From contig JAGUZU010000081.1 in the NCBI GenBank assembly GCA_020060625.1, forward strand, positions 1 to 64,000: a stretch of DNA of 64,000 bases, read 5' to 3'. The DNA is from Anaerolineales bacterium. GTDB lineage: Bacteria > Chloroflexota > Anaerolineae > Anaerolineales > Villigracilaceae. Under the pieces are notes generated by a model. That model was given only the letters and a program-made list of their open reading frames with translations. It ran no database searches and was not told where the DNA came from. Shown in pieces: positions 1 through 64,000 of this stretch (positions are counted from its first letter, which is position 1; the number at the start of each line of letters is the position of its first letter). The position numbers and the translations under genes are program-made.

Positions 1-308
1 GGCTTGGTTCAAGGATGTCGAATTTCTTTTTTGAAGTGGATGTGCTGCGCATGCGCTCCTCCCATGCAGTTTTTTCTTTAGTTTATTACACGTCTCCGCA
101 TTCATTCCTTTACATTTTTGTTAGGAGGGATCGGGCGAGTGATGGAAGGCTCGATCCAATGATCGAGCCATCAAATAAAATATTCAAATTCTGTGGTAAA
201 CTTCGCCCGCGAAACACAGGTACGTTATACATAATCATACGTGCCTTTCCGTTCCAGGCACGCCCACGGCTTGAACTGGAACAAACCCATGGAAAGGAGG
301 TTTTCCCA
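1..308. other. Non-coding region upstream of rpsF
   Basis: No convincing gene is visible before the rpsF start. An open frame runs through the region in phase with rpsF but lacks family sequence, so it is read as untranslated leader. The region holds a perfect 9-bp hairpin (148-169) and an AT-rich stretch (170-240) that could contain the operon promoter; no good -35/-10 pair could be fixed. In other bacteria the rpsF leader binds the S6:S18 complex, but the diagnostic bulged stem was not recognised here. Confidence 0.5.
148..169. repeat. Perfect 9-bp inverted repeat in the rpsF leader
   Basis: GGCTCGATC and GATCGAGCC are separated by CAAT. No T-run follows on either side, so it is a leader hairpin rather than a clear terminator. 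Confidence 0.6.
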
Positions 309-593
309 ATGCGTAAATACGAACTGATGTGCATCATCCAGCCCGACCTGGACGAGACCGCTTTTAACGGCGTGCTCGACAAGGTGAAGGGGTGGGTCGG
401 CGAATCGGGCGGCAACGTGGACAAGGCTGAGGTGTGGGGACGCCGCCGCATGGCGTACATCATCAACAAGCACCGCGAAGGTCAATACGTTCTGCTGAAC
501 GTCACCATGGACCCCGCCGCCACGTCCGAACTCGAACGCAATCTGCGTTTCCAAGAGTCGATCATGCGCCACATGCTTTCCGTCGTTGGATAG
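309..593 (+). CDS. rpsF: Ribosomal protein S6
   Basis: This 94-residue protein begins MRKYELMCIIQPDLDE and ends with the S6 pattern of a short conserved tail (RFQESIMRHMLSVVG). S6 binds 16S rRNA with S18 in the platform of the 30S subunit. The start at 309 is fixed by a strong Shine-Dalgarno sequence (AAAGGAGG, 293-300) and by the usual length of the family; the longer in-frame extension is not conserved in style. It heads the classical rpsF-ssb-rpsR operon, with gaps of 43 bases to each next gene, so S6, SSB and S18 are likely co-transcribed. Confidence 0.97.
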   Translation: MRKYELMCIIQPDLDETAFNGVLDKVKGWVGESGGNVDKAEVWGRRRMAYIINKHREGQYVLLNVTMDPAATSELERNLRFQESIMRHMLSVVG

Positions 594-636
594 TTGAAGT
601 TGGAATTGCCCGGTAGTTTTAGCCAAGGAGTTTAAC

Positions 637-1056
637 ATGAGCCGAGGTCTTAATAAGGTACAGATCATTGGGCATCTTGGGAAGGACCCAGAGATGCGCT
701 ACACCCCCTCCGGTAAACCCGTGACGACGTTCACAGTGGCGGTCAGCCGCACGTGGAACAGCGCGGACGGCGAGCGCCATAACGAAACCGAATGGTTCAA
801 TGTCGTGGCATGGGGAACCCTGGCGGAAATCTGCAAGCAGTATCTCGTGAAGGGGCAGCAGGTCTATGTGGAAGGACGCCTGCAAACCCGCCGCTGGGAC
901 GACAAGGAAGGCGTCAAACACACCAGTGTGGAGGTCGTTGCCAGCGAGATGATGATGCTTGGCGACCGGCGCGATTCGAACAACAACTCGCAGGAATCTG
1001 TGAGCGCAGCCTCTGATGCCGCAGGCGGCAATACAGAGGATGAATTTCCCTTCTAG
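637..1056 (+). CDS. ssb: Single-stranded DNA-binding protein
   Basis: A 139-residue SSB. Residues 1 to about 105 form the OB fold, with typical stretches such as GHLGKDPEMRYTPSGKPV and NETEWFNVVAWGTLAE. A short linker rich in Asn and Ser follows, then the acidic tip TEDEFPF, the site by which SSB recruits replication and repair proteins. Binds ssDNA as a tetramer in replication, recombination and repair. An AAGGAG Shine-Dalgarno precedes the ATG. Its position between rpsF and rpsR is conserved across many bacterial phyla. Confidence 0.96.
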   Translation: MSRGLNKVQIIGHLGKDPEMRYTPSGKPVTTFTVAVSRTWNSADGERHNETEWFNVVAWGTLAEICKQYLVKGQQVYVEGRLQTRRWDDKEGVKHTSVEVVASEMMMLGDRRDSNNNSQESVSAASDAAGGNTEDEFPF

Positions 1057-1099
1057 TGCCTGATATAGTTTGGCACAAGTACGTTTTGGAGTATATCTA

Positions 1100-1384
1100 A
1101 TGAGTGATGAACGCACCACTTCGGGCGGCGGAGGCGGCGGAGAACGCAGGTTCTTTTCCAAACCCAAGTTCTGCCAGTTTTGCGCCGATAAGACCCTGAC
1201 GATCGATTACAAAAAAATCGATCTTCTGCGAAAGTATGTAACCGAGGAAGGCACCATCCGCCCGCGCCGGCAGACCGGCGCCTGCGCCAGGCACCAGCGC
1301 ACAGTGGCGGCGGCGGTCAAGCAGGCGCGTCACGTGGCGCTTTTGCCCTTCAGCAACAGGTCCGTGGAAGATACCCGCTCCTGA
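1100..1384 (+). CDS. rpsR: Ribosomal protein S18
   Basis: A 94-residue S18. The core ([18 protein letters not shown], then [14 protein letters not shown] and the RHVALLPF tail) is unmistakable. Two cysteines in CQFC are present, with a third in the GACARHQR segment, as in Cys-containing S18 forms that may bind zinc. A Gly-rich run of seven residues lies near the N terminus. The ATG at 1100 has a GGAG Shine-Dalgarno nine bases upstream; the frame is open further upstream but without family sequence. Last gene of the rpsF operon; a hairpin follows at 1402-1428. Confidence 0.96.
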
Positions 1385-1401
1385 TTGCCGGATGATCCTT
1401 T

Positions 1402-1428
1402 CGGGGCATGGGAAATCCCCATGCCCCG
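1402..1428 (+). terminator. Hairpin after rpsR, probable operon terminator
   Basis: An 11-bp perfect stem (CGGGGCATGGG with CCCATGCCCCG) and a 5-base loop begins 18 bases after the rpsR stop. The tail is AAATTTA rather than a clean T-run, so termination may be partial. Confidence 0.6.
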
Positions 1429-1468
1429 AAATTTATGTTAGAGACTGTCTGAAAACTTCGCCGCGTCC

Positions 1469-1537
1469 GGGAATCCTGAAGTTCTACTTCAGGATCAACC
1501 AGCGTACGCCTTCTGAAAGTAGAACTTTCGGATTCCC
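1469..1537. repeat. Long imperfect palindrome upstream of the prolyl isomerase gene
   Basis: Outer arms GGGAATCC and GGATTCCC enclose two further palindromic units, ATCCTGAAGT/ACTTCAGGAT and GAAAGT/ACTTTC. The whole can fold as one cruciform or two hairpins. It sits in the leader of the next gene and resembles a mobile palindromic repeat unit. Confidence 0.65.
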
Positions 1538-1553
1538 ATTAAAGGAGTATCGT

Positions 1554-2939
1554 ATGTCCAAGGAATCGGGCAGCCAGCCCGTTATTCATCATAAGAAACA
1601 TGTCGCCCGCCTTCAACGCGAGCAGCAGCAAACCCGCCTGATCCTGTATATTTTCTTCGGGGTTTTAGGCGCAGTACTGCTGTTGTTACTGTACGGCTGG
1701 CTGGACATCAATTATCTCAAACTCCAACGCCCTGTGGCGCGGGTTGGAGATACCAACCTGCTGGTCAAGGATTTCGAGGCGCGGGTGCGCCTGCAACGCC
1801 AGCAATTGATCAACGACTGGAGTCAGTACAGCCAGTATCAGCAATTTTTCGGCATGGACGTAACCGCCCAGTTACAGCAGATCGAATACACCCTCGATTC
1901 GCCACAGGCAATCGGCACATCCGTGCTGGAGCAGATGATTAACGAGGAGATCGTCCGCCAGGAGGCGGCAAAACGCGGCATCGTCCTAAGCGAAGAGGAA
2001 GTGGACAGGGTCGTTCAGGAGGCGTATCGTTATTTCCCGGATGGGACCCCCACGCCGACCATCACCCCCACACAGATCATCATGCCGGAGATCCCTGCCG
2101 ACGCATTGAAGGTGGTAAGTCCCACGCCTCTCGTCACAGCGACGCCGTTGTCCACGGCAACCCCGGCAGGCGACGCCTCTCCCACCACGCCGCCAACTGC
2201 CACAGCCACCCTCGCGCCCAGCGCCACGCCGACAACCGGTCCGACAGCCACCGCGTCACCGACTTCCACGCCCTACACCTACGAAGGCTTCCAAACCTCG
2301 CTGGCGGAAACCAACGAGAGATTAGCCGCCCTCGGATTCGATGAAGCCTTCTATCGGTCCTATTTCAAAACACAGCTTCTTCAGAATAAACTCAGGGAAG
2401 AAATAACCGCCGACGTGCCGCGCGCCGAACTGCAGGTCTGGGCGCGCCATATCCTCGTCCCGGATGAAGCATTGGCGGCAAGCATCGTCCAGCGGATTAA
2501 AGCCGGTGAAGACTTCGGCGAACTGGCAAAGGAACTTTCCACAGATACAGGCTCCGGCTTAAGCGGAGGCGATCTGGGCTGGTTCGGAAGCGGCGTCATG
2601 GTTCCCGAATTCGAAGACGCCGCCTTTGCGCTTGAAAATCCCGGCGACATCACAGAAACGCCCGTTCAAAGTCAGTTCGGGTTCCACATCATTCAACTTG
2701 TCGCCAGGCAGGAACGCCCGCTGACCGCCGACCAATACGAGAGCGCAAAAGATACCGCCTTCCGCGAATGGCTGATGACCACCGCGCGCGAGGAATACAA
2801 TGTGGAAATCTTCGACATCTGGCGCGAACGGGTTCCCACCGAGCCGAATTTCATCACCGCCGCCACTGAAGCCGCCAGCGTCCAGCAAACTTCACAAGCG
2901 GAAGCGTTGAAGGAATTCGAAGCAACGCCGACACCGTAA
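1554..2939 (+). CDS. Membrane-anchored parvulin-type peptidyl-prolyl isomerase (SurA/PrsA-like)
   Basis: The 461-residue protein has a short basic cytoplasmic N terminus, one membrane segment near residues 25-45 (LILYIFFGVLGAVLLLLLYG), a SurA/PrsA-type N-terminal chaperone segment, a Thr/Pro-rich linker (about 160-245) and a parvulin domain (about 300-400) with the family signatures ARHILV, GGDLGWFG and FGFHIIQL. It should act outside the cytoplasmic membrane, helping exported proteins fold by isomerising Xaa-Pro bonds. The ATG at 1554 follows AAAGGAG; upstream in-frame sequence overlaps a palindromic repeat and is not coding in style. The repetitive linker is unusual for PrsA but common in exported Chloroflexota proteins. 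A strong terminator follows. Confidence 0.88.
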   Translation: MSKESGSQPVIHHKKHVARLQREQQQTRLILYIFFGVLGAVLLLLLYGWLDINYLKLQRPVARVGDTNLLVKDFEARVRLQRQQLINDWSQYSQYQQFFGMDVTAQLQQIEYTLDSPQAIGTSVLEQMINEEIVRQEAAKRGIVLSEEEVDRVVQEAYRYFPDGTPTPTITPTQIIMPEIPADALKVVSPTPLVTATPLSTATPAGDASPTTPPTATATLAPSATPTTGPTATASPTSTPYTYEGFQTSLAETNERLAALGFDEAFYRSYFKTQLLQNKLREEITADVPRAELQVWARHILVPDEALAASIVQRIKAGEDFGELAKELSTDTGSGLSGGDLGWFGSGVMVPEFEDAAFALENPGDITETPVQSQFGFHIIQLVARQERPLTADQYESAKDTAFREWLMTTAREEYNVEIFDIWRERVPTEPNFITAATEAASVQQTSQAEALKEFEATPTP

Positions 2940-2962
2940 TATAATTTGTAACAAGCAACAAG

Positions 2963-2994
2963 AAACCCGTCTCAGAGTTCTGAGGCGGGTTTTT
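2963..2994 (+). terminator. Intrinsic terminator of the prolyl isomerase gene
   Basis: A 13-bp stem (AAACCCGTCTCAG with CTGAGGCGGGTTT, one G-T pair), a 4-base loop and a T5 tail. Confidence 0.9.
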
Positions 2995-3015
2995 CTGCCG
3001 CTATTTGGCGTCAAC

Positions 3016-3099
3016 TTAAGCCAGGAAATCTGCGAGTTAAGCCAAGAAACTTTCAGGTTAAGCCAACAAACTTTCGAATTAAGCCGGGAAATCCTTGCA
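3016..3099. repeat. Four tandem copies of a 21-bp unit
   Basis: Four contiguous units of exactly 21 bases, each beginning TTAAGCC followed by a variant of ARGAAAYYT, lie between the convergent prolyl isomerase and smc genes. The units differ at several positions. No gene overlaps them. Confidence 0.9.
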
Positions 3100-3125
3100 G
3101 GAAGCGCCTAAATATCGAGCGCCCC

Positions 3126-6100
3126 CTACCCCCGCTTCAACATCTCATCTGTCACCTGATCCAGCCGCAGGCTGATGACCTGACTCGCCGAATCGCGTCC
3201 CATCGTCACGCCGTAGATGATGTCCGCCGCCTGCACGGTGTTACGGTTGTGCGTGATGATGATGAACTGCGTATCCTTGCTCAAATCCACCAGCAGGTCG
3301 CGGAAACGCCCCACGTTGGCTTCGTCGAGCATCGCGTCCACTTCATCCATCACGCAGACGGGCGTCGGCGACACTTTCAGCAGGGCGAACACCAGCGCAA
3401 TTGCGGTCAGGCTGCGCTCGCCGCCGGAGAGCAGAGCCAGTCCCTGCTCGCGCCTTCCGGGCAGACGCGCCTCGATCTCGATGCCGGTATCCACCAGGTT
3501 TTCGGGGTCGGTCAACGCCAACCGCGCCGAGCCGCCGCCGAACAAACGCACGAACGTCTCGCGGAATTGCTTATCCACTGCATCGAAGGTCTTGACGAAC
3601 TCCTGCTTGGTCAACTCATCCAACTCGGCGATGACCTGCTTCAAGTCCGCTTCGGCGTTGCGCAAGTCTTCCACCTGCGATTTCATGAACTCGTAACGTT
3701 CCTTCTCCTGGTCGTATTCGGCTTTCGCATCCGGGTTGATCGGTCCCATGCGCCGCAGTTGCGCGCGGTGATTCGCCAACTGCTCTTCGATCTCCGGCGC
3801 AAGTTCCGTCACCACAGGCAGCTGCTCGACCATACCTTCGATTGGCAAAGGCACAGGACCCGAAACATCCGCCGCGTAATCGAACATCACCAGACCGAAA
3901 TCGTCGGTGATCTTCTGGCGCAGGGTATCCAACGCCTCCTGCTTGCGGGTGTGTTCCAACTGCACCTGCCCCAGCAGGCGCTCGGCATTTGCAAATCCGC
4001 GCTGGGCGTTGGCTTCGCTTTCCTGAAGCCGCGCCTCCTCCTGCTCCGCCGTTTCCAAATCCTTTTCGGCAGGCTCGATCTGCACGCGCATCGCATCGAT
4101 CTCCGCATTCAACGAAGACTCGCGTTCGCGCAGTTGGTTCTTTTCCGCATCCAGTCCGTTCAACGAAGTCTCGGCTTCCTGCAAACGCGCCGCCAAATCC
4201 ACACGGCGGGCATCCAGCCGCGACGTTTCATCGCCGCGTTCCCTCAACTTGGCTTGCGCCGCATTCAGGCTTTGCTCTGCAACCGCCGCGCGAGTGGACC
4301 AATACGAAACCTGTTCCTGCAACTCGCCCGCCTCGATTTCCGCGAGTTTCGCCGCCACAATCTTCAACTCAGCCTGCGCCTGCGCCGATTGGCTCTCGAC
4401 CTCCACCTGCGATTCACTGATCTTCTTCTGGATGGATTCCGATTCCTGCGCCTCGGCAGTCAATTGACTCAACTGACTCTTCTGCCACTCCAATTGACGC
4501 GCCATCGCCTCCGACTCCAGACCAGCCTGTTGCTCGGTCTCCTGAGCCTCCCCCAACCGGACGCGGGCTTCGCGCGCATCGGTCTCTGCCTGCATTAACT
4601 CGCGCTGCGCCTCCGCAAGCTGATTCGACAACCGCTCCACGAGCGCGTTCGACTCATCGAGTCGTGAGACAAGTCCGCTCAAGGCGGAGTCGAATTCCCG
4701 TTTTCGGCGCGCCCGGCTCAAGGTCGAGGAAGAGGCGGTCTTTCCGGCGATCACCAACCCGTCACCGCGGAAGACTTCCCCGCGCAATGTCACAATGCGG
4801 GCGTGCTTCGGCAAGTCGCGGATCAAACGGCGGGCAGTGGAACGATCACGCGCGATCAAAGTTTGACCGAGCATCAATCGAACCGCGCCGCGCACTTCCT
4901 CCGGCGCATTGACGAGTTCGGAGGCGACGCCCAGAACATCGCCTGAGACCTCCGAAGCCTTTATGACTTCGGAGGTCTGATTGATTGGAAGCAGCGCCGC
5001 CCTGCCCGCTCCATCAGACTCAAGCAATTGAAGCGCGTTTTCGAGTTCGGCATCATCGAGCAGCACCGCATCGAGCGTGTCGCCAAGCGCGGCGGCAATC
5101 GCAGTTTCGAGTTCGGCGGGCACATCGAGCGCCGCGCTTAATGCGCCGCGCGCGCCGTTGAGTTTTTCAGAACGCGCCGCATCGAGCAGGAAACGCGCGC
5201 CTTCCGCGTACCCCGCCAGCGACTGCTCGGATTGCTCCAGCACCTCGATCTGTGCCTTCAAACGCGAGTGTTCCGACTCTTCCTTTGTGCGTTGTTCGAG
5301 CGCGGCGCGGCGCTCGTTTTCGAGACGATCCACTTCGGCGCGTTTGGCAAGCGCCTTGTCTTCCAGCTCCTGCAAGGCAAGGTTCGCCTGCTCGCGCGCC
5401 TTGCGAGCGGATTCATACTGCGCCGCCGCTTTTTCGGCTTGCGCCTCCGCGGATGCAATCGCATTTTGCGTCTGCGCGATCTTTTGAGTTTGCATTTCGA
5501 TGCGCGACTTTAATTCGTCGAGACGCGCGTTGTTTTCGGCGCGCCGCTGCGTGAGCGCTTCGATCTGATCCCGGATGGATTTGATCCGCTCTTCGATGCC
5601 CGAACGCTCGGACTGGCGGGTTTGCAAGGCGTTTTGGGCGTTGGTCAACTGCGCCTGGGCGTCATCATATTCGCCCTGCGCCTGCGCCACGTCGCTTTCG
5701 GCTTGCTGGTAACGTTCCCGCGCAAGATGCAGTTCGTTCATCGCGTGTTCCTGGTCGGAAAGGATGGATGCCTGCTGCGCGGTCAGCGAACGACGGCGTT
5801 CTTCGAGGACGGCGAGTTCGCGGCTGAGCGCTTCGCGCTGGGTATGCAGATCAGCGGCTTTGCGATGCCACTCGTTCAGGTGCGCGCGCAATTCCGAAAG
5901 CCGCTCGCGGAAACTCGCATACTCCGCCTGCGCCTTTTCGTATGATTTTTTTGTCTCACTCACGCGCGCTTCCTGCGCGCGGACGGCTTCGCGCGCATCG
6001 GTCAGGTCGCGCTGGGCGCGGTGCCAGTGAAATCCATACCATTCGCGCAGGATCAGTTTCAAGTCCGCCTGGGCGCGGGAGAAGTCAATGGCGCGTTTCG

Positions 6101-6731
6101 CCTGCCGCTCCAAACTGCGGATGCGCGGCTCGAGCTCGGACATGATGTCCAGCACGCGCTCGAGATTGCGCTCGGTGTTATCGAGCCGTTTCAAGGCGTC
6201 TTCGCGGCGGGCGCGGTACAACCCCACTCCCGCGGCTTCTTCGAACAGTCGGCGGCGCTCATCGGCTTTAAGCGCAAGCGAAGCGTCCACCAGCCCCTGA
6301 CCAAGAATGGTATATGTCCGCTCGCTCAAACCGGCTTGCGCCAGCAGTTCGTTCATTTCGCGCAAACGGACGTGCTGCGAATTGATCAGGTATTCGTTGC
6401 GCCCGTCGCGGTGGGCAATGCGCCCCATGGCAACTTCCGAAAAATCAAGCGGAAGCCACTGTTCGGAATTATCGAACGTGATGGTCGCCTGCGCCAGTCC
6501 CGCGCGCGGACGATGCTCCGAGCCGGAGAAGATCATATCCTCGGTCTTCTTGCCGCGCAAAAGCGTGTAGGACTGCTCGCCCAGAACCCAGCGAAGCGAA
6601 TCCGCAATGTTGGATTTTCCCGAACCGTTCGGTCCGACAATGGCAGTGATGCCGCCCGCAAATTCGAATAATGTGCGCGAGGCGAAGGTTTTATATCCTT
6701 GCAGTTCGAGGGATTTCAGGCGAAGAGGCAT
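3126..6731 (-). CDS. smc: Chromosome segregation protein SMC
   Basis: A full-length SMC of 1201 residues. The N-terminal ATPase half carries Walker A GPNGSGKSN (33-41). Long coiled coils follow on both sides of a hinge at roughly 500-660. The C-terminal half has the ABC signature LLSGGERSLTAIAL and Walker B VCVMDEVDAMLDE. SMC dimers with ScpA/ScpB compact and individualise sister chromosomes. The gene lies 53 bases downstream of rnc on the same strand, a conserved pairing; ftsY, often next, is absent. A perfect 12-bp-arm palindrome at 4946-4978 is translated within the hinge region. The reverse-complement strand is also long and open, a by-product of codon bias, and is not a gene. Confidence 0.97.
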   Translation of the reverse strand: MPLRLKSLELQGYKTFASRTLFEFAGGITAIVGPNGSGKSNIADSLRWVLGEQSYTLLRGKKTEDMIFSGSEHRPRAGLAQATITFDNSEQWLPLDFSEVAMGRIAHRDGRNEYLINSQHVRLREMNELLAQAGLSERTYTILGQGLVDASLALKADERRRLFEEAAGVGLYRARREDALKRLDNTERNLERVLDIMSELEPRIRSLERQAKRAIDFSRAQADLKLILREWYGFHWHRAQRDLTDAREAVRAQEARVSETKKSYEKAQAEYASFRERLSELRAHLNEWHRKAADLHTQREALSRELAVLEERRRSLTAQQASILSDQEHAMNELHLARERYQQAESDVAQAQGEYDDAQAQLTNAQNALQTRQSERSGIEERIKSIRDQIEALTQRRAENNARLDELKSRIEMQTQKIAQTQNAIASAEAQAEKAAAQYESARKAREQANLALQELEDKALAKRAEVDRLENERRAALEQRTKEESEHSRLKAQIEVLEQSEQSLAGYAEGARFLLDAARSEKLNGARGALSAALDVPAELETAIAAALGDTLDAVLLDDAELENALQLLESDGAGRAALLPINQTSEVIKASEVSGDVLGVASELVNAPEEVRGAVRLMLGQTLIARDRSTARRLIRDLPKHARIVTLRGEVFRGDGLVIAGKTASSSTLSRARRKREFDSALSGLVSRLDESNALVERLSNQLAEAQRELMQAETDAREARVRLGEAQETEQQAGLESEAMARQLEWQKSQLSQLTAEAQESESIQKKISESQVEVESQSAQAQAELKIVAAKLAEIEAGELQEQVSYWSTRAAVAEQSLNAAQAKLRERGDETSRLDARRVDLAARLQEAETSLNGLDAEKNQLRERESSLNAEIDAMRVQIEPAEKDLETAEQEEARLQESEANAQRGFANAERLLGQVQLEHTRKQEALDTLRQKITDDFGLVMFDYAADVSGPVPLPIEGMVEQLPVVTELAPEIEEQLANHRAQLRRMGPINPDAKAEYDQEKERYEFMKSQVEDLRNAEADLKQVIAELDELTKQEFVKTFDAVDKQFRETFVRLFGGGSARLALTDPENLVDTGIEIEARLPGRREQGLALLSGGERSLTAIALVFALLKVSPTPVCVMDEVDAMLDEANVGRFRDLLVDLSKDTQFIIITHNRNTVQAADIIYGVTMGRDSASQVISLRLDQVTDEMLKRG
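4946..4978. repeat. Palindromic element in frame inside smc
   Basis: AGACCTCCGAAG and CTTCGGAGGTCT flank a 9-base loop. The arms are perfectly complementary over 12 bp. In the smc reading frame the element encodes about TSEVIKASEVS in the hinge region. Confidence 0.75.
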
Positions 6732-6784
6732 TTGAATGTATGATTTCAGATTTACGATTTTGGATTTTTAAATGCTTGATGACT

Positions 6785-7492
6785 TTATCTATTGATGCGA
6801 TCAAGCGCATCCTTGGCGGCGGCTCGCTCGGCGGAACTTTTACTTGATCCTGTTCCTCTGCCCTTTATCTCGTCTGCAACTTTCACTTCCACCTCGTAGG
6901 TGCGGGCATGGTCGGGCCCATTGATGGCGACGACGTGATATTGGGGCATTCCCAATTTTTGCGATTGGGTCAACTCCTGCAAATCGCTTTTGGGATCATG
7001 CAGTTCATCCAGAATGGTGGGACTCATCCATTCGAGCAGGGGTTTCATGAAACGAATCACCCGCTCCAGTCCCAAGTCAAGATACAAGGCGCCGATCAGC
7101 GCCTCGAAAGCAGAACCGAGCAAACTCTCCCGATGATGACCGCCCGACGATGTTTCGCCGCGTCCCAGCCGAAGCGCCTGCCCCAGGTTCAGGCGGCGGG
7201 CAAAGTCCGCGAGCCGTTCATTCCGCACAAGCGAGGAACGAATCTTGGTCAGGTCGCCTTCCTTCATCTCAGGGAAGCGGTGATACGCCCACTCGCCCAC
7301 GATGAAATCGAGGACGGCGTCGCCGAGAAATTCAAGGCGTTCGTTATCCTCGACCGCTTCGGGATGTTCATTAATGTAGGAACGGTGTGTAAGGGCGCGT
7401 ATCAGCAGGGACAGGTTTGAAAAGGACAGACCCAGCCTCTCGTTCAGGCTGGAAGCGGATTCCACATCCCGCTTTTGAAAATTGGATGTCAC
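6785..7492 (-). CDS. rnc: Ribonuclease III
   Basis: A 235-residue RNase III. The endonuclease domain (about 15-150) has the signature NERLEFLGDAVLDF with the catalytic Glu/Asp residues and a second acidic site in LLGSAFEALIGALYLD. A double-stranded-RNA-binding domain (about 160-232) ends in AERAAAKDAL. It cuts dsRNA, maturing rRNA precursors and some mRNAs. The start codon is GTG at 7492, preceded by GGGGAGG eight bases away. It is upstream of smc in one transcription unit. Confidence 0.96.
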   Translation of the reverse strand: MTSNFQKRDVESASSLNERLGLSFSNLSLLIRALTHRSYINEHPEAVEDNERLEFLGDAVLDFIVGEWAYHRFPEMKEGDLTKIRSSLVRNERLADFARRLNLGQALRLGRGETSSGGHHRESLLGSAFEALIGALYLDLGLERVIRFMKPLLEWMSPTILDELHDPKSDLQELTQSQKLGMPQYHVVAINGPDHARTYEVEVKVADEIKGRGTGSSKSSAERAAAKDALDRINR

Positions 7493-7679
7493 GGGAACCT
7501 CCCCGGAACTCAGGGAGCGCCAGACCCATCCCCCCGCAGGGGCTCGCGTTCCATTAGTTCCGATAAATTTTGAGCGGGCTGAATTGTAACCTGAATTTTT
7601 CGAAGCATCAATTTTTTAAGATAGAATCGGTGTGCTTGACGGCAGCCTAAGCCTGAACCCGGATTCCAAGAGAGAAATA

Positions 7680-8627
7680 ATGACCGAAGTGAGCAACGAA
7701 ACCCGTTTTTTGCACGCCATTCAAATAGGCTTGGGGGCATGGCAGTGGGGAGATCGTGTCATCTGGGGGTATGGGCAGACCCATACAGACAAGGATATTC
7801 GGGAGGCATTCGACATTTCGTTGAATCTCGGAATTCGGTTTATCGACACAGCCGAAGTGTACGGGTCGGGACAATCGGAAATTCTACTCGGCGGGTTTCT
7901 AAAGGAAACCGACCAGCCCGTGCTGGTGGCGACAAAGTTCTTTCCATGGCCGTGGCGGTTGGTGAAAGGATTTTTGCCCCGCGCTTTAAAAGGAAGTTTG
8001 GAAAGATTGGGGCTGGAATCGGTGGATTTGTACCAAATCCACTGGCCCTCCCCGCTGATGACTCCCGAAACCATGATGGAAGGGATGATCGAATGTGTAA
8101 AGCAGGGACTGGCGCGCACGGTTGGCGTCTCGAACTTTGGGCAAAAGCGCATGTTGAGGGCGTACTCCGCGCTTGCGCAACATGGGATTCCGCTGGCGTC
8201 CAACCAGGTGCATTACAGCCTGCTCAACCGTGAAGTGGAAAAAAACGGCACGCTGGCGCGATGCGGGGAACTCGGCGTTCGCGTGATCGCATACTCGCCA
8301 TTGGAAAAGGGACTGCTTACGGGGAAATATTCGGCAGATAATCCGCCGCCCGGCGTGCGCGCCTCGCAATACCAGGAATTGTTAAGTAAACTTCCGCCCG
8401 TGATCAAAACATTGCAGGAGGTCGGGCAAAATCACGGCAAGACCGTTTCACAGGTCGCCTTGAACTGGGTGATCTGCAAGGGCGCGCTTCCCATTCCCGG
8501 CGCAAAGAACGCGCTCCAAGCGGAGGAGAACGCCGGCGGCGCAGGCTGGCAGTTGAGCGAAGAGGATATTGCCCGGCTCGATGAAGTCACGGACAATATC
8601 CGCGAATATTCAAAAGGGGCAAAATAG
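7680..8627 (+). CDS. Aldo/keto reductase family oxidoreductase
   Basis: A 315-residue TIM-barrel NAD(P)H-dependent reductase. The catalytic tetrad of the family is visible: Asp and Tyr in FIDTAEVYGSGQSE, Lys in VLVATKFF and His in LYQIHWPSP. A cofactor-binding C-terminal segment (IPGAKNALQAEENAGG) follows. It should reduce an aldehyde or ketone, but the substrate cannot be told. The ATG at 7680 is chosen because it follows AAGAGAG; an upstream GTG at 7632 is in frame but adds an unlike extension. Convergent with the next gene, with 9 bases between them. Confidence 0.9.
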   Translation: MTEVSNETRFLHAIQIGLGAWQWGDRVIWGYGQTHTDKDIREAFDISLNLGIRFIDTAEVYGSGQSEILLGGFLKETDQPVLVATKFFPWPWRLVKGFLPRALKGSLERLGLESVDLYQIHWPSPLMTPETMMEGMIECVKQGLARTVGVSNFGQKRMLRAYSALAQHGIPLASNQVHYSLLNREVEKNGTLARCGELGVRVIAYSPLEKGLLTGKYSADNPPPGVRASQYQELLSKLPPVIKTLQEVGQNHGKTVSQVALNWVICKGALPIPGAKNALQAEENAGGAGWQLSEEDIARLDEVTDNIREYSKGAK

Positions 8628-8636
8628 ATCCAACCA

Positions 8637-9491
8637 TCAAGCCTGTTGTTGCCCATGCTCGGATTCAAATACATGTGAGTGCATGTTGGCAATCCATTGC
8701 TTGCCGCTTTGGGTCATGCCCAGGTAAACGAGCGCGTCTTTAATATACGGGTTGACCCGTTCCCAATAAAAACTGGCGTATTTTTTTCTAAGATCGTTCG
8801 GGCATTTGTACCCAAACTTTTCATTCAACCCCAATTCCTGAAATTCATAGTACAAGGCTGGGGATTTTCGGAAATAATCCGGGTCGCCCAGCTGCCCAAT
8901 AAAATCCGCCGCCCGCACCAATCCGCCCAACCCTTTGGTATCCTGATACATTTCGCCTTCGGGGGAAGGAAAGCGCGTGATTTCGATGTAGGAAGCGATC
9001 AACTCCGCGTCCAGATGATCCGTCATTCCATCGAGCAGCGTCGTGCCGAAACGTTCGCGCACGAACAATTTGCTGCGATTCACGTGATGCGGGGTCAGGG
9101 ACACGTCTGTGCCTTCAGGCGGAATGCGAATCAGTTCCCCCACGACCCCGGTGGCGAACATATCGCCGGTGTCTGCCCGACACACGCCTTTGACATACCC
9201 GATGTCGTGACACAAGACTGCGATCATGTAGTGCATCCAGTCGCGCGGAGTCACCCCACCTTCGCGTAAATGCTTCCCTTCAATGATGGACAGCCCGGCA
9301 AGGGAAACCATGACAGTATGGTTAATGTCGTGATAGAGCGCGTCTGAATTCGAAATATTTTCGAGCGAGAGCCTGCCGCACCAGGCGACAATCCGCCCAA
9401 AATCGCTGTCAATATCGCCGTACATGCGCCTGTACCCGTCCTGCAAATGCTGGACGAACATATCCGTCATAAGATCCTGCCAATTAAGCAT
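8637..9491 (-). CDS. HD-domain protein, probable metal-dependent phosphohydrolase
   Basis: The 284-residue protein has an HD-type pattern: ALYHDINHT (about 50-58) and, some 40 residues on, AVLCHDIGYVKGV with the paired His-Asp. Later His residues in LTPHHVNRSKL and DHLDAELI could complete the metal site. HD proteins hydrolyse phosphoesters such as nucleotides or cyclic nucleotides; no second domain suggests the substrate. A GAGGTGAT Shine-Dalgarno precedes the ATG. No operon partner: its upstream neighbour miaA is divergent. Confidence 0.75.
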   Translation of the reverse strand: MLNWQDLMTDMFVQHLQDGYRRMYGDIDSDFGRIVAWCGRLSLENISNSDALYHDINHTVMVSLAGLSIIEGKHLREGGVTPRDWMHYMIAVLCHDIGYVKGVCRADTGDMFATGVVGELIRIPPEGTDVSLTPHHVNRSKLFVRERFGTTLLDGMTDHLDAELIASYIEITRFPSPEGEMYQDTKGLGGLVRAADFIGQLGDPDYFRKSPALYYEFQELGLNEKFGYKCPNDLRKKYASFYWERVNPYIKDALVYLGMTQSGKQWIANMHSHVFESEHGQQQA

Positions 9492-9593
9492 ACGGTATCA
9501 CCTCAATAACTTCCTTTTGATTTTCGAGTTTACCAGAAAGAACAAAGGATGATGAGTTGGGAAATCATTTTAAATATGAAGCGCGTCCCGTCT

Positions 9594-9599
9594 TATAAT
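9594..9599 (+). promoter_or_regulatory. Probable -10 box of miaA
   Basis: A perfect TATAAT lies 8 bases before the miaA ATG, so transcription would begin at or next to the start codon. No clear -35. Confidence 0.6.
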
Positions 9600-9607
9600 T
9601 GCTTGAA

Positions 9608-10543
9608 ATGAAAAAACCTCCCCTGATCCTGATCGTGGGTCCCACCGCGGTTGGAAAAACAGAACTTGCCATCCAACTTGCGGAACGGTTGAACGGTGAA
9701 ATCGTCTCGGTGGACTCGCGTCTTTTTTATCGCGGCATGAATATTGGCACTGCCAAACCTTCCTCCGAAGAAATGGCGCGCGTTCCGCATCATTTAATTG
9801 ATATTGTCGCTCCTGATGAGACCCTGAGCCTGGCGGTTTTTCAAAAAATGGCGCGGGAGATCATCGCGGAGATTCGCAAGCGCGGCAAACTGCCATTTCT
9901 GGTCGGCGGGACAGGGCAATACATCCGCGCGGTGACGGAAGGCTGGACCCCGCCGGAGGTGAAACCGGATACGAGACTACGAAATGTTTTAGAAAAGTTG
10001 GAAAATGAAAAAGGCAAAGAGTGGTTATACGCAAAACTCCAAACCCTGGACTCCAAAGCCGCTTCAAATATTGACCTGAGAAATGTCCGCCGCACCATCC
10101 GCGCTTTGGAGGTCATCCTTACCACAGGGCGAAAATTCTCCGAACAGCGCGGGCAAAGCGGCTCGCCTTATCATTTAATAACCATCGGGCTGACTCGTCC
10201 GCGCGCGGAGTTGTACCAGCGTGTGGATGAACGCATCGAAAAAATGTTTGCGGATGGATTGCTCGACGAAGTAAAAGGTCTGCTTGAACTCGGTTATTCG
10301 CCCGCTTTGCCAAGCATGTCGGCAATCGGGTATCGGGAATGCGTCAGAGTGGTAAAAGGTGAATTGAACACCGAACAGGCAAAAGCGGAGATGAAGCGTC
10401 TTACGCGCGTTTTTGTCCGCAGGCAGGCGAATTGGTTCAAGGAATCCGATCCGCAGATTCGCTGGTTCAATCCTGCAAATGAAAATGCGGCGGGTGAGAT
10501 CGAAGGTTTCATTCGTAACTTGCTGCAAGACCGGGTGTTGTAA
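9608..10543 (+). CDS. miaA: tRNA dimethylallyltransferase
   Basis: A 311-residue MiaA. The P-loop GPTAVGKTELAIQLAE (about 11-26) is followed by VSVDSRLFYRGMNIGTAKP and PHHLIDI, the family's substrate-binding hallmarks; VGGTGQYIRAV and QANWF complete the pattern. It transfers the dimethylallyl group to A37 of tRNAs reading U-initial codons. No Shine-Dalgarno precedes the ATG at 9608, and the -10 box is only 8 bases upstream, so the mRNA is probably leaderless. The alternative in-frame TTG at 9599 overlaps the -10 box and is unlikely. Confidence 0.96.
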   Translation: MKKPPLILIVGPTAVGKTELAIQLAERLNGEIVSVDSRLFYRGMNIGTAKPSSEEMARVPHHLIDIVAPDETLSLAVFQKMAREIIAEIRKRGKLPFLVGGTGQYIRAVTEGWTPPEVKPDTRLRNVLEKLENEKGKEWLYAKLQTLDSKAASNIDLRNVRRTIRALEVILTTGRKFSEQRGQSGSPYHLITIGLTRPRAELYQRVDERIEKMFADGLLDEVKGLLELGYSPALPSMSAIGYRECVRVVKGELNTEQAKAEMKRLTRVFVRRQANWFKESDPQIRWFNPANENAAGEIEGFIRNLLQDRVL

Positions 10544-10572
10544 TTGACTTTTGATATTTTCACGTATATACT
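10544..10572 (+). promoter_or_regulatory. Sigma-70-type promoter of the acyl-CoA ligase gene
   Basis: TTGACT, a 17-base spacer and TATACT lie directly after the miaA stop and 43 bases before the ligase ATG. Confidence 0.8.
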
Positions 10573-10615
10573 TGCCTTGTAGCATCTTCACCAACGACCA
10601 AACGGAGGAGGAAGC

Positions 10616-12322
10616 ATGGACAGCAAGTTATGGCAAGCGCATTACGACAAGGGGGTGCCCACCACAATCGAATATCCGAACGTGCCGTTGTTCCATTTTC
10701 TCGAGGACGCGGCGCGCAAATATCCGGACCGCGCCTGCACGATCTTCAAAGGCGCGGTTATCACATACAAAGAGATGAATGAGATCACCGACCGCATTGC
10801 CGCCGCGCTCGTGGACATGGGCGTCCAGAAGGGTGACCGCGTTGGGATTTTCATGCCGAATACGCCGCAATTCGTGATGACCTATTACGGCATTCTCAAA
10901 GCGGGCGCGGCGGTGGTGGCGACGAATCCGTTGTACACGCCCCCGGAGATCGAACATCAAGCCAGCGACGCCGGCATCGAGTACATGTTCGTGATGACGA
11001 ATTTCTACGAGACGATCAAAAAAGCCCAGCCCAAAACAAAGATCAAACAATTGATCGTGACAAATTTGAAGGAAACCCTGCCGCCCGTGCTGCGCGTGTT
11101 GTTCACGCTGGCGAAGGAAAAGAAGGGCGGATTCAGGATCGCGGGCGGATTGCGAGACGGCGACATCTGGTTCCAGGATTTGCTTGCCAAATATGCGAAC
11201 GCCTCAAAACCGAACGTGGAAGTTGGCGTTGACGATACGGCTTTGTTCCAATATTCGGGCGGGACCACGGGCATCTCGAAAGGCGCGGTTGCCATGCACC
11301 GCAATGTGGTGGCGAACACGCTTCAAATCAAAGCGTGGATGCCCAATGTGGAAGTCGGCAAGGAAGTGGTGTTGATGGCGATTCCGCTCTTCCATGTGTA
11401 TGGCATGGTGGCGGGCATGAACTTTGCCATGGCGACCTGTGCGAGCATGGTGATGGTCCCCAACCCGCGCGACCTGAAGGATGTGTTGGATAACATCGCC
11501 AAATACAAAGCGACCATTTTCCCGGGCGTGCCGGCGCTGTACAACGGCATCAACAATCACCCCGACGTGAAGGCGGGCAAGTACAACCTCTCCTCCATCA
11601 AGGCTTGTATCTCCGGTTCCGCTCCGCTGATGCGCGAGACGAAGGAGCAATTCGAAAAATTGACGGGCGGCAAGGTATTCGAGGGTTACGGTCTCTCCGA
11701 AGCGCCAACCGCCACCCACTGCAACCCGCTGGAAGGCGTGAACAAGACCGGCTCCATCGGCATGCCGCTGCCCGACGTGGAAGTAAAGATCATCAGCCTC
11801 GACGATGGCGAGACCGAACTGCCGCAGGGTGAGATCGGCGAGATCGTCGTCCACGGTCCGCAGGTGATGAAGGGCTATCACAATATGCCCACCGAAACCG
11901 CCAATACGCTTCGCAAGTTGAATGACGGCAAGGTCTGGCTTTTCACCGGCGACATCGCCCGCGTGGACGAGGACGGTTATTTCTACATCGTTGACCGCAA
12001 GAAGGAACTCATCAAGCCCGGCGGATATCAGGTCTGGCCCCGCGAGGTGGAGGAGGCGATTGCCGCGCACCCGAAGGTCTTGGAAGTGGGCGTGGCGGGC
12101 ATCCCCGATGCCTATCGCGGCGAGACGGTGAAGGCGTGGATCGTGGTCAAACCCGGCGAGACGCTGCCGGAAGAGGAACTCAAAGCCTTCTGCAAGGAAA
12201 GACTTGCCGCGTACAAAGTCCCCACTCACTATGAATTCAGGGACGAACTGCCCAAGACCACCGTTGGCAAGATTCTAAGGCGCGAGTTGGTGAGGCAGCA
12301 TAAGGAAGCCAACCCTTCGTAA
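10616..12322 (+). CDS. Long-chain fatty acid--CoA ligase (AMP-binding)
   Basis: A 568-residue member of the ANL superfamily. The phosphate-binding loop is YSGGTTGISKGAVAMH (about 205-220), the adenine motif is EGYGLSEAPTATHCNP, and GDIARVDEDGYFYIVDRKKELI is the hinge. The catalytic Lys lies in KTTVGKILRREL near the C terminus. It would activate a fatty acid to acyl-AMP and then acyl-CoA for beta-oxidation or lipid synthesis. Chain length is inferred only from overall resemblance to FadD. It has its own promoter and a strong Shine-Dalgarno (GGAGGAGG). The terminator at 12331-12373 separates it from convergent ftsH. Confidence 0.92.
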   Translation: MDSKLWQAHYDKGVPTTIEYPNVPLFHFLEDAARKYPDRACTIFKGAVITYKEMNEITDRIAAALVDMGVQKGDRVGIFMPNTPQFVMTYYGILKAGAAVVATNPLYTPPEIEHQASDAGIEYMFVMTNFYETIKKAQPKTKIKQLIVTNLKETLPPVLRVLFTLAKEKKGGFRIAGGLRDGDIWFQDLLAKYANASKPNVEVGVDDTALFQYSGGTTGISKGAVAMHRNVVANTLQIKAWMPNVEVGKEVVLMAIPLFHVYGMVAGMNFAMATCASMVMVPNPRDLKDVLDNIAKYKATIFPGVPALYNGINNHPDVKAGKYNLSSIKACISGSAPLMRETKEQFEKLTGGKVFEGYGLSEAPTATHCNPLEGVNKTGSIGMPLPDVEVKIISLDDGETELPQGEIGEIVVHGPQVMKGYHNMPTETANTLRKLNDGKVWLFTGDIARVDEDGYFYIVDRKKELIKPGGYQVWPREVEEAIAAHPKVLEVGVAGIPDAYRGETVKAWIVVKPGETLPEEELKAFCKERLAAYKVPTHYEFRDELPKTTVGKILRRELVRQHKEANPS

Positions 12323-12330
12323 TGCGTAAT

Positions 12331-12373
12331 AAAAAAATTGAAAGAGCCTCTCGGTAATCGAGAGGCTCTTTAC
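12331..12373. terminator. Bidirectional terminator between the acyl-CoA ligase gene and ftsH
   Basis: A 13-bp perfect stem (AAAGAGCCTCTCG with CGAGAGGCTCTTT) with a 5-base loop. An A7 run lies just upstream on the left and T residues on the right, so it can stop transcripts from both sides. Confidence 0.85.
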
Positions 12374-12392
12374 GCTTTACAAATCACGCACT

Positions 12393-14243
12393 TTACGCAA
12401 GTTGCGGCGTGCCGCTCTTTTTGCCTTGCGGGGGCGGGAAGAGCTTTTCAAAGTCCTCGCGGTTAAGGGATTCAACTTCAAGCAGTTTCTGGGCGATCAT
12501 GTCCAATTGCTTGCGATATTTCTTGATGGTCGCCTTTGCCGTCTTGTAGGCATCCTCGACGATCTTGCGGACTTCGCGGTCAATTTGCTCGGCGACGGCT
12601 TCGGAATAGTCGCGCTGTTCGGAGATTTCGCGTCCGAGGAAGATCAATTCCTCTTTCTGACCATACACCAGCGTTCCCATTTCGGCGCTCATGCCAAGGC
12701 GGGTGACCATGGCGCGCGCCATGCGCGTCACCTGCTCGATGTCGTTGGAAGCGCCGGAGGTGATGTCGTCGAAGATCAGTTCTTCGGCGGCGCGTCCGCC
12801 CAATGCCATGGCGAGCGTGGCAAGCATCTTCTTGCGGGACATGAGAATACGATCTTCGTCCGGGCGGAACCACGTCACGCCGCCCGCCTGTCCGCGACCA
12901 ACGATGGTCACTTTTTGGACGGGGTCCGCTTCAGCGATGGCATTGGCTACGATGGCATGACCAGCTTCATGGTAGGCGATGATGCGCTTCTCTTCATCCG
13001 AAATGAGCCTGCTCTTGCGCTCCGGTCCCATCACAACGCGTTCGATGGCTTCTTCCAATTCGGACTGGGTGATGGATTTCTTGTTGCGCCGCGCGGCAAG
13101 AATGGCGCTCTCGTTGACAAGGTTCTCCAGATCGGCTCCGGCAAAACCGGGCGTGCCGCGCGCAATGGCGGCGAGGTCTGCCTGCGGATCCAACGGCTTG
13201 CCTTTGACGTGAACTTTAAGGATGGCTTCGCGCCCTTTCACGTCGGGGCGATCCAGCGTCACGCGGCGGTCAAAACGACCGGGGCGAAGAAGCGCCGGAT
13301 CGAGAATGTCGGGACGGTTGGTCGCGGCAATGATGATGACGTTCGTATCCGTATCGAAGCCGTCCATCTCGACCAGCATCTGGTTAAGGGTCTGTTCGCG
13401 CTCGTCATGCGAACCGCCCAACCCCGCGCCGCGCTGGCGTCCCACCGCATCGATTTCATCCACAAAGACGATGCAGGGCGAGTGACGCTTGGCTTGATCG
13501 AACAGGTCGCGCACGCGGCTCGCGCCCACGCCCACGAACATTTCGACAAACTCCGAACCGGAAATGGAAAAGAACGGCACGCCCGCCTCGCCGGAAACCG
13601 CTTTTGCCAGCAGGGTCTTCCCCGTGCCGGGAGGACCCACCAGCAAAACGCCTTTCGGAATGCGCGCGCCAAGTTGAATGAATTTTTGCGGTTCCTTCAA
13701 GAACTCGACCACTTCGGAAAGTTCCTGCTTGGATTCTTCCGCGCCCGCCACATCTGCGAACGTGACGGTGGGATGCTCGCCGCTGAACATGCGCGCGCGG
13801 GATTTTCCAAACGACATGGCGGCATTATTGCTGCCCTGCGCCTGACGGAAAATAAACCACAGCAAACCGCCCATGAAGATGATCGGCAGGAGATACAACG
13901 CGCCGCTCAACAAGCCGCCCCACACCGACGGCGCGCTGACTTCGATATCCACTTTGGCAAGTTGTTCGGTCGTCACTCCAAAAGTGCGGAGTTGCTCCAC
14001 AAGGGTCGTATCCGCTTCCTTGCGGGATTCAAGCTCAGCGCCGTCGGAAGTGACCACCCGAATGCTGTCGTTGTTTTGAACGATAATTCGGGCAATATCG
14101 CCGCCTTGAACCTGCTGCGCCACCTTGCTGATGGTCAACGGCTCGGTTGCAGCGTTGTTATCACGGAAGCCCATGTACAACATGGCTCCAATGGCTACAA
14201 GCAAGAGAAAGTACACAAAAAACGATTGACTACGGGAATTCAC
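12393..14243 (-). CDS. ftsH: ATP-dependent zinc metalloprotease FtsH
   Basis: A full-length FtsH of 616 residues. Two membrane segments (about 9-25 and 112-132) flank a small external domain. The AAA domain has Walker A GPPGTGKT (about 203-210), Walker [15 protein letters not shown] and the second region of homology [19 protein letters not shown]. The protease domain has the zinc motif HEAGH. It degrades membrane proteins and some soluble regulators. The start is GTG at 14243 because GGAGG lies five bases before it; an in-frame TTG twelve bases upstream overlaps that Shine-Dalgarno. A TATAAT box at 14272-14277 is a likely promoter element. Confidence 0.97.
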
Positions 14244-14271
14244 GGAATCCTCCAAATTTGATTGCAGTCGG

Positions 14272-14277
14272 ATTATA
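14272..14277 (-). promoter_or_regulatory. Probable -10 box of ftsH
   Basis: TATAAT on the minus strand, 28 bases before the GTG start, leaving room for the GGAGG Shine-Dalgarno. -35 not clear. Confidence 0.55.
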
Positions 14278-14402
14278 CCAACTCCACCCCTTTGACGCGG
14301 CGAAACCGCGTTTTTTTATATGATTCTCTAACACGCTTCCCTTCGACCCGAAACCTGCCTGCAAAACCCCTCAACCTTCCCCATACCGACAACATGTTCG
14401 TG

Positions 14403-15164
14403 CTAATCAAGAATTAATTCCACCGGGCAGTGATCCGACCCCATTACCTGGTCGTGGATAGCCACATCCCGCACACGCGGCATCAGCGCTTCGGAAACGA
14501 GAAAATAATCCAACCGCCAGCCGATGTCTCGCGCCCGCGCATTCAGGCGGTACGTCCACCATGTATATTGGACACGTTCCGGGTAGAGGCGGCGGTAGGC
14601 GTCCACAAAGCCGTTGTCTAAAAAATTCCGCACCCATTCCCGCTCCTCCGGCAAAAACCCGGACGTTTTCTCATTCGCTTTTGGATTTTTCAAATCAATC
14701 GGTTTATGAGCCGTGTTGAAATCGCCCGTGATGATGACCTGCTCCCCTTTCTCATGAAGCGACTTGCACAACTCCAATAGATGCGCGTAAAACTCGAGTT
14801 TGTACCGCACGCGGTCATGTCCGCGCTGACCGTTCGGGAAGTAAATGTTGAAGAGCCGCAGACCAGCCCAACGGGTCTGAATGACGCGTCCCTCCACATC
14901 AAATTGCGGGGCATTCATCCCTGTCACGATCTCATCCGGCTTCTTTTTATAGAACGTCGCCACCCCGCTATACCCCGCGCGCTCGGCGGAATTCCATTCA
15001 TACGGCAACCTCAAACTGAATCGTTGTTCTTCATTTAACTGTTCCGGTCTCGCCTTCACTTCCTGAAGGCACAATGCATCCGGTTCTTTTTCAAATGCCC
15101 AATCCAGCGCGTTCTTTCCAAGCGCGGCGCGAATTCCGTTCACATTCCAGGTAATGATTTTCAT
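14403..15164 (-). CDS. xth: Exodeoxyribonuclease III (AP endonuclease family)
   Basis: The 253-residue protein starts MKIITWNVNGIRAAL and shows every ExoIII hallmark: LCLQEVKA (metal-binding Glu), FNIYFPNGQRG, ITGDFNTAHKPIDL, WTYRLNARARDIGWRLDYF and GSDHCPVELIL (catalytic Asp-His). It would cut DNA 5' of abasic sites and remove 3' blocking groups in base-excision repair. The ATG at 15164 gives the standard start; a TTG four codons upstream is also in frame. No Shine-Dalgarno is visible. It is divergent from the receiver gene at 15217. Confidence 0.94.
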   Translation of the reverse strand: MKIITWNVNGIRAALGKNALDWAFEKEPDALCLQEVKARPEQLNEEQRFSLRLPYEWNSAERAGYSGVATFYKKKPDEIVTGMNAPQFDVEGRVIQTRWAGLRLFNIYFPNGQRGHDRVRYKLEFYAHLLELCKSLHEKGEQVIITGDFNTAHKPIDLKNPKANEKTSGFLPEEREWVRNFLDNGFVDAYRRLYPERVQYTWWTYRLNARARDIGWRLDYFLVSEALMPRVRDVAIHDQVMGSDHCPVELILD

Positions 15165-15216
15165 CGCAATCGCCAATTTTGTTTTATGGTAAACTAGACC
15201 AAGAGACAGGAGAGTT

Positions 15217-15606
<390 letters not shown>

Positions 15607-15624
15607 CGAATTAATTTCACTCTG

Positions 15625-15654
15625 ACAGGGCGGCCCGCGCGCCGCCCTGTTTTG
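15625..15654 (+). terminator. Intrinsic terminator after the receiver gene
   Basis: A 10-bp GC-rich stem (ACAGGGCGGC with GCCGCCCTGT), a 6-base loop and a T4 tail. Confidence 0.88.
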
Positions 15655-15664
15655 CGATATAGAT

Positions 15665-16036
15665 ATGCCCCGCTTCATTCATGTAAACAACCTGACCAAA
15701 CCCGTCGAACAGCCCGCGCGCGTGGGCTTTTGCGACTCCTTCCTTTGCAAACTGCGCGGGCTGATGTTTCGCCCCCGCCTCTCCCCCGACGCAGGCTTGC
15801 TCCTCGTCGAGAAGCGTGATTCACGCCTCGACACGTCCATCCACATGTTCTTCGTCCCCTTTGACCTTGCCGTTTTCTGGATCGACTCCGATATGACGGT
15901 CGTGGACAAGGTCATTGCAAAATCATGGCGTCCCGCCTACCTTCCAAAAGCGAACGCCAGGTACACCCTGGAAATCCACCCCGATCACTGGGAAGATTAT
16001 GAAATTGGCGACAAGGTCGAATTCAAGAATGCGTAA
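15665..16036 (+). CDS. DUF192 family protein
   Basis: The 123-residue protein matches the DUF192 fold: FLCKLRGLMFRP near the N terminus, then SIHMFFVPFDLAVFWID and VVDKVIAKSWRPAYLP. Family members are small beta-barrel proteins of unknown function, sometimes exported; this one has no signal peptide. Its 3' end overlaps the start of the M23 peptidase gene by 8 bases, so translation of the two is probably coupled. This suggests a joint role at the cell surface, but that is inference. Confidence 0.82.
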   Translation: MPRFIHVNNLTKPVEQPARVGFCDSFLCKLRGLMFRPRLSPDAGLLLVEKRDSRLDTSIHMFFVPFDLAVFWIDSDMTVVDKVIAKSWRPAYLPKANARYTLEIHPDHWEDYEIGDKVEFKNA

Positions 16037-17429
16037 GTTCACAGCTCTCTTATTATTGCTTGCAATCATGGCTCCCCTGCATCCCGTGCAGGCTCAGAAT
16101 GGGACGGGTCCGGTATATATCGTCCAATCAGGGGACAGTCTCTCCTCGATAGCATCGCGTTTCAACGTCAGCATGAACGAGTTGATGTCCACAAATGGCA
16201 TCACTGACCCGAATCAACTGACAGCGGGTCAGCAATTGATCATTCCGGGCTTGGAAGGAGTTGTCGGGGTTCTAAGCACGGAGTTCATCAACTTCGGCGA
16301 TTCCTATCGCAGTCTCATGCGGCAAACGCAAGTGCCTGAAAGCCTGTTCAGGAAACTCAATCGCGTTGTCAGCCCGAGTGAATTCTATGTGGGCGTCAGC
16401 ATGATCATTCCCGTCCAATCGGAAAACCCGAACAAAAAACGACTTTCGCCCAAAGCGGGCGAATCCCTGTTTGAATTGGCAGTGAAAAACGATACGGATG
16501 TCTGGTCTCTCGTCAGCATCAACGAATTGGATGGCACATGGGACGGACTGCCGGATGATACATTGTTTGCTCCCGGCGAAAATAACGGAGAAGGCACGGG
16601 CGGCCTGCCCTCGGCATTCATCAGCGCGGAAATTCGAGACCTGCCCATCAAGCAGGGAGGCACAGGCGTCATTAAAGTCAAAGCATTGCCGGAGGTCAAA
16701 TTGGGCGGTGTGCTTGTTGATCATCCATTGAATTTTTTCCAGGATGAGGATGGCTCACAGACCGCCCTGCAAGGCGTCCATGCTTTGCTGGAGCCGGGCG
16801 TGTATCCTTTGCGGTTGGAAGCAACCCTTCCAGATGGAACCACACAAGTCCATGAGCAATTGATCCTGATCATTTCCGGGAATTATCCGGACGACCCGCT
16901 TCTTTACGTCGACGCCGCGACCATCGAACCCACTTCGACAGAGTCGGAACAACAAGAGTTGGTGAAACTAACGTCACCTGCCACACCAACCAAACTGTGG
17001 AGCGGAGATTTTATTTCTCCAGCCATTGCCTACGCTGAATCAACTTACTTCACTTCAAGATACGGAAACCGCCGCACATACATCGGTCAAGGTACAGACA
17101 TGCGGGTTAATGGCTTTCACACCGGGCTGGATTTTGGAGGCGGAGACGGACTGGCTATCACCGCGCCCGCAACTGGAAGGGTGGTCTTTGCCGGTCCATG
17201 GACGGTGCGCGGGAATGCCACTGTCATAGACCATGGTTGGGGCGTGTACAGCGGGTTCTGGCACCAGTCTGCGATCCAGGTTCAGGTCGGGCAGATGGTT
17301 CAGCAGGGCGATGTGATTGGGTTGGTCGGCGGGACGGGGCGCGTGACCGGCGCACACCTGCACTGGGAATTGTGGGTCAACGGCATCCAGGTGGATCCGC
17401 TCGATTGGTTGATTCAGACCTACCCGTAG
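16029..17429 (+). CDS. LysM and M23-domain peptidoglycan endopeptidase
   Basis: A 466-residue exported protein. A signal peptide (1 to about 22, ending VQAQ) is followed by a LysM repeat (about 28-75: YIVQSGDSLSSIASRFN), probably two weaker LysM-like repeats (to about 180), a beta-rich middle segment, and a C-terminal M23 domain (about 350-460). The zinc ligands are in HTGLDFGGGDG and GAHLHWELWVNG. It would bind the wall and cut peptide cross-links. All zinc ligands appear present, so it should be active rather than a regulator. The ATG at 16029 lies within the last codons of the DUF192 gene. Confidence 0.92.
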   Translation: MRKFTALLLLLAIMAPLHPVQAQNGTGPVYIVQSGDSLSSIASRFNVSMNELMSTNGITDPNQLTAGQQLIIPGLEGVVGVLSTEFINFGDSYRSLMRQTQVPESLFRKLNRVVSPSEFYVGVSMIIPVQSENPNKKRLSPKAGESLFELAVKNDTDVWSLVSINELDGTWDGLPDDTLFAPGENNGEGTGGLPSAFISAEIRDLPIKQGGTGVIKVKALPEVKLGGVLVDHPLNFFQDEDGSQTALQGVHALLEPGVYPLRLEATLPDGTTQVHEQLILIISGNYPDDPLLYVDAATIEPTSTESEQQELVKLTSPATPTKLWSGDFISPAIAYAESTYFTSRYGNRRTYIGQGTDMRVNGFHTGLDFGGGDGLAITAPATGRVVFAGPWTVRGNATVIDHGWGVYSGFWHQSAIQVQVGQMVQQGDVIGLVGGTGRVTGAHLHWELWVNGIQVDPLDWLIQTYP

Positions 17430-17498
17430 GTCAATGAGGCGTCGCGTCGTTGCGCTGCATCCACGAATATGCCACACTCATGAAAGGATTTTTCGGAT

Positions 17499-17990
17499 AT
17501 GACCAATGTCATCAATTTTTTGAAACAAAGCGATATTTTTTATCAATTCACACCCACCCAATTGGAATTGGTGGGAAATTTATGTCACGAAGTTGCGTTC
17601 AACGCGGGCGATGTCATCTTTCAGGAAAACAGCGGAAGCAAGGAGCTGTACGTCATCATGCAGGGGGAGGTGGATATTCTGATCAATCGCGGGAATTCCG
17701 GTTCGAATAACAAAACCGAAACTGCGATTGCCCGCCTGCGCAGGGGCCAGTCGTTTGGCGAGGTGGCTCTCGTGGATGAAGGGCTGCGGTCTGCCACGGC
17801 GCGCGCGGCGCAAAAAGATACCCGCCTGCTTTTGATCCCGCGCGATAAAATCATTATGCTGTGTGAAACCTATCCTACATTGGGTTATCGCCTGATGTAT
17901 AATCTCGCCGCGGACCTGGCAATGAAAATCCGGAATACGGATTTGAGGATACGGGAACAACTTTTGTATAAGCCCCAGGATAAAAATTGA
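17499..17990 (+). CDS. Cyclic-nucleotide-binding domain protein without an output domain
   Basis: The 163-residue protein is a single cNMP-binding (Crp-like) beta roll. FNAGDVIFQENSGSKELYVIMQGEVDIL begins it and RRGQSFGEVALVDEGLRSATARA is the phosphate-binding cassette, with the Gly-Glu and Arg residues that contact cyclic nucleotide. The C-terminal helix is too short to hold a DNA-binding helix-turn-helix. It probably acts as a ligand-dependent partner of another protein. No cyclase is encoded in the window. Confidence 0.85.
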   Translation: MTNVINFLKQSDIFYQFTPTQLELVGNLCHEVAFNAGDVIFQENSGSKELYVIMQGEVDILINRGNSGSNNKTETAIARLRRGQSFGEVALVDEGLRSATARAAQKDTRLLLIPRDKIIMLCETYPTLGYRLMYNLAADLAMKIRNTDLRIREQLLYKPQDKN

Positions 17991-18127
17991 ACGCCTTAAC
18001 AACGAGGTTTGTCGGCAAACTTGTAAACAGATTTTCGATGGACGGGGAGTTATCTGTAAAAATTTGCGAATTTCTTTAAAATCGCGCGCTTTTTTAGGAA
18101 AATATTAAAAGGTCTATACACAAACTC

Positions 18128-18156
18128 TTGACCTATCCGGGAATCCGACTTATTAT
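18128..18156 (+). promoter_or_regulatory. Sigma-70-type promoter of the liv operon
   Basis: TTGACC, a 17-base spacer and TATTAT. Predicted transcription start is near 18163, giving a leader of about 210 bases. Confidence 0.72.
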
Positions 18157-18210
18157 TGACTTTTAATAATCAATGGCAATGCCTTATTATTATGAGAGCG
18201 GTCTGGAAAC

Positions 18211-18252
18211 AAGCCTTAAAAATCCGGGCAGGGTTTTTCGGGCTTTCTTTCT
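18211..18252 (+). terminator. Terminator-like hairpin in the liv leader
   Basis: AAGCC and GGCTT enclose an inner stem AAAAATCC/GGGTTTTT; the tail is TCTTTCT. It lies downstream of the liv promoter and so could act as an attenuator, or it may simply end read-through from the upstream gene. Confidence 0.5.
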
Positions 18253-18376
18253 AAATAAGCAGGAAATCCACTGGGAAGGAGGTGGTGCCGACAAAGGCAA
18301 GCATTGTCTGCTGGTTGTTCGCCCGCACACGCGGGAAAGTTAGTTCACCTAATCACATACTTGGAGGAGTACAGAA

Positions 18377-19696
18377 ATGAACAAGCGTTTGCTCGCTTTA
18401 CTGTCATTGCTGGTTTTGGCCAGCATGATACTCGCCGCCTGCGGCACACCCGCCGCCACCGAAGAGGCGCCCGCGCCCGAAGAACCGGTAGCCACCGAAG
18501 CGCCTGCTGAAGAAGAACCTGCGATGTTCGAGTGCACCGACGCGCTGGGTTGTGTGGAAATCGCCCCCGATGAACCCGTCCACATTGCCTACTGGGGCGT
18601 TCTCTCCGGCGCTGACAGCAGCCTGGGTGAGGATTCCAAGCGCGGTGTCGAGATCGCCATTGACGATATGGGCGGTCAGTTCCAGGGACATGACATCCTG
18701 CTGACCACGGAAGACGGTCTTTGCACCCCTGAAGGCGGCGCCACTGCTGCCCAAAAACTTGCGACCGACACCTCCCTCGTCGGCTTGATCGGTTCCGCCT
18801 GCTCGGATGAAACGGTCGGCGGTATCGCCGCGATCACCAACGCAGGCTTGACCACGATCTCCCCTGCCAACACCCGTCCGTTGTTGACTGACCCGAACCG
18901 CGGTCCTGACTACGCCGGCTACCTCCGCACCGCCCACAGCGATGCGTTCCAGGGTAAGGCTGTCGCTGAGTTTGCCTACAATGTCCTCGGTGTTCGCAAG
19001 GCTGCGACCATCCACGATGGTTCTGCTTACGCGGAAGCCCTCCAGCAGGTCTTTGCTGATGAGTTCACCGCCCTCGGTGGTGAGGTCGTCGCCCAGGAAG
19101 CAGTCGCAAAAGACGCTACAGACATGCGCCCTGTGTTGACCACAGTCGCCGCTGCTGAGCCCGAATTCGTGTACTTCCCGGTGTTCGTTGCCGCGGGTGG
19201 TTATATCGTCAACCAGATCCGTGATGTTGCCGGTCTCGAAGATGTCAAGATCGCCGGTTCCGATGGTATCTTCACCGCTGACTTCCTCGAAGCGGGCGGC
19301 GCAAATACCGAAGGCATGTACCTCTCCAGCCCGGACTTCGGCGCCTTCCCCGGTGGATATCCTGAATTCATCGAGAAGCACAACGCCAAGTACGGCGGCG
19401 CTCCGCTTTCCGTCTTCCATGCGCACGCTTACGATGCCGCGAACATTCTCTTCACTGCTCTTGAAGAGGTCGCCGTTGTGGAAGCCGATGGAACCATCTA
19501 CGTCCCCCGCCAGGCGCTGCGCGACGCCATCTACGCCACCCAGAACTTCCAGGGTGTGACCGGTTCCCTCTCCTGCTCGCCCTCCGGTGACTGCGGCGCT
19601 CCTGTGATCGCGATCTACGAGATCATGAACTCAGACCCCGCTTCCTGGGATCCGCAGAACGCTGACAACCCGAATCCCAAGAAGATCTATCCCTAG
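18377..19696 (+). CDS. livK: Branched-chain amino acid ABC transporter, substrate-binding lipoprotein
   Basis: A 439-residue periplasmic-binding-type protein. A lipoprotein signal ends LILAAC-like at Cys22, followed by an acidic Pro/Ala/Glu-rich tether to about residue 50. The Leu/Ile/Val-binding fold starts at HIAYWGVLSGADSSLGED and shows the usual GLIGSACSDETVGGIAAI and TISPANTRP segments. It captures an amino acid or similar ligand and hands it to LivH/LivM. Specificity cannot be read from sequence; family members also bind amides or urea. First gene of livKHMGF. A stable hairpin after it (19722-19750) probably supports higher expression of the binding protein. Confidence 0.92.
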   Translation: MNKRLLALLSLLVLASMILAACGTPAATEEAPAPEEPVATEAPAEEEPAMFECTDALGCVEIAPDEPVHIAYWGVLSGADSSLGEDSKRGVEIAIDDMGGQFQGHDILLTTEDGLCTPEGGATAAQKLATDTSLVGLIGSACSDETVGGIAAITNAGLTTISPANTRPLLTDPNRGPDYAGYLRTAHSDAFQGKAVAEFAYNVLGVRKAATIHDGSAYAEALQQVFADEFTALGGEVVAQEAVAKDATDMRPVLTTVAAAEPEFVYFPVFVAAGGYIVNQIRDVAGLEDVKIAGSDGIFTADFLEAGGANTEGMYLSSPDFGAFPGGYPEFIEKHNAKYGGAPLSVFHAHAYDAANILFTALEEVAVVEADGTIYVPRQALRDAIYATQNFQGVTGSLSCSPSGDCGAPVIAIYEIMNSDPASWDPQNADNPNPKKIYP

Positions 19697-19721
19697 TTCG
19701 TAATATTCATCAGCAAGACAA

Positions 19722-19750
19722 GGGGTGAGGCAGGATACCTGCCTCACCCC
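19722..19750 (+). terminator. Strong hairpin between livK and livH
   Basis: A 13-bp perfect stem (GGGGTGAGGCAGG with CCTGCCTCACCCC) and a 3-base loop, without a T-run. Such structures between binding-protein and permease genes usually stabilise the upstream mRNA or cause partial termination. Confidence 0.75.
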
Positions 19751-19778
19751 AAAATATCATTTAGCAAGGAGCCGGTTC

Positions 19779-20846
19779 ATGCGAACGACACTAGGAGAAC
19801 GACTAACAGACTGGTCCATAAGCGGTTTTATGTGGGGGTTCCGCATCCTGATTGTTCTGATCGTAGTGCTGGGCACATTCTTCACACTTCAAAGCGGAAA
19901 ATACACTGGCGAGCAGTGGATTGACTTTATTGTCTTTGGAATTTCACAGGGGAGCATTTACGCCCTGATCGCTCTGGGCTATACAATGGTGTACGGCATT
20001 CTACGCATGATCAACTTTGCTCATGGCGAAATCTTCATGAGCGGGGCATTCAGCGCCTACTTTCTTGCCACCTGGTTGAACACCGTAGGTTTTGTTGACG
20101 CAAACCCCGTGCTTGGTCTTTTGATCCCGATATTATTCGCAATGCTCATGTCCGCTCTCATCGCCATGCTCGTCGAGCGGGTTGCCTACCGCCCCCTGCG
20201 AGGCGCTCCGCGCCTTGTGCCGCTCATCAGCGCCATTGGCGCATCATTCTTCCTGCAATACACCTTCCGCGGTTTCTTTGGACCGGGCGTATACGCCTAC
20301 CCCCCCATTAAAGCATTGGAAGGCGAATGGGTCATCTTTGGGATCGGCATTCTGAGAGTGCAGGTGATTGTCGCCATCGCCGCCGCTCTCATCATGGCGA
20401 TCCTTTATATCGTCGTCATGCGCACAAAAATCGGAAAAGCCATGCGCGCCGTTTCCGAAGACAAGGACACAGCCGCCCTGATGGGCATCGACGTAAACCG
20501 TATCATCGTCTCCACCTTCGCCATTGGCGCCGCCATGGCGGGAGCCGCGGGCGTGCTATACGCGCTGATCTATCGCCAGGTCAACTTCTTCATGGGCTTC
20601 ACCCCGGGCATCAAGGCATTTACCTCCGCTGTATTGGGCGGCATCGGCAACATCCCCGGCGCCATGCTTGGCGGCATGGTGCTCGGCATTTTCGAGTCTG
20701 TTGGACCCGCCCTTTTCCTCGACGGTCTCGGCATTATCCGTCCCTACCAGCTCAAGGACGCCATTGCCTACACCATGCTTGTGATGATCCTGTTGTTCCG
20801 CCCCTCCGGTATTTTGGGCGAACGCCTGACATCCAAGAAAGCCTGA
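19779..20846 (+). CDS. livH: Branched-chain amino acid ABC transporter permease LivH
   Basis: A 355-residue polytopic permease with about eight to nine membrane segments. Typical LivH segments are GISQGSIYALIALGYTMVYGILRMINFAHGE-like (about 70-100) and the cytoplasmic EAA-type loop around MRAVSEDKDTAALMGIDVNR (about 223-242). It forms the transmembrane channel with LivM. Start at ATG 19779, after AAGGAG; an in-frame GTG upstream lies within the livK-livH hairpin. It is separated from livM by 13 bases. Confidence 0.93.
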   Translation: MRTTLGERLTDWSISGFMWGFRILIVLIVVLGTFFTLQSGKYTGEQWIDFIVFGISQGSIYALIALGYTMVYGILRMINFAHGEIFMSGAFSAYFLATWLNTVGFVDANPVLGLLIPILFAMLMSALIAMLVERVAYRPLRGAPRLVPLISAIGASFFLQYTFRGFFGPGVYAYPPIKALEGEWVIFGIGILRVQVIVAIAAALIMAILYIVVMRTKIGKAMRAVSEDKDTAALMGIDVNRIIVSTFAIGAAMAGAAGVLYALIYRQVNFFMGFTPGIKAFTSAVLGGIGNIPGAMLGGMVLGIFESVGPALFLDGLGIIRPYQLKDAIAYTMLVMILLFRPSGILGERLTSKKA

Positions 20847-20859
20847 CAGGGTGAATTCA

Positions 20860-22596
20860 ATGAAAAAAGAAAACTTCATCTGGAATTCCATCAAGATTGG
20901 GCTGGTCGCGGGAGCCATTGGCATATTCCTTTGCCTGGTTGGCATGGTGGAAATCTTTAGCAAGCGGGATGTCGTCAAGGACGTCATCTCACTTGGAATG
21001 TTCCTCCTGCTTGCCACAAGCGTTCTGGCAGGCTTCATCGCCTCCCGCCGGACCTCTGACCTGCTCGAAGGCAACAAAGCGGTATCCAACCTTTTAGCGG
21101 GGACGTTTGCCGGGCTGTTCACGGGTATCGTGCTGGCGCTGTTCGTCCTTTTCTCCAGCCAGGTCAACCTTCGCGCCGTATTCTTGAACGTGACTCCGGC
21201 GCTGTTGGAACTGCTCACGTTTGGACAGGGAACTGACGGCGTGTGGCAGATTCTGGTCTTTGGAACAGTTGCAGGTCTGGTTGGAGGCGCGTTCCTGCTC
21301 CTTTCACCGTCCATTCGCAAACCCATCGTCAACGCCGTCATGGTGATCATTTTCATGGCGCTCTTCTCGAGTCTGTTCCGCGTCATCATGGTTAATCAGA
21401 GTGGCGGGATCGAAAAAGCCGCAAAATACCTTTTCAGCCAGACAGGTCTCACCGCCAACGGCGGTTTGATCTTTTTTTTCGGCACAATTCTTGTTTCCGT
21501 CCTTAGGTCATCACAGGCTGGAAAAGTTCAAAATTTGGTGGACAAACTTCCCCAAAAAGGAAAACTGTCCCTGCGCGTCGCCAGCATCATCCTGTTGGCG
21601 TATGTGGTAATCATGCTGCCGAATGCGGCAGGACCTTTCATTGCCCAAGTTGTGGTTATTATCAGCCTTTACATCCTGATGGGACTTGGGCTTAATATCG
21701 AAATCGGTTTTGCGGGACTGCTCGATCTTGGGTTTGTGGCGTTCTATGCCATCGGCGCTTATACCGTCGGCTTGCTGACATCGTATGGAGAATTCGGCTT
21801 ACAGCACGTATCCTTCTGGGTTGCAGTTCCGATCGCCGTGCTGGTCGCCATGCTTTTCGGCGGATTACTCGGCGTTCCCGTGCTGGGGGTGCGCGGCGAC
21901 TACCTTGCCATTGCCACGCTCGGATTTGGCGAGATCGTACGCCTGCTTGCAGGCTCGGACTTCATGGCAAAATATCTCGGCGGACCGCGCGGTATTATCG
22001 GCATTCAAAAACCCTGTATCGGTACGCTGGGCGAATTCGTCGCGGTGGACGTTCCGCGAGTTTGTAACGGGATTGAGCTGGGAAAACCCCAGGAAATTTA
22101 CTTCATTGCAATTGCCAGCGCCCTGCTAATCGCATTCTTCTCCTACCGCCTGCGCGAATCCCGTCTCGGACGCGCGTGGATGGCGATCCGTGAGGATGAG
22201 GATGTGGCGGAAGCGCTCGGCATTAAACTGGTGCAAGCCAAACTGCTCGCGTACATGCTCGGGGCGGCGTTTGCCGGTTTGGGTGGAGCCATCTTCGCCA
22301 CGCTGGTGGGTTCCATTTTCGCTTCCAGCATGCAATTGATCGTTTCGATCAATGTGGTCGCATTGATCATCGTCGGAGGCATGGGAAGCATCCCCGGCGT
22401 GGTCGTCGGCGCGATCGCTTTGATCGGTTTGCCGGAACTCCTGCGCGAAGTTTCCGAGTTCCGCTTCCTCCTGTACGGGGCGGCGCTGGTCACGGTCATG
22501 ATTGCCAAGCCGGAAGGACTCTGGCCCTCGCAGAACATCCGCCGCGAACTTCACCGGGAAGAAGCGGCTCCCATACCATCGGAAACGACCTCCTAA
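20860..22596 (+). CDS. livM: Branched-chain amino acid ABC transporter permease LivM with N-terminal extension
   Basis: The C-terminal part (from about residue 240) is a normal LivM: GLGLNIEIGFAGLLDLGFVA, GDYLAIATLGFGEIVRLL and the EAA-type loop RLGRAWMAIREDEDVAEALG. The protein is 578 residues, well above the usual 320-430. The first 230 or so residues form an extra hydrophobic region with about five or six predicted membrane segments and no recognised family. The gene is intact and in operon, so the extension is real. The ATG at 20860 is preferred over GTG 20851 because AGGGTGA precedes it as a Shine-Dalgarno. Confidence 0.9.
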   Translation: MKKENFIWNSIKIGLVAGAIGIFLCLVGMVEIFSKRDVVKDVISLGMFLLLATSVLAGFIASRRTSDLLEGNKAVSNLLAGTFAGLFTGIVLALFVLFSSQVNLRAVFLNVTPALLELLTFGQGTDGVWQILVFGTVAGLVGGAFLLLSPSIRKPIVNAVMVIIFMALFSSLFRVIMVNQSGGIEKAAKYLFSQTGLTANGGLIFFFGTILVSVLRSSQAGKVQNLVDKLPQKGKLSLRVASIILLAYVVIMLPNAAGPFIAQVVVIISLYILMGLGLNIEIGFAGLLDLGFVAFYAIGAYTVGLLTSYGEFGLQHVSFWVAVPIAVLVAMLFGGLLGVPVLGVRGDYLAIATLGFGEIVRLLAGSDFMAKYLGGPRGIIGIQKPCIGTLGEFVAVDVPRVCNGIELGKPQEIYFIAIASALLIAFFSYRLRESRLGRAWMAIREDEDVAEALGIKLVQAKLLAYMLGAAFAGLGGAIFATLVGSIFASSMQLIVSINVVALIIVGGMGSIPGVVVGAIALIGLPELLREVSEFRFLLYGAALVTVMIAKPEGLWPSQNIRRELHREEAAPIPSETTS

Positions 22597-22598
22597 GG

Positions 22599-23429
22599 AT
22601 GGCGGACAATATGACACCCATTCTGATCGCCCAAAAAGTGACCAAACGCTTCGGCGGGCTTGTTGCTGTCAACTCGGTGGATTTTGAAATACCGGAAAAA
22701 TCCATCGTCAGCATCATCGGTCCGAACGGAGCGGGAAAGACCACCTTCTTCAACTGTATCACCGGCTTCAACAAAGCCGACGAAGGCACGATCACATTCG
22801 AGGGGGCGGAAATCCAAAATCTCCGCCCGGACCAGATCACCCGCCTGGGAATTTCACGCACCTACCAGAACATCCGTCTCTTCGCCAACATGACCGCGCT
22901 CGAAAACATCATGGTTGGACAGCACAAATTCCTCCACGCCTCATGGGTAAGTTCCATCATCCGAACAAAAGGCATGATGGCTGAGGAGAAGGGCGCCCTC
23001 GATGAAGCGCAAAGGCTCCTCAACTACGTGGGCTTGAAAGGCAAAGGAGACCTGCTCGCCCGCAATCTTCCCTACGGCGAACAACGGCGACTCGAGATCG
23101 CCCGCGCGCTTGCCACAAAACCGAAACTCCTCCTGCTGGACGAACCCAGCGCAGGCATGAACCCGCGCGAAACTGAAGACCTGACTGCCTTCATCCATCG
23201 TTTGCGCGACGAACTCGGCATCACCATCCTGCTCATCGAACACCACATGCGAGTCGTTATGGGAATCTCTGAAAAGATCACCGTGCTGGACTATGGACAG
23301 AGGATAGCCGAAGGCACGCCGAAAGAGATACAGTCGAACCCGCGCGTGATCGAAGCCTACCTCGGACGCGGCGCCGCCACGGAGGGCATGGAAAATGCCC
23401 ACGAGCGTTTCGGCAACAAAAAATCCTAG
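22599..23429 (+). CDS. livG: Branched-chain amino acid ABC transporter ATP-binding protein LivG
   Basis: A 276-residue ABC ATPase. Walker A GPNGAGKTTFF (about 46-56), signature LPYGEQRRLEIARAL, Walker B LLLLDEPSAGMNP and the switch His in LLIEHHMRVVM are all present. The LivG-type C terminus (GRGAATEG) is typical. With LivF it powers uptake. It starts two bases after the livM stop, so translation is coupled; an internal ATG at 22611 is an alternative start. Confidence 0.94.
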   Translation: MADNMTPILIAQKVTKRFGGLVAVNSVDFEIPEKSIVSIIGPNGAGKTTFFNCITGFNKADEGTITFEGAEIQNLRPDQITRLGISRTYQNIRLFANMTALENIMVGQHKFLHASWVSSIIRTKGMMAEEKGALDEAQRLLNYVGLKGKGDLLARNLPYGEQRRLEIARALATKPKLLLLDEPSAGMNPRETEDLTAFIHRLRDELGITILLIEHHMRVVMGISEKITVLDYGQRIAEGTPKEIQSNPRVIEAYLGRGAATEGMENAHERFGNKKS

Positions 23430-23446
23430 AGAACAGTAGGTTCAAG

Positions 23447-24160
23447 ATGTCCATATTAAATATCAATAACGTTCACACCTACTACGGCAACATCCACGCC
23501 TTGAAGGGTATCACCATCAACGTTGAAAAAGGCGAAATCGTCACCCTCATCGGCGGCAACGGCGCGGGAAAAACCACCACGCTGAAAACCATCAGCGGAT
23601 TGCTCCAGCCGCGCGAGGGAAACGTCTTGTACAACGGCGAGAATCTGGGTAAATACAAGGCGCACGAAATCGTGTACAAGGGAATCTCCATGGTGCCGGA
23701 AGGACGCGGAATCTTCACCAGCCTCACCATCACCGAAAACCTGGAGATGGGAGCCTACAGCCGCGACGACACACAAGGGATCAAGGATGATATGGAAAGA
23801 GTGTTCACCCTCTTCCCGCGCCTCAAGGAACGCCGCAACCAGGTCGCAGGCACTCTCTCCGGCGGTGAACAACAAATGCTCGCCACCGGACGCGCCCTGA
23901 TGACACGCCCCTCCATCCTGCTCATGGACGAACCCTCGATGGGTCTTGCGCCCGTCCTGGTCGAATTGATCTTCGACACCATCCAGCAGATCAACCAGCA
24001 GGGCACCACCATCCTGTTGGTGGAACAAAACGCCCACATGGCGCTGTCGGTTGCCCATCGCGGCTACGTTCTACAGACTGGCGAAATCATCACCAGCGAT
24101 ACAGCCGACAACCTAAGGAACGACCCAGCCGTTCAAAAAGCCTACCTGGGCATGGAATAG
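23447..24160 (+). CDS. livF: Branched-chain amino acid ABC transporter ATP-binding protein LivF
   Basis: A 237-residue ABC ATPase. Walker A GGNGAGKTTTLKT (about 37-49), signature LSGGEQQMLATGRAL, Walker B ILLMDEPSMGLAP and switch His-containing region LLVEQNAHMALSVAHRGYV (Asn-Ala-His, as in LivF) are visible. It pairs with LivG. The gene is last in the liv operon and is followed by a terminator at 24180-24214. Confidence 0.95.
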   Translation: MSILNINNVHTYYGNIHALKGITINVEKGEIVTLIGGNGAGKTTTLKTISGLLQPREGNVLYNGENLGKYKAHEIVYKGISMVPEGRGIFTSLTITENLEMGAYSRDDTQGIKDDMERVFTLFPRLKERRNQVAGTLSGGEQQMLATGRALMTRPSILLMDEPSMGLAPVLVELIFDTIQQINQQGTTILLVEQNAHMALSVAHRGYVLQTGEIITSDTADNLRNDPAVQKAYLGME

Positions 24161-24179
24161 AAAGCCTGCAACACACGCA

Positions 24180-24214
24180 AACGCAGAGGTACAATCATGT
24201 CCTCTGCGTTTTTG
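24180..24214 (+). terminator. Intrinsic terminator of the liv operon
   Basis: A 10-bp stem (AACGCAGAGG with CCTCTGCGTT), an 11-base loop and a T5 tail. Confidence 0.85.
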
Positions 24215-24225
24215 TTACCTCAATC

Positions 24226-24259
24226 AGACCTGACAGGTTCTGGGAAACCTGTCAGGTCT
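24226..24259. repeat. Palindromic repeat (ACCTGACAGGT type)
   Basis: AGACCTGACAGGTT and AACCTGTCAGGTCT flank a 6-base loop; 14-bp perfect arms and no T-run. A shorter piece of the same core recurs inside the coding sequence at 44157-44169. Confidence 0.8.
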
Positions 24260-24275
24260 TGCAAAAGGAGTGACC

Positions 24276-25265
24276 ATGCTGATACTCGACGCGCAGGATG
24301 TCCGCAAAGCGCTGCCAATGCGCGGCGCCATCGAAGCCATGAAACAAGCCTACGCCTCCCTCTCCGACGGGCAGGCAGAAGCGCCGCTGCGGACGCGCCT
24401 GCCAATCCCAAACCATGACGCGCTCGCCATCTTCATGCCCGCCTACGTCCACACCGAAGAAGCGGACGCGCTCGCCGTCAAGATCGTATCCATTTTCCCG
24501 AACAACCCCGCGCGCGGACTGCCCTACATCCAAGCCGCCGTCCTCGCGTTCGATGCAGGCACGGGCAACGTCTCCGCCATGCTGGAGGGAGGTTCATTGA
24601 CCGCCATCCGCACGGGCGCGGGAAGCGGCGCCGCCATTGATCTGCTTGCCCGCAAAGACAGCAAAGTCGTCGCCATCTTCGGCGCGGGCGCGCAGGGACG
24701 CACCCAACTCGAAGCGGCATGTTCGGTTCGCAGCGTGGAAAAGGCTTGGGTCTTTGATTCAGACCCAAAGCGGGTTGAGGCGTTCGTCAACGAAATGGCG
24801 GGACAAGGACCGATTCCCTCCACGCTCGAACCTGCTCCAACGCCCCAAGCCGCCGTCAAAGATGCGGACATTATCTGCACTGCCACCACTTCCACCACGC
24901 CCGTCTTCGCGGATGCCGACCTCAAGCCCGGCGTACACATCTCCGCCATCGGTTCATACACCCCGGAGATGGTGGAAGTGCCAGCGGAGACCATCGTCCG
25001 CGCCAGCGTTTTCGTGGATTCTCGCTCCGCCGTCCTTGCCGAAGCAGGCGATTTGATCCAGCCAATACAAAACGGAACGATCACCGAAGCGCACGTCCGC
25101 GCGGAATTGGGCGAGATCATCCTCGGCAAAAAAGCGGGCAGGGAATCGGAAACCGAGATCACGTATTTCAAATCCGTCGGCGTTGCAGTGCAGGACGCCA
25201 TCGCCGCTCAACTGGCGTTGAAGAACGCCAAAGCAATGGGATTGGGGCGGGAGATCGAGTTTTAG
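24276..25265 (+). CDS. Ornithine cyclodeaminase / mu-crystallin family protein
   Basis: The 329-residue protein has the family's N-terminal substrate domain and a Rossmann domain with IFGAGAQGRTQLEAACSVRSVEKAWVFDSD (about 130-160). A conserved LRTRLPI-like Arg and the Lys in LAVKIVSIFP are in the expected substrate site. Members include ornithine cyclodeaminase, alanine dehydrogenase and pyrroline-2-carboxylate reductase; sequence alone does not decide. The neighbouring FAD amine oxidase and the liv operon support an amino- or imino-acid role. The ATG at 24276 follows AAAGGAG; a GTG two codons earlier overlaps the Shine-Dalgarno. Confidence 0.85.
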   Translation: MLILDAQDVRKALPMRGAIEAMKQAYASLSDGQAEAPLRTRLPIPNHDALAIFMPAYVHTEEADALAVKIVSIFPNNPARGLPYIQAAVLAFDAGTGNVSAMLEGGSLTAIRTGAGSGAAIDLLARKDSKVVAIFGAGAQGRTQLEAACSVRSVEKAWVFDSDPKRVEAFVNEMAGQGPIPSTLEPAPTPQAAVKDADIICTATTSTTPVFADADLKPGVHISAIGSYTPEMVEVPAETIVRASVFVDSRSAVLAEAGDLIQPIQNGTITEAHVRAELGEIILGKKAGRESETEITYFKSVGVAVQDAIAAQLALKNAKAMGLGREIEF

Positions 25266-25346
25266 CCCTCACCCTATCCCCTCTCCCGCAAGGAGAGGTG
25301 GAATCAGACTCCCTTTTCCCGATGGGAGAAGGGTTGGGGATGAGGG
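25266..25346. repeat. Palindromic repeat (CCCTCACCC type), long copy
   Basis: CCCTCACCCTATCCCCTCTCCC-like left arm and a right arm ending GGGTTGGGGATGAGGG are complementary with some mismatches. Same family as 26588-26627 and 27062-27110. Confidence 0.8.
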
Positions 25347-25351
25347 AGTTC

Positions 25352-25376
25352 GTAGGTCACGTTTTCAGCGTGACGA
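25352..25376. repeat. Palindromic repeat (GTAGGTC type)
   Basis: GTAGG is followed by TCACG and, after a short loop, CGTGAC. Same general layout as 28787-28809 and, inverted, 49866-49892. Confidence 0.7.
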
Positions 25377-25390
25377 TTCAAATACACGGA

Positions 25391-25418
25391 GGGCGGCAGG
25401 CTAAAAGCCTGCCCTACA
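25391..25418. repeat. Palindromic repeat (CCTGCCCTACA type)
   Basis: GGCAGGCT and AGCCTGCC flank a 3-base loop, followed by CTACA. Similar to the element at 28831-28853. Confidence 0.75.
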
Positions 25419-25432
25419 ATTAAGAGGACACC

Positions 25433-26587
25433 ATGAACCTACCAAAAACAGCAGATATCGTCATCATCGGCGGGGGCGTGATGGGGGCAAGCGCCGCGTA
25501 TCACCTTGCGAAACGCGGCATGAAGAATATCGTCCTGCTGGAAAAGGAAGAATTCTTTGGAACAGGCGCAACGGGCAGGTGCGCGGGCGGGGTACGCTAT
25601 CAATTCTCCACCGAGATCAACGTCGAACTTTCACAAGAAAGCCTGCCGATGCTCGAACGCTTCAAGGAAGAGATCGGGCAGGATGTCAACTACATCCAAT
25701 GTGGATACCTGCTCGTGGCGACAAACGAAAAAGACGCCGCCGCGTTCAAATACAACGTGGAAATGCAAAACCGCCTCGGCGTGCCGACCCAACTGCTTAG
25801 CGGAGACGAAGTCCGCGCGCGACTGCCGCTGATGAAATTCGACGACGCCATCGCAGGCACATTCAACCCCAAGGACGGCATCGTGGACCCGAACGGCGTC
25901 GTGATGGGGTACGTCAGCGCGGCGCAGAAGATGGGCGTGCAAGCCATCTCCAAAGCCGGGGTGACGGGAATCACTGTCAGCGGAGGAGAGGTTCGGGGTG
26001 TGGGAACAAGCCTGGGCGAAGTCCAGACGCGCATGGTTTTGAACACGGCGGGTCCCTGGGCGGGGCTTGTCGGTCAAATGGCGGGAGTCGAACTTCCCAT
26101 CGTCCCGCTCCGCAGGCAAATGTTCACCACCAATCCGCTGAAGGAAGTCCCCGCCGATTTCCCGTTTGTCATTGATTTTGCAAAGTCGCTGTATTTTCAC
26201 CGCGAAGGCGAAGGCTTGCTGATCGGCATGAGCAATCAAAACGAAAAGCCCGGCTTCGACCAGAACGTGGATGAAGATTTCGAGTTGGTAAATTTGGAAG
26301 CGGCAATCGAGCGTATGCCGCTCGTGGAAAAAGCCAGCCGCGCCTCGCACTGGGCGGGCTTGTACGAAGTGACGCCCGACGCGCACCCGATCTTCGGCGG
26401 CACGGACGTAAAAGGCTTCACCCTCTGCACGGGATTTTCGGGGCATGGTTTCATGCACGGACCGATTTCGGGGAAGTTAATGAGCGAATATATTTTGGAC
26501 GGAAAATATTCCACGCTCGATGTTTCGATGCTCGACCTGAAACGCTTCGAAGAAGGGCGTTTGATAAAAGAGTACAATGTGGTTTAA
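25433..26587 (+). CDS. FAD-dependent amino/imino acid oxidoreductase (DAO family)
   Basis: The 384-residue protein opens with a dinucleotide-binding motif IVIIGGGVMGASAAYHLAKRG (about 9-29) and the DAO-type segment TGATGRCAGGVRYQF. The C terminus ends in the flavin-contact pattern FTLCTGFSGHGFMHGP. It most resembles sarcosine oxidase beta, D-amino-acid dehydrogenases and hydroxyproline or proline dehydrogenase beta subunits. It would oxidise a secondary amine or amino acid to an imine. The adjoining mu-crystallin-family reductase could act on the imine product; that link is inference. No alpha, gamma or delta subunit is adjacent. Confidence 0.86.
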   Translation: MNLPKTADIVIIGGGVMGASAAYHLAKRGMKNIVLLEKEEFFGTGATGRCAGGVRYQFSTEINVELSQESLPMLERFKEEIGQDVNYIQCGYLLVATNEKDAAAFKYNVEMQNRLGVPTQLLSGDEVRARLPLMKFDDAIAGTFNPKDGIVDPNGVVMGYVSAAQKMGVQAISKAGVTGITVSGGEVRGVGTSLGEVQTRMVLNTAGPWAGLVGQMAGVELPIVPLRRQMFTTNPLKEVPADFPFVIDFAKSLYFHREGEGLLIGMSNQNEKPGFDQNVDEDFELVNLEAAIERMPLVEKASRASHWAGLYEVTPDAHPIFGGTDVKGFTLCTGFSGHGFMHGPISGKLMSEYILDGKYSTLDVSMLDLKRFEEGRLIKEYNVV

Positions 26588-26627
26588 CCCTCACCCCCTG
26601 CCCCTCTCCCAAACTGGGAGAGGGGGG
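26588..26627. repeat. Palindromic repeat (CCCTCACCC type), short copy
   Basis: CCCCTCTCCC and GGGAGAGGGG flank AAACT, preceded by CCCTCACCCC. It fills the gap between the oxidoreductase stop and cinA. Confidence 0.85.
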
Positions 26628-26635
26628 AATTGATT

Positions 26636-27802
26636 ATGACCTCGGCAGAAATCATCACCATTGGCACGGAAATACTGCTCGGCGAGATCGTGGACACGAA
26701 TACGCGCCACATCGCGCTCACGCTGCGCGGCTTGGGCGTGGACTTGTACCGCACCATCACCATCGGCGACAATGTGGAACGGATTGCCGAGTCGATTCGC
26801 AACTCGATGGAACGCGCCGACATCGTCATCACCACCGGCGGGCTGGGTCCCACCGTGGATGACCCCACGCGCGAAGCCGTTGCAAAAGCGCTGGGCGTAA
26901 AAACGGAATTCCGCGAAGATTTGTGGGAGCAGGTCGTTGAAACAATTTCACGCTACGGGCGCAAGCCGTCCGAGAATCAAAAACGACAGGCGTATGTGCC
27001 GCAAGGCGCAATTGGGATTCGCAACCCCGTCGGCACTGCGCCGTGTTTCATTGTGGAACGTCCCTCACCCCAACCCCTCTCCCAGCGGGAGAGGGGCGAA
27101 GGGGTGAGGGCGGTCATCTCCCTGCCCGGCGTGCCGAACGAAATGGAACACGTCCTGCACGAGTCCATCATCCCGTATTTGCAAACGCGATTCGACCTCG
27201 ATCAAATTCTCAAAGTCCGCATTCTGCATTGCGCGGGTCTCGGCGAAGGCATGATTGACGAAAAGATCGCCGACCTCGAAACGCTCAACAATCCCACCGT
27301 CGGGCTTGCGGCGCATACGGGCGTGGTGGATGTCCGCATTGCGGCAAAGGCGAAAACCGAAGCCGAAGCCGACGCGATGATCGCTCGGGTCGAGTCGCAG
27401 GTGCGTGAGCGGCTCGGCAGCGTCGTCTTTGGCGCGAACGAGGATCGGTTGGAAGAAGTCGCTTTGGATGCAGTGGCAAGACGAGGATTAAGTCTCGCGG
27501 CGATTGAATCAGGATTGGATGGACTGCTCACGCGAAAAATCCCCCACACCGCCTCGATCCCGGACCTCACGCCTGATACGCTTCGAGAAGCCTTGCGCGC
27601 CGCCCGAGCCGACTCCCATGCCGACGTGGCACTCGGGGTCGTCGTCAACATCGAAGAGCGTTCGGCGGAGATGGCGCTGATCACGCCCAAAGGCGAAAAG
27701 TCCCACCGCATCACCTACGGCGGACCGCCCAAGAGCCTGCCGCGCTGGAGCGTGAACCTCGCCCTGAACTGGCTGCGGACGACCATGGAGGACATGGACT
27801 AA
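26636..27802 (+). CDS. cinA: CinA-like protein with degenerate amidase domain
   Basis: The N-terminal half (about 1-165) is the CinA molybdopterin-binding-like domain: AEIITIGTEILLGEIVDTN, ITTGGLGPTVDDPTRE and LPGVPNEMEH. It probably hydrolyses ADP-ribose-type pyrophosphates. The middle region (to about 260) is normal. The C-terminal PncC-type domain is reduced: the catalytic ATAESCTGG segment is replaced by AAIESGLDGLL, and the PGSS and G-I-A-G-P-G-G motifs are gone. A palindromic element at 27062-27110 adds about 16 residues (RPSPQPLSQRERGEGV) just before the LPGVPNEM motif. The stop overlaps the next ATG (TAATG). Confidence 0.88.
   Translation: MTSAEIITIGTEILLGEIVDTNTRHIALTLRGLGVDLYRTITIGDNVERIAESIRNSMERADIVITTGGLGPTVDDPTREAVAKALGVKTEFREDLWEQVVETISRYGRKPSENQKRQAYVPQGAIGIRNPVGTAPCFIVERPSPQPLSQRERGEGVRAVISLPGVPNEMEHVLHESIIPYLQTRFDLDQILKVRILHCAGLGEGMIDEKIADLETLNNPTVGLAAHTGVVDVRIAAKAKTEAEADAMIARVESQVRERLGSVVFGANEDRLEEVALDAVARRGLSLAAIESGLDGLLTRKIPHTASIPDLTPDTLREALRAARADSHADVALGVVVNIEERSAEMALITPKGEKSHRITYGGPPKSLPRWSVNLALNWLRTTMEDMD
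27062..27110. repeat. Palindromic repeat (CCCTCACCC type) in frame inside cinA
   Basis: CCCTCACCCC/GGGGTGAGGG outer arms and CCCCTCTCCC/GGGAGAGGGG inner arms. It is translated as part of CinA without breaking the frame and belongs to the same family as the intergenic copies at 25266 and 26588. Confidence 0.88.
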
Positions 27803-28782
27803 TGCCCGCGCCGAAGCGACGCAAAAAGGACAATCCGTGGGTCATCCTTGCTTGGGCGTTGAACATCATCGGACTGGGAGCGATTGCGCTGGTGCTGGTG
27901 GCGTATTGGGCGTTACAACCCGCGCGCGCCGCATCGCCCGAACAGGAATCGGGCTACACCGCCACACTTCCTGCCACCTACACGCCAGACCCGTTATCGT
28001 TTTATCTGCCAACCGTGACGCCCAATCCGCGCTCGACGATGATCGTGGTGGAAACTCCCACACCGTTCATCCTCCAAAACGCAGGAGACCGCCGCGCGCA
28101 GGTCATCGGTTATTCGGTTTCAGGCAGACCCATCGAAGTCTATACTTTCGGAAACGGCGAAAGGCAAAAGATGATCGTGGCGGGCATCCACGGCGGCTAC
28201 GAGTGGAATACCATCGCCCTCGCGGACGAGTTGATCCAGCACATCAACAATAATCCCGACATCATTCCCAGCGATGTGACGCTTTACATCCTCCGCAATC
28301 TCAACCCCGACGGCGATGCCCGCGACCATGGCATTGACGGGCGCGTCAACGATCACGGCGCGGACTTGAACCGCAACTTCCCCACCAACTGGGCAGCGGA
28401 TTGGAATCGCAGCGGCTGCTGGAGTTACGGTCCCACCACCGGCGGGACGGGTCCCGGCTCCGAACCGGAGACGCGCGCCGTGATGTATTTTTTGCAATCG
28501 CACAAGGTCGAGACCGTGATCAGTTATCACAGCGCCGCGCTGGGCGTCTTTCCCGGCGGCGAACCCTGGGAAAAAAAATCCATCGAATTTGCGAAGGCAT
28601 TATCGAAAGCGACAGGGTATCCCTTCCCGCCGATTGATACAGGCTGCGCCTTCACCGGCACGCTCGCCGATTATGCCGTTGAATTGGGCGCCGTCTCCGT
28701 GGATATGGAACTCTCCACACACCGATACACGGATTTCAAAGAGAATTTGAAAGCGTTGGAAATTTTATTGAATTGGAGATAA
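27802..28782 (+). CDS. Membrane-anchored M14-family zinc carboxypeptidase
   Basis: The 326-residue protein has a basic N terminus, a membrane anchor (about 11-33) and a Thr/Pro-rich linker to about 80. The M14 fold follows: zinc ligands His and Glu in GIHGGYEWNT (about 128-137), DLNRNFPTNW with the substrate Arg/Asn, and the third His in VISYHSAALG. A Glu in SVDMELSTH is the likely catalytic base. It would trim peptides outside the cell, perhaps wall peptides or dietary peptides. Start overlaps the cinA stop by one base, so translation may be coupled. Confidence 0.88.
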   Translation: MPAPKRRKKDNPWVILAWALNIIGLGAIALVLVAYWALQPARAASPEQESGYTATLPATYTPDPLSFYLPTVTPNPRSTMIVVETPTPFILQNAGDRRAQVIGYSVSGRPIEVYTFGNGERQKMIVAGIHGGYEWNTIALADELIQHINNNPDIIPSDVTLYILRNLNPDGDARDHGIDGRVNDHGADLNRNFPTNWAADWNRSGCWSYGPTTGGTGPGSEPETRAVMYFLQSHKVETVISYHSAALGVFPGGEPWEKKSIEFAKALSKATGYPFPPIDTGCAFTGTLADYAVELGAVSVDMELSTHRYTDFKENLKALEILLNWR

Positions 28783-28786
28783 AAAT

Positions 28787-28809
28787 GCAGGTCATGCTTT
28801 CAGCATGAC
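28787..28809. repeat. Palindromic repeat (GCAGGTC type)
   Basis: GTCATGCT and AGCATGAC flank TTC. Followed closely by another palindrome at 28831. Confidence 0.75.
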
Positions 28810-28830
28810 AATTTTCATGGAACAGAACAT

Positions 28831-28853
28831 GGCGGGCTGCAAGCCCGCCCTAC
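28831..28853. repeat. Palindromic repeat (GCCCGCCCTACA type)
   Basis: GGCGGGCT and AGCCCGCC flank a 3-base loop, followed by CTACA as in the element at 25391-25418. Confidence 0.75.
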
Positions 28854-28875
28854 AAGAAAACAAAAAGGAGACCGA

Positions 28876-30855
28876 ATGACACAAAAAGCAGACACCCTCT
28901 TCACAAATGCCATCGTATTGACGATGGACGAAAAACTCAATCAATATGACCCCGGCGCAGTCGCTGTCAAAGGGGATACGATTATCGCCGTTGGAACAGA
29001 AGAAAAAATCAAAAAGGAATACACCGCTGGCGAAGTCATTGACTGTGGCGGGAAAATCCTCATGCCAGGGCTCGTCAACGCGCACACGCACGTCCCCATG
29101 ACCCTCCTGCGCGGTCTGGCGGACGACCTGCGCCTCGACGTCTGGCTGATGGGCTACATGCTTCCGGTGGAGCGCGAGTTCGTCTCGCCGGAATTCGTGC
29201 GCCTCGGAACCCTGCTCGCCTGCGCAGAGCAGATCCGCAGCGGCGTGACCACCTTCAATGACATGTATTTCTTTGAAGACGACATCGCCCAAGCCGCCGC
29301 CGACGCAGGCATGCGCGCCGTATGCGGTCAATCCGTGATGAAGTATCCCGCGCCCGATGCCGACGCGTTCGAAGATTCAATTGCCTACGCGCGCGAGTTC
29401 ATCAAAAAATGGAAGGGGCATCCGCTCATCATCCCTGCGATTGCGCCGCATGCCCCCTACTCCACCACGCCCGAAATCCTGCGCGCCTGTGCCGAAATCG
29501 CCAAAGAACATGATGTGCCATTGCACATTCACATCTCCGAGACCGCGTTCGAGGTCGAGAACATGCGCAGCGAACAGGGCATGCCTGTTGTGCCGTATGT
29601 CAAAAAACAGGGCGTGCTCGAAGCCAAGGTCATCGCCGCGCATTGCGTCCACATCGATGTGGGCGAAATGAAAACCCTCCAGCACGTCAATGCGGGCATC
29701 GCGCACAACCCGTCCTCCAACCTCAAACTTGCCTCCGGGTTTGCGCCCGTGACCAGGATGCTCGAAAACGGACTCAACGTCGGCATCGGCACGGACGGTC
29801 CCGCCTCGAACAACGACCTCGACATGTTCGAGGAAGTGCGCCTCGCCTCTTTCGTCGCCAAATCTGCATCCAACGACCCAACCGCCCTCCCAGCCGCCAC
29901 GACCCTCCTGATGGCTACCCGCATGGGCGCGCAAGCGCTTCACATCGGGCATTTGACCGGATCGCTGGAGCCTGGCAAACGCGCCGACTTGATTTTGGTG
30001 GACACCTCTCCGCTTCACAACTCCCCGCGCTTCAAACGAGACCCGATGAATGCCTACGCCCAACTGGTCTTTGCCTCCAAATCAACCGACGTGACCGATG
30101 TAATGGTCAACGGCAAATGGCTGATGCGCGGGAAAGAATTGCTCACATTGAACGAAGCCGAACTGCTTCAGCAAGCGCGCGAACTGGCGCAAAAAATAGA
30201 TGCCTTCCTGATCGAACGCGAACAGTCGGTACTTTCCAAACTGATCGCGCTGGGCGGCTCGATGGAAGAAGAGTCGTTCGAGGTGCAGGCAAAAGTCAGG
30301 GTGGCAGAACCAGCCTCATTCGTCCAGAAGATGAAGCGGAAAGAAATCGAGATTACGGCTCACAAACATTACCTCCAATACGATAATTATTTCATCTTCG
30401 ACGATCCGTCACAGGGACGTCTGCGCTTCCGGGAAGATAATCTCATCAACGAGAAAGGTGAAGTGGAAAGCGTTCGCTCGCGCCTGACGCTGCTCGGTCA
30501 ACAGCGCGAAGGGGAGGTCGGTCATGACGTGCTGCTTTCACGAAGCCGCTTTCTTGCGCCCGCCATTCATACGTTGCGTTTTTATCGGGAATATTTCAAA
30601 CCCGCGCAGGAAGTTGCGGTTGAAAAAGACCGCCTGCGCTGGCACATCCGTTACAAGGATACGGAGTTCTTCGTGAACCTCGACGAAGTGAAGGAGCCGC
30701 AGATGGGACACTTCCTTGAGGTCAAGAGCCGCACTTGGAGCCGCAAGGACGCCGACCTTAAAGCGGAACTGGCAAACGAATTGCTGAACCTGCTCGGCGC
30801 GGACGGCGCAGAAACCGTCACGCAGGATTTGATCGAGGTATTGACTGCGAATTAA
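28876..30855 (+). CDS. Amidohydrolase (MTA/SAH deaminase-like) fused to a CYTH domain
   Basis: The 659-residue protein is about 220 residues longer than the family. Residues 1 to about 435 are an amidohydrolase barrel of the TrzA/MtaD type: metal ligands in GLVNAHTHVPM, AIAPHAPYSTT and AHCVHID, with the Asp in IGTDGPASNNDLDM. It probably deaminates S-adenosylhomocysteine, methylthioadenosine or a related purine. The C-terminal part (about 470-655) looks like a CYTH tunnel domain: charged strands ITAHKHYLQYDNYF, GRLRFREDNLI, EFFVNLDEVK and GHFLEVKSRTW. CYTH domains hydrolyse or cyclise triphosphates. A GGAG precedes the ATG. Confidence 0.82.
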   Translation: MTQKADTLFTNAIVLTMDEKLNQYDPGAVAVKGDTIIAVGTEEKIKKEYTAGEVIDCGGKILMPGLVNAHTHVPMTLLRGLADDLRLDVWLMGYMLPVEREFVSPEFVRLGTLLACAEQIRSGVTTFNDMYFFEDDIAQAAADAGMRAVCGQSVMKYPAPDADAFEDSIAYAREFIKKWKGHPLIIPAIAPHAPYSTTPEILRACAEIAKEHDVPLHIHISETAFEVENMRSEQGMPVVPYVKKQGVLEAKVIAAHCVHIDVGEMKTLQHVNAGIAHNPSSNLKLASGFAPVTRMLENGLNVGIGTDGPASNNDLDMFEEVRLASFVAKSASNDPTALPAATTLLMATRMGAQALHIGHLTGSLEPGKRADLILVDTSPLHNSPRFKRDPMNAYAQLVFASKSTDVTDVMVNGKWLMRGKELLTLNEAELLQQARELAQKIDAFLIEREQSVLSKLIALGGSMEEESFEVQAKVRVAEPASFVQKMKRKEIEITAHKHYLQYDNYFIFDDPSQGRLRFREDNLINEKGEVESVRSRLTLLGQQREGEVGHDVLLSRSRFLAPAIHTLRFYREYFKPAQEVAVEKDRLRWHIRYKDTEFFVNLDEVKEPQMGHFLEVKSRTWSRKDADLKAELANELLNLLGADGAETVTQDLIEVLTAN

Positions 30856-30856
30856 T

Positions 30857-30931
30857 GTCATTGCGAGTGGCAAAGGCGCAAAGCAATCCCCTTATTGCAT
30901 GGAGATTGCTTCGCCTTCGGCTCGCAATGAC
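30857..30931. repeat. TCATTGCGAG palindromic repeat
   Basis: GTCATTGCGAG on the left pairs with CTCGCAATGAC on the right; the interior contains AAGCAATC and GATTGCTTCG, also complementary. Same family as 48111-48181. It lies right after the fusion gene stop. Confidence 0.88.
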
Positions 30932-30943
30932 AGAGCATATATT

Positions 30944-31969
30944 ATGGAAACCCTGCGAAAAACCATTGCCGCGTTTTGCGCGATCACATTTATCTTTACC
31001 GCTGTTGTTTCGCTCTTTCTTTTTAACTTCGACCAAAGAGCCTTCACCGCGGAGACCTATCAACGCGCGTTTGCGCGCGGGGATCTTTACGACAAACTGC
31101 CCGCCGTGATGGCGGATGCGATCACATCCACAAGCGCGGACCAGGGCGGATTCCCGCTCGTGATGCAGGGCATGGGCAGCGAAGCGTGGGAGGCGTTTTT
31201 CCGCGCCCTGCTTCCCCCTGAAGTGTTGCAGGCGATGGGTGATGACGCGCTGAATTCCACGTTTGCCTACATCAACATGGAGACGAACGCCGCACAACTG
31301 AACCTCGCTCCCCTGAAAGCCAGCCTTGCCGGGGATGCGGGCGTGCAGGCGGTCTTCTCGCTGCTGCGCGTCTTCCCCGCGTGCGACCTGTTTCAAATCG
31401 GGCAGATGACTCTCAGCCTGATAACGGGCGGGCAGATCGAATTGTGCAACCCGCCTGCCGAACTTCATCCCATGCTCACCCCCGTGATCCAAAGTCAGTT
31501 GCAATTCACAGCGGCTGCGATACCAGACCAGATTGAATTAATCAGCGCGACACCGCAAAACGACCCGCGCCAACGATTGCAGACCATCCGCCTCATCATG
31601 CGCCTCAGCCCGATTCTGCCGCTCATACTTCTTCTCACGCTGACGATTTTTGCCGTCCGTTCCTGGAGGGAATGGCTGAGCTGGTGGGGAATTCCATTTT
31701 TCATCACAGGCGTATCTGCCTTCGTTCTGGCTTTGCTCGGCGTACCGGTTTTCGGCGAAACATTGCAACGCGTCCTCGTCATGCAGATGCCGGATTATCT
31801 CCCAGTTCTTCTGCTCGACTACGCGGGCGATCTCGCCTCCGCAATGCTCCAGACTCTGCTCAATCCCGTCATGTGGCAGGGATTGGCTCTTGCGTTTTTC
31901 GGTGTAGGGATGGCGGGGGCGGGGCATTTGATTCAACATGGAATAACAGGGATGAATTATCCCCGCTAA
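30944..31969 (+). CDS. Uncharacterised membrane protein
   Basis: The 341-residue protein has one N-terminal membrane segment (about 7-27), a large external domain (about 30-205) and three C-terminal segments (about 212-235, 243-265 and 305-330). No family was recognised and no catalytic motif is evident. The ATG at 30944 is chosen because upstream in-frame codons fall inside the TCATTGCGAG repeat. A few external cysteines may form a disulfide. Neighbours give no clear functional hint. Confidence 0.7.
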   Translation: METLRKTIAAFCAITFIFTAVVSLFLFNFDQRAFTAETYQRAFARGDLYDKLPAVMADAITSTSADQGGFPLVMQGMGSEAWEAFFRALLPPEVLQAMGDDALNSTFAYINMETNAAQLNLAPLKASLAGDAGVQAVFSLLRVFPACDLFQIGQMTLSLITGGQIELCNPPAELHPMLTPVIQSQLQFTAAAIPDQIELISATPQNDPRQRLQTIRLIMRLSPILPLILLLTLTIFAVRSWREWLSWWGIPFFITGVSAFVLALLGVPVFGETLQRVLVMQMPDYLPVLLLDYAGDLASAMLQTLLNPVMWQGLALAFFGVGMAGAGHLIQHGITGMNYPR

Positions 31970-31977
31970 AAGGGATG

Positions 31978-31983
31978 TATAAT
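31978..31983 (+). promoter_or_regulatory. Probable -10 box of the MNT gene
   Basis: A perfect TATAAT ends 6 bases before the ATG at 31990, implying a leaderless or nearly leaderless transcript. Confidence 0.55.
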
Positions 31984-31989
31984 TTTCAC

Positions 31990-32373
31990 ATGTCCATGAC
32001 CGCGCTCGACCTCTCCCCCGAAGCCTTGAAAAAATACCGCCCATTGGAGGCAATTCGCCGCCGCAGGGCGAAATTCAGCGCGGAAATCTCCGCCCGCCGC
32101 CGGCGTGCCATGTCCGCCGCCCGCAAAGCCGCCAAACTGCTCAAAAGCGAATTCGGCGCGAGCGAAGTCATCCTTTTCGGGTCGCTGGCGCGGCGCGTGG
32201 GCTTCCACCGCTGGTCCGATATTGACCTTGCCGTGCGCGGCGTGGAAGATTACCTGAAAGCGATGGACACTGTTCTTTATCTCGTTCCCGAATTCAAGAT
32301 CGACCTGGTGGAATTGGAAACCTGTCTGCCCGCCATGCGCAAAAGTATAGAAGAAGAGGGAAAAGAGTTGTGA
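31990..32373 (+). CDS. MNT-domain nucleotidyltransferase, antitoxin of a HepT pair
   Basis: A 127-residue small nucleotidyltransferase. The active site VILFGSLARR (about 57-66), followed by SDIDLAV, gives the G-S and D-x-D pattern; a further Asp in KIDLVELE fits the third carboxylate. In characterised MntA/HepT pairs the MNT protein is the antitoxin and AMPylates the HEPN toxin. Possible starts are ATG 31975, 31990 and 31996; 31990 is 6 bases after the -10 box and 31996 is nearly as likely. The stop overlaps the next start (GTGA), the usual coupling of these pairs. The N terminus is unusually rich in Arg. Confidence 0.82.
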   Translation: MSMTALDLSPEALKKYRPLEAIRRRRAKFSAEISARRRRAMSAARKAAKLLKSEFGASEVILFGSLARRVGFHRWSDIDLAVRGVEDYLKAMDTVLYLVPEFKIDLVELETCLPAMRKSIEEEGKEL

Positions 32374-32839
32374 AAGACACGGAAATCACAAACCTTGTCC
32401 GCCGCATCATCAGGAACTTGAGGAAATTCAGCGGGTGCTTGGACGCATCGAAGAAGGATGGGAACGCTCCCGCCGCTCGAACGATGATTACTATCTGGAT
32501 GGCATCGCTCTGAACCTGCATGGCGTTTATTCAGGCTGTGAACGCATCTTCACCCAGATCGCTGAAATCATAGATGGCGACCTGCCGCGCGGGGAAGATT
32601 GGCATCGGCTTTTACTTGAGCAAATGAAAAACGAGATTCCCAGCATCCGCCCTGCCGTTATTTCCGCCAAAACAGGTGAACTTCTCGACGAACTGCGCAG
32701 GTTTCGTCATATTGTTCGCAACGTGTACACTCATCACCTGGACCCTGAGCGCCTCGAAAAACTTGTCAAAATATCGTCCCAGGGATTTCACAAACTTCGC
32801 GCCGAGATTTCCGCATTCGCTGCATTTTTAGAGCAATAA
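32370..32839 (+). pseudogene. HepT-like HEPN toxin with apparent frameshift
   Basis: Most of the protein lies in one frame (codons from about 32408 to 32839): QELEEIQRVLGRIEEGW, then the HEPN catalytic motif RRFRHIVRNVY (R-x4-H-x3-Y). The natural start is GTG 32370, overlapping the MNT stop, reading VKDTEITNLVRRII; that frame then departs from family sequence near 32410. One missing base around 32405-32412 would join the two. As it stands, either the toxin is broken, translation starts at GTG 32435 and yields 134 residues without helix 1, or the base is a sequencing error. The catalytic motif itself is intact. Confidence 0.75.
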
Positions 32840-32926
32840 CCGTTCAATCCTTTGGGAGGATAGCCATAAACATAGACAAGCCTGAACGCAAAACACAAAA
32901 ACGAAACGATATATTCATCCAACATT

Positions 32927-34039
32927 CTACGGGCACGCGTTTGCGATCTGTTCTTCGAGCGTGGCAGCGAAGACATGATAGCCTGAGCCGTCACATGCGG
33001 CGCGGAAGTAGTAGTACCCTGTCGTTTGCGGAAATGCCGCCGCCTGCAGCGCCTCCATGCCGGGGTTGGAGATCGGCGCGGGCGGCAAGCCCGTATTTTG
33101 ATAGGTATTGAACTGGGAATTGACTTTCAGATCATCCAGCGATAATGGATTCTTCCACCACGTATTTTGTTCCGATTGATAGCCGAGAGCGTATTGGACG
33201 GTTGGATCGGCATCCAGTTTCATGCCGATGGCGAGACGATTGAGATAGACTGAGGCGATCAACGAAGCCTCCTCTTTGCGGACGGCTTCGCGCTCGACGA
33301 TGGACGCGAGGATGACGGCTTCGTAAACGGTCAGTCCGCGATTGGCAAAGGCGGTCTGCATCTCGTCCGTGACGCGGACGGCAAAGTTGCGGGCGATGGC
33401 ATCCAGAAGTTGGTCAACGGTTGTTTCGCGTGAAAGAGTGTAGGTATCGGGAAAGAAAAATCCTTCCATGCTTGGGGGGGAGAATGGAGAGAGAACCTGG
33501 GGCGGAGTCTGCGCGGCGGCGAGAAAGGCTTGGGGGTCAATGGGCAGGCCCGAGGTTGGGAGTGAGGCGGCGATCTCTTCCATCCGCCAGCCGGAAAGGA
33601 TGACGAGCGATGCGTCGCCCGGAGAGAATTTCTGCAGGGCTTGCGCGATGTCAATGATGGATTGGGCGGGGCTGAGGTTGAAGTCGCCTGCCTGAATGGT
33701 CAGGTCTATGCCTGTGTAAACGACGTAATCGAAGAAAGCATTTGCGTTGGAAATGAAACCCAGTCCTTCAAGTCTGTTCGCAATCGAGATGACCGATTCG
33801 CCCGACTCGACGCGAAAGCGTTGTTCGACGCCGTTTGGATCAATGGGGGTTGTCAGGTTATCGCCATGAGCAAGAAGCCGCGCGGAATATTCGATTCGGT
33901 TGGATATGGAAAGATGTCCTGCGGGCGGACCATAGAGCAAAGATGCGCGGGCGGGGATGTAATAGAGGAATGCAAACACGCACGCGAAGGCGAGGAGGGT
34001 CAGAATGGCAAGGGTGATGTGATATTGGTAACGGCGCAT
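32927..34039 (-). CDS. mltG: Endolytic murein transglycosylase MltG
   Basis: A 370-residue YceG-type protein. One N-terminal membrane segment (about 8-28) is followed by a LysM-like region (VESGESVISIANRLEG) and the catalytic YceG domain. EGFFFPDTYTL, ASIVEREAVRKEEASLIASVYLNRL with the active Glu, and the closing LPPAPISNPGMEALQAA are all canonical. It cuts nascent glycan strands and sets their length. It is the last of three close minus-strand genes (baseplate-J-like, ruvX, mltG). The pairing of mltG with ruvX is seen in many bacteria. Confidence 0.94.
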   Translation of the reverse strand: MRRYQYHITLAILTLLAFACVFAFLYYIPARASLLYGPPAGHLSISNRIEYSARLLAHGDNLTTPIDPNGVEQRFRVESGESVISIANRLEGLGFISNANAFFDYVVYTGIDLTIQAGDFNLSPAQSIIDIAQALQKFSPGDASLVILSGWRMEEIAASLPTSGLPIDPQAFLAAAQTPPQVLSPFSPPSMEGFFFPDTYTLSRETTVDQLLDAIARNFAVRVTDEMQTAFANRGLTVYEAVILASIVEREAVRKEEASLIASVYLNRLAIGMKLDADPTVQYALGYQSEQNTWWKNPLSLDDLKVNSQFNTYQNTGLPPAPISNPGMEALQAAAFPQTTGYYYFRAACDGSGYHVFAATLEEQIANACP

Positions 34040-34049
34040 TTCGATTTAC

Positions 34050-34091
34050 GATTTCAGATTGACGATTTTAGATTGACGATTTTAGATTGAC
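34050..34091. repeat. Three tandem copies of a 14-bp unit
   Basis: Three contiguous 14-base units of the form GATTTYAGATTGAC between mltG and ruvX. The ruvX stop codon lies within the third copy, so the repeat writes the last residues of RuvX. Confidence 0.85.
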
Positions 34092-34504
34092 GATTTACGA
34101 TTCGCTTCCAGGTAGGATTGCAGGATGACCACCGCCGCAAATTCATCCTGATGACCGGCGCGTTTTTTGCGGGAAACGCCAAGTTCGATTCGCGCGGCGC
34201 GGGCGGTTTGGGTGCTGAAAGATTCATCCCACATTTCGATGGGAATGCCCGTCTGATTGCGGAGCTCGTCGGCGAAGCGCCCGGCGCGGCGTCCGGCGGG
34301 GTTGGGATTGCCGTCTTCATCGTAAGATTGCCCCACGATAATCAAACCGGCTTCGTTCTGAGCGGCGATGTCGGCAACCTGCGCCGCATCAATGACGCGC
34401 GAGACGTGTTCGATGACTTTCAACGGGCTGGCGATGGTGGCGGTCGGATCGCTGATGGCGAGACCGATGCGCTTTTCGCCGTGATCCACTGCGAGAATCC
34501 TCAC
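34082..34504 (-). CDS. ruvX: Holliday junction resolvase-like protein RuvX/YqgF
   Basis: The 140-residue protein begins RILAVDHGEKRIGLAISD, the RNase-H-fold first strand with the catalytic Asp, and ends with DEFAAVVILQSYLE, the second acidic site; a third lies in MWDESFSTQTA. YqgF proteins are linked to 16S pre-rRNA 5' processing and to junction resolution. The last residues (RKSSI) are written by a tandem repeat. It is three bases downstream of the baseplate-J-like gene and upstream of mltG. Confidence 0.92.
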   Translation of the reverse strand: MRILAVDHGEKRIGLAISDPTATIASPLKVIEHVSRVIDAAQVADIAAQNEAGLIIVGQSYDEDGNPNPAGRRAGRFADELRNQTGIPIEMWDESFSTQTARAARIELGVSRKKRAGHQDEFAAVVILQSYLEANRKSSI

Positions 34505-34507
34505 GGT

Positions 34508-35989
34508 CTATTTTATCTCCACGGAAATATTGAATGGAATTAAAGGCAGATACTTCCACCATGAGGGGGTAATGGCGATCTGCGGTTCTTCGCGCAGGAC
34601 GAGAGCGTCTTTCAATATGGCATGCGCCTGCTCGATGTCTCGTCCGCGGATGAGAGAATATGCTCGAAAAGCGTTGACATCGCGAAGCGAAGTTCGGGTG
34701 ATCTCCAAGTTAAAGCGCGTAACGCCGGAAGAGTCTGTTACAGGTGAGGTAACAAGGTCAAACTCCGCTTCGCCAAACGGAACGAATCCCCGCGGAGACG
34801 CCCCCAATGTGACTGCCGCCAATTGTTCGAGGTCGGTTCGCAAAACGTAAAGCGCGGAAATTTCCGCCTGCATTTTCAACTCAAGCAAATTGCCCGCTTC
34901 ATTTTCGGGCGGCGTAAATTCCTCCAGCAATATTTCTTTAATCTCCAGCGCGTCCAAAAGTAAAAGATCGTCCGCTCCAATTTGCGCGCGGAATTGGGTT
35001 TCGGCGGAACGCTTCAATTCTTCCATCACGGTTTCACGCAACTGCGCGCGGTCTTCCTCGTCCGCGCCAATCATTCTCGTATCCGTACCGCCTGTGGTTG
35101 GTTCGGGGTTGGCAACGGTTGCGGAAAGACCAAGCGGTCCTTCCACAAAGAGGATCGAGTCAGGTTCGACATTTCCAACCGAGCCGCCCGTCAGCGCTTC
35201 GATGGGAATTTCGACGAACTCGTCTGTTCCGGCGGGTAAAAGCGCATCATTCAATGTCACAAAGCGGGCGGATGGTGATGCGGAGACAACCGTCCCTGCT
35301 GGAATGACAATTTCGTTCGATGTCAGGTTTGAAAATCGCGCAATCCCTTTCGCCTTCGATTTTGGAATCGCGATCCGGCTCGAGACAGGCATGGATTGTT
35401 CCGCTTCCACCGTCACAGATAACTCCTGTGCCGGGATACTTCCCGTGATGGATACCGAAGTCTGCAATACGCTGGCGCTGACGGGAACGACGACCGATTG
35501 CAGGTGAGATTCGGGATACAACGTCACCGCCGCGCGCGGGACAAACAAGCCTGCCACCACCAAAACAGCCATGACTCCCGCTGTGAATGTGACCAGCCTT
35601 CCGAAGAGCGATGTCCGCCACGCCGGTTCTTTTTCATACACTTCATCGCGCATCTCGCGCAAGTCACGGCGCGGAGGCGGGGGGAGTCGTCGCTTTCTCG
35701 GAGCAGGAGCAAGCCAAAGGTCCCGTTGAGCCGAGGCGGTGGAATCAAAGACGGGAATGCCCAGCGATTCGGCGTCACGCCTCACGTTTGCGCGGCGGGT
35801 GACCAAGCCCAGTTGTGCGCCCAGCGAATCCGCGTGACGCTGCAAAACTTTCAAGTCCAGCAGGCGCAGGGTGACCTTTTCATATTTGGGCCACACCAGC
35901 AGAATACGCGGCGTCTTCGCCCACGAAAGTTTATCGCGGACGGAGATGAGGTCATCGTGAGATTCGAGGGTGATGATTTTGGTTTTCAA
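34508..35989 (-). CDS. Baseplate J/gp47-like membrane protein
   Basis: A 493-residue protein. An N-terminal cytoplasmic domain (about 1-100) precedes a Pro/Arg-rich stretch and one membrane segment (about 128-150). The large external part (about 150-490) is beta-rich. Segments such as IVIPAGTVVSAS and EIPIEALTGGSVGNVEPDSI are the type found in phage baseplate J (gp47) proteins. No other tail gene is present, so it is not part of a phage or contractile system here. Its role, and why it is tied to ruvX, are unknown; a surface or envelope role is inferred from topology. Confidence 0.72.
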   Translation of the reverse strand: MKTKIITLESHDDLISVRDKLSWAKTPRILLVWPKYEKVTLRLLDLKVLQRHADSLGAQLGLVTRRANVRRDAESLGIPVFDSTASAQRDLWLAPAPRKRRLPPPPRRDLREMRDEVYEKEPAWRTSLFGRLVTFTAGVMAVLVVAGLFVPRAAVTLYPESHLQSVVVPVSASVLQTSVSITGSIPAQELSVTVEAEQSMPVSSRIAIPKSKAKGIARFSNLTSNEIVIPAGTVVSASPSARFVTLNDALLPAGTDEFVEIPIEALTGGSVGNVEPDSILFVEGPLGLSATVANPEPTTGGTDTRMIGADEEDRAQLRETVMEELKRSAETQFRAQIGADDLLLLDALEIKEILLEEFTPPENEAGNLLELKMQAEISALYVLRTDLEQLAAVTLGASPRGFVPFGEAEFDLVTSPVTDSSGVTRFNLEITRTSLRDVNAFRAYSLIRGRDIEQAHAILKDALVLREEPQIAITPSWWKYLPLIPFNISVEIK

Positions 35990-35999
35990 AAATTAACCT

Positions 36000-36110
36000 T
36001 GATGAACGGAGATGAACAGGGATGGAATTACGATTTTTGCAGTTTCCGGTCAGTTACACCTCACCTACAACCTCGGCAAGAAATCTTTGTTCATCACCGT
36101 TCATCTCTGG
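36000..36110. repeat. Inverted pair of an ATGAAC-rich repeat
   Basis: The left arm (36000-36019, GATGAACGGAGATGAACA) and the right arm (36088-36110, reversed) agree at about 17 of 19 positions. The right arm overlaps the end of the cysteine desulfurase gene. The 110-base gap between that gene and the baseplate-like gene holds nothing else recognised. Confidence 0.65.
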
Positions 36111-37255
36111 TTCAATTTTCTCGTCTTTTCAACCAGCTCAGGCAAAGCCTTTAGAAATGAATCAATTTGTTCAGCAGTTGTATCTTTTCCAAGCGTCACT
36201 CTCAATGACCCAAGCGCCCAATCGCGAGAGTAGCCAAGCGCGGTGATGACTTCGCTCGGTTCGGGGCTGCCCGTTTTGCAGGCGGAGCCGGATGAGCAGG
36301 CGAAGCCCGCAGAATCCAGCAATTGCAAAAGCAGGTTGCCGTCCGCGTCTTTAAAAACGAAGGAGGCGTGATTCGGCAGGCGGTTTTCGGGGTGACCGGT
36401 CAATTTGGAATCGGGAATCATCTCAAGCACGGAGCCGATGATGTAATCGCGCAAGGGCTTGACATGAGCCGTTCGCGCTTCGCGTTCTTCTGCCGCCAGA
36501 GACAACGCCTCGGCAAAGCCGACGATATACGGCACGTTATGCGTCCCTGCCCGCAGACCGAATTCCTGCCCGCCGCCTGTGAGATGGGGCAGGAGTTTCG
36601 TCCCTTTGCGGACGTACAACGCGCCCACGCCTTTGGGTCCGTAGAATTTATGTCCGCCGAGCGACATCAGATCCACACCGAGTTTTTTCACATTTACATC
36701 AAGATACGCGGCGGCTTGCACGGCGTCCGTGTGAAATAGGATATTGTTGGCTTTTGCGATTTTGGCAAGTTCGGGAATCGGATTAATCGTGCCGATCTCG
36801 TTGTTCGCATACATTACCGAAGCCAGTATGGTGTTATTGCAAACCGCTTTATTCAGGGATTCGGGTGTCACACTGCCGTGCTCGTCCACGTCCAGCCATT
36901 CGAGTTGGAAGCCGTATTCCCTTTCGAGCTGTTCGGCGGTCCGGCTGACGGCATGATGCTCGGTTTTGGCGGTCAAAATCCAGGTCCGGTTTGAGGCGCT
37001 GCGTCCCGCCATGGATGCGCCGCGCAAGGCAAGGTTATCCGCTTCGGAGCCGCAGGAGGTGAAGACGATCTCGCCGGGTTCGCATCCCAACGCCAAAGCG
37101 ACTTTTTCCCGCGCTTCGTCCACCGCCGCCTCGGCTTTTTGACCAAGACGATGCACAGAGGATGGATTGCCGTAATGCTCGTGGAAGTAGGGCATCATCG
37201 CGTCGAGAACGCGGTTGTCAACGGGGGTTGTGGCGGCATAATCGAGATAAATCAT
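36101..37255 (-). CDS. Cysteine desulfurase (NifS/IscS family)
   Basis: The 384-residue enzyme starts MIYLDYAATTPVDNRVLDAM. PLP-binding Lys lies in SLGGHKFYGPKGVGALYV (about 200), with the His in TAKTEHHAVSRT. The active-site Cys is in FACSSGSACKTGSPEPS (about 325). It takes sulfur from cysteine for Fe-S clusters or tRNA thiolation. No IscU, SufU or MnmA is adjacent, so the recipient cannot be told. The ATG at 37255 is taken because it matches family starts and lies 7 bases after a perfect TATAAT; a longer frame upstream would run through that promoter. Confidence 0.92.
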   Translation of the reverse strand: MIYLDYAATTPVDNRVLDAMMPYFHEHYGNPSSVHRLGQKAEAAVDEAREKVALALGCEPGEIVFTSCGSEADNLALRGASMAGRSASNRTWILTAKTEHHAVSRTAEQLEREYGFQLEWLDVDEHGSVTPESLNKAVCNNTILASVMYANNEIGTINPIPELAKIAKANNILFHTDAVQAAAYLDVNVKKLGVDLMSLGGHKFYGPKGVGALYVRKGTKLLPHLTGGGQEFGLRAGTHNVPYIVGFAEALSLAAEEREARTAHVKPLRDYIIGSVLEMIPDSKLTGHPENRLPNHASFVFKDADGNLLLQLLDSAGFACSSGSACKTGSPEPSEVITALGYSRDWALGSLRVTLGKDTTAEQIDSFLKALPELVEKTRKLNQR

Positions 37256-37262
37256 GGAAGAG

Positions 37263-37268
37263 ATTATA
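37263..37268 (-). promoter_or_regulatory. Probable -10 box of the cysteine desulfurase gene
   Basis: TATAAT on the minus strand with 7 bases to the ATG; no Shine-Dalgarno fits between, pointing to a leaderless mRNA. Confidence 0.6.
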
Positions 37269-37285
37269 GCAAACAAATTGAATGA

Positions 37286-37291
37286 TAAAAT
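37286..37291 (+). promoter_or_regulatory. Possible -10 box of the membrane protein gene at 37300
   Basis: TAAAAT lies 8 bases before the ATG at 37300. The promoter would be back to back with that of the cysteine desulfurase. Confidence 0.4.
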
Positions 37292-37299
37292 ACCGGAAA

Positions 37300-38940
37300 A
37301 TGACAATCAAACGGGTTCAAATCGCAGGCGTTCTCCTCGGACTTATCATTACATTCATTACACTTTTCGCCGATCACATTGGGTTGGACAATAATCCGAT
37401 TTGGGGAATAAAACGCTATCTGATATTGCTTGCCGGGATTTTCATGGTCACCGCTTTTCTGCCATACAGGGGCGGAAGTTTAATTGACCTTGCAGTGAGA
37501 ACATCCAAAGGGCGGTTTTATTCCGTCGTCGTTGTTTTGAACGTTACGATTGTTCTAATCTACGCGTGGTTCGCCTCCACCGGATATTGGACAAATTGGT
37601 TCAATGAAACCTACTATTACGACCTGCTCGCCACAGCCTTTCGCCATGGTCAGATCGCGCTGGAAGTCCAGCCCGACCCGGCGCTTCTGGCTCTCGAAGA
37701 ACCGTACGAGCCGGAAAACCGTGAGGGCATTCCCGTCCTGTGGGATGCGACCTTCTACAACGGCAAGTATTATCTTTACTGGGGACCCGCGCCCGCTTTA
37801 TTGCTTGCATTCCTAAAATTTTTCTATTCACCGGGGATCGGGGACAAAACGCTGACCTTTCTTTTCCTGTCAGGCACGCTAATTTTTCTAACTTTGCTAA
37901 TCCTTGAATTATGGCGGGAGCATTTCAGCGAAATTCCAAAATGGATGGTATTGCTGACGATTGCCTTTGCAGGTCTCGTCAACCCGATGCCCTACATCCT
38001 TGTGGAAGGGCGCATATACGAAGCCGCCATCATCGCCGGTCAGTTTTTTTTCCTCGGCGGGTTGTACTCGCTGGTCTGCGCGTTCAATCGTCCATCCGCT
38101 TTGCGATTTGTGCTGGCAGGTTTGTTCCTTGCGCTCTCCGTCGGTTCGCGGACAACGCTGGCGCCCGCTGTGACTTTCATCGCATTGATCGTCTTCGTCA
38201 GAGCGGTCAAGTCTCGGCAAAAATCGGATGTCTCCCTTCTTCTCGCTTTCGCCGCGCCGCTGGCATTGGGCTTCATTGGTTATGCCTGGTATAACGTTGC
38301 CCGCTTCGGCTCCATCACCGAGTTTGGGCTGCGCCATCAACTCACCAGTTACAACCTTTACAAGCAGCTGGATGAAACGTTTTCCCCAAAATACATTCCA
38401 CCCAACCTGTATAAAACCTTCTTCAATCCGTTGGAAAGACGACAAGCCTTTCCATACATCTTCCCCACCCGCTGGTCGGGTCCGGCATGGCTTGGAGAAA
38501 ACCTTCCGCAATTTTATTTATTGCTTGCTGAAAGCGTTACGGGAATATTGATCGGAAGTCCGTTCGTGTTGTTCGCGATCCTTGCAGGGTTCGGGATAAA
38601 AAAACAGTTTCAATGGACATTGGCTGTCATCGCAGGCTCGGCATTCCTCTCGTTCCTCACTTTGCAAATGTTCTTCTTCACCGCCATGCGGTACATGCTC
38701 GACTTCATCCCCGCCCTTTCCATCCTTGCGGCAATCGGCTTTTGGCAGGGAAGTATGCTGCTCACCCGTCGTCCGCTTGCGCGAAAACTCTACGGAATTT
38801 TTGCGGGCGCGCTTTTTGTTTTTTCGATCACCATGAGCCTTCTGTTATCCGTTTCAGGGAATTTGGAAAGTTTCAAAGTCTTAAACCCGGACTTGCTCAA
38901 GAATTGGACATGGCTGGCAAACAGCCTTATGAACAGATAA
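37300..38940 (+). CDS. Polytopic membrane protein, GT-C glycosyltransferase-like (copy 1)
   Basis: The 546-residue protein has about eleven membrane segments and a long loop. Shared with the paralogue at 40109 are YYLYWGPAPALLL, GRIYEAAI, VGSRTTLAP and WYNVARFGSITEFGLRHQL. The overall layout, with acidic residues in the first external loop (QPDPALLALEEPYEPE), resembles lipid-linked-sugar GT-C transferases, but no family was firmly recognised. The nearest start is ATG 37300; ATG 37282 in the same frame overlaps the likely -10 box. Confidence 0.68.
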   Translation: MTIKRVQIAGVLLGLIITFITLFADHIGLDNNPIWGIKRYLILLAGIFMVTAFLPYRGGSLIDLAVRTSKGRFYSVVVVLNVTIVLIYAWFASTGYWTNWFNETYYYDLLATAFRHGQIALEVQPDPALLALEEPYEPENREGIPVLWDATFYNGKYYLYWGPAPALLLAFLKFFYSPGIGDKTLTFLFLSGTLIFLTLLILELWREHFSEIPKWMVLLTIAFAGLVNPMPYILVEGRIYEAAIIAGQFFFLGGLYSLVCAFNRPSALRFVLAGLFLALSVGSRTTLAPAVTFIALIVFVRAVKSRQKSDVSLLLAFAAPLALGFIGYAWYNVARFGSITEFGLRHQLTSYNLYKQLDETFSPKYIPPNLYKTFFNPLERRQAFPYIFPTRWSGPAWLGENLPQFYLLLAESVTGILIGSPFVLFAILAGFGIKKQFQWTLAVIAGSAFLSFLTLQMFFFTAMRYMLDFIPALSILAAIGFWQGSMLLTRRPLARKLYGIFAGALFVFSITMSLLLSVSGNLESFKVLNPDLLKNWTWLANSLMNR

Positions 38941-39025
38941 AACAGGGGACGAATTCGCGCCTCTTAACCCCGCCCCAGCCTGCTCCTGTTTCCCAAACCC
39001 GATACTCTGCCGCAGCATTTTGTTG

Positions 39026-39031
39026 TACAAT
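39026..39031 (+). promoter_or_regulatory. Possible -10 box of the HHH membrane protein gene
   Basis: TACAAT 16 bases before the ATG at 39048, with GGGAG between as Shine-Dalgarno. Confidence 0.4.
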
Positions 39032-39047
39032 AAACACGGGAGATTTT

Positions 39048-40052
39048 ATGAACACCTTCCTTTCATTTCTAAATACGGCGGATATCGAAACATTAACCAA
39101 AGTCCCCGGCATCAGCGGGAGCATTGCAGAAAACATCGTTGCTGCGCGCCCATTCGAGTCCGCGGACGATTGTTTGAAGGTCAAGGGCATGGGAAGATCC
39201 CTGCTCGCCCGCCTGGAAGCGTATGCCGAGGCGCAGGAAAATGAATCAGAAAACAGAGCCATGACCCCGGTCAAGGAAGAGGCGATGCCCGCACCGGTGG
39301 AGGAGAGTGGGACTGGGCATGAATCCAGCGAAGAAGACGAAAACCTCCTCTCGCGCGTATGGCGGGGTATTGTCGCTTTCCTGAGAGCGTTGTTGAAATT
39401 GATCCTCATTATTGCGTTGATTGTTGTGGTTGGCACGGCTTTGTATTACGGGTTGCCTTACATCAACAGGACGTTCATTGCGCCGGTGGAACAAAACACT
39501 TCGGAAATTACCGGGCTTCAAACAGAAATCTCCGCGCTGCGGACACAGGTCAACGAATTGACCGTTCGCGTGACCGCGCTCGAACAGTCGGCGGAGGCGC
39601 ACACGGTTTCGATCAACCGATTGCAGGAAATGCAAACCATGCTCGAAACCGAATTGCAGACGAACAAGAATCAGGCCCTGCTCGACTTGAAGCATGAAGT
39701 GATGATGTCCCGCGCGTTGGACACATTGGCGCGCGGACGTTTGTATCTCGCGCAAAGCAACTTCGGTCTGGCGCGGGAAGATGTTCAATCGGCGCGCGAC
39801 CTGCTGGCAGAACTGCAAACCGAAAAACCGGATGATGCGCTCGATGCCGCAATCGCCCGGTTGGATTTGGCGCTTGGCAACCTGCCCGCCTTCCCCGTAG
39901 TCGCTGCCGGGGATTTGGAAATCGCATGGCAGATTTTGATGTCTGGCGAAGCGCCGGTTCTGCCTACAGAAACGCCAACGCCTTTTGATGTCGAAACTGC
40001 CACGCCATCCCCCTTCCCACCTCCCACACTTGAGACGACCCCGCCGCAATAA
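39048..40052 (+). CDS. Helix-hairpin-helix, single-span membrane, coiled-coil protein
   Basis: The 334-residue protein has an N-terminal helix-hairpin-helix pair (about 10-60: TLTKVPGISGSIAENIVAA and VKGMGRSLLARLE), an acidic linker, one membrane segment (about 117-140), then a coiled coil (about 150-205) and a helical region. The C terminus is Thr/Pro-rich. HHH units usually bind DNA without sequence preference, so this could tether DNA to the membrane, but proof is lacking. It lies between two paralogous membrane proteins. A GGGAG Shine-Dalgarno defines the start. Confidence 0.75.
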   Translation: MNTFLSFLNTADIETLTKVPGISGSIAENIVAARPFESADDCLKVKGMGRSLLARLEAYAEAQENESENRAMTPVKEEAMPAPVEESGTGHESSEEDENLLSRVWRGIVAFLRALLKLILIIALIVVVGTALYYGLPYINRTFIAPVEQNTSEITGLQTEISALRTQVNELTVRVTALEQSAEAHTVSINRLQEMQTMLETELQTNKNQALLDLKHEVMMSRALDTLARGRLYLAQSNFGLAREDVQSARDLLAELQTEKPDDALDAAIARLDLALGNLPAFPVVAAGDLEIAWQILMSGEAPVLPTETPTPFDVETATPSPFPPPTLETTPPQ

Positions 40053-40108
40053 CTGCGAAAAAGCCCAAATCAGGGCAGGTCACTCGACGCCACATCCAAG
40101 GAAGAAGA

Positions 40109-41779
40109 ATGAAAAAAGTTTTACTAATCGCAGGGGCGGCGATTGTCGCCCTGGCAGTTTTTGCGCGCCAGTTCGGCATTGACAATGATGGCGACTGGGG
40201 CAGAAGCCGGGTTGCCCTTTTAATCGTTGGGCTGGTCTTCATTTTTGGCGGATTGGTTTTCCCGTTTCTTCAAAGTAAAGGAACCGATCTCAAAAACGCC
40301 GCATCCGAAGCCGTCGGGCGAATACTCCCCTACCCGGCGCAGATCGCCATTGCGTCATTGTTTGTCATTTGCATCACCGCAGGGGCATATATCTGGTTCA
40401 TCCAGCTGGATGTTCGAGAGACAACCATCAGATACGAATATTATATTGAACTTGCAAAAAGTTTCAAAAAGGGGCAGTTGCATCTGGAGGAAGAACCATC
40501 CGCCGCCCTGCTCTCGCTATCGAATCCATACGATTATTTCCTTCGCAGGGAGTTGGGCATCGAAGATTTTCCCTGGGATGTTTCGCTCTATGACGGCAAA
40601 TTCTACATCTACTGGGGACCCGCCCCTGCATTGCTGCTGACCGTGTTTGGCGCGGATCAGTTGTCACGCATGGGAGATTTTCACATCGCCCTGTTCTTTG
40701 CGTGCGGCTTGTTCATCTATTCCGCATTGATTGCGGGTACATTCTGGGCAAGATCGGTTCGGAATGGCGGAATTTTCCTACTCGGCATTTTATTGCTTGC
40801 AGTCGGGTTATACACTCCCATCACCATCATGATGAAGGGAGCGAGGATATACGAAGCCGCGATTCTCGGAAGTCAATTCTTCTTCATCGGAGGATGTTAC
40901 TGGGCATACGCCTCATTCACAGACCCGAAGCCTGCTCTGTGGAAACTGGCTTTTGCCTCCCTCCATTGGGGATTCGCCATCGGTTCGCGGGTCATCATTT
41001 TGCCTTCCGTGGCTTTCTCTGTATTGGTCACGCTGTTCTTTATGGTCAGGGCATATAAACCAACGACGCCGAAAGCCTGGCTTCCCGTCCTTGCGGCAGT
41101 TGGCGGTCCGTTGATGCTGGCAGGGCTGGGGTTGGGCTGGTACAACTGGGCGCGTTTCGGCTCGATATTCGAGTTTGGGCTGCGATACCAGCTTGCCAAT
41201 ATTGACTATTCCGCCTTCGAGAATTTGTTCAAAGGGAGTTACATCGGGAGGAATTTGTATAACTATTTTGCCCATCCCATCAAGATCGCTTCCCGCTTTC
41301 CCTGGCTGACGCGGATCGAATACGTCGCGTCGAGCGACAGGCTCGCCGGGCTTCTTTACGTCACGCCGTTCATCCTGCTTCTGTTTTCACCTGTCATCCG
41401 TCTTGTTCGCAATTTGTTTGTATCCAGCAGGTCCGGGCTGCAAACGAAGCAGAGTCATCTCTCTGAAGGCTGGATTTTCACCACCCTGACGGGTTCGGGG
41501 ATCATTATGATGACGATCATCATGTCCTATTATTTTGTGGCAATGCGATTCATGGAAGATTTCATGCCGTCATTATTGACAGCGGCGGCGCTGGCCGCAG
41601 GGAGGGAATATCAATTATTGAACAGGACGGGCAGGTTGGGTACAGTACTTGCATGGGTCGTCATTCTGCTTGTCGCTGTTACCGTCACGGCAGGCATTTT
41701 GCTCGCAATTCCAAACAGCGGCATAAGTTACATGGTCAACCTGATCAATGACATCAACAAATTGCTGGGATTAAAGTAG
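40109..41779 (+). CDS. Polytopic membrane protein, GT-C glycosyltransferase-like (copy 2)
   Basis: The 556-residue protein has about eleven to twelve membrane segments. It shares with copy 1 at 37300 the signatures FYIYWGPAPALLL, GARIYEAAILGSQFFFIGG, GSRVIILPS and WYNWARFGSIFEFGLRYQL, so the two arose by duplication. Acidic residues in the first external loop would be the catalytic candidates if it is a GT-C enzyme. A GGAAGAAG Shine-Dalgarno precedes the ATG. The phosphohexomutase just downstream could supply sugar phosphates, but it has its own promoter. Confidence 0.7.
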   Translation: MKKVLLIAGAAIVALAVFARQFGIDNDGDWGRSRVALLIVGLVFIFGGLVFPFLQSKGTDLKNAASEAVGRILPYPAQIAIASLFVICITAGAYIWFIQLDVRETTIRYEYYIELAKSFKKGQLHLEEEPSAALLSLSNPYDYFLRRELGIEDFPWDVSLYDGKFYIYWGPAPALLLTVFGADQLSRMGDFHIALFFACGLFIYSALIAGTFWARSVRNGGIFLLGILLLAVGLYTPITIMMKGARIYEAAILGSQFFFIGGCYWAYASFTDPKPALWKLAFASLHWGFAIGSRVIILPSVAFSVLVTLFFMVRAYKPTTPKAWLPVLAAVGGPLMLAGLGLGWYNWARFGSIFEFGLRYQLANIDYSAFENLFKGSYIGRNLYNYFAHPIKIASRFPWLTRIEYVASSDRLAGLLYVTPFILLLFSPVIRLVRNLFVSSRSGLQTKQSHLSEGWIFTTLTGSGIIMMTIIMSYYFVAMRFMEDFMPSLLTAAALAAGREYQLLNRTGRLGTVLAWVVILLVAVTVTAGILLAIPNSGISYMVNLINDINKLLGLK

Positions 41780-41832
41780 GGATCACGAAGGGATACATCG
41801 TCTCCCAGTAAATTACTCCGTTTTTCGGATGT

Positions 41833-41838
41833 TATAAT
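41833..41838 (+). promoter_or_regulatory. Probable -10 box of the phosphohexomutase gene
   Basis: TATAAT 33 bases before the ATG; a GGAGAG Shine-Dalgarno lies between, so this gene has a normal leader. Confidence 0.6.
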
Positions 41839-41871
41839 CCCTGGCGTCATCATTATTTTAGGAGAGATACA

Positions 41872-43302
41872 ATGGCAGATAAAATCAAATTCGGAACGGA
41901 CGGCTGGCGCGGGATGATCGCGGAAGATTACACCTTCGACAACGTCCGCCGTTGCGCGCAGGGGTTTGCATCCTACATGCTGTCGCAGGGTAAAAAGGGA
42001 CAATGGATCGTGGTGGGTCACGATCAGCGCTTCCACTCGGAAAATTTCGCAGCCGCCGTGGCGGAAGTGCTGGCAGGCAATGGATTGAAGGTTTATCTTA
42101 CCGACGGCGCAACGCCGACGCCCGTCATTGCCTATGCGGTGGTGGACAAGAAAGCCGCGGGCGCGGTAAATGTGACCGCCAGCCACAATCCGCCCACGGA
42201 CAACGGGTTCAAGGTCCGCAATGAGACAGGCGGCGCGATAGACCCCGAAGGGTTGAAGCAGATCGAAGCGGGAATCCCGAATGACGTCAAGGATGTGAAG
42301 CGAAAGAGTTATAAAGAAGCGGAGGCGGCGGGCGAGATCGTCAAATTCGACGCGGCGACTCCATACATCGAGCATCTCACCCGCGATGGGTTGATCGATC
42401 TCCAGCCAATCAAGGATGCCGGCCTCACCGTGATGGTGGATGCGATGTGGGGCAACGGCGCAAACTGGTTTACAAGATTGCTCAGCGGCGGCAAGACGAA
42501 GGTAATCGAAATTCACAACGAACGCAATCCGATCTTCCCCGAAATGAAGCGACCCGAACCCATCCGCCCGAATATTGACATGGGTTTGAAAGCGACAACC
42601 GAGAACAAAGCCGATGTGTTGTTGATCCTGGATGGCGACGCAGACCGCTGCGGCATCGGCGACGAAAACGGCGAATTCATCAATCAATTACGCGTGTATG
42701 CCCTGCTTGCCTATTACCTGCTTGAAATTCGCGGCGAGCGCGGCGACATTGTCAAAACGCTTTCGACGACGGGCATGTTGAACAAACTCGGCGAGATGTA
42801 CGGTGTGCCTGTCCATGAAACGGGTGTGGGGTTCAAATTCGTCGCGCCAAAGATGACCGAGACGAACGCGCTCATCGGCGGCGAAGAAAGCGGCGGCTAC
42901 GCCTTCCGCGGCAACGTCCCTGAACGCGATGGCATTTTGGCGGGTTTGTACATGCTCGATTTCATGGTGAAGACGGGCAAGAAACCAACCGAATTGCTGA
43001 AAGACCTGTTTACAAAAGTCGGCGGGGAGTATTTCTACGACCGGGTGGATAGCCCCTTCACAGGTGATCGCGCCGCGCGCGAGAAGATCATCATGGACAA
43101 CAAGCCTGAAACGCTTGGCGGTTTGAAGGTGACCGACCTGATTACTGTGGACGGGTATCAATTCAAATTGGAAGATGGCGGCTGGATGCTCATCCGCTTC
43201 TCCGGCACGGAACCGATCCTGCGCGTGTATTGCGAAACTTTGCACGCCGATAAAGTCCAGGCGATTCTTCAGGATGGATTGAAAGTGGCAGGGGTGAAAT
43301 AG
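41872..43302 (+). CDS. Phosphoglucomutase / phosphomannomutase family protein
   Basis: The 476-residue enzyme has the four-domain alpha-D-phosphohexomutase pattern: [17 protein letters not shown] at the N terminus, the phospho-Ser loop [15 protein letters not shown] (about 103), the Mg-binding loop [16 protein letters not shown] (about 250), the sugar loop [12 protein letters not shown] and the phosphate-binding [12 protein letters not shown]. It would interconvert hexose 1- and 6-phosphates. Glucose or mannose specificity is not decided. It is followed by a strong terminator at 43323. Confidence 0.93.
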
Positions 43303-43322
43303 TTGTTCGAAGGTTTACAGGT

Positions 43323-43357
43323 TGGCAGGTTGGATTGCTCCAACCTGCCATTTTTTT
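43323..43357 (+). terminator. Intrinsic terminator of the phosphohexomutase gene
   Basis: A 12-bp stem (TGGCAGGTTGGA with TCCAACCTGCCA), a 4-base loop and a T7 tail. Confidence 0.92.
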
Positions 43358-43374
43358 ACTTGTGAATATGGGGG

Positions 43375-44799
43375 TTATTTCCTGCGTTTTACAATAAACA
43401 CCATGCCCAATAATGCGGGGAGCAGAAAGGCGCTTCCGCAAATGGGATTCCGCGCGGCGGGTTCAGGCGCTTCAGTTGGGGCAGAATCAACCGTCGGGGT
43501 GGAGATGGCTTGGGTGGTTGGAGCAGGCTCGAGCGTGGGTCGAGGCGTGATCGTCGGAATTCCACCGTAGGGTGTTGGGGGAATCGGTGTGGCGGTCAGG
43601 GCGAGAAGCGTAAAACTTTCGTCCTCATTTTGTTGAACGGCTTCGGGGATTTGATAGCTGATGTCGCGCAGTAAATCCTTTGCGAGTTGATTGTCCGGGT
43701 CGAACGTAAGCGCAGTTTGAAGTTCGGTCAGGAGCGTTGGCAGGATTCCTTCATCATCGGTTTTATGCGCCCAATAGACTCCAAAATAATAATGCGCCCA
43801 CAACAGATCGGCATAACCGTAATGCCAGAGCGGGTCATTCGGCAAAAGAGCCAGGCACTTTTCGTAGGCGTCTTTGCTCGATTGATACGATTCAAAACCG
43901 GCGGGGTCTTCGCGCAAATAGCCTTTCGGCATCATGACCACTTCTTTGTACGCTTTCGCCAGCCTGCCCCATGCTTCGCCGTCGTTTGGATTTTTTTCGA
44001 CGCTGGCTTTTTCGCTCAACACCTTTTCCCACAACGACGGCGTGACAACGACAATTTGAATATTATCGAGATGCGTCGGCTCGAGATCGGTGAACGTCCA
44101 GCGGATTTCGTTCCCGCTTCGGACTCCGCCCGAAGTTGATTCGCCATGTCCAGCCTGACCTGTCAGGTCGAGATTTTGCTCGCTGACCTCATACGGCAGG
44201 CGGACGATGATTTCGGCGCTTCCAATTGTGCCGTTCCAACCTGCGCCGGTTTCAAGGATGTACTTGAACGCTTCGTAGGGATAGTAACCAAATCCGTTTA
44301 CGTTGTACACGATTTCGATGATGATATCCTGATTCGGGGGGAAGACCACATCGAAGACCGCCCAGGGAATTTCGTCACGCTCACGATAGGATTGTTCGCT
44401 GGCGGTAAAAGGCTGCAATTCGCGCTTCGTCGCAACAGATTTACCATCCACCTTCACGGCAATGGCATTGATCTCGGGGAAATTCCCATACCCATCCGAA
44501 TTGCCGTTGAAGAACGAAAGCGGAAAACGGACAGCCATTTTTTCTTCCACTGCTCCAAGATTTCGCATGGTGAAGATGGCTTCGGTTTTGGCAATGGCTT
44601 GTTCCGCATCAGACGGGTCTTTGGAGATGGTCAATGTGACCGTCTCCGCCACCATGCGGACTTGGGTGATGGATTCGCCCGGCAGGAGCGTCGTGCCGGG
44701 AGGCGCTTCGGGCGGGGCGGCGTCGGCGCGGGCAATCCCTTGCGGGAGGATGGATACAAACGCCAATCCAATGGCAAACAGGATGAGGGCTTTTTTCAT
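43375..44799 (-). CDS. Exported surface protein with TPR-like region and C-terminal membrane anchor
   Basis: The 474-residue protein has a signal peptide (about 1-26, ending ARADA), a beta-rich domain (about 30-260), a helical TPR-like part (about 270-385: NPNDGEAWGRLAKAY and CLALLPNDPLWHYGYADLL), a Thr/Pro-rich stalk and a C-terminal anchor (SAFLLPALLGMVFIVKRRK). It is probably held on the outer face of the membrane. No enzymatic motif was found and the family was not recognised. An AAGGAG Shine-Dalgarno precedes the ATG. Confidence 0.75.
   Translation of the reverse strand: MKKALILFAIGLAFVSILPQGIARADAAPPEAPPGTTLLPGESITQVRMVAETVTLTISKDPSDAEQAIAKTEAIFTMRNLGAVEEKMAVRFPLSFFNGNSDGYGNFPEINAIAVKVDGKSVATKRELQPFTASEQSYRERDEIPWAVFDVVFPPNQDIIIEIVYNVNGFGYYPYEAFKYILETGAGWNGTIGSAEIIVRLPYEVSEQNLDLTGQAGHGESTSGGVRSGNEIRWTFTDLEPTHLDNIQIVVVTPSLWEKVLSEKASVEKNPNDGEAWGRLAKAYKEVVMMPKGYLREDPAGFESYQSSKDAYEKCLALLPNDPLWHYGYADLLWAHYYFGVYWAHKTDDEGILPTLLTELQTALTFDPDNQLAKDLLRDISYQIPEAVQQNEDESFTLLALTATPIPPTPYGGIPTITPRPTLEPAPTTQAISTPTVDSAPTEAPEPAARNPICGSAFLLPALLGMVFIVKRRK
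44157..44169. repeat. Short ACCTGACAGGT-type palindrome in coding sequence
   Basis: GACCTGTCAGGTC is a perfect 13-base palindrome within the surface-protein gene and matches the core of the intergenic element at 24226. Chance cannot be excluded for so short a piece. Confidence 0.4.
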
Positions 44800-44879
44800 T
44801 GCATTCTCCTTGAACTATCCAAATCATACAACGGCGGGGGCGCATTGGTCAATTCGGGAAAAGTACCGCTCAGAAGCGG

Positions 44880-44885
44880 TATAAT
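44880..44885 (+). promoter_or_regulatory. Probable -10 box of the brnT gene
   Basis: TATAAT ends 7 bases before the ATG at 44893. No -35 is clear. Confidence 0.55.
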
Positions 44886-44892
44886 TTGGGGC

Positions 44893-45208
44893 ATGGAGTT
44901 CGGGAACAACCTGTTTTACGAGTTCGAATGGGATGAAAACAAAGCAAGAATTAATCTTGCCAAACACAAGATCAGTTTTGACGAAGGCAGGACGATATTC
45001 ACCGATCCATTTCTCATCACACTCCCTGATGATGAACATTCCGATAATGAAGATCGATACATCAGCATAGGAAAATCAACAAACGAGAGAATTTTACTGG
45101 TTGTTCACCTTGAAAGGCAGATAAAAATTAAATCACGTCGTGATCCGCATCATCAGTTGCCGTAAGGCTGCAACCGCTGAAAGAAAAATTTATGAAGAAG
45201 GCAAATAA
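44893..45208 (+). pseudogene. brnT: BrnT-family (DUF497) toxin with apparent frameshift
   Basis: The frame from 44893 reads FEWDENKARINLAKHKISF, the BrnT signature, through EDRYISIGKSTNERILLVVH. From about 45121 the family C terminus continues in a different frame (IRIISCRKATAAERKIYEEG, ending at 45208); the original frame instead ends KSRRDPHHQLP at 45165. An extra base in or near the A-rich run 45121-45132 explains this. BrnT is a ribonuclease toxin of the RelE-like fold, and the lost tail contains conserved Arg and Ser residues. Either the toxin is inactive or the base is a sequencing error. The restored end overlaps the antitoxin start by 17 bases, as in other brnTA loci. Confidence 0.78.
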
Positions 45209-45533
45209 AATCAACCCAGAAGAATACGACGACGGCATGCTTCCCGAATATGATTTCAGAGGAAAAAAGGGGATTCGCGGAAAGTACTATCGCGATTTGC
45301 AAAAAGGGTACACCGTCCGCATTCATAATGAAGATGGGACCGTCACGATCCAGCATTTTGGACCTATAATCAGACTCGAGCCCGATGTGGCGGAATATTT
45401 CCCCGATTCCGAAAGCGTCAACAACGCCCTGCGGACTTTGATCGCGCTGGTTCCAGAAAAAAGAATTGGCGAGACAAAAGCGAAATACAAGGTCAGCAAA
45501 AAATCCGCAAAACGAGTCGCCGCCAAAAAGTAG
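45192..45533 (+). CDS. brnA: BrnA-type antitoxin
   Basis: The 113-residue protein has YDFRGKKGIRGKYYRDLQKG at the N terminus and a ribbon-helix-helix-like end IRLEPDVAEYFPDSESVNNALRTLI, as in antitoxins that follow BrnT. A Lys-rich tail (KVSKKSAKRVAAKK) is unusual in length. It should neutralise the toxin and repress the operon. The frame is intact although the partner toxin is not. The middle segment (VRIHNEDGTVTIQHFG) differs from the shorter classical BrnA, so this may be a related antitoxin type. Confidence 0.72.
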   Translation: MKKANKINPEEYDDGMLPEYDFRGKKGIRGKYYRDLQKGYTVRIHNEDGTVTIQHFGPIIRLEPDVAEYFPDSESVNNALRTLIALVPEKRIGETKAKYKVSKKSAKRVAAKK

Positions 45534-45582
45534 GCGGCTTTTTATTCCCGCCGCCGCCCGCCTAACACCCGACACCTGACAC

Positions 45583-46404
45583 GTGAAACTCACCGACACC
45601 CATTGCCACCTCGATTATCACAAGTTCGACTCTGACCGCGCGGACGTGATTCAACGCGCAAAGGATGCGGGGTTGAATCGGATTCTGATTCCAGGACTCC
45701 ACCACAAGTCCAGTAAAGAGGCGGTGAAGTTGGCAGAGTCATATCCTGAGGTGTATGCGGCAGTCGGGTTTCATCCCACCGACTTGGACGAATTCTCGGA
45801 AAACGCGTTCAAACAAGTGAGGGAACTGGCGAAGCATCCCAAAGTGGTTGCCATCGGCGAGATCGGTATTGACTATTATTGGGTCAAAGAGCCGGATCAA
45901 CGCGCCTTCCAGCGCGAGGCTCTGAAACGACAATTGCAGTTCGCAAAAGAGATGAACAAACCTGTCGTCATTCACATGCGCGAAGAGAATGACGCGTGGT
46001 TTGGCGACGCCTCGACTGACCTGCTCGAAATTTTAAGCGAATGGCAAAGCGGGTTGACCGGCGCGCTCGCAGAAAGACCAGGCGTGCTTCATTCCTTCAA
46101 CGGCACGCTCGAAACCGCGCAAAAGGGATTGGCGTTGAATTTTTACATCGGCATCACGGGACCCGTCACCTATAAAAACGCCGAACAAAAGCGCGAGATC
46201 ATCAAACAACTTCCGCTCGATGGGATTCTCATCGAAACCGACGCGCCGTTTCTCGCTCCCATGCCGTTTCGCGGCAAACGCAATGAACCTGCCTTTGTTC
46301 GTCATATTGCTGATAAAATAGCAGAAATCCATTCCAAAAGCCCTGCGGAGATCGCCAACATCACAACCGCCAATGCGGCGCGGCTCTTCGCATGGGGAGA
46401 CTGA
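45583..46404 (+). CDS. tatD: TatD family metal-dependent hydrolase
   Basis: The 273-residue protein starts LTDTHCHLDYHKF, the first metal motif of TatD DNases. It goes on with VYAAVGFHPTDLDEF, IGEIGIDYYW, MNKPVVIHMREEND, LHSFNGTLE and IETDAPFLAPMPFRGKRNEP. TatD proteins are 3'-5' exonucleases or deoxyribonucleases linked to DNA repair. The start is GTG 45583; there is no clear Shine-Dalgarno. The stop lies one base before the TTG of the polyprenyl synthase gene. Confidence 0.9.
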   Translation: MKLTDTHCHLDYHKFDSDRADVIQRAKDAGLNRILIPGLHHKSSKEAVKLAESYPEVYAAVGFHPTDLDEFSENAFKQVRELAKHPKVVAIGEIGIDYYWVKEPDQRAFQREALKRQLQFAKEMNKPVVIHMREENDAWFGDASTDLLEILSEWQSGLTGALAERPGVLHSFNGTLETAQKGLALNFYIGITGPVTYKNAEQKREIIKQLPLDGILIETDAPFLAPMPFRGKRNEPAFVRHIADKIAEIHSKSPAEIANITTANAARLFAWGD

Positions 46405-46405
46405 T

Positions 46406-47371
46406 TTGAGCGCGGTAACTTTTTTTTCACCAGTAACAGAACAAATTAAACTCGTCGAGGATTTGATGCGGGCGCAGTCGGATGAATCCCACCCCGACCT
46501 GCGCGCCGCCCTCGAACATTTGCTTGCGGCAGGGGGCAAGCGCATCCGACCCACCCTCGGCTTGCTCGTTGGAACCATATTTGGCGCGCCGTTGGAAAAA
46601 CTCATCACCCTCGGCGCGGCTGTCGAACTGCTTCACACTGCCACCCTTGTCCACGATGATTTGATCGACGGCGCATTGCTCCGGCGCGGTATGCCCACGC
46701 TGAATGCGCGCTGGTCGCCGCCCGCCACCGTCCTCACCGGCGACTTCCTCTTTGCGCGCGCCGCCAAACTCGCCGCCGAAACCGACCACCTGCCTTTGAT
46801 GAAACTGTTCTCCGAAACGCTGGCGGTCATCGTCAACGGCGAACTGACGCAGATGTTCACCTCGCGCGGACTCATCAGCCGCGACAACTACATCAACCGC
46901 ATCTACGCCAAAACCGCCTCCCTCTTCGAGATGACCTCCCGCGCGGCGACCATGGTCAGCCCGGCGAATGAGGCGACGGTTGAATCCATGCGCAATTTCG
47001 GATACCAGATCGGCATGGCATTCCAAATCGTGGACGACATCCTCGACTTCACCGGCAACCAGGCTTCCGTTGGCAAACCGCTCGGCTCAGACTTACTGAA
47101 CGGGCTGGTCACCCTCCCAGCCATTTACTACGCCGAAGCCAATCCCGACGATCCCGACATCCTCTCCCTGCCAACCGGCGGCTGGACCAATCAGGAACAC
47201 ATGGCGCGCCTCGTGGAAAAGATCCGCGAGAGCAGCTGCACCCACAAGGCAATGCTCGAAGCCGAACGCCATGTGGACGAGGCGCTTGCCTGTCTTGAAT
47301 CCATCGATACGTGCGTCGAGCGCGACGCGCTGGAAAATCTGGCGAGATATATTGTAGATAGAAAAGTGTAA
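46406..47371 (+). CDS. Polyprenyl diphosphate synthase
   Basis: The 321-residue enzyme has both aspartate-rich motifs: LVHDDLIDGALLRRGMPT (first, about 82-90) and FQIVDDILDFTGNQ (second, about 211). LAAGGKRIRPTLGLLVG is the family's N-terminal Lys-Arg site. It extends allylic diphosphates with isopentenyl diphosphate to make a long chain, probably for menaquinone or wall carrier lipid. Chain length is not decided. The start is TTG 46406, chosen because GGGGAG lies six bases before it and because the frame upstream overlaps tatD. Confidence 0.9.
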   Translation: MSAVTFFSPVTEQIKLVEDLMRAQSDESHPDLRAALEHLLAAGGKRIRPTLGLLVGTIFGAPLEKLITLGAAVELLHTATLVHDDLIDGALLRRGMPTLNARWSPPATVLTGDFLFARAAKLAAETDHLPLMKLFSETLAVIVNGELTQMFTSRGLISRDNYINRIYAKTASLFEMTSRAATMVSPANEATVESMRNFGYQIGMAFQIVDDILDFTGNQASVGKPLGSDLLNGLVTLPAIYYAEANPDDPDILSLPTGGWTNQEHMARLVEKIRESSCTHKAMLEAERHVDEALACLESIDTCVERDALENLARYIVDRKV

Positions 47372-47444
47372 TAGCTGGATAGTTTTGGTAGTTTGGTAGT
47401 TTCACTTCAGTCTTCCATTCTTCATAATTCACCCTTGCAACCCC
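47372..47444. other. Short gap before the DUF177 gene
   Basis: An AT-rich stretch with short TAGTTT repeats (TAGTTTTGGTAGTTTGGTAG). Nothing else recognised. Confidence 0.4.
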
Positions 47445-47951
47445 ATGCCAAGCCCTAAAAAACCCTTTCGTTTCAACGTCGGATTCATCATCCACGAGGA
47501 AGTCGGCTATCATCACGACTTTCCCTTCGCCTTCGACCAGATCTCCCTCGGCGACGGCCTTGAACTTCGCAACTTTGAGGGTGTCATCAACGTCGGCAAG
47601 ACGCCGCAGGGACTGATCGTTCAGGCGGATTTCTCTGCCGAAACCACGCTTGAATGCGTCCGTTGTCTGACCGAATTCGAGCATGAATTGACATGGTCGT
47701 TCACCGAGCTGTACGCCTTCGACAAACGCTCCATCACCGAATCGGGACTCCTCCTCCCCGACGATGCCCACCTCGACATGGCTCTTCTTCTGCGCGAATA
47801 TGCCCTGCTCGAAATCCCCATCAGCCCGCTCTGCAAGCCCGATTGCAAGGGACTTTGCGCCGAGTGCGGCGAGAACCTGAACGAAAAAGATTGTGGTCAC
47901 AGACCTGCCGAGCCGGATTCTCCTTTCGCAAAACTCAAGGATTTGTTGTAA
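47445..47951 (+). CDS. DUF177 (YceD) family protein
   Basis: The 168-residue protein has the DUF177 pattern: TTLECVRCLTEFEHEL (about 66-80) and a C-terminal CKPDCKGLCAECGENLNEKDCGH with the conserved cysteines. YceD proteins are linked to 23S rRNA and are usually followed directly by rpmF (ribosomal protein L32). Here rpmF is missing and a short leader frame and terminator come next. The TAA stop at 47949-47951 forms part of a possible -10 box. Confidence 0.86.
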   Translation: MPSPKKPFRFNVGFIIHEEVGYHHDFPFAFDQISLGDGLELRNFEGVINVGKTPQGLIVQADFSAETTLECVRCLTEFEHELTWSFTELYAFDKRSITESGLLLPDDAHLDMALLLREYALLEIPISPLCKPDCKGLCAECGENLNEKDCGHRPAEPDSPFAKLKDLL

Positions 47952-47954
47952 AAT
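47949..47954 (+). promoter_or_regulatory. Possible -10 box of the metG leader
   Basis: TAAAAT with 7 bases to the ATG of the 27-codon frame. No convincing -35; the transcript may instead come by read-through from the DUF177 gene. Confidence 0.45.
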
Positions 47955-47961
47955 AACGCCC

Positions 47962-48045
47962 ATGAACTTCAATTCCGTTCTCCAAATGGTGACAATGCCC
48001 ATGCGAATGTGGATGCCTTCCTGCGCCGACTGGAAAGCACGTTAG
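47962..48045 (+). CDS. Met-rich leader peptide of metG (putative)
   Basis: A 27-codon frame starting 7 bases after a -10-like box and ending in TAG at 48043. Six codons are ATG: the start and codons 9, 12, 14, 16 and 18, so five Met codons fall within ten positions. After the last Met, codons 19-27 cover the segment 48024-48040 that can pair with the left arm and loop of the terminator at 48067. The stop is 20 bases before that arm. This matches the plan of amino-acid biosynthetic and pheST-type leader peptides. No family match is expected for such a peptide. It is supported by arrangement only, not by known homology. Confidence 0.55.
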   Translation: MNFNSVLQMVTMPMRMWMPSCADWKAR

Positions 48046-48082
48046 TTCATCCTATTGGAATCAACGGGCTGTCCATTCTGCG
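48024..48082 (+). promoter_or_regulatory. Candidate antiterminator pairing upstream of metG
   Basis: CGCCGACTGGAAAGCAC (48024-48040) can pair with GGGCTGTCCATTCTGCG (48066-48082) at 13 of 17 positions. This pairing uses the left arm of the terminator at 48067-48094 and so excludes it. The first element lies within the last codons of the leader peptide and would be covered by a ribosome at its stop codon. Confidence 0.5.
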
Positions 48083-48094
48083 GACAGCCTTTTT
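48067..48094 (+). terminator. Intrinsic terminator between the leader frame and metG
   Basis: An 8-bp stem (GGCTGTCC with GGACAGCC), a 7-base loop and a T5 tail. It ends 103 bases before the metG ATG. Confidence 0.88.
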
Positions 48095-48110
48095 GTTTAG
48101 AATTTACGAT

Positions 48111-48181
48111 GTCATTGCGAGGCGGCGATCTTCCGCCGAAGCAATCTCCACTTAGCAGGAGATTGCTTCGCTCGCCATGAC
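48111..48181. repeat. TCATTGCGAG palindromic repeat upstream of metG
   Basis: GTCATTGCGAG and CTCGCCATGAC form the outer arms (one mismatch); GAAGCAATCTCC and GGAGATTGCTTC the inner arms. Same family as 30857-30931. Confidence 0.88.
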
Positions 48182-48197
48182 ATACTGGAGCAATCTC

Positions 48198-50003
48198 ATG
48201 ACCGAAACCATTTTAGTAGCAGTCGCCTGGCCCTACGCCAATGCAGAAATCCACGTGGGCAATATCACGGGTTCGCATTTACCTGGGGATATTTTCGCGC
48301 GGTATAACCGCCTGAAAGGCAACAAGGTGTTGATGATCACCGGCACCGACTCGCACGGCACGCCCGTGATGATGAGCGCGGACAAACTCGGCAAGCCTGT
48401 CGAAGAAGTATACAAGTCCTATCATGAAGGTTTTATCGAGTTGTTCCAAAAACTCGGCATCACCTATGACCTGTACACCACCACCCACAGCGACAACCAT
48501 TTCAAGGTCTCACAGGCGATGTTCCTCGCCTTGCAAAAGAACGGCTATCTCTTCCGTCAGTTCAGCAAACAGTGGTACTCTCCCAGCGCGGGCAGGTTCC
48601 TGCCCGACCGCTACGTCGAAGGGACTTGTTACATCTGCGGCTTCGAAGGCGCGCGCTCGGATCAATGCGATAACTGCGGCAATGTGCTTGAGCCTGAGAA
48701 ATTGAAAAATCCGCGCGCAAAGACCGGCGACGGCGCGCTTGAATTGCGCGACACCGAGCATTTCTATCTTGACCTCTCCAAGCTAGAGCCTGAGGTCAAG
48801 AAGTTTTTGCAGTCTCGTTCCGATCACATGCGCGATACGGTCTTGGGCGAGTCCCTGCGCAAGATCGAAAGCGAAGGACTCAAGCCGCGTTCCATCACGC
48901 GCGACCTTGAATGGGGCATCCCTGTTCCCATCAATGAACCGGGTTGGGAAACCAAAAAACTCTACGTGTGGTTTGAAGCAGTCATCGGCTATCTCTCCGC
49001 TCCGATTGAGTGGGCGCAACTCGAAGGTCAGAAAGAGGCGTGGCGCGATTGGTGGATCAACCCCGCCGCCAAGCAATTCCACTTCCTCGGCAAGGACAAC
49101 ATCTTCTTCCACGCCTCGCAGTGGCCCGCCGAGTTGATGGGCGCGGGCAGCGCGTTCATGGAATTCTTCGCGGGCGAGCGGAACGCGCCACTCATCCTGC
49201 CGTATGACGTGCCAGCCAATCAATTCATGAATCTCGAATCGCAAAAGATCAGCGGTTCGCGCAACTGGGCGGTTTGGGGACGCGACGTCCTGACCCGCTT
49301 CGACCCCGACGCCGTCCGCTATTACCTGACGGTCAACATGCCCGAAGCGAAGGACAGCGATTGGGACTGGGCGGATTTCGTGGCGCGCAATAACAACGAG
49401 CTCGTGGCGACGTGGGGCAACCTCGCGAACCGCGTGCTGTCGTTCTGTTATAAGCATTGGGAAGGTCATGTGCCAGATGTGGACACGACCACGCTTCGCC
49501 CCGCAGACCTCGAACTGCTCGCCACCATCGAGGCTGGATTCAACACCGTAGGCGCCGAACTCGACGCCGTGCGCCTGCGCTCCGCCCTCGGCGAGACGAT
49601 GAAACTCGCCACGGCTGTCAATCAATACCTCGATGTCAACGCGCCGTGGAGCGCCGTGAAGACCGATAAAGATGGAGCCGCCAAGACCATCTACACCGCG
49701 TTGAAGGCGATTGATTCATTGAAGGTCATGTTCGCGCCGTTCCTCCCCTTCACCTCCGAACGCCTGCACAGCTTCTTTGGCTGCGAGACCCACCTCTTCG
49801 GCGAGCAATACACCGAAGAGGTGACCGACGCCATCGGCACGCACAAGGTTCTGCGCTACCGCGAAGTAAGTCGGACTGGCAGTCCGACCTACTGGAAACC
49901 CAGCGACTTGAAGCCGGGACAGAAGTTGAATCAGCCTGCTCCGCTGTTCAAGAAGTTGGAACTGGCTGTTATTGAAGAAGAACGAGGACGATTGGGTAAA
50001 TGA
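48198..50003 (+). CDS. metG: Methionyl-tRNA synthetase
   Basis: A 601-residue class I synthetase. The HIGH-type motif is HVGNI (about 16-20). A zinc-knuckle insertion has CYICGFEGARSDQCDNCGN (about 138-156). The KMSKS-type loop reads QKISGSRN (about 350), a known variant. The anticodon-binding helical domain makes up the rest. It charges tRNA-Met. Start ATG 48198 follows GGAG; the frame upstream falls within a repeat. A palindrome at 49866-49892 is translated in frame near the C terminus (EVSRTGSPTYW). The leader at 47949-48094 may regulate it by attenuation. Confidence 0.95.
   Translation: MTETILVAVAWPYANAEIHVGNITGSHLPGDIFARYNRLKGNKVLMITGTDSHGTPVMMSADKLGKPVEEVYKSYHEGFIELFQKLGITYDLYTTTHSDNHFKVSQAMFLALQKNGYLFRQFSKQWYSPSAGRFLPDRYVEGTCYICGFEGARSDQCDNCGNVLEPEKLKNPRAKTGDGALELRDTEHFYLDLSKLEPEVKKFLQSRSDHMRDTVLGESLRKIESEGLKPRSITRDLEWGIPVPINEPGWETKKLYVWFEAVIGYLSAPIEWAQLEGQKEAWRDWWINPAAKQFHFLGKDNIFFHASQWPAELMGAGSAFMEFFAGERNAPLILPYDVPANQFMNLESQKISGSRNWAVWGRDVLTRFDPDAVRYYLTVNMPEAKDSDWDWADFVARNNNELVATWGNLANRVLSFCYKHWEGHVPDVDTTTLRPADLELLATIEAGFNTVGAELDAVRLRSALGETMKLATAVNQYLDVNAPWSAVKTDKDGAAKTIYTALKAIDSLKVMFAPFLPFTSERLHSFFGCETHLFGEQYTEEVTDAIGTHKVLRYREVSRTGSPTYWKPSDLKPGQKLNQPAPLFKKLELAVIEEERGRLGK
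49866..49892. repeat. Palindromic repeat (GTAGGTC type) in frame inside metG
   Basis: GTCGGACT and AGTCCGAC flank a 3-base loop, within GTAA...CTAC. It encodes VSRTGSPTY near the MetG C terminus. Confidence 0.75.
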
Positions 50004-50012
50004 CCTCCATGC

Positions 50013-50018
50013 TATAAT
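50013..50018 (+). promoter_or_regulatory. Probable -10 box of the 50036 gene
   Basis: TATAAT 17 bases before the ATG, with AGAGGTG as Shine-Dalgarno in between. Confidence 0.55.
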
Positions 50019-50035
50019 CATTTCAGAGGTGCAAT

Positions 50036-50263
50036 ATGACTCTCGTAACATATGAAGGCGTCGTCCAAAAAGGCAGTATCCTTTTGAGTGAGGGTGTGCA
50101 ATTGCCTGAAAATGCCAAAGTATATATCGTTGTCACAGAAGAGGTGATTCCGGTGACGATTGACGGCAAAAAACCCGTTCAGGTTTTGTCTCCTCATTTC
50201 GCCACACGAGAGGACGCGGCTCGCTTCGATGTAACCGTCACCGAGGAAAAGCCAAATGACTGA
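50036..50263 (+). CDS. Small hypothetical protein paired with a retropepsin-like gene
   Basis: The 75-residue protein begins VTYEGVVQKGSILLSEGVQLPENAKVYIVV, a beta-strand pattern seen in small AbrB- or DUF104-like antitoxin-type proteins. The rest is polar. No family was firmly recognised. Its end overlaps the next gene by 8 bases, so the two are translated together. The gene has its own -10 box just after metG. Confidence 0.65.
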   Translation: MTLVTYEGVVQKGSILLSEGVQLPENAKVYIVVTEEVIPVTIDGKKPVQVLSPHFATREDAARFDVTVTEEKPND

Positions 50264-50636
50264 GTACGACTCTGAAAATTTCAATCCACCCGCGCCAGTT
50301 GCCTATGTGACTCTTCGTAATCCGGCAACTGGCGATGTTTTAACCAATGTGCCCATGTTAATCGACACAGGCGCAGATGCCACTCTCCTGCCTTCCAAGT
50401 CTGTCGAGAAACTTAGCATCAGCACGGAAGAAAATAAAGCGTTTGAAGTTCAAGGTTTTAGCGGCGACACAAGCTATTTGAAATCCGCCAAATTGGACTT
50501 GCTCTTGCTCGACAAAACGTTCAAAGGGGAATATTTGTTAATTGACCGTCCCATTGGGATTTTGGGCAGGAATATTTTGAACAAACTCCGTATTTTATTT
50601 GACGGTCTACGCGGGGAATGGAATGAACAGAAATAA
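50256..50636 (+). CDS. Retropepsin-like aspartic protease domain protein
   Basis: The 126-residue protein carries the active-site motif MLIDTGADATLLP (about 34-46) and a downstream GILGRNILNKLRILFDG, the ILG-Asn pattern that closes a retropepsin half-barrel. A single such domain would act as a homodimer. Bacterial examples are few and their substrates are mostly unknown. There is no signal peptide, so it is cytoplasmic. The overlap with the preceding 75-residue gene suggests a two-protein module. Confidence 0.78.
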   Translation: MTEYDSENFNPPAPVAYVTLRNPATGDVLTNVPMLIDTGADATLLPSKSVEKLSISTEENKAFEVQGFSGDTSYLKSAKLDLLLLDKTFKGEYLLIDRPIGILGRNILNKLRILFDGLRGEWNEQK

Positions 50637-50701
50637 GCAGATGTCATTGAGGCAGAACGCGGAAGGTTAGGAAATTAAATCACCTGCCATACCCCCGCCT
50701 T

Positions 50702-51205
50702 ATGATCGCGATCACCCATCTTCAACCTCATCAAATAAAGGATGCAAAATACCTCATCGCCGCAGTGGCGCAGCGCATTTATTACCCGGACAAGACGCCC
50801 GAATATTTTTACAATGTCCTCGAAGAAGAAGGAGAGTTAAAGGACATCGACGATTTTCAGCAAGTCTATGAACAAAACAACGGCTTATTCCTCGTCGTCC
50901 TCGATGACGGAAAACTGGTCGGCACCGGCGCGCTCAAACGCATGGACGAGACCACTGCCGAACTGAAGCGTCTCTGGCTGCTGGAGGAATATCAGGGTCG
51001 TGGAATCGGCTATCGGGTAGTGATGAGGCTGTTCGCCTTCGCAAGAGAGAACGGCTGCTCGGTCATTCGTCTGCAAACCAGCCTGGAGCAGGTCCGCGCC
51101 ATCGCGTTCTACAAAACGCTTGGTTTTTATGAAATCCCATGCTACAACCACAAAACCGGGGAAATTTCCATGGAAATCAATCTGTTGAAGACTCGCCTGC
51201 CGTAA
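50702..51205 (+). CDS. GNAT family N-acetyltransferase
   Basis: The 167-residue protein has the GNAT fold, with the acetyl-CoA pyrophosphate loop LLEEYQGRGIGYRVVMRL (about 91-108; Q-x-x-G-x-G pattern), preceded by the substrate strand LVGTGALKRM and followed by RAIAFYKTLGFYE. It transfers an acetyl group to an amine; the substrate is unknown. No operon partner is evident. Confidence 0.85.
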   Translation: MIAITHLQPHQIKDAKYLIAAVAQRIYYPDKTPEYFYNVLEEEGELKDIDDFQQVYEQNNGLFLVVLDDGKLVGTGALKRMDETTAELKRLWLLEEYQGRGIGYRVVMRLFAFARENGCSVIRLQTSLEQVRAIAFYKTLGFYEIPCYNHKTGEISMEINLLKTRLP

Positions 51206-51294
51206 TTGGGAACATCCCCCCTTTAGCGGGATGTATTTTCACAGGATTTCATGTATAAATTAAGAAACCCTCATTCCCATCAAGGAGTCTTTTC

Positions 51295-52494
51295 ATGCCA
51301 GCCGTAACCGCCGAAATCGACATTAAAGCGCCCGTCAAATACGTTTATCGAGCCTTCACCAATTCCACCTCCCTGCGCGAATGGCTGTGCGATGTCGCCA
51401 CCGTCGATCCGCACCCGAATGGGCGCATGTACCTGTGGTGGCACGGCGATTTCTACTCCAGCGGTCATTACCTCGAATTGGAAGAAAACAGAAAAATCGT
51501 CTTCCAATGGTACTCCAGCAATGACCCCGACTCCACCGAAGTGACCGTCACCCTCGCTGAAACGGACGAAGTCACCCGCCTCACACTCGACCACGCCGTA
51601 CCAGACGACGGCTCGTGGATCATGCGCGCGACCGAGTTCCTCGAATATTGGGAGGAAAGCCTGCAAAATCTCAAGTCTGTGCTGGAGACCGGTATGGACC
51701 TGCGAATCGCAAACCGCCCCATGCTCGGCATCCTGCCCGGTGATTTTACGGAAGAACAGGCAAAGGCATTGGGCGTCCCCGTCCACGATGGTCTGCGAAT
51801 AGACGGCGTTGTGGAAGGCATGGGCGCGGAAGCGGCGGGGCTTCAAAAAGACGACGTCATCATCCGTATGGCGGGCAAGCCCATCACGAGGCAGTTCAAC
51901 AGCCTGCTCGATGCCATCAGCGGAAAAAAGGGCGGCGACACGGTGGAAGTCGTTTTCCATCGCGGGAACGAAAAGAAAACCGTCGCCATGAAATTAAGCA
52001 AACGCCCCATGCCGGAAATACCGTTCGACCCAGCCGAACTCGCCAGAAAAGCGCGCGAAAGTTACAAACCCGCCCTCAAGGAAGTGGAGGCATGTTTCGC
52101 AGGAGCCAGCGATAAACAAGCCATGAAGCGTCCCGACCCAGCCGAATGGAGCGCGTTGGAGATTGTCGCGCATCTCATCCACACCGAGCGCTTCAATTCA
52201 TCCTTCCTCGCCAGCCTGATCGACGGTAACGAACTCACCGCCGACGGTTTCGGGAGCAACGTCACGCCGCAAATGGAAGCAACCGTTAAAGCCAACCCGT
52301 CCATCAAACTCATGCTCGATCTGCTTCGCCGCACCGTCGAGGAAGTTCTTTTCTTCACGGAACTCATCCCCGAAGATTTCACCGCAAACAAAGGCAGTTA
52401 CTATCGCTACGCTTTCAACCTGCTCCAGCCAAACCTCCACATTACGGCGCACATCCAGCAGATAAAAGACGTTCTCGCCTCGGCGGGAAAATAA
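51295..52494 (+). CDS. SRPBCC-PDZ-DinB three-domain protein
   Basis: The 399-residue protein seems to join three domains. Residues 1 to about 135 resemble an SRPBCC/AHSA1 lipid-binding barrel (VKYVYRAFTNSTSLREWLCD and WYSSNDPDSTEVTVTL). About 140-235 is a PDZ domain (RPMLGILPGDFTEEQAKALG, DGLRIDGVVEGMGAEAAGLQ, DDVIIRMAGKPI). About 250-395 resembles the DinB four-helix bundle (PDPAEWSALEIVAHLIHTERF). No signal peptide, so it is cytoplasmic. The PDZ part may tie a ligand-binding barrel to a DinB metalloenzyme-like part. The ATG follows CAAGGAG. Confidence 0.78.
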   Translation: MPAVTAEIDIKAPVKYVYRAFTNSTSLREWLCDVATVDPHPNGRMYLWWHGDFYSSGHYLELEENRKIVFQWYSSNDPDSTEVTVTLAETDEVTRLTLDHAVPDDGSWIMRATEFLEYWEESLQNLKSVLETGMDLRIANRPMLGILPGDFTEEQAKALGVPVHDGLRIDGVVEGMGAEAAGLQKDDVIIRMAGKPITRQFNSLLDAISGKKGGDTVEVVFHRGNEKKTVAMKLSKRPMPEIPFDPAELARKARESYKPALKEVEACFAGASDKQAMKRPDPAEWSALEIVAHLIHTERFNSSFLASLIDGNELTADGFGSNVTPQMEATVKANPSIKLMLDLLRRTVEEVLFFTELIPEDFTANKGSYYRYAFNLLQPNLHITAHIQQIKDVLASAGK

Positions 52495-52509
52495 CATCAT
52501 AAGGAAACC

Positions 52510-53778
52510 ATGAAAAATATCCAACAACTTCTCCTGAGTCTTGTGATCGCATCCATGCTCCTCGCATCGTGCGGAGGCGCAGCGGGGCAAGCCGCGCAAT
52601 CCGACGTAAAGCGGGAACGGAACCCGAACGTTCAACAAAGCGGACTTCAAACTCTCGTGGACGGCAACAACTCCTTTGCACTGGACATCTACCAATCGCT
52701 TCACTCTCAAGACGGAAACCTGATCCTATCCCCGTTCAGCATTTCCCTCGCCCTCGCCATGACGTACGCCGGCGCCCGCGGCGAGACCGAATCCCAAATG
52801 GCGCAGACTCTGCGTTTCCCCCCGCAGAATGACCTGCATCCCGCATTCAACGCGCTCGACCTGTCTCTCGAAAACAGCAAAGCCGGCGCCGACAAAGACC
52901 AGGAGCCTCTACGGCTCAACATCGCCAACGCCGTCTGGGCAGAGCAAACCTTTACCTTCCTACAGGAATTTCTCGATACCATTGCCCTGAATTACGGCGC
53001 GGGCGTTCACCTCTCGGATTTCATCAACAACGCCGAACCCACCCGCAGGGAGATCAACAACTGGGTCAGCGATCAGACAGAGAAGAAGATCAAAGACCTC
53101 CTGCCCGAAAATTCCATCAACAGCGACACGCGCCTCGTGCTGGTCAACGCGATCTATTTCAAGGCAGACTGGCTCGACCAATTCGATGCGAATAACACGC
53201 GTGACGCGCCTTTCACCTTGCTGAATGGCACGCAGGTCAATGTTCCCATGATGGGACAAAACATGTTTATCCCGTATTTCAGCGGGAACGGTTATCAGGC
53301 TGTGGAACTGCCCTATGCGGGCAACACCGCCGCCATGGACATCATCGTCCCCGATGAAGGCAGATTTGCAGAGATCGAATCCGCACTGACGATGAACCTG
53401 TTCTCCGAAATTCTCGCTGGAATGAACCAGACTTCGGTCATTCTCCGGCTTCCCAAATTCGAATTCGAGAGTTCGTTCTCGCTTGCGGATACGCTGCCCA
53501 ATATGGGCATGCCTGCCGCCTTCGACCGGAACACCGCCGATTTCTCAGGCATGACCGGGGACAAGGACTTGTTCATCTCGGATGTAGTCCACAAGGCGTT
53601 CGTGGCGGTGGATGAAGAAGGCACGGAAGCCGCCGCCGCGACTGCCGTCATCATGGAAGCCACCGGGGCGCTCATGTCTGATGTAACGCTGGTCATTGAC
53701 CGCCCCTTCATTTTCCTCATCCGTGATCTGCAAAGCGGACAGATATTGTTCATCGGGCGGGTGTTGAACCCGCAATGA
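52510..53778 (+). CDS. Serpin-family lipoprotein (protease inhibitor)
   Basis: A 422-residue lipoprotein with a signal ending LLASC (Cys about 21). The serpin fold covers about 50-422: NLILSPFSISLALAMTYAGA, LVLVNAIYFKADWLDQF and the C-terminal DRPFIFLIRDLQSGQILFIGRV. The hinge of the reactive loop reads EEGTEAAAATAV, the small-residue pattern of inhibitory serpins. The likely P1 site is near the EATGAL stretch that follows, suggesting an elastase- or subtilisin-like target, but the exact P1 is inferred. It should protect the cell surface from proteases. It starts 15 bases after the previous gene, and a terminator follows. Confidence 0.92.
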   Translation: MKNIQQLLLSLVIASMLLASCGGAAGQAAQSDVKRERNPNVQQSGLQTLVDGNNSFALDIYQSLHSQDGNLILSPFSISLALAMTYAGARGETESQMAQTLRFPPQNDLHPAFNALDLSLENSKAGADKDQEPLRLNIANAVWAEQTFTFLQEFLDTIALNYGAGVHLSDFINNAEPTRREINNWVSDQTEKKIKDLLPENSINSDTRLVLVNAIYFKADWLDQFDANNTRDAPFTLLNGTQVNVPMMGQNMFIPYFSGNGYQAVELPYAGNTAAMDIIVPDEGRFAEIESALTMNLFSEILAGMNQTSVILRLPKFEFESSFSLADTLPNMGMPAAFDRNTADFSGMTGDKDLFISDVVHKAFVAVDEEGTEAAAATAVIMEATGALMSDVTLVIDRPFIFLIRDLQSGQILFIGRVLNPQ

Positions 53779-53787
53779 AAAGATAAG

Positions 53788-53816
53788 AAAAACGCCCGAA
53801 TAATTCGGGCGTTTTT
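53788..53816. terminator. Bidirectional terminator between the serpin and nucleosidase genes
   Basis: AAACGCCCGAAT and ATTCGGGCGTTT form a 12-bp stem around a single A (extended by A/T pairs); T5 on the right, A5 on the left. Confidence 0.9.
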
Positions 53817-53817
53817 C

Positions 53818-54489
53818 TTATCGCTTTACAGAATTCAACCAATCGGGCAATTGCTCGAACAATTTGCGCATGATTTCCTTTGTGCGTTCCTCGAATAAAG
53901 AGAAATTATCGTAGGCTTCGCCCGCATGTTCATTGACCATGTCGCTGACGCCGCGCAGGATGAGCAGGCGCGCCTTGTTTTTGTTCGCCACCCACGCCAG
54001 CGCGCCGGATTCCCAATCGCCGGCGATGGCGCCCTGGGATTTGAGGTAGGGAATCTTATCGGGCGGCAGGTCGCTGTCGGCAGAGGCGATGAGTCCGCGG
54101 CGGACGGGACAAGGCAGGGGGTCTGGCAGCCAGCCCAAGTCGAGGGAGGAAGCGTAGTATTCCACGATGTTGAGATCGCCCATTAATTCGACAATATCAT
54201 ATACGAAGGTCTTCTCCACGAGGACAACGTCACCCTGCTCGACCAGCCCTTCGAATCCGCCGCAGGTTCCGAGGTTGACGACAAGGTCGGGGTGGTCGTG
54301 GTCGATGACGTATTGCATCATACCTGCGGAGGAGATCTTGCCCCAACCGCTGTGATAGAGCTTCAACTTATATCCGCCAATCTGAAGGATGGCGGACTCG
54401 CCGTAAGGGGATTGGGTAATTTCAAGAGGAAAAATTTCCTTGACGGCGTTCCATTCGGCGATGGCGGAGACGAGGACGATATATTTCAT
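53818..54489 (-). CDS. Purine nucleoside phosphorylase-type / MTA-SAH nucleosidase-like protein
   Basis: The 223-residue protein has the PNP/UDP phosphorylase fold: MKYIVLVSAIAEWNAVKEIF at the start, VVNLGTCGGFEGLVEQGDVVLVE (about 93-115), AIAGDWESGALAWVA with the substrate Glu (about 160) and LRGVSDMVNEH with the catalytic Asp (about 185). It most likely cleaves a purine nucleoside such as methylthioadenosine, SAH or futalosine. It overlaps pncC by 4 bases (ATGA), so the two are co-translated. Confidence 0.84.
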   Translation of the reverse strand: MKYIVLVSAIAEWNAVKEIFPLEITQSPYGESAILQIGGYKLKLYHSGWGKISSAGMMQYVIDHDHPDLVVNLGTCGGFEGLVEQGDVVLVEKTFVYDIVELMGDLNIVEYYASSLDLGWLPDPLPCPVRRGLIASADSDLPPDKIPYLKSQGAIAGDWESGALAWVANKNKARLLILRGVSDMVNEHAGEAYDNFSLFEERTKEIMRKLFEQLPDWLNSVKR

Positions 54490-54971
54490 GTGAGTTTTCC
54501 TTCAAGGTAATCGAGGATGATCTGCAATGCGGCGTCGCTTGAAAGTTGTTTGTTTCGCCTGCGGTCGCCATCCCATACGAATTGACGCGCCCATTCGCCT
54601 TCGGGAGCGATCAACGCGACCCACGTAGCGCCGACGGGTTTCTCAGGCGTTCCCCCGCCAGGACCGGCGATCCCGCTGACGCTGATGGCAATATCCGTTT
54701 GCAATGCCTTGCGCGCGCCGCGCGCCATTTCGAAGACTGTTTCTTTGGAGACTGCGCCTTTTGTGTTCAGTGTGTTCCACGAAACGCCCAACAGGGCGGC
54801 TTTGGCTTCATACGAATAGGCAACGACCCCGCCTGCAAAATAGACGGAAGAGCCGGGGATATCGGTAATGCGATCCGAGATGAGTCCGCCTGTGCAGGAT
54901 TCGGCGGTGGCGAGGGTCAGGCGGCGCTCGGATAACAGGCTGCCTATGCGCAGTTCAAGAGAGGGTGTCAT
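54486..54971 (-). CDS. pncC: Nicotinamide-nucleotide amidase, stand-alone CinA C-terminal domain
   Basis: The 161-residue protein is a complete PncC: LTLATAESCTGGLISDRITDIPGSS with the catalytic Ser-Cys region (about 20-42), GGVVAYSYEAKAALLGV, KGAVSKETVFEMARGA and ISVSGIAGPGGGTPEKPVG. It deamidates NMN to nicotinate mononucleotide, recycling pyridine nucleotides. In the window the larger CinA at 26636 has lost this catalytic segment, so this gene is probably the working amidase. It leads a two-gene operon with the nucleosidase. Confidence 0.94.
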   Translation of the reverse strand: MTPSLELRIGSLLSERRLTLATAESCTGGLISDRITDIPGSSVYFAGGVVAYSYEAKAALLGVSWNTLNTKGAVSKETVFEMARGARKALQTDIAISVSGIAGPGGGTPEKPVGATWVALIAPEGEWARQFVWDGDRRRNKQLSSDAALQIILDYLEGKLT

Positions 54972-55043
54972 TGTTCTCCAAATTTATGGTGATAGTCATC
55001 CGGTCATCGCGGATGGCTCCCGCTATTTTATCTCGAAATTCGG

Positions 55044-55049
55044 TATAAT
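55044..55049 (+). promoter_or_regulatory. Probable -10 box of the Ser/Thr kinase gene
   Basis: TATAAT with 6 bases to the ATG at 55056, again implying a leaderless mRNA. Confidence 0.6.
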
Positions 55050-55055
55050 CCGCCC

Positions 55056-57071
55056 ATGTCAGCGTGGAGTGGAAGAGTCATCGGCAGCGTCAGAATCGGG
55101 GACATGATCGCGCGCGGCGGCATGGCGGAAGTCTATTACGGCGAACATGCCTCTTTGAACCGCAAGGTGGCGGTCAAACTCATGCGCGACCACGTGGACG
55201 AAGACCCCGAAATCCGCTCGCGGTTCGAGCGGGAAGCGCGGGTCGTCGCCAGCCTGCAACACCCCAACATCATCCAAATCTTCGATTATCAACTGGTGGA
55301 CGGATGTCCGTGCATTGTAATGGAATTGGTGGACGGCGCTTCACTGGGAAGTTACCTGAAGGCTCTCCACAAAGAGGGGCAAAAAATTCCATTCGATAGG
55401 ATCGCCCGCATCCTTACCGCCGTTGCCTCGGCGGTGGATTACGCTCACAGCAAAAACATCGTCCATCGAGACATTAAACCCGGCAACGTGTTACTGCGCT
55501 CGAAACGCGGAGAGGTCACTCTCGGCGAGACTTTGCCGGAGGATGTGGAACCCGTTCTCACCGACTTTGGGCTGGTTCGCCTCCTCGATTCATCCGTCCA
55601 CACCTCAACCGGGACCGTCTCCGGGACGCCCGCCTACATGAGCCCCGAACAGGCTCGGGGCGATAAAGTAAGCCGCAAAACAGACATCTACTCCCTCGGC
55701 GTGATGCTGTATGAAATGCTGGCGGGTTCGGTCCCGTTCGACGCGGAATCCTCCTTCGGCGTGCTGATGAAGCACTTGAACGACCCGCCTCCCCCCATCC
55801 CCGGCATTTCATCGGAACTGCAAGCCGTGATCAATTGCGCGCTTGCCAAAGACCCGGATCATCGTTACAACACCGCCGGAGAATTTGCGGATGAATTCAT
55901 CGCTGTCTTCAACGGGCAGACCATCTCCCTCAATACAATGGAACTCACGAAGATCGCAAAACAATCCGCTGCAAAAAAACAGCCTCGTCCGTGGCAGACG
56001 GTTTTTGCGGGAGTTGGGATACTTGCGATCATCGGGCTGGCGTTCCTGGCATTTCGCCCCCCGTCGTTACCTCCGGTCAATAACGATCAGGCTGTCGGGC
56101 GCATCTCATATCTCGACTTCAACGCAATCATGGACAAGGCATCCGTCACTCTCAACGGACTGCCCGAACCGGAGGCAGGGACGCATTACGAGGCATGGTT
56201 CCTCGCCCAGGGCGGCGAAATCCGACGCAGCATTGGCGCGATTCAAATGGACGGCGCCAACCAGGGACAGTTAACATTTACAGACCCCGGGCATGGGAAC
56301 ATTCTGGCAGCGTTTGACCAGCTTGAAGTCACGATTGAAGCGGACGACGACCCCGCGCCAAACGAATCCTCCGGCGATGTCATCGCCTCTTCGGTCTTTC
56401 CGCCTCTGGCGTTGATCCATGTGCGTCATGTGCTCGTCTCTTTCCACGGCGCGCCGGAGGGGAACGCCCTCATTCAAGGTCTATGGTATGCCGCCGACGG
56501 CATCGATGATTCCGTCATTGAATTGGAGCAGGCGTTCAACGAAAACGACGAGGCGCTTTTCCGCAGGGCGAACGAGGAAATCATCAACCAGCTCGTCGGG
56601 AGCAAGGCGGGCGATCTTTACCGCGATTGGAACAATGACGGGAAAATCGGCGACCCGGGCGATGGCTTTGGTCTGCTCGAAAACGGTGATGGGTTGGGAT
56701 ACATCCCCGCCACGATCAGCCATGCCACCTTTGCCGCCGACGCCGTGGATGCAACCGAAAATATAAAACTCCACAGCGCTCATGTTGTGAACTCCATCGG
56801 GAACATGAATGTTTGGTCGAAAAGGCTGCTCGCACTGGCGTTGCAATTGCAGGAAATGCCGTTCGGGTCGGACATGGAGCCGCTGATTATCGAAATGCGG
56901 GTACTTTCGGAACAGGTCCTTTTCGGCGTGGACGCCGACGGCAACGAACTGATCGAACCCATTCCGGGCGAAGGTGGGGGCGATACGGCGTACGAACATG
57001 CCTATTACATGGCGGACATGCCCCTGCTCTTCGGAGCAGACCGGATTCCGCCGCCGGCGCGGAATCCATAA
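55056..57071 (+). CDS. Receptor-like Ser/Thr protein kinase with RskA-like external domain
   Basis: A 671-residue Hanks-type kinase. The N-terminal kinase domain (about 8-285) has the Gly loop IARGGMAEVYYGE, Lys in VAVKLM, the catalytic loop VHRDIKPGNVLL, and DFG in LTDFGLVRLL. A single membrane span (about 312-330) follows. The external part starts with a domain like the C terminus of anti-sigma-K factor RskA (about 345-450: LNGLPEPEAGTHYEAWFLAQ). The remaining 220 residues are helical with an unknown fold and a DWNNDGKIGDPGDG calcium-binding-like loop. It would transmit an external signal to kinase activity. No cognate phosphatase is encoded in the window. Confidence 0.88.
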   Translation: MSAWSGRVIGSVRIGDMIARGGMAEVYYGEHASLNRKVAVKLMRDHVDEDPEIRSRFEREARVVASLQHPNIIQIFDYQLVDGCPCIVMELVDGASLGSYLKALHKEGQKIPFDRIARILTAVASAVDYAHSKNIVHRDIKPGNVLLRSKRGEVTLGETLPEDVEPVLTDFGLVRLLDSSVHTSTGTVSGTPAYMSPEQARGDKVSRKTDIYSLGVMLYEMLAGSVPFDAESSFGVLMKHLNDPPPPIPGISSELQAVINCALAKDPDHRYNTAGEFADEFIAVFNGQTISLNTMELTKIAKQSAAKKQPRPWQTVFAGVGILAIIGLAFLAFRPPSLPPVNNDQAVGRISYLDFNAIMDKASVTLNGLPEPEAGTHYEAWFLAQGGEIRRSIGAIQMDGANQGQLTFTDPGHGNILAAFDQLEVTIEADDDPAPNESSGDVIASSVFPPLALIHVRHVLVSFHGAPEGNALIQGLWYAADGIDDSVIELEQAFNENDEALFRRANEEIINQLVGSKAGDLYRDWNNDGKIGDPGDGFGLLENGDGLGYIPATISHATFAADAVDATENIKLHSAHVVNSIGNMNVWSKRLLALALQLQEMPFGSDMEPLIIEMRVLSEQVLFGVDADGNELIEPIPGEGGGDTAYEHAYYMADMPLLFGADRIPPPARNP

Positions 57072-57073
57072 AA

Positions 57074-57100
57074 AAGACCTCCCGGTTTGGGAGGTCTTCT
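57074..57100. terminator. Bidirectional terminator between the kinase and Yip1 genes
   Basis: AAGACCTCCC and GGGAGGTCTT form a 10-bp stem with a 5-base loop; A-rich on the left and TCTTCC on the right, between convergent genes. Confidence 0.8.
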
Positions 57101-57117
57101 TCCGTTTTATAGTCCCC

Positions 57118-57852
57118 TTAAGGGGCAAACTGCATGCCCTGAAACACATCGCCAATAACGGGTCCCAGCAGCATGGAAAGCCCAAACACGATGCAGCAGC
57201 AGAAGAGCAATATCACCAGCCAGGGGATAAAGATGGACCCAATCGCTTGTCCCCAGCCAAAGCGGTTTACACCCTTGACCGCCATCACCTGTAAAACAAG
57301 CGCGTAAATACCCACGCCGAACGAGATTAAGCCGGTGCAAAGCCCTACATAGGGGATCGCATTAAACAGGGTTAGAACAGCGGAGATAAGCGTAAACGGA
57401 ACGCTGATCGCCGCAAACGCATACGTCATTTTGTCGAACGTGCCGCTCCCTCCGAACAATTTGGCAACCCACTGAATGACTGCGACAAAAAGGGCGAAAA
57501 ACAAAACGGCAATTACGCCTGCTATGGGCGAAAAGCAAATCCCGATAAGCGCCGAGCCGACAGAGCCGGTTCCCACGCTTTGGGTGTATTCCTCCAAACC
57601 GGGGATGGGGAGTTGAGGCGTGGTCCCGGTTGCCGCATAAATGGCTTGCAATATGGATTGAAAAACCGACGCAATCGTCCCTGCAATAAAGACCCAAATA
57701 AAGGCGGTCTTCGACGTTGCGTTGGGGCTTTCAGTCAGGTCGATGAAGGTTTGTTCATTCGGCTTTGTAAGGGCAGTCACCCAAACCTGAAACCACCCTG
57801 CCGGACCGGGCTTGGATTCCATGATCGGATCGTTCGAGGGCATTTGTTCCAT
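57118..57852 (-). CDS. Yip1-domain integral membrane protein
   Basis: The 244-residue protein has a polar N terminus (to about 45) and five membrane segments (about 50-70, 103-132, 148-172, 174-195 and 212-238). The arrangement and the QWVAKLFGGSGTFDKMTYAFA stretch are of the Yip1 type. Bacterial Yip1 proteins are of unknown function. A strong Shine-Dalgarno (AAGGAG) precedes the ATG. It is convergent with the kinase gene. Confidence 0.78.
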   Translation of the reverse strand: MEQMPSNDPIMESKPGPAGWFQVWVTALTKPNEQTFIDLTESPNATSKTAFIWVFIAGTIASVFQSILQAIYAATGTTPQLPIPGLEEYTQSVGTGSVGSALIGICFSPIAGVIAVLFFALFVAVIQWVAKLFGGSGTFDKMTYAFAAISVPFTLISAVLTLFNAIPYVGLCTGLISFGVGIYALVLQVMAVKGVNRFGWGQAIGSIFIPWLVILLFCCCIVFGLSMLLGPVIGDVFQGMQFAP

Positions 57853-57921
57853 TTCGCATTCTCCTTTTTAAAAATGGTTTGATACCATTGTACAACACCA
57901 AACACAAAAGTCCAACGGCTG

Positions 57922-59274
57922 CTATTTATTCGCAACCTTATCTGTAATCGTCAGCGCCTTATCCAGCACGTCCATCCCTTCCCGCAACTGCTCCTCCGTG
58001 ATAATCAGCGGCGGGACGATCAACACCGTATGCCAGTGGGTGTAGAGAAACAGCCCGTTATCCAGGCAATACGTCCGCAAGGCAGCCATCTCCGGCGATG
58101 ACCCATTCCACGGAGCCATTGGCTCTTTCGTCTTTCTATCTTTGACCAATTCGATGATGCCGAACAAACCGATACTGCGGACTTCCCCAACCGATGGATG
58201 CGACTCGCCCAAATCCGTCAACATACGCCTCAAGACTCCGCCCATGCCTGCCGCGTGTTCGACGACTTGATCCTCCCTCATGGCTTGGATGTTCGCCACT
58301 GCCGCCGCCAGCGAAATGGGATGCGAAGTGTACGTCAGCCCGCTCTCGAAGACCTGTTCATCGAACGCCGCTGCGATCTCCGGTTTCATTGCCACCGCTC
58401 CCAACGGCGCATACGCGGAGGTGAGTCCCTTCGCCATCGTCATAATGTCAGGGACGACGCCCCAATGCTCGATGGCGAACCACTTCCCTGTGCGTCCGAA
58501 TCCGCTCATTACTTCGTCGGCGATCATCACGATGCCGTATTTATCGCACAAAGCGCGGACGCCCTGCATGTATCCGTTCGGGGGGATGATAATGCCGTTC
58601 GTCCCTGTAACAGATTCCATTAAGATGGCGGCGATGGATTCAGACCCTTCATACAGGATGATTTCCTCCAAATGGTTGATGTAATCCCGCGCAAATTCCT
58701 CTTCCGAAATATTCGGATTCGCGCGATGAAATGTCGAACGATAACGATACGGATCGAGGAAATGCACCACTCCCGGCATGAGATTCGGTTCCCACGCCAC
58801 GCGGCGCGGATCGCCCGTCGCCGCCATCGCGCCCGCCGTCGCGCCGTGGTACGAGCGATAGCGCGTGAGGATTTTATGCCGCCTGGTGTAACCTCGCGCC
58901 AGTTTGATGGCATTCTCGTTCGCGTCCGCGCCGCCGAGCGTAAACAGGACCTTGCCCAACGCTTTCTGCGGTGTGACGTTTGTCACTTCCCTGCCCGCCA
59001 ATGCGCGGATTTTCGTCGTCATGCCCGGCGCGGCGTAGGGAAGTTCCGCCGCCTGATCCTGCATGGCTTTGATGATGCGCTCGTCGCCATGACCGATATT
59101 GACGCACATCGTCATCGAGTTGAAATCGAGATAACGCTTGTCTTCCACATCCCAGAAATACACGCCCTTGGCGCGTTTCACCGCGATGGGATTGACCCTG
59201 GCTTGCGCAGACCATGTCCAGAAGATGTGTTCTTTCGAGAGAGGGAGAATTTCATTGTTGGGGAGGTCGAACAT
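57922..59274 (-). CDS. Class III (omega) aminotransferase
   Basis: A 450-residue PLP enzyme. HIFWTWSAQARVNPIAVKRA at the N terminus is the taurine- or beta-alanine-type start. The substrate region is GGADANENAIKLAR, the cofactor Asp is in VMIADEVMSGFGRTGKWF and the Schiff-base Lys in MTMAKGLTSAYAPLGAV. Best guess is an amine:pyruvate transaminase, such as taurine:pyruvate or beta-alanine:pyruvate, but specificity is undetermined. AAGGAAC is a weak Shine-Dalgarno. It stands alone on its strand. Confidence 0.9.
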   Translation of the reverse strand: MFDLPNNEILPLSKEHIFWTWSAQARVNPIAVKRAKGVYFWDVEDKRYLDFNSMTMCVNIGHGDERIIKAMQDQAAELPYAAPGMTTKIRALAGREVTNVTPQKALGKVLFTLGGADANENAIKLARGYTRRHKILTRYRSYHGATAGAMAATGDPRRVAWEPNLMPGVVHFLDPYRYRSTFHRANPNISEEEFARDYINHLEEIILYEGSESIAAILMESVTGTNGIIIPPNGYMQGVRALCDKYGIVMIADEVMSGFGRTGKWFAIEHWGVVPDIMTMAKGLTSAYAPLGAVAMKPEIAAAFDEQVFESGLTYTSHPISLAAAVANIQAMREDQVVEHAAGMGGVLRRMLTDLGESHPSVGEVRSIGLFGIIELVKDRKTKEPMAPWNGSSPEMAALRTYCLDNGLFLYTHWHTVLIVPPLIITEEQLREGMDVLDKALTITDKVANK

Positions 59275-59305
59275 GGGAGTTCCTTTTGAGATGTAAAATT
59301 TTGAA

Positions 59306-59334
59306 TTTACGATTTGTTATTGACAAATTATAAT
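59306..59334 (+). promoter_or_regulatory. Probable promoter of the P-loop kinase gene
   Basis: TTTACG, a 17-base spacer and TATAAT; 11 bases from the -10 to the ATG at 59346. Confidence 0.6.
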
Positions 59335-59345
59335 CCCCCCTCGCT

Positions 59346-59897
59346 ATGAACACATTTCCATACAAACGCATTGTCGTGATCGGCACGACATCCTCGGGTA
59401 AATCCACCCTGGCGAGGGCGCTTGCGGATAAAATCCACGCCCGCTTCATCGAACTGGACGCCCTGCATTGGGAACCAAATTGGGTGGAAGCGCCGCTCAC
59501 AGTGTTCCGTGAACGCGTCGAAACGGCAACCAGTTCCGAGGTCTGGGTTGTGGCGGGGAATTATCACGTCGTACGCGATATTGTCTGGCGGAAGGCGCAG
59601 GCAGTCGTCTGGCTGGATTATCCATTCCACGTCGTCTTCTGGCGTTTGCTCACCCGCACGTTCCGCCGGGCAGTGACAAAGGAAAAATTATTTTCAGGCA
59701 ACGTGGAAAGTTTTTGGACGCACCTGAAATTATGGTCGGATGAATCGCTCTTTCATTGGCTCTTCAAAACCTACTGGCGCAGAAAGCGCGAAACGCCAAT
59801 GCTGCTTTCAATACCGGAACATCGGCATCTTGCGGCGGTTCACTTAAAACATCCCAATGAAGCGGAGGAATGGCTGGCGGGTGTTACTGCTTTTTGA
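59346..59897 (+). CDS. P-loop nucleotide kinase-like protein (FlaR/adenylate kinase-related)
   Basis: The 183-residue protein opens with Walker A IVVIGTTSSGKSTLARALA (about 9-27), and LDALHWEPNW follows as in FlaR-type adenylate kinase-like proteins. Later AGNYHVVRDIVWRKAQAVVWLDYP contains the Walker B-like strand. It should bind ATP and phosphorylate a small substrate, but the substrate is unknown. Its 3' end overlaps the convergent gene by 14 bases. No Shine-Dalgarno is visible. Confidence 0.8.
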   Translation: MNTFPYKRIVVIGTTSSGKSTLARALADKIHARFIELDALHWEPNWVEAPLTVFRERVETATSSEVWVVAGNYHVVRDIVWRKAQAVVWLDYPFHVVFWRLLTRTFRRAVTKEKLFSGNVESFWTHLKLWSDESLFHWLFKTYWRRKRETPMLLSIPEHRHLAAVHLKHPNEAEEWLAGVTAF

Positions 59898-60375
59898 ACC
59901 AGTCAACCAATTGCGTCAACCCGATCAGGGTCACGATCACAAGGAACACTCCCCACTCGAACGTAAATTTAAATTGCAGCAGCGAAGCCGCCGAAAGCAG
60001 GACAAGCCCCAGCAGCGTGAGCAGGCTCAGGCGTGCAATGTGGCGGCGTTCCATCCCGCGCGCATCGTCATCGTGCGGAATGAAACGCAAGCGCTGGCGA
60101 AAATCGGACATATCCCAGGCAAAGAGCGCGAAGACCGCGCCCGCCGCCATCCAGCCAAAGAAGACGCCGGTCCACAAACCGATTGCCGCAAAAACGATGG
60201 AAGCAAACAATGCCAACGAAGAAAACCAATTCCACTTGAACCATTGCGAAACCAGCCAGGCAATTCCAAGAATCAAAACCCAGCGCGAAACCGCGTCCAG
60301 GCTTTGTTCATGAAAACCATAAAACAGCGACCCCGTACTGAGGATAATGCTGAGGATAAGCGCGATGATCGTCAC
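59884..60375 (-). CDS. Uncharacterised membrane protein of the MoxR operon
   Basis: The 163-residue protein has about five membrane segments (near 1-20, 30-48, 53-75, 77-95 and 120-155) and a polar loop. It was not recognised. It is the last gene of the MoxR-DUF58 run; its GTG start (60375) overlaps the DUF58 stop (GTGA), and GGAGGG lies just upstream. The longer frame upstream belongs to the DUF58 region and is not coding in this frame. Membrane-protein partners are common in such operons. Confidence 0.72.
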   Translation of the reverse strand: MTIIALILSIILSTGSLFYGFHEQSLDAVSRWVLILGIAWLVSQWFKWNWFSSLALFASIVFAAIGLWTGVFFGWMAAGAVFALFAWDMSDFRQRLRFIPHDDDARGMERRHIARLSLLTLLGLVLLSAASLLQFKFTFEWGVFLVIVTLIGLTQLVDWFKKQ

Positions 60376-61658
60376 GACACCCTCCAATGGACAAATCCTT
60401 GCGAATGCGGGCGCATCAAAACCGGACCGACAGCCTGATCGAACGGCTTCGACACATCCCACTCGATGACCTGTACCCCCGCCCGTTCGAGTTTACGGAT
60501 AAGCAGGTTACGCTCCAATCTTACAACGCGCGAAGCGATCTCCACATGTTTTGCGGATGGCAAAAGTTCAATCTCGTATTTGATCGGGTCGGGGCTGACA
60601 ACCAACACCTGATACCCGCGCGCTCTGAACTGCACCACGATATCGAGATCGTCGTTCGTCAATGAACTGACCAGGATGATTTGCGATTCGGGCGGGAACA
60701 TGCGCGAAGAAAGATGCTCCAAACCCTCGAAGACGGAACTATGCCCCACTGTGGCACGGGCAAGCGAATGCAGGATTCGCTCCCGCTGGAATTTTCCATA
60801 GGCTGGCAGAGTCCAATTTAAGTAACTGCCGTAGACCAGCAGCCCAACGCGGTTTCCCTGCGCGATCAAGGCGTCGGAGAGGGCGGCGGCGGCGGTGATC
60901 GAATGTTCAAAAATGGAATGTCCCTCGTGGAACAGGTTGGCGCGTTCGCGCGCATCCAGCACAATGCCCACGTCCGCCACGCGCTCCTGCTGGAATTCGT
61001 TGGCGTATAAACTGTCCGCGTGGCGCGCGCTGGCGTGCCAGTTGATGGCGCGCGGAGAATCGCCGGGCTGGTAATCGCGCACGCCGAAAAAGTCGGTGCC
61101 GGAGCCGCCCGCCCGCGCAGGGATTTGACCCGCGTACACGCGCGTCTTGCGCGGACGAATGACCACTGACTTCAGGCGCCGCACATCGGGGAAGACGAAT
61201 AACTGTCCCGCGGTGGGAATGGTTTTCGCGTGATGGATCAAGCCAAGTCCGTCACGCGCCTCGATCTGCACGGATTCAAAGTTGTAGGCTCCGCGCGGAC
61301 CGGCGACGGTATAGGTCAAGGCGTGGGAACTGCCCTTCGGAAGCCGGAACAAGTGTCGGGTGGAACCGAGGCGCAGGGTCAGGTTTGAGGAAAGTTTGTC
61401 TTCGATGGAAAGTTCCTCGATGCTGCCGCCGTCATTGTGAACCGTCAACGTGACGATCACATCCGTCCCCGGCGCGGCGCGGTCGCTGGAGAGTTTTCGC
61501 TCGATGCGAATCTGCGGGGATTCAGGCGCGTTATAAAAACCGTAAAGCAGGTAGAGGGCAAAGGGGATCGCAGTGGCAATAAGCCCGCCGTTCAACGAAA
61601 CAAGACCCAGCAGGAGGAGGGTGTAAATGATGGTCGAAAGAAAGATGAAGCGTTTCAT
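60372..61658 (-). CDS. DUF58 domain protein
   Basis: A 428-residue protein with two N-terminal membrane segments (about 3-42), a beta-rich domain (about 60-175) and the DUF58 core containing REYQPGDSPRAINWHASARH-type sequence (here VRDYQPGDSPRAINWHASAR, about 195-215). A von Willebrand A-like region follows. DUF58 proteins accompany MoxR ATPases and are thought to help assemble or activate other proteins. The start is ATG 61658, which gives the membrane anchor directly; it follows MoxR by 14 bases. Confidence 0.88.
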   Translation of the reverse strand: MKRFIFLSTIIYTLLLLGLVSLNGGLIATAIPFALYLLYGFYNAPESPQIRIERKLSSDRAAPGTDVIVTLTVHNDGGSIEELSIEDKLSSNLTLRLGSTRHLFRLPKGSSHALTYTVAGPRGAYNFESVQIEARDGLGLIHHAKTIPTAGQLFVFPDVRRLKSVVIRPRKTRVYAGQIPARAGGSGTDFFGVRDYQPGDSPRAINWHASARHADSLYANEFQQERVADVGIVLDARERANLFHEGHSIFEHSITAAAALSDALIAQGNRVGLLVYGSYLNWTLPAYGKFQRERILHSLARATVGHSSVFEGLEHLSSRMFPPESQIILVSSLTNDDLDIVVQFRARGYQVLVVSPDPIKYEIELLPSAKHVEIASRVVRLERNLLIRKLERAGVQVIEWDVSKPFDQAVGPVLMRPHSQGFVHWRVS

Positions 61659-61672
61659 TTGCGGGCAGCGGG

Positions 61673-62623
61673 TTATCGAATGACTGGCACGGGCGTTTGC
61701 GAAACGACATCGCGGATGACGTCGCCGTTGACCTGCTGAGACATCCAATGTTCAGGTTGAAGCAAAATGCGGTGACTTAAAACAGGCGCCGCAAAACGTT
61801 TGATGTCGTCGGGCAAAATGAAACTGCGCCCGGAGATCGCCGCGAAGGCGCGCGCCATTTTAAGGAATGCAAGCGATCCGCGCGGGCTCGCGCCCACCGC
61901 CACGCGGCGGTCTGTGCGTGTGGCATGGACGAGGGTGGAGATGTAGCCTTCGAGGTCGGCATCCACATGCACTTCTTCGAGAGCGGCGCGCATTTCTGTG
62001 AACTGCTTCGGCTTGGTAACAGCGCGCAGGCGCAGGTCGTCCTGTTTGCGCTGGCGGCGGCGTTTGAGAATTTCCATCTCCTCGTCCGCGCTTGGATAAC
62101 CAACCGTCAGCTTGACCATGAAGCGGTCCAATTGCGCTTCGGGCAGCGGAAATGTTCCTTCATATTCAATCGGGTTTTGCGTGGCAAGCACAATGAACGG
62201 ATCGGGCAGCGGGATGCTTTCCCCTTCCAGCGTCACCTGCCCTTCCTGCATGGCTTCGAGCAATGCCGATTGCGTTTTTGGCGAAGCGCGGTTAATCTCA
62301 TCCGCAAGCAGGATGTTGGTGAAAACCGGTCCTTTGCGAAGTTCGAATTTGTTTTTGGTGCGGTTGAAAACGTAGCCGCCGGTGATATCGCCGGGCAGCA
62401 AATCCGGCGTGAATTGGATGCGTTTGAAATCCAACCCGAGCACGGAGGCAAAACTACGGGCGATGAGCGTCTTGCCGAGCCCGGGAAAATCCTCCAGCAG
62501 AACATGCCCGCCTGCGAGCATGGAAGCCATGATGTTCTCCAACAGGTCGCGTTTTCCGACGACCGCCCGCTCCACTTCGGCAACGACAGACCTGCTCAGT
62601 TCCGAAACCTTAACGATTTCCAT
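61673..62623 (-). CDS. MoxR family AAA+ ATPase
   Basis: A 316-residue MoxR. VVGKRDLLENIMASMLAGGH leads to Walker A LLEDFPGLGKT (about 42-52). Walker B is NILLADEINRASPKTQSALLEAM (about 102-124), sensor 1 ATQNPIEYEGT, and the family arginine finger region LPEAQLDRF. MoxR proteins act as chaperones that insert metal cofactors or remodel partners. Its ATG lies 14 bases inside the end of the preceding gene, so translation is coupled. Confidence 0.93.
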   Translation of the reverse strand: MEIVKVSELSRSVVAEVERAVVGKRDLLENIMASMLAGGHVLLEDFPGLGKTLIARSFASVLGLDFKRIQFTPDLLPGDITGGYVFNRTKNKFELRKGPVFTNILLADEINRASPKTQSALLEAMQEGQVTLEGESIPLPDPFIVLATQNPIEYEGTFPLPEAQLDRFMVKLTVGYPSADEEMEILKRRRQRKQDDLRLRAVTKPKQFTEMRAALEEVHVDADLEGYISTLVHATRTDRRVAVGASPRGSLAFLKMARAFAAISGRSFILPDDIKRFAAPVLSHRILLQPEHWMSQQVNGDVIRDVVSQTPVPVIR

Positions 62624-63212
62624 TACGGCTATTCTCCATTTCGGATTCAAGATAATCGAGCGCCTTCCCCGGGTTCATATCCAACGGGGTGTGTTTGGGG
62701 CGCATCCAGCCCGCGCGCGGATAATCTGCGAACGAGCCGTTCAATCCGGACTCGAGATACTCGCCCACATCCTGCGGCGGATTCCAATCCCGGCTTTTCA
62801 ACAAATGAAGACGACGTATCCCGCTTCGCCCTTCCCGTTGGTTGATCAGCTCGCGAGCGGCTTTTCCCAATCTGTTGGCGACCAGCCACTTGTGATAGAT
62901 GCCTTTCTCACCCTTTCGCACCAGTTCGGACAGGGCTTCGACCGCTCCCTTTGGCTTTGGTCGCTCGACCCTGATAAATTTTCGGACGGGAATTTCAAGC
63001 AGCAGCCCGCGGACGATGATGTACAGCACGGCGAAAACGAGCAGCGCCCAGATCACCGCCTGCGGGACCCAGTGATAATACAGGTTGATCACCCACCAAA
63101 GATATGCCAGAGGAACGATAACAAAAACATGGATCGCGCCGCGCAGGGCAAAGGCGGCGCTAATGCAAAAAATGGCGAGCAGGACGATGGGGAAGGGTCT
63201 CCGCCGTATCAA
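62610..63212 (-). CDS. Uncharacterised membrane protein of the MoxR operon
   Basis: The 200-residue protein has three N-terminal hydrophobic segments (about 7-27, 29-45 and 50-72) and a cytoplasmic, basic, Arg/Lys-rich C-terminal half. No family was recognised. TTG at 63212 is the likely start because it overlaps the stop of the previous gene (TTGA) and has GGAGAGA upstream. It sits between the DUF4129 gene and moxR, a place often held by small membrane proteins in these operons. Confidence 0.7.
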   Translation of the reverse strand: MIRRRPFPIVLLAIFCISAAFALRGAIHVFVIVPLAYLWWVINLYYHWVPQAVIWALLVFAVLYIIVRGLLLEIPVRKFIRVERPKPKGAVEALSELVRKGEKGIYHKWLVANRLGKAARELINQREGRSGIRRLHLLKSRDWNPPQDVGEYLESGLNGSFADYPRAGWMRPKHTPLDMNPGKALDYLESEMENSRNGNR

Positions 63213-64000
63213 GCCGTCTCTCCGCAATACGCCAGGATGGACGTGAGATAATCCACCGCGCGGTTGATCTCCGCCTGACCCACCTTCTGCTTTCCGTAAC
63301 GAACCGACTCGAAGAGACGGGTTAGGTCTTCGACCGGACCCCGGGGCAGCCCCGCGCGCGTAAGGTTGACGGCAAATTCAGAGGAAGTCATGGCGTGCGC
63401 GCGGTGAAGATTCCGTTTTTTCGCAACGACACCACTCATGCGATCATAACATTCGATGATGGCATTCTCGTAATTCGTTTCCGTCCGCAGGCGGCTGAGG
63501 GAATCGCGCGCGATGACCGCGATCTCCCTCAGCGGCATGGACGCGGCATGTCCGCGTGAGCGCTGAAGTTCTGTCCAGAAGCGGTGGGCGCGCGCGATCA
63601 AAATCACCGACAGGACGACCACGCCAAACCCGATCAAAATGGAAAGCCAGTTGGAATCCTGCGGGGGTTCAAAAACAGGCGGCGGAACGTCCGTCTGCGG
63701 ACTCGAAGCCGCATCCCCCGCCGCGCCTTCGAGTTGACGGAACAGATCGGCAAGCAGGTCCGGTTTTAGTTTGAGCAGGTACACAATCCCAATGGTGAAA
63801 AGGGACACCCTCAGGAGAATGGCAAGGATTTTTCGACGCAGTTTTGGGTCGAGAAAAGAGGCGACCAATGCGGTCAACAGGAAGATGCCCACCCAGAACA
63901 CGACCTGCTTCCAAAGCGGAGCCGCAATCGCCGTCTGGATCAGGACGACAAACGGCTCGGTGTCCATTTCTGTGACGGGCTGCGCGGAATCATTCCGCCC
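63209..64000 (-). CDS. DUF4129 domain membrane protein, cut by the right edge
   Basis: From the ATG at 63967 the protein is 252 residues, but the frame stays open to the edge of the window (64000), so the true start may lie outside. Two membrane segments (about 20-40 and 48-65) and a third (about 110-130) are followed by a soluble DUF4129-type domain (about 150-250: NYENAIIECYDRMSGVVAKK and MTSSEFAVNL). The family occurs with MoxR and DUF58 genes, often joined to transglutaminase genes. It is the first visible gene of the operon. Confidence 0.78.
   Translation of the reverse strand, partial: GRNDSAQPVTEMDTEPFVVLIQTAIAAPLWKQVVFWVGIFLLTALVASFLDPKLRRKILAILLRVSLFTIGIVYLLKLKPDLLADLFRQLEGAAGDAASSPQTDVPPPVFEPPQDSNWLSILIGFGVVVLSVILIARAHRFWTELQRSRGHAASMPLREIAVIARDSLSRLRTETNYENAIIECYDRMSGVVAKKRNLHRAHAMTSSEFAVNLTRAGLPRGPVEDLTRLFESVRYGKQKVGQAEINRAVDYLTSILAYCGETA

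Follow-up and report, generated by a model that had tools for sequence, protein, structure and literature searches.

The window analysed here, a stretch of 64,000 nucleotides of DNA, carries metG, the gene for methionyl-tRNA synthetase, behind a YceD/DUF177 gene at 47445–47951. Between the two lies a short, methionine-rich frame that is preceded by a -10-like box and followed by an intrinsic terminator (Table 1). The frame reads directly as MNFNSVLQMVTMPMRMWMPSCADWKAR and has five internal Met codons among its 26 internal codons. Its stop codon stands 20 nt before the stem–loop (48066–48090), in which a run of five T (48090–48094) is followed by GTTT. An earlier note on this DNA had listed TAAAAT, a 7-nt gap, the ATG of a 27-codon frame, its TAG, a terminator and metG as the next gene, and each of these elements is present in the sequence. 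The description of the promoter needs amending, as the -10 box shares positions 47949–47951 with the TAA that ends DUF177, and the -35 region is poor. In a consensus scan of positions 47000–48600, the interval from the terminator to metG contained nothing resembling a promoter. By one fixed rule, which asks for a short frame 6–8 nt behind a TAnnnT box and then a terminator, this is the sole such place on both strands of the 64 kb. A high-copy, palindrome-like repeat occupies approximately 48109–48170, between the terminator and metG, and accounts for 49 of the 50 matches of 47945–48200 within the same genome.

Table 1. Features at the metG locus of the window, with the basis for each assignment.
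Feature	Position	Strand	Basis
Candidate promoter: weak -35-like TTCGCA (47925–47930), 18-nt spacer, -10 TAAAAT (47949–47954)	47925–47954	+	Sequence scan
Predicted Met-rich leader frame, 27 codons; Met at codons 1, 9, 12, 14, 16 and 18; TAG at 48043–48045	47962–48045	+	Sequence, relatives
Segment 1 (codons 6–10), containing the first internal Met codon; predicted partner of segment 2	47977–47991	+	RNAalifold helix, minimum-energy fold of the window
Segment 2 (codons 21–27); CGCC for the predicted 1:2 helix, TGGAAAGCACG (48031–48041) for the predicted antiterminator	48024–48041	+	Folds, RNAalifold
Segment 3, CGGGCTGTCCA; terminator 5′ arm and predicted antiterminator partner of segment 2	48065–48075	+	Folds, alignment of 37 leaders
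Intrinsic terminator, 9-bp stem (48066–48074 with 48082–48090) and T-rich tail	48066–48098	+	Scan, alignment of 37 leaders
GGAG ribosome-binding site of metG	48187–48190	+	Sequence
metG, methionyl-tRNA synthetase, the putatively regulated gene; ATG at 48198	48198–50003	+	Pfam PF09334, E 8.5e-133

The element is widely conserved in the genus. Of 57 genus genomes, 54 matched a DNA query of positions 47940–48110, and the same 54 were recovered with a covariance model derived from an alignment of 37 leaders. Of the three remaining genomes, G031 has metG truncated at a contig edge, with just its 3′ portion present; G033 and G084 yielded no metG and gave only weak matches of a different sort. The gene downstream of the element is metG in 53 of the 54 genomes (52 by BLASTP, plus G034); in the remaining one, G036, the contig ends inside the terminator. 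The DUF177 gene, searched for in up to 900 nt of upstream DNA, precedes the element in only 14 of the 54. Given that the downstream gene is so constant and the upstream gene varies, the element belongs to metG and not to DUF177.

Several irregular copies were observed. In G042, metG is split over two frames, perhaps through a sequence error. Within the window's own genome, the DNA search returned just one further match, on contig C51; it was rejected because it consists of the terminator alone, with no Met-rich frame before it. Among the covariance-model matches listed, 41 are weaker than E 1e-4; of the 14 that were looked at, 13 were set aside as plain terminators and one, in G023, is a decayed copy of the leader. 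A second, decayed leader lies approximately 1 kb upstream of the metG leader both in G047 (L096, positions 1002–2130) and in G023 (L288). The two copies enclose a gene of approximately 270 amino acids, which looks alike by eye in the two genomes and has no Pfam match in G047. In G029 (L089), the order from position 1066 is the 5′ half of a leader, a 333-residue gene without a Pfam match, a complete leader and metG.

The leader frame itself was compared in a near group of 59 distinct leaders, drawn from the genus genomes and from loci L109–L123 and L166, some of which may belong to other genera. The frame is intact in these near relatives and its C-terminal tail, W(K/R)AR, is highly conserved; the comparison was anchored on the Trp residue and omitted L081, L195 and L197, which have no such anchor. 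Peptides of the Met-rich relatives take MKFTSAFPMVPMTMAMRMEMFYCAKWKAR-like forms, for example MKFKSAFSMVPMTMAMRMEMFCRAEWKAR in G039. The 59 leaders contain two to eight internal Met codons, with a mean of 5.8 per 29.5 internal codons, or 19.7%, versus 2.0% Met in the metG protein, and 58 of the 59 contain MM or MxM. The terminator stem begins 17–24 nt past the leader stop in all 59. Ribosome-mediated attenuators require enrichment in cognate codons, and the predicted leader has it, as it has an intrinsic terminator between frame and gene. In three genomes (G028, G083 and G001) the frame contains an in-frame insertion. At loci L085, L094, L189 and L193, an in-frame insertion encoding approximately LAP(G/R)ASAG, with palindrome-like DNA, lies in the Met region of the leader.

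The distance between the -10 box and the ATG is 7 nt in 55 of the 59 near leaders and 6 nt in the other four, in a scan that itself required 5–9 nt. By the same scan, 53 of the 54 genus genomes show the 5–9-nt spacing, the exception being a contig that ends in the terminator. Many relatives have, by eye, TTGACA...TAAAAT or CTTGCA...TAGTAAACT at the same place. With a spacing of 6–7 nt the transcript would begin at about the ATG, which leaves no room for a Shine–Dalgarno site. The leader message is therefore probably leaderless, the start being placed by the distance from -10 box to ATG; this feature had been missed in the earlier note. Leaderlessness is not universal, given that L131 and L132, from another family, have by eye a longer stretch with an AAGG-like site ahead of the start.

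The arrangement extends beyond the genus. Two collections of loci were examined: a first set of 80 metG upstream loci, and a second set of 80 taken blind across the class, with one or a few per family. A locus was counted as positive with at least three internal Met codons, or with at least two and leaderless spacing. In the blind set, metG is preceded by a Met-rich frame and then a terminator in all nine genomes that represent other genera of the family, and in 27 of 71 from other families; the three-Met rule sets no promoter condition and had no separate null control. The remaining 44 of the 71 loci outside the family were negative for this combination; one of the 71, L244, comprises only 209 nt. 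The earlier note had suggested looking for a Met-rich frame with a terminator upstream of metG in other Anaerolineae, and these loci provide it.

A single fixed rule, comprising a leaderless frame with at least two internal Met codons and a terminator, was applied to 135 regions upstream of metG from beyond the genus and family, a sample that was not dereplicated between the two collections and that includes L127, which is probably of the same family; 39 of the 135 satisfied it. (L127 was likewise counted as outside in the shuffle tests described below, and not in the swap test.) The same rule was satisfied by 0 of 135 reverse complements and 0 of 675 dinucleotide shuffles. Nor was it satisfied by any of 240 blocks from far upstream or 232 from downstream, drawn equally from the two strands (120 and 116 per strand, respectively). 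As these blocks are largely coding and rarely contain any frame with a terminator, they control for the whole arrangement and not for Met content alone. Such a frame with a terminator, whatever its Met content, was present in 42 regions, and 39 of these contain two or more internal Met codons. Elsewhere in the phylum, 36 regions upstream of metG from other classes yielded one Met-rich frame with a terminator and none with leaderless spacing. On the loci compared, the candidate device is thus patchy and largely a feature of this class. The single case from another class (L308 in G544) has a Met-rich frame ending in MMHMTDPAWRAT and a terminator 5′ of metG. Two further loci from other classes, L307 and L319, have a different short frame with LTAxGFMAG near a hairpin before metG, perhaps another kind of metG leader.

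Both the peptides and the terminators change across these groups. Some leader peptides resemble each other within groups, and those of distant groups share little but the Met cluster (MNTFSRDMMTMRMPLPQRDRRQ, MNTLKFAIKLMPMVMPCRTTAV, MKTNCATTFSMMMVMRNPRRDRRRALAPA and MFTFITMPLMPMEMPAPPQAATRRG). Terminator arms outside the family likewise differ (GGCTGTCC, CCGTCTGTC, CCGCCTGCC, GCTGGC and GCTGCCCGG), and many frame ends complement the terminator arm of their own locus. Examples are GACAGACGG with CCGTCTGTC in L178, GCAGGCGG with CCGCCTGC in L176, CCGGGCAGC with GCTGCCCGG in L130 and GGGCAGCCC with GGGCTGTCC in L255. Outside the family, the mean energy of the predicted antiterminator is -14.3 kcal/mol, versus -10.8 kcal/mol for shuffled sequences, with p ≤ 0.05 in 19 of 38 leaders. 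Similarly, frame ends paired with their own arms average -14.4, versus -11.2 with arms swapped between loci (n = 37; 29 better than the mean swap; Wilcoxon p 1.9e-5). The own arm falls within the best 5% of swaps in only six of 37, and the leaders are partly related to each other. Both tests omitted L204, L245, L168 and L182, for which no Met frame or the wrong hairpin had been picked, as well as leaders with fewer than two internal Met codons and repeated peptides. These comparisons with shuffled sequences and swapped arms are the main evidence that the antiterminator is selected.

In the near group, helices and covariation were assessed on an alignment that took in 37 of 66 leaders, the same alignment from which the covariance model was built. 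RNAalifold predicts two helices, 1:2 and the terminator 3:4. The 1:2 protector helix (47977–47991 with 48024–48039), which was absent from the earlier note, pairs CCA..GGTG with CGCC..TGG through seven pairs, each found in 33–36 of the 37 sequences, a count made without a shuffled-alignment comparison. In the terminator, 100% of cells are paired across the 37 sequences and two pairs have changed on both sides. For the antiterminator 2:3, 87.8% of cells are paired, versus 17–50% when the segments are slid against each other, and one position is mismatched in 35 of the 37. It occurs in the minimum-energy fold of all 66 leaders over that span, a count without a shuffled control. The earlier note had reported that 48024–48040 can pair with 48066–48082 at 13 of 17 positions. 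That count is correct, and the core that relatives retain is narrower, comprising 48031–48041 with 48065–48075.

The same note had suggested testing whether the Met codons and this pairing covary, and the pairing itself shows no covariation near home. Among the 37 near sequences, 2:3 is nearly invariant, with no pairs changed on both sides, and shuffles attain the observed score. Its duplex energy is better than that of shuffles (p ≤ 0.05) in only six of 59 near leaders, and in one of nine leaders from other genera of the family. As so few near leaders are distinguishable from shuffles, the case for the antiterminator near home rests on conservation and position. The Met codons and the alternative pairing, whose loss in close relatives the earlier note would have taken as evidence against its reading, are both kept.

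Folding of the window leader indicates how the segments might exchange partners. In silico and without a ribosome, it folds as 1:2 plus 3:4. Covering everything up to 48025, at a stage before segment 4 has been transcribed, yields 2:3 (-15.0 kcal/mol for 48026–48078). When only the sequence up to 48007 is covered, as in a stall at Met12, segment 3 is predicted to pair with 48009–48018 and not with segment 2. This alternative would likewise block the terminator, although it is not the named pairing. A ribosome placed on the stop codon allows 3:4 to form. In the complete window RNA the terminator wins (-16.5 for 3:4 versus -14.5 to -15.0 for 2:3), such that a switch would need co-transcriptional timing. 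The modelled pairings 1:2, 2:3 and 3:4 are of the trp/his type and, on paper, mutually exclusive. An antiterminator that excludes the terminator and is exposed by stalling is therefore found in silico, with the stall at Met12 giving segment 3 its other partner.

Other explanations for the locus can be weighed against these data. The terminator could be that of the upstream gene, with metG having its own promoter and the Met codons arising by chance. The -10 box of the window does overlap the DUF177 stop codon, and the GGGCTGTCC/GGACAGCC type of stem also follows other sequences in the genus. However, it is metG and not the upstream gene that accompanies the element, no candidate promoter was seen past the terminator in the consensus scan, and a Met-rich leaderless frame with a terminator is absent from all control sets. 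This explanation was rejected on synteny and has next to no probability; the earlier note had named a terminator that simply ends the DUF177 transcript as the outcome that would speak against attenuation, and the gene order contradicts it. The intact frame and highly conserved W(K/R)AR tail would instead suit a functional, Met-rich small protein that is co-transcribed with metG by chance, the terminator only lowering metG expression. Against this, peptides of distant groups have little in common beyond clustered Met residues, on which ground the small protein was rejected, and the tail is conserved at the RNA level, where it supplies the partner for both segment 1 and segment 3. A small protein is accordingly very improbable.

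T-boxes respond to tRNA charging and are common at tRNA synthetase genes. A T-box, a riboswitch or a protein-controlled leader, with the Met codons secondary, must therefore be considered, the more so as T-box matches exceed the cut-off in all 31 genus genomes searched, with seven at E ≤ 0.001 in that of the window (G000). None of these matches lies at the window's metG: the region has no Rfam match even at E 1, and the window has none at the gathering score. In relatives outside the genus, 40 metG loci were compared with Rfam: none had a T-box, and the only hits were a cobalamin riboswitch on the complementary strand and two at chance level. Furthermore, dense Met codons and a stop codon 17–24 nt before the stem are unnecessary for such mechanisms. 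A T-box or other known RNA was rejected on the searches of the window's metG and the 40 loci of relatives, and control of this kind is extremely unlikely.

The element is very probably a ribosome-mediated transcription attenuator of metG, a reading that the earlier note had put forward and that conservation, linkage to metG and the predicted pairings support. The recurrence of the same arrangement before metG in many related bacteria suggests that it most likely turns metG on when charged tRNA-Met is short. It is proposed that transcription initiates at the ATG of the leader frame or immediately beside it, as the spacing suggests, and that a ribosome begins on the leaderless message. When charged elongator tRNA-Met is scarce, this ribosome would stall at the Met codons between positions 9 and 18 of the frame, where it would cover or already have opened segment 1, and segment 2 would be free. 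By the time segment 4 emerged, segment 3 would already be paired upstream, and the polymerase would read through into metG. With ample charging, the ribosome would reach the TAG and hide segment 2, 3:4 would form and transcription would end. A leader that is not translated would form 1:2 and then 3:4, and transcription would end here too. The extent over part of the class with dissimilar sequences and this three-way switch go beyond what the earlier note had described.

Initiator and elongator tRNA-Met are both charged by MetG, which opens a more speculative extension of the attenuator: a leaderless Met leader could respond to two methionine pools with opposite sign. Too little charged elongator tRNA would cause stalling and turn metG on, and too little charged initiator tRNA would leave the leader untranslated, such that 1:2 forms and metG is off. 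The output of metG would then resemble a band-pass, up in moderate shortage and off in severe shortage or in arrested cells. Such a response is conceivable but rather doubtful.

Among known systems, T-boxes occur in this genus, but with no match at the window's metG, where sensing would be by the translating ribosome; a lineage with T-boxes elsewhere thus appears to control metG in this other way. The proposed mechanism is that of the classical ribosome-mediated attenuators of amino-acid operons such as trp and his, as outlined in PMC1183508. Like these, the metG leader has a frame rich in cognate codons, the 1:2, 2:3 and 3:4 pairings, and a stop codon positioned to let the ribosome hide segment 2. 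Unlike these, it would control a tRNA synthetase and not biosynthesis, its codon is AUG and it is apparently leaderless.

Classical leader-peptide attenuators before tRNA synthetase genes are described in the literature, and are of the same type with amino acids other than Met. For methionine operons of Actinobacteria, a paper on leader-peptide attenuators of synthetase genes reported no conserved upstream RNA structure. In Streptomyces lividans TK24, leader peptides precede leuS, trpS, alaS and thrS, and metL precedes metNIQ; the leuS, trpS, thrS and metNIQ leaders are reported as leaderless (PMC8079986, in the sections available). The likeness lies in leader peptides at synthetase genes, several of them leaderless, and in a Met-containing leader before a methionine importer. 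As given in those sections, metL differs in having two internal Met codons and no typical terminator, and a metG leader does not appear among the S. lividans leaders there. No methionine-codon attenuator of metG was found in open-access full-text literature, in agreement with the earlier note, which knew of no described Met leader for metG; Lopatovskaya et al. (2010), on attenuation of amino-acid and aminoacyl-tRNA operons, could hold one (cited in PMC4833913).

The candidate metG attenuator spans part of a bacterial class in which gene regulation is little studied. As quite different leader peptides carry the same layout, it offers a good natural series for what an attenuator needs. Unlike the S. 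lividans set, the layout here is compared over many genomes and comes with a terminator and a predicted antiterminator. Cognate-codon attenuation of tRNA synthetase genes is known; new, to our knowledge, are the pairing of this amino acid with this gene, and the lineage in which it occurs.
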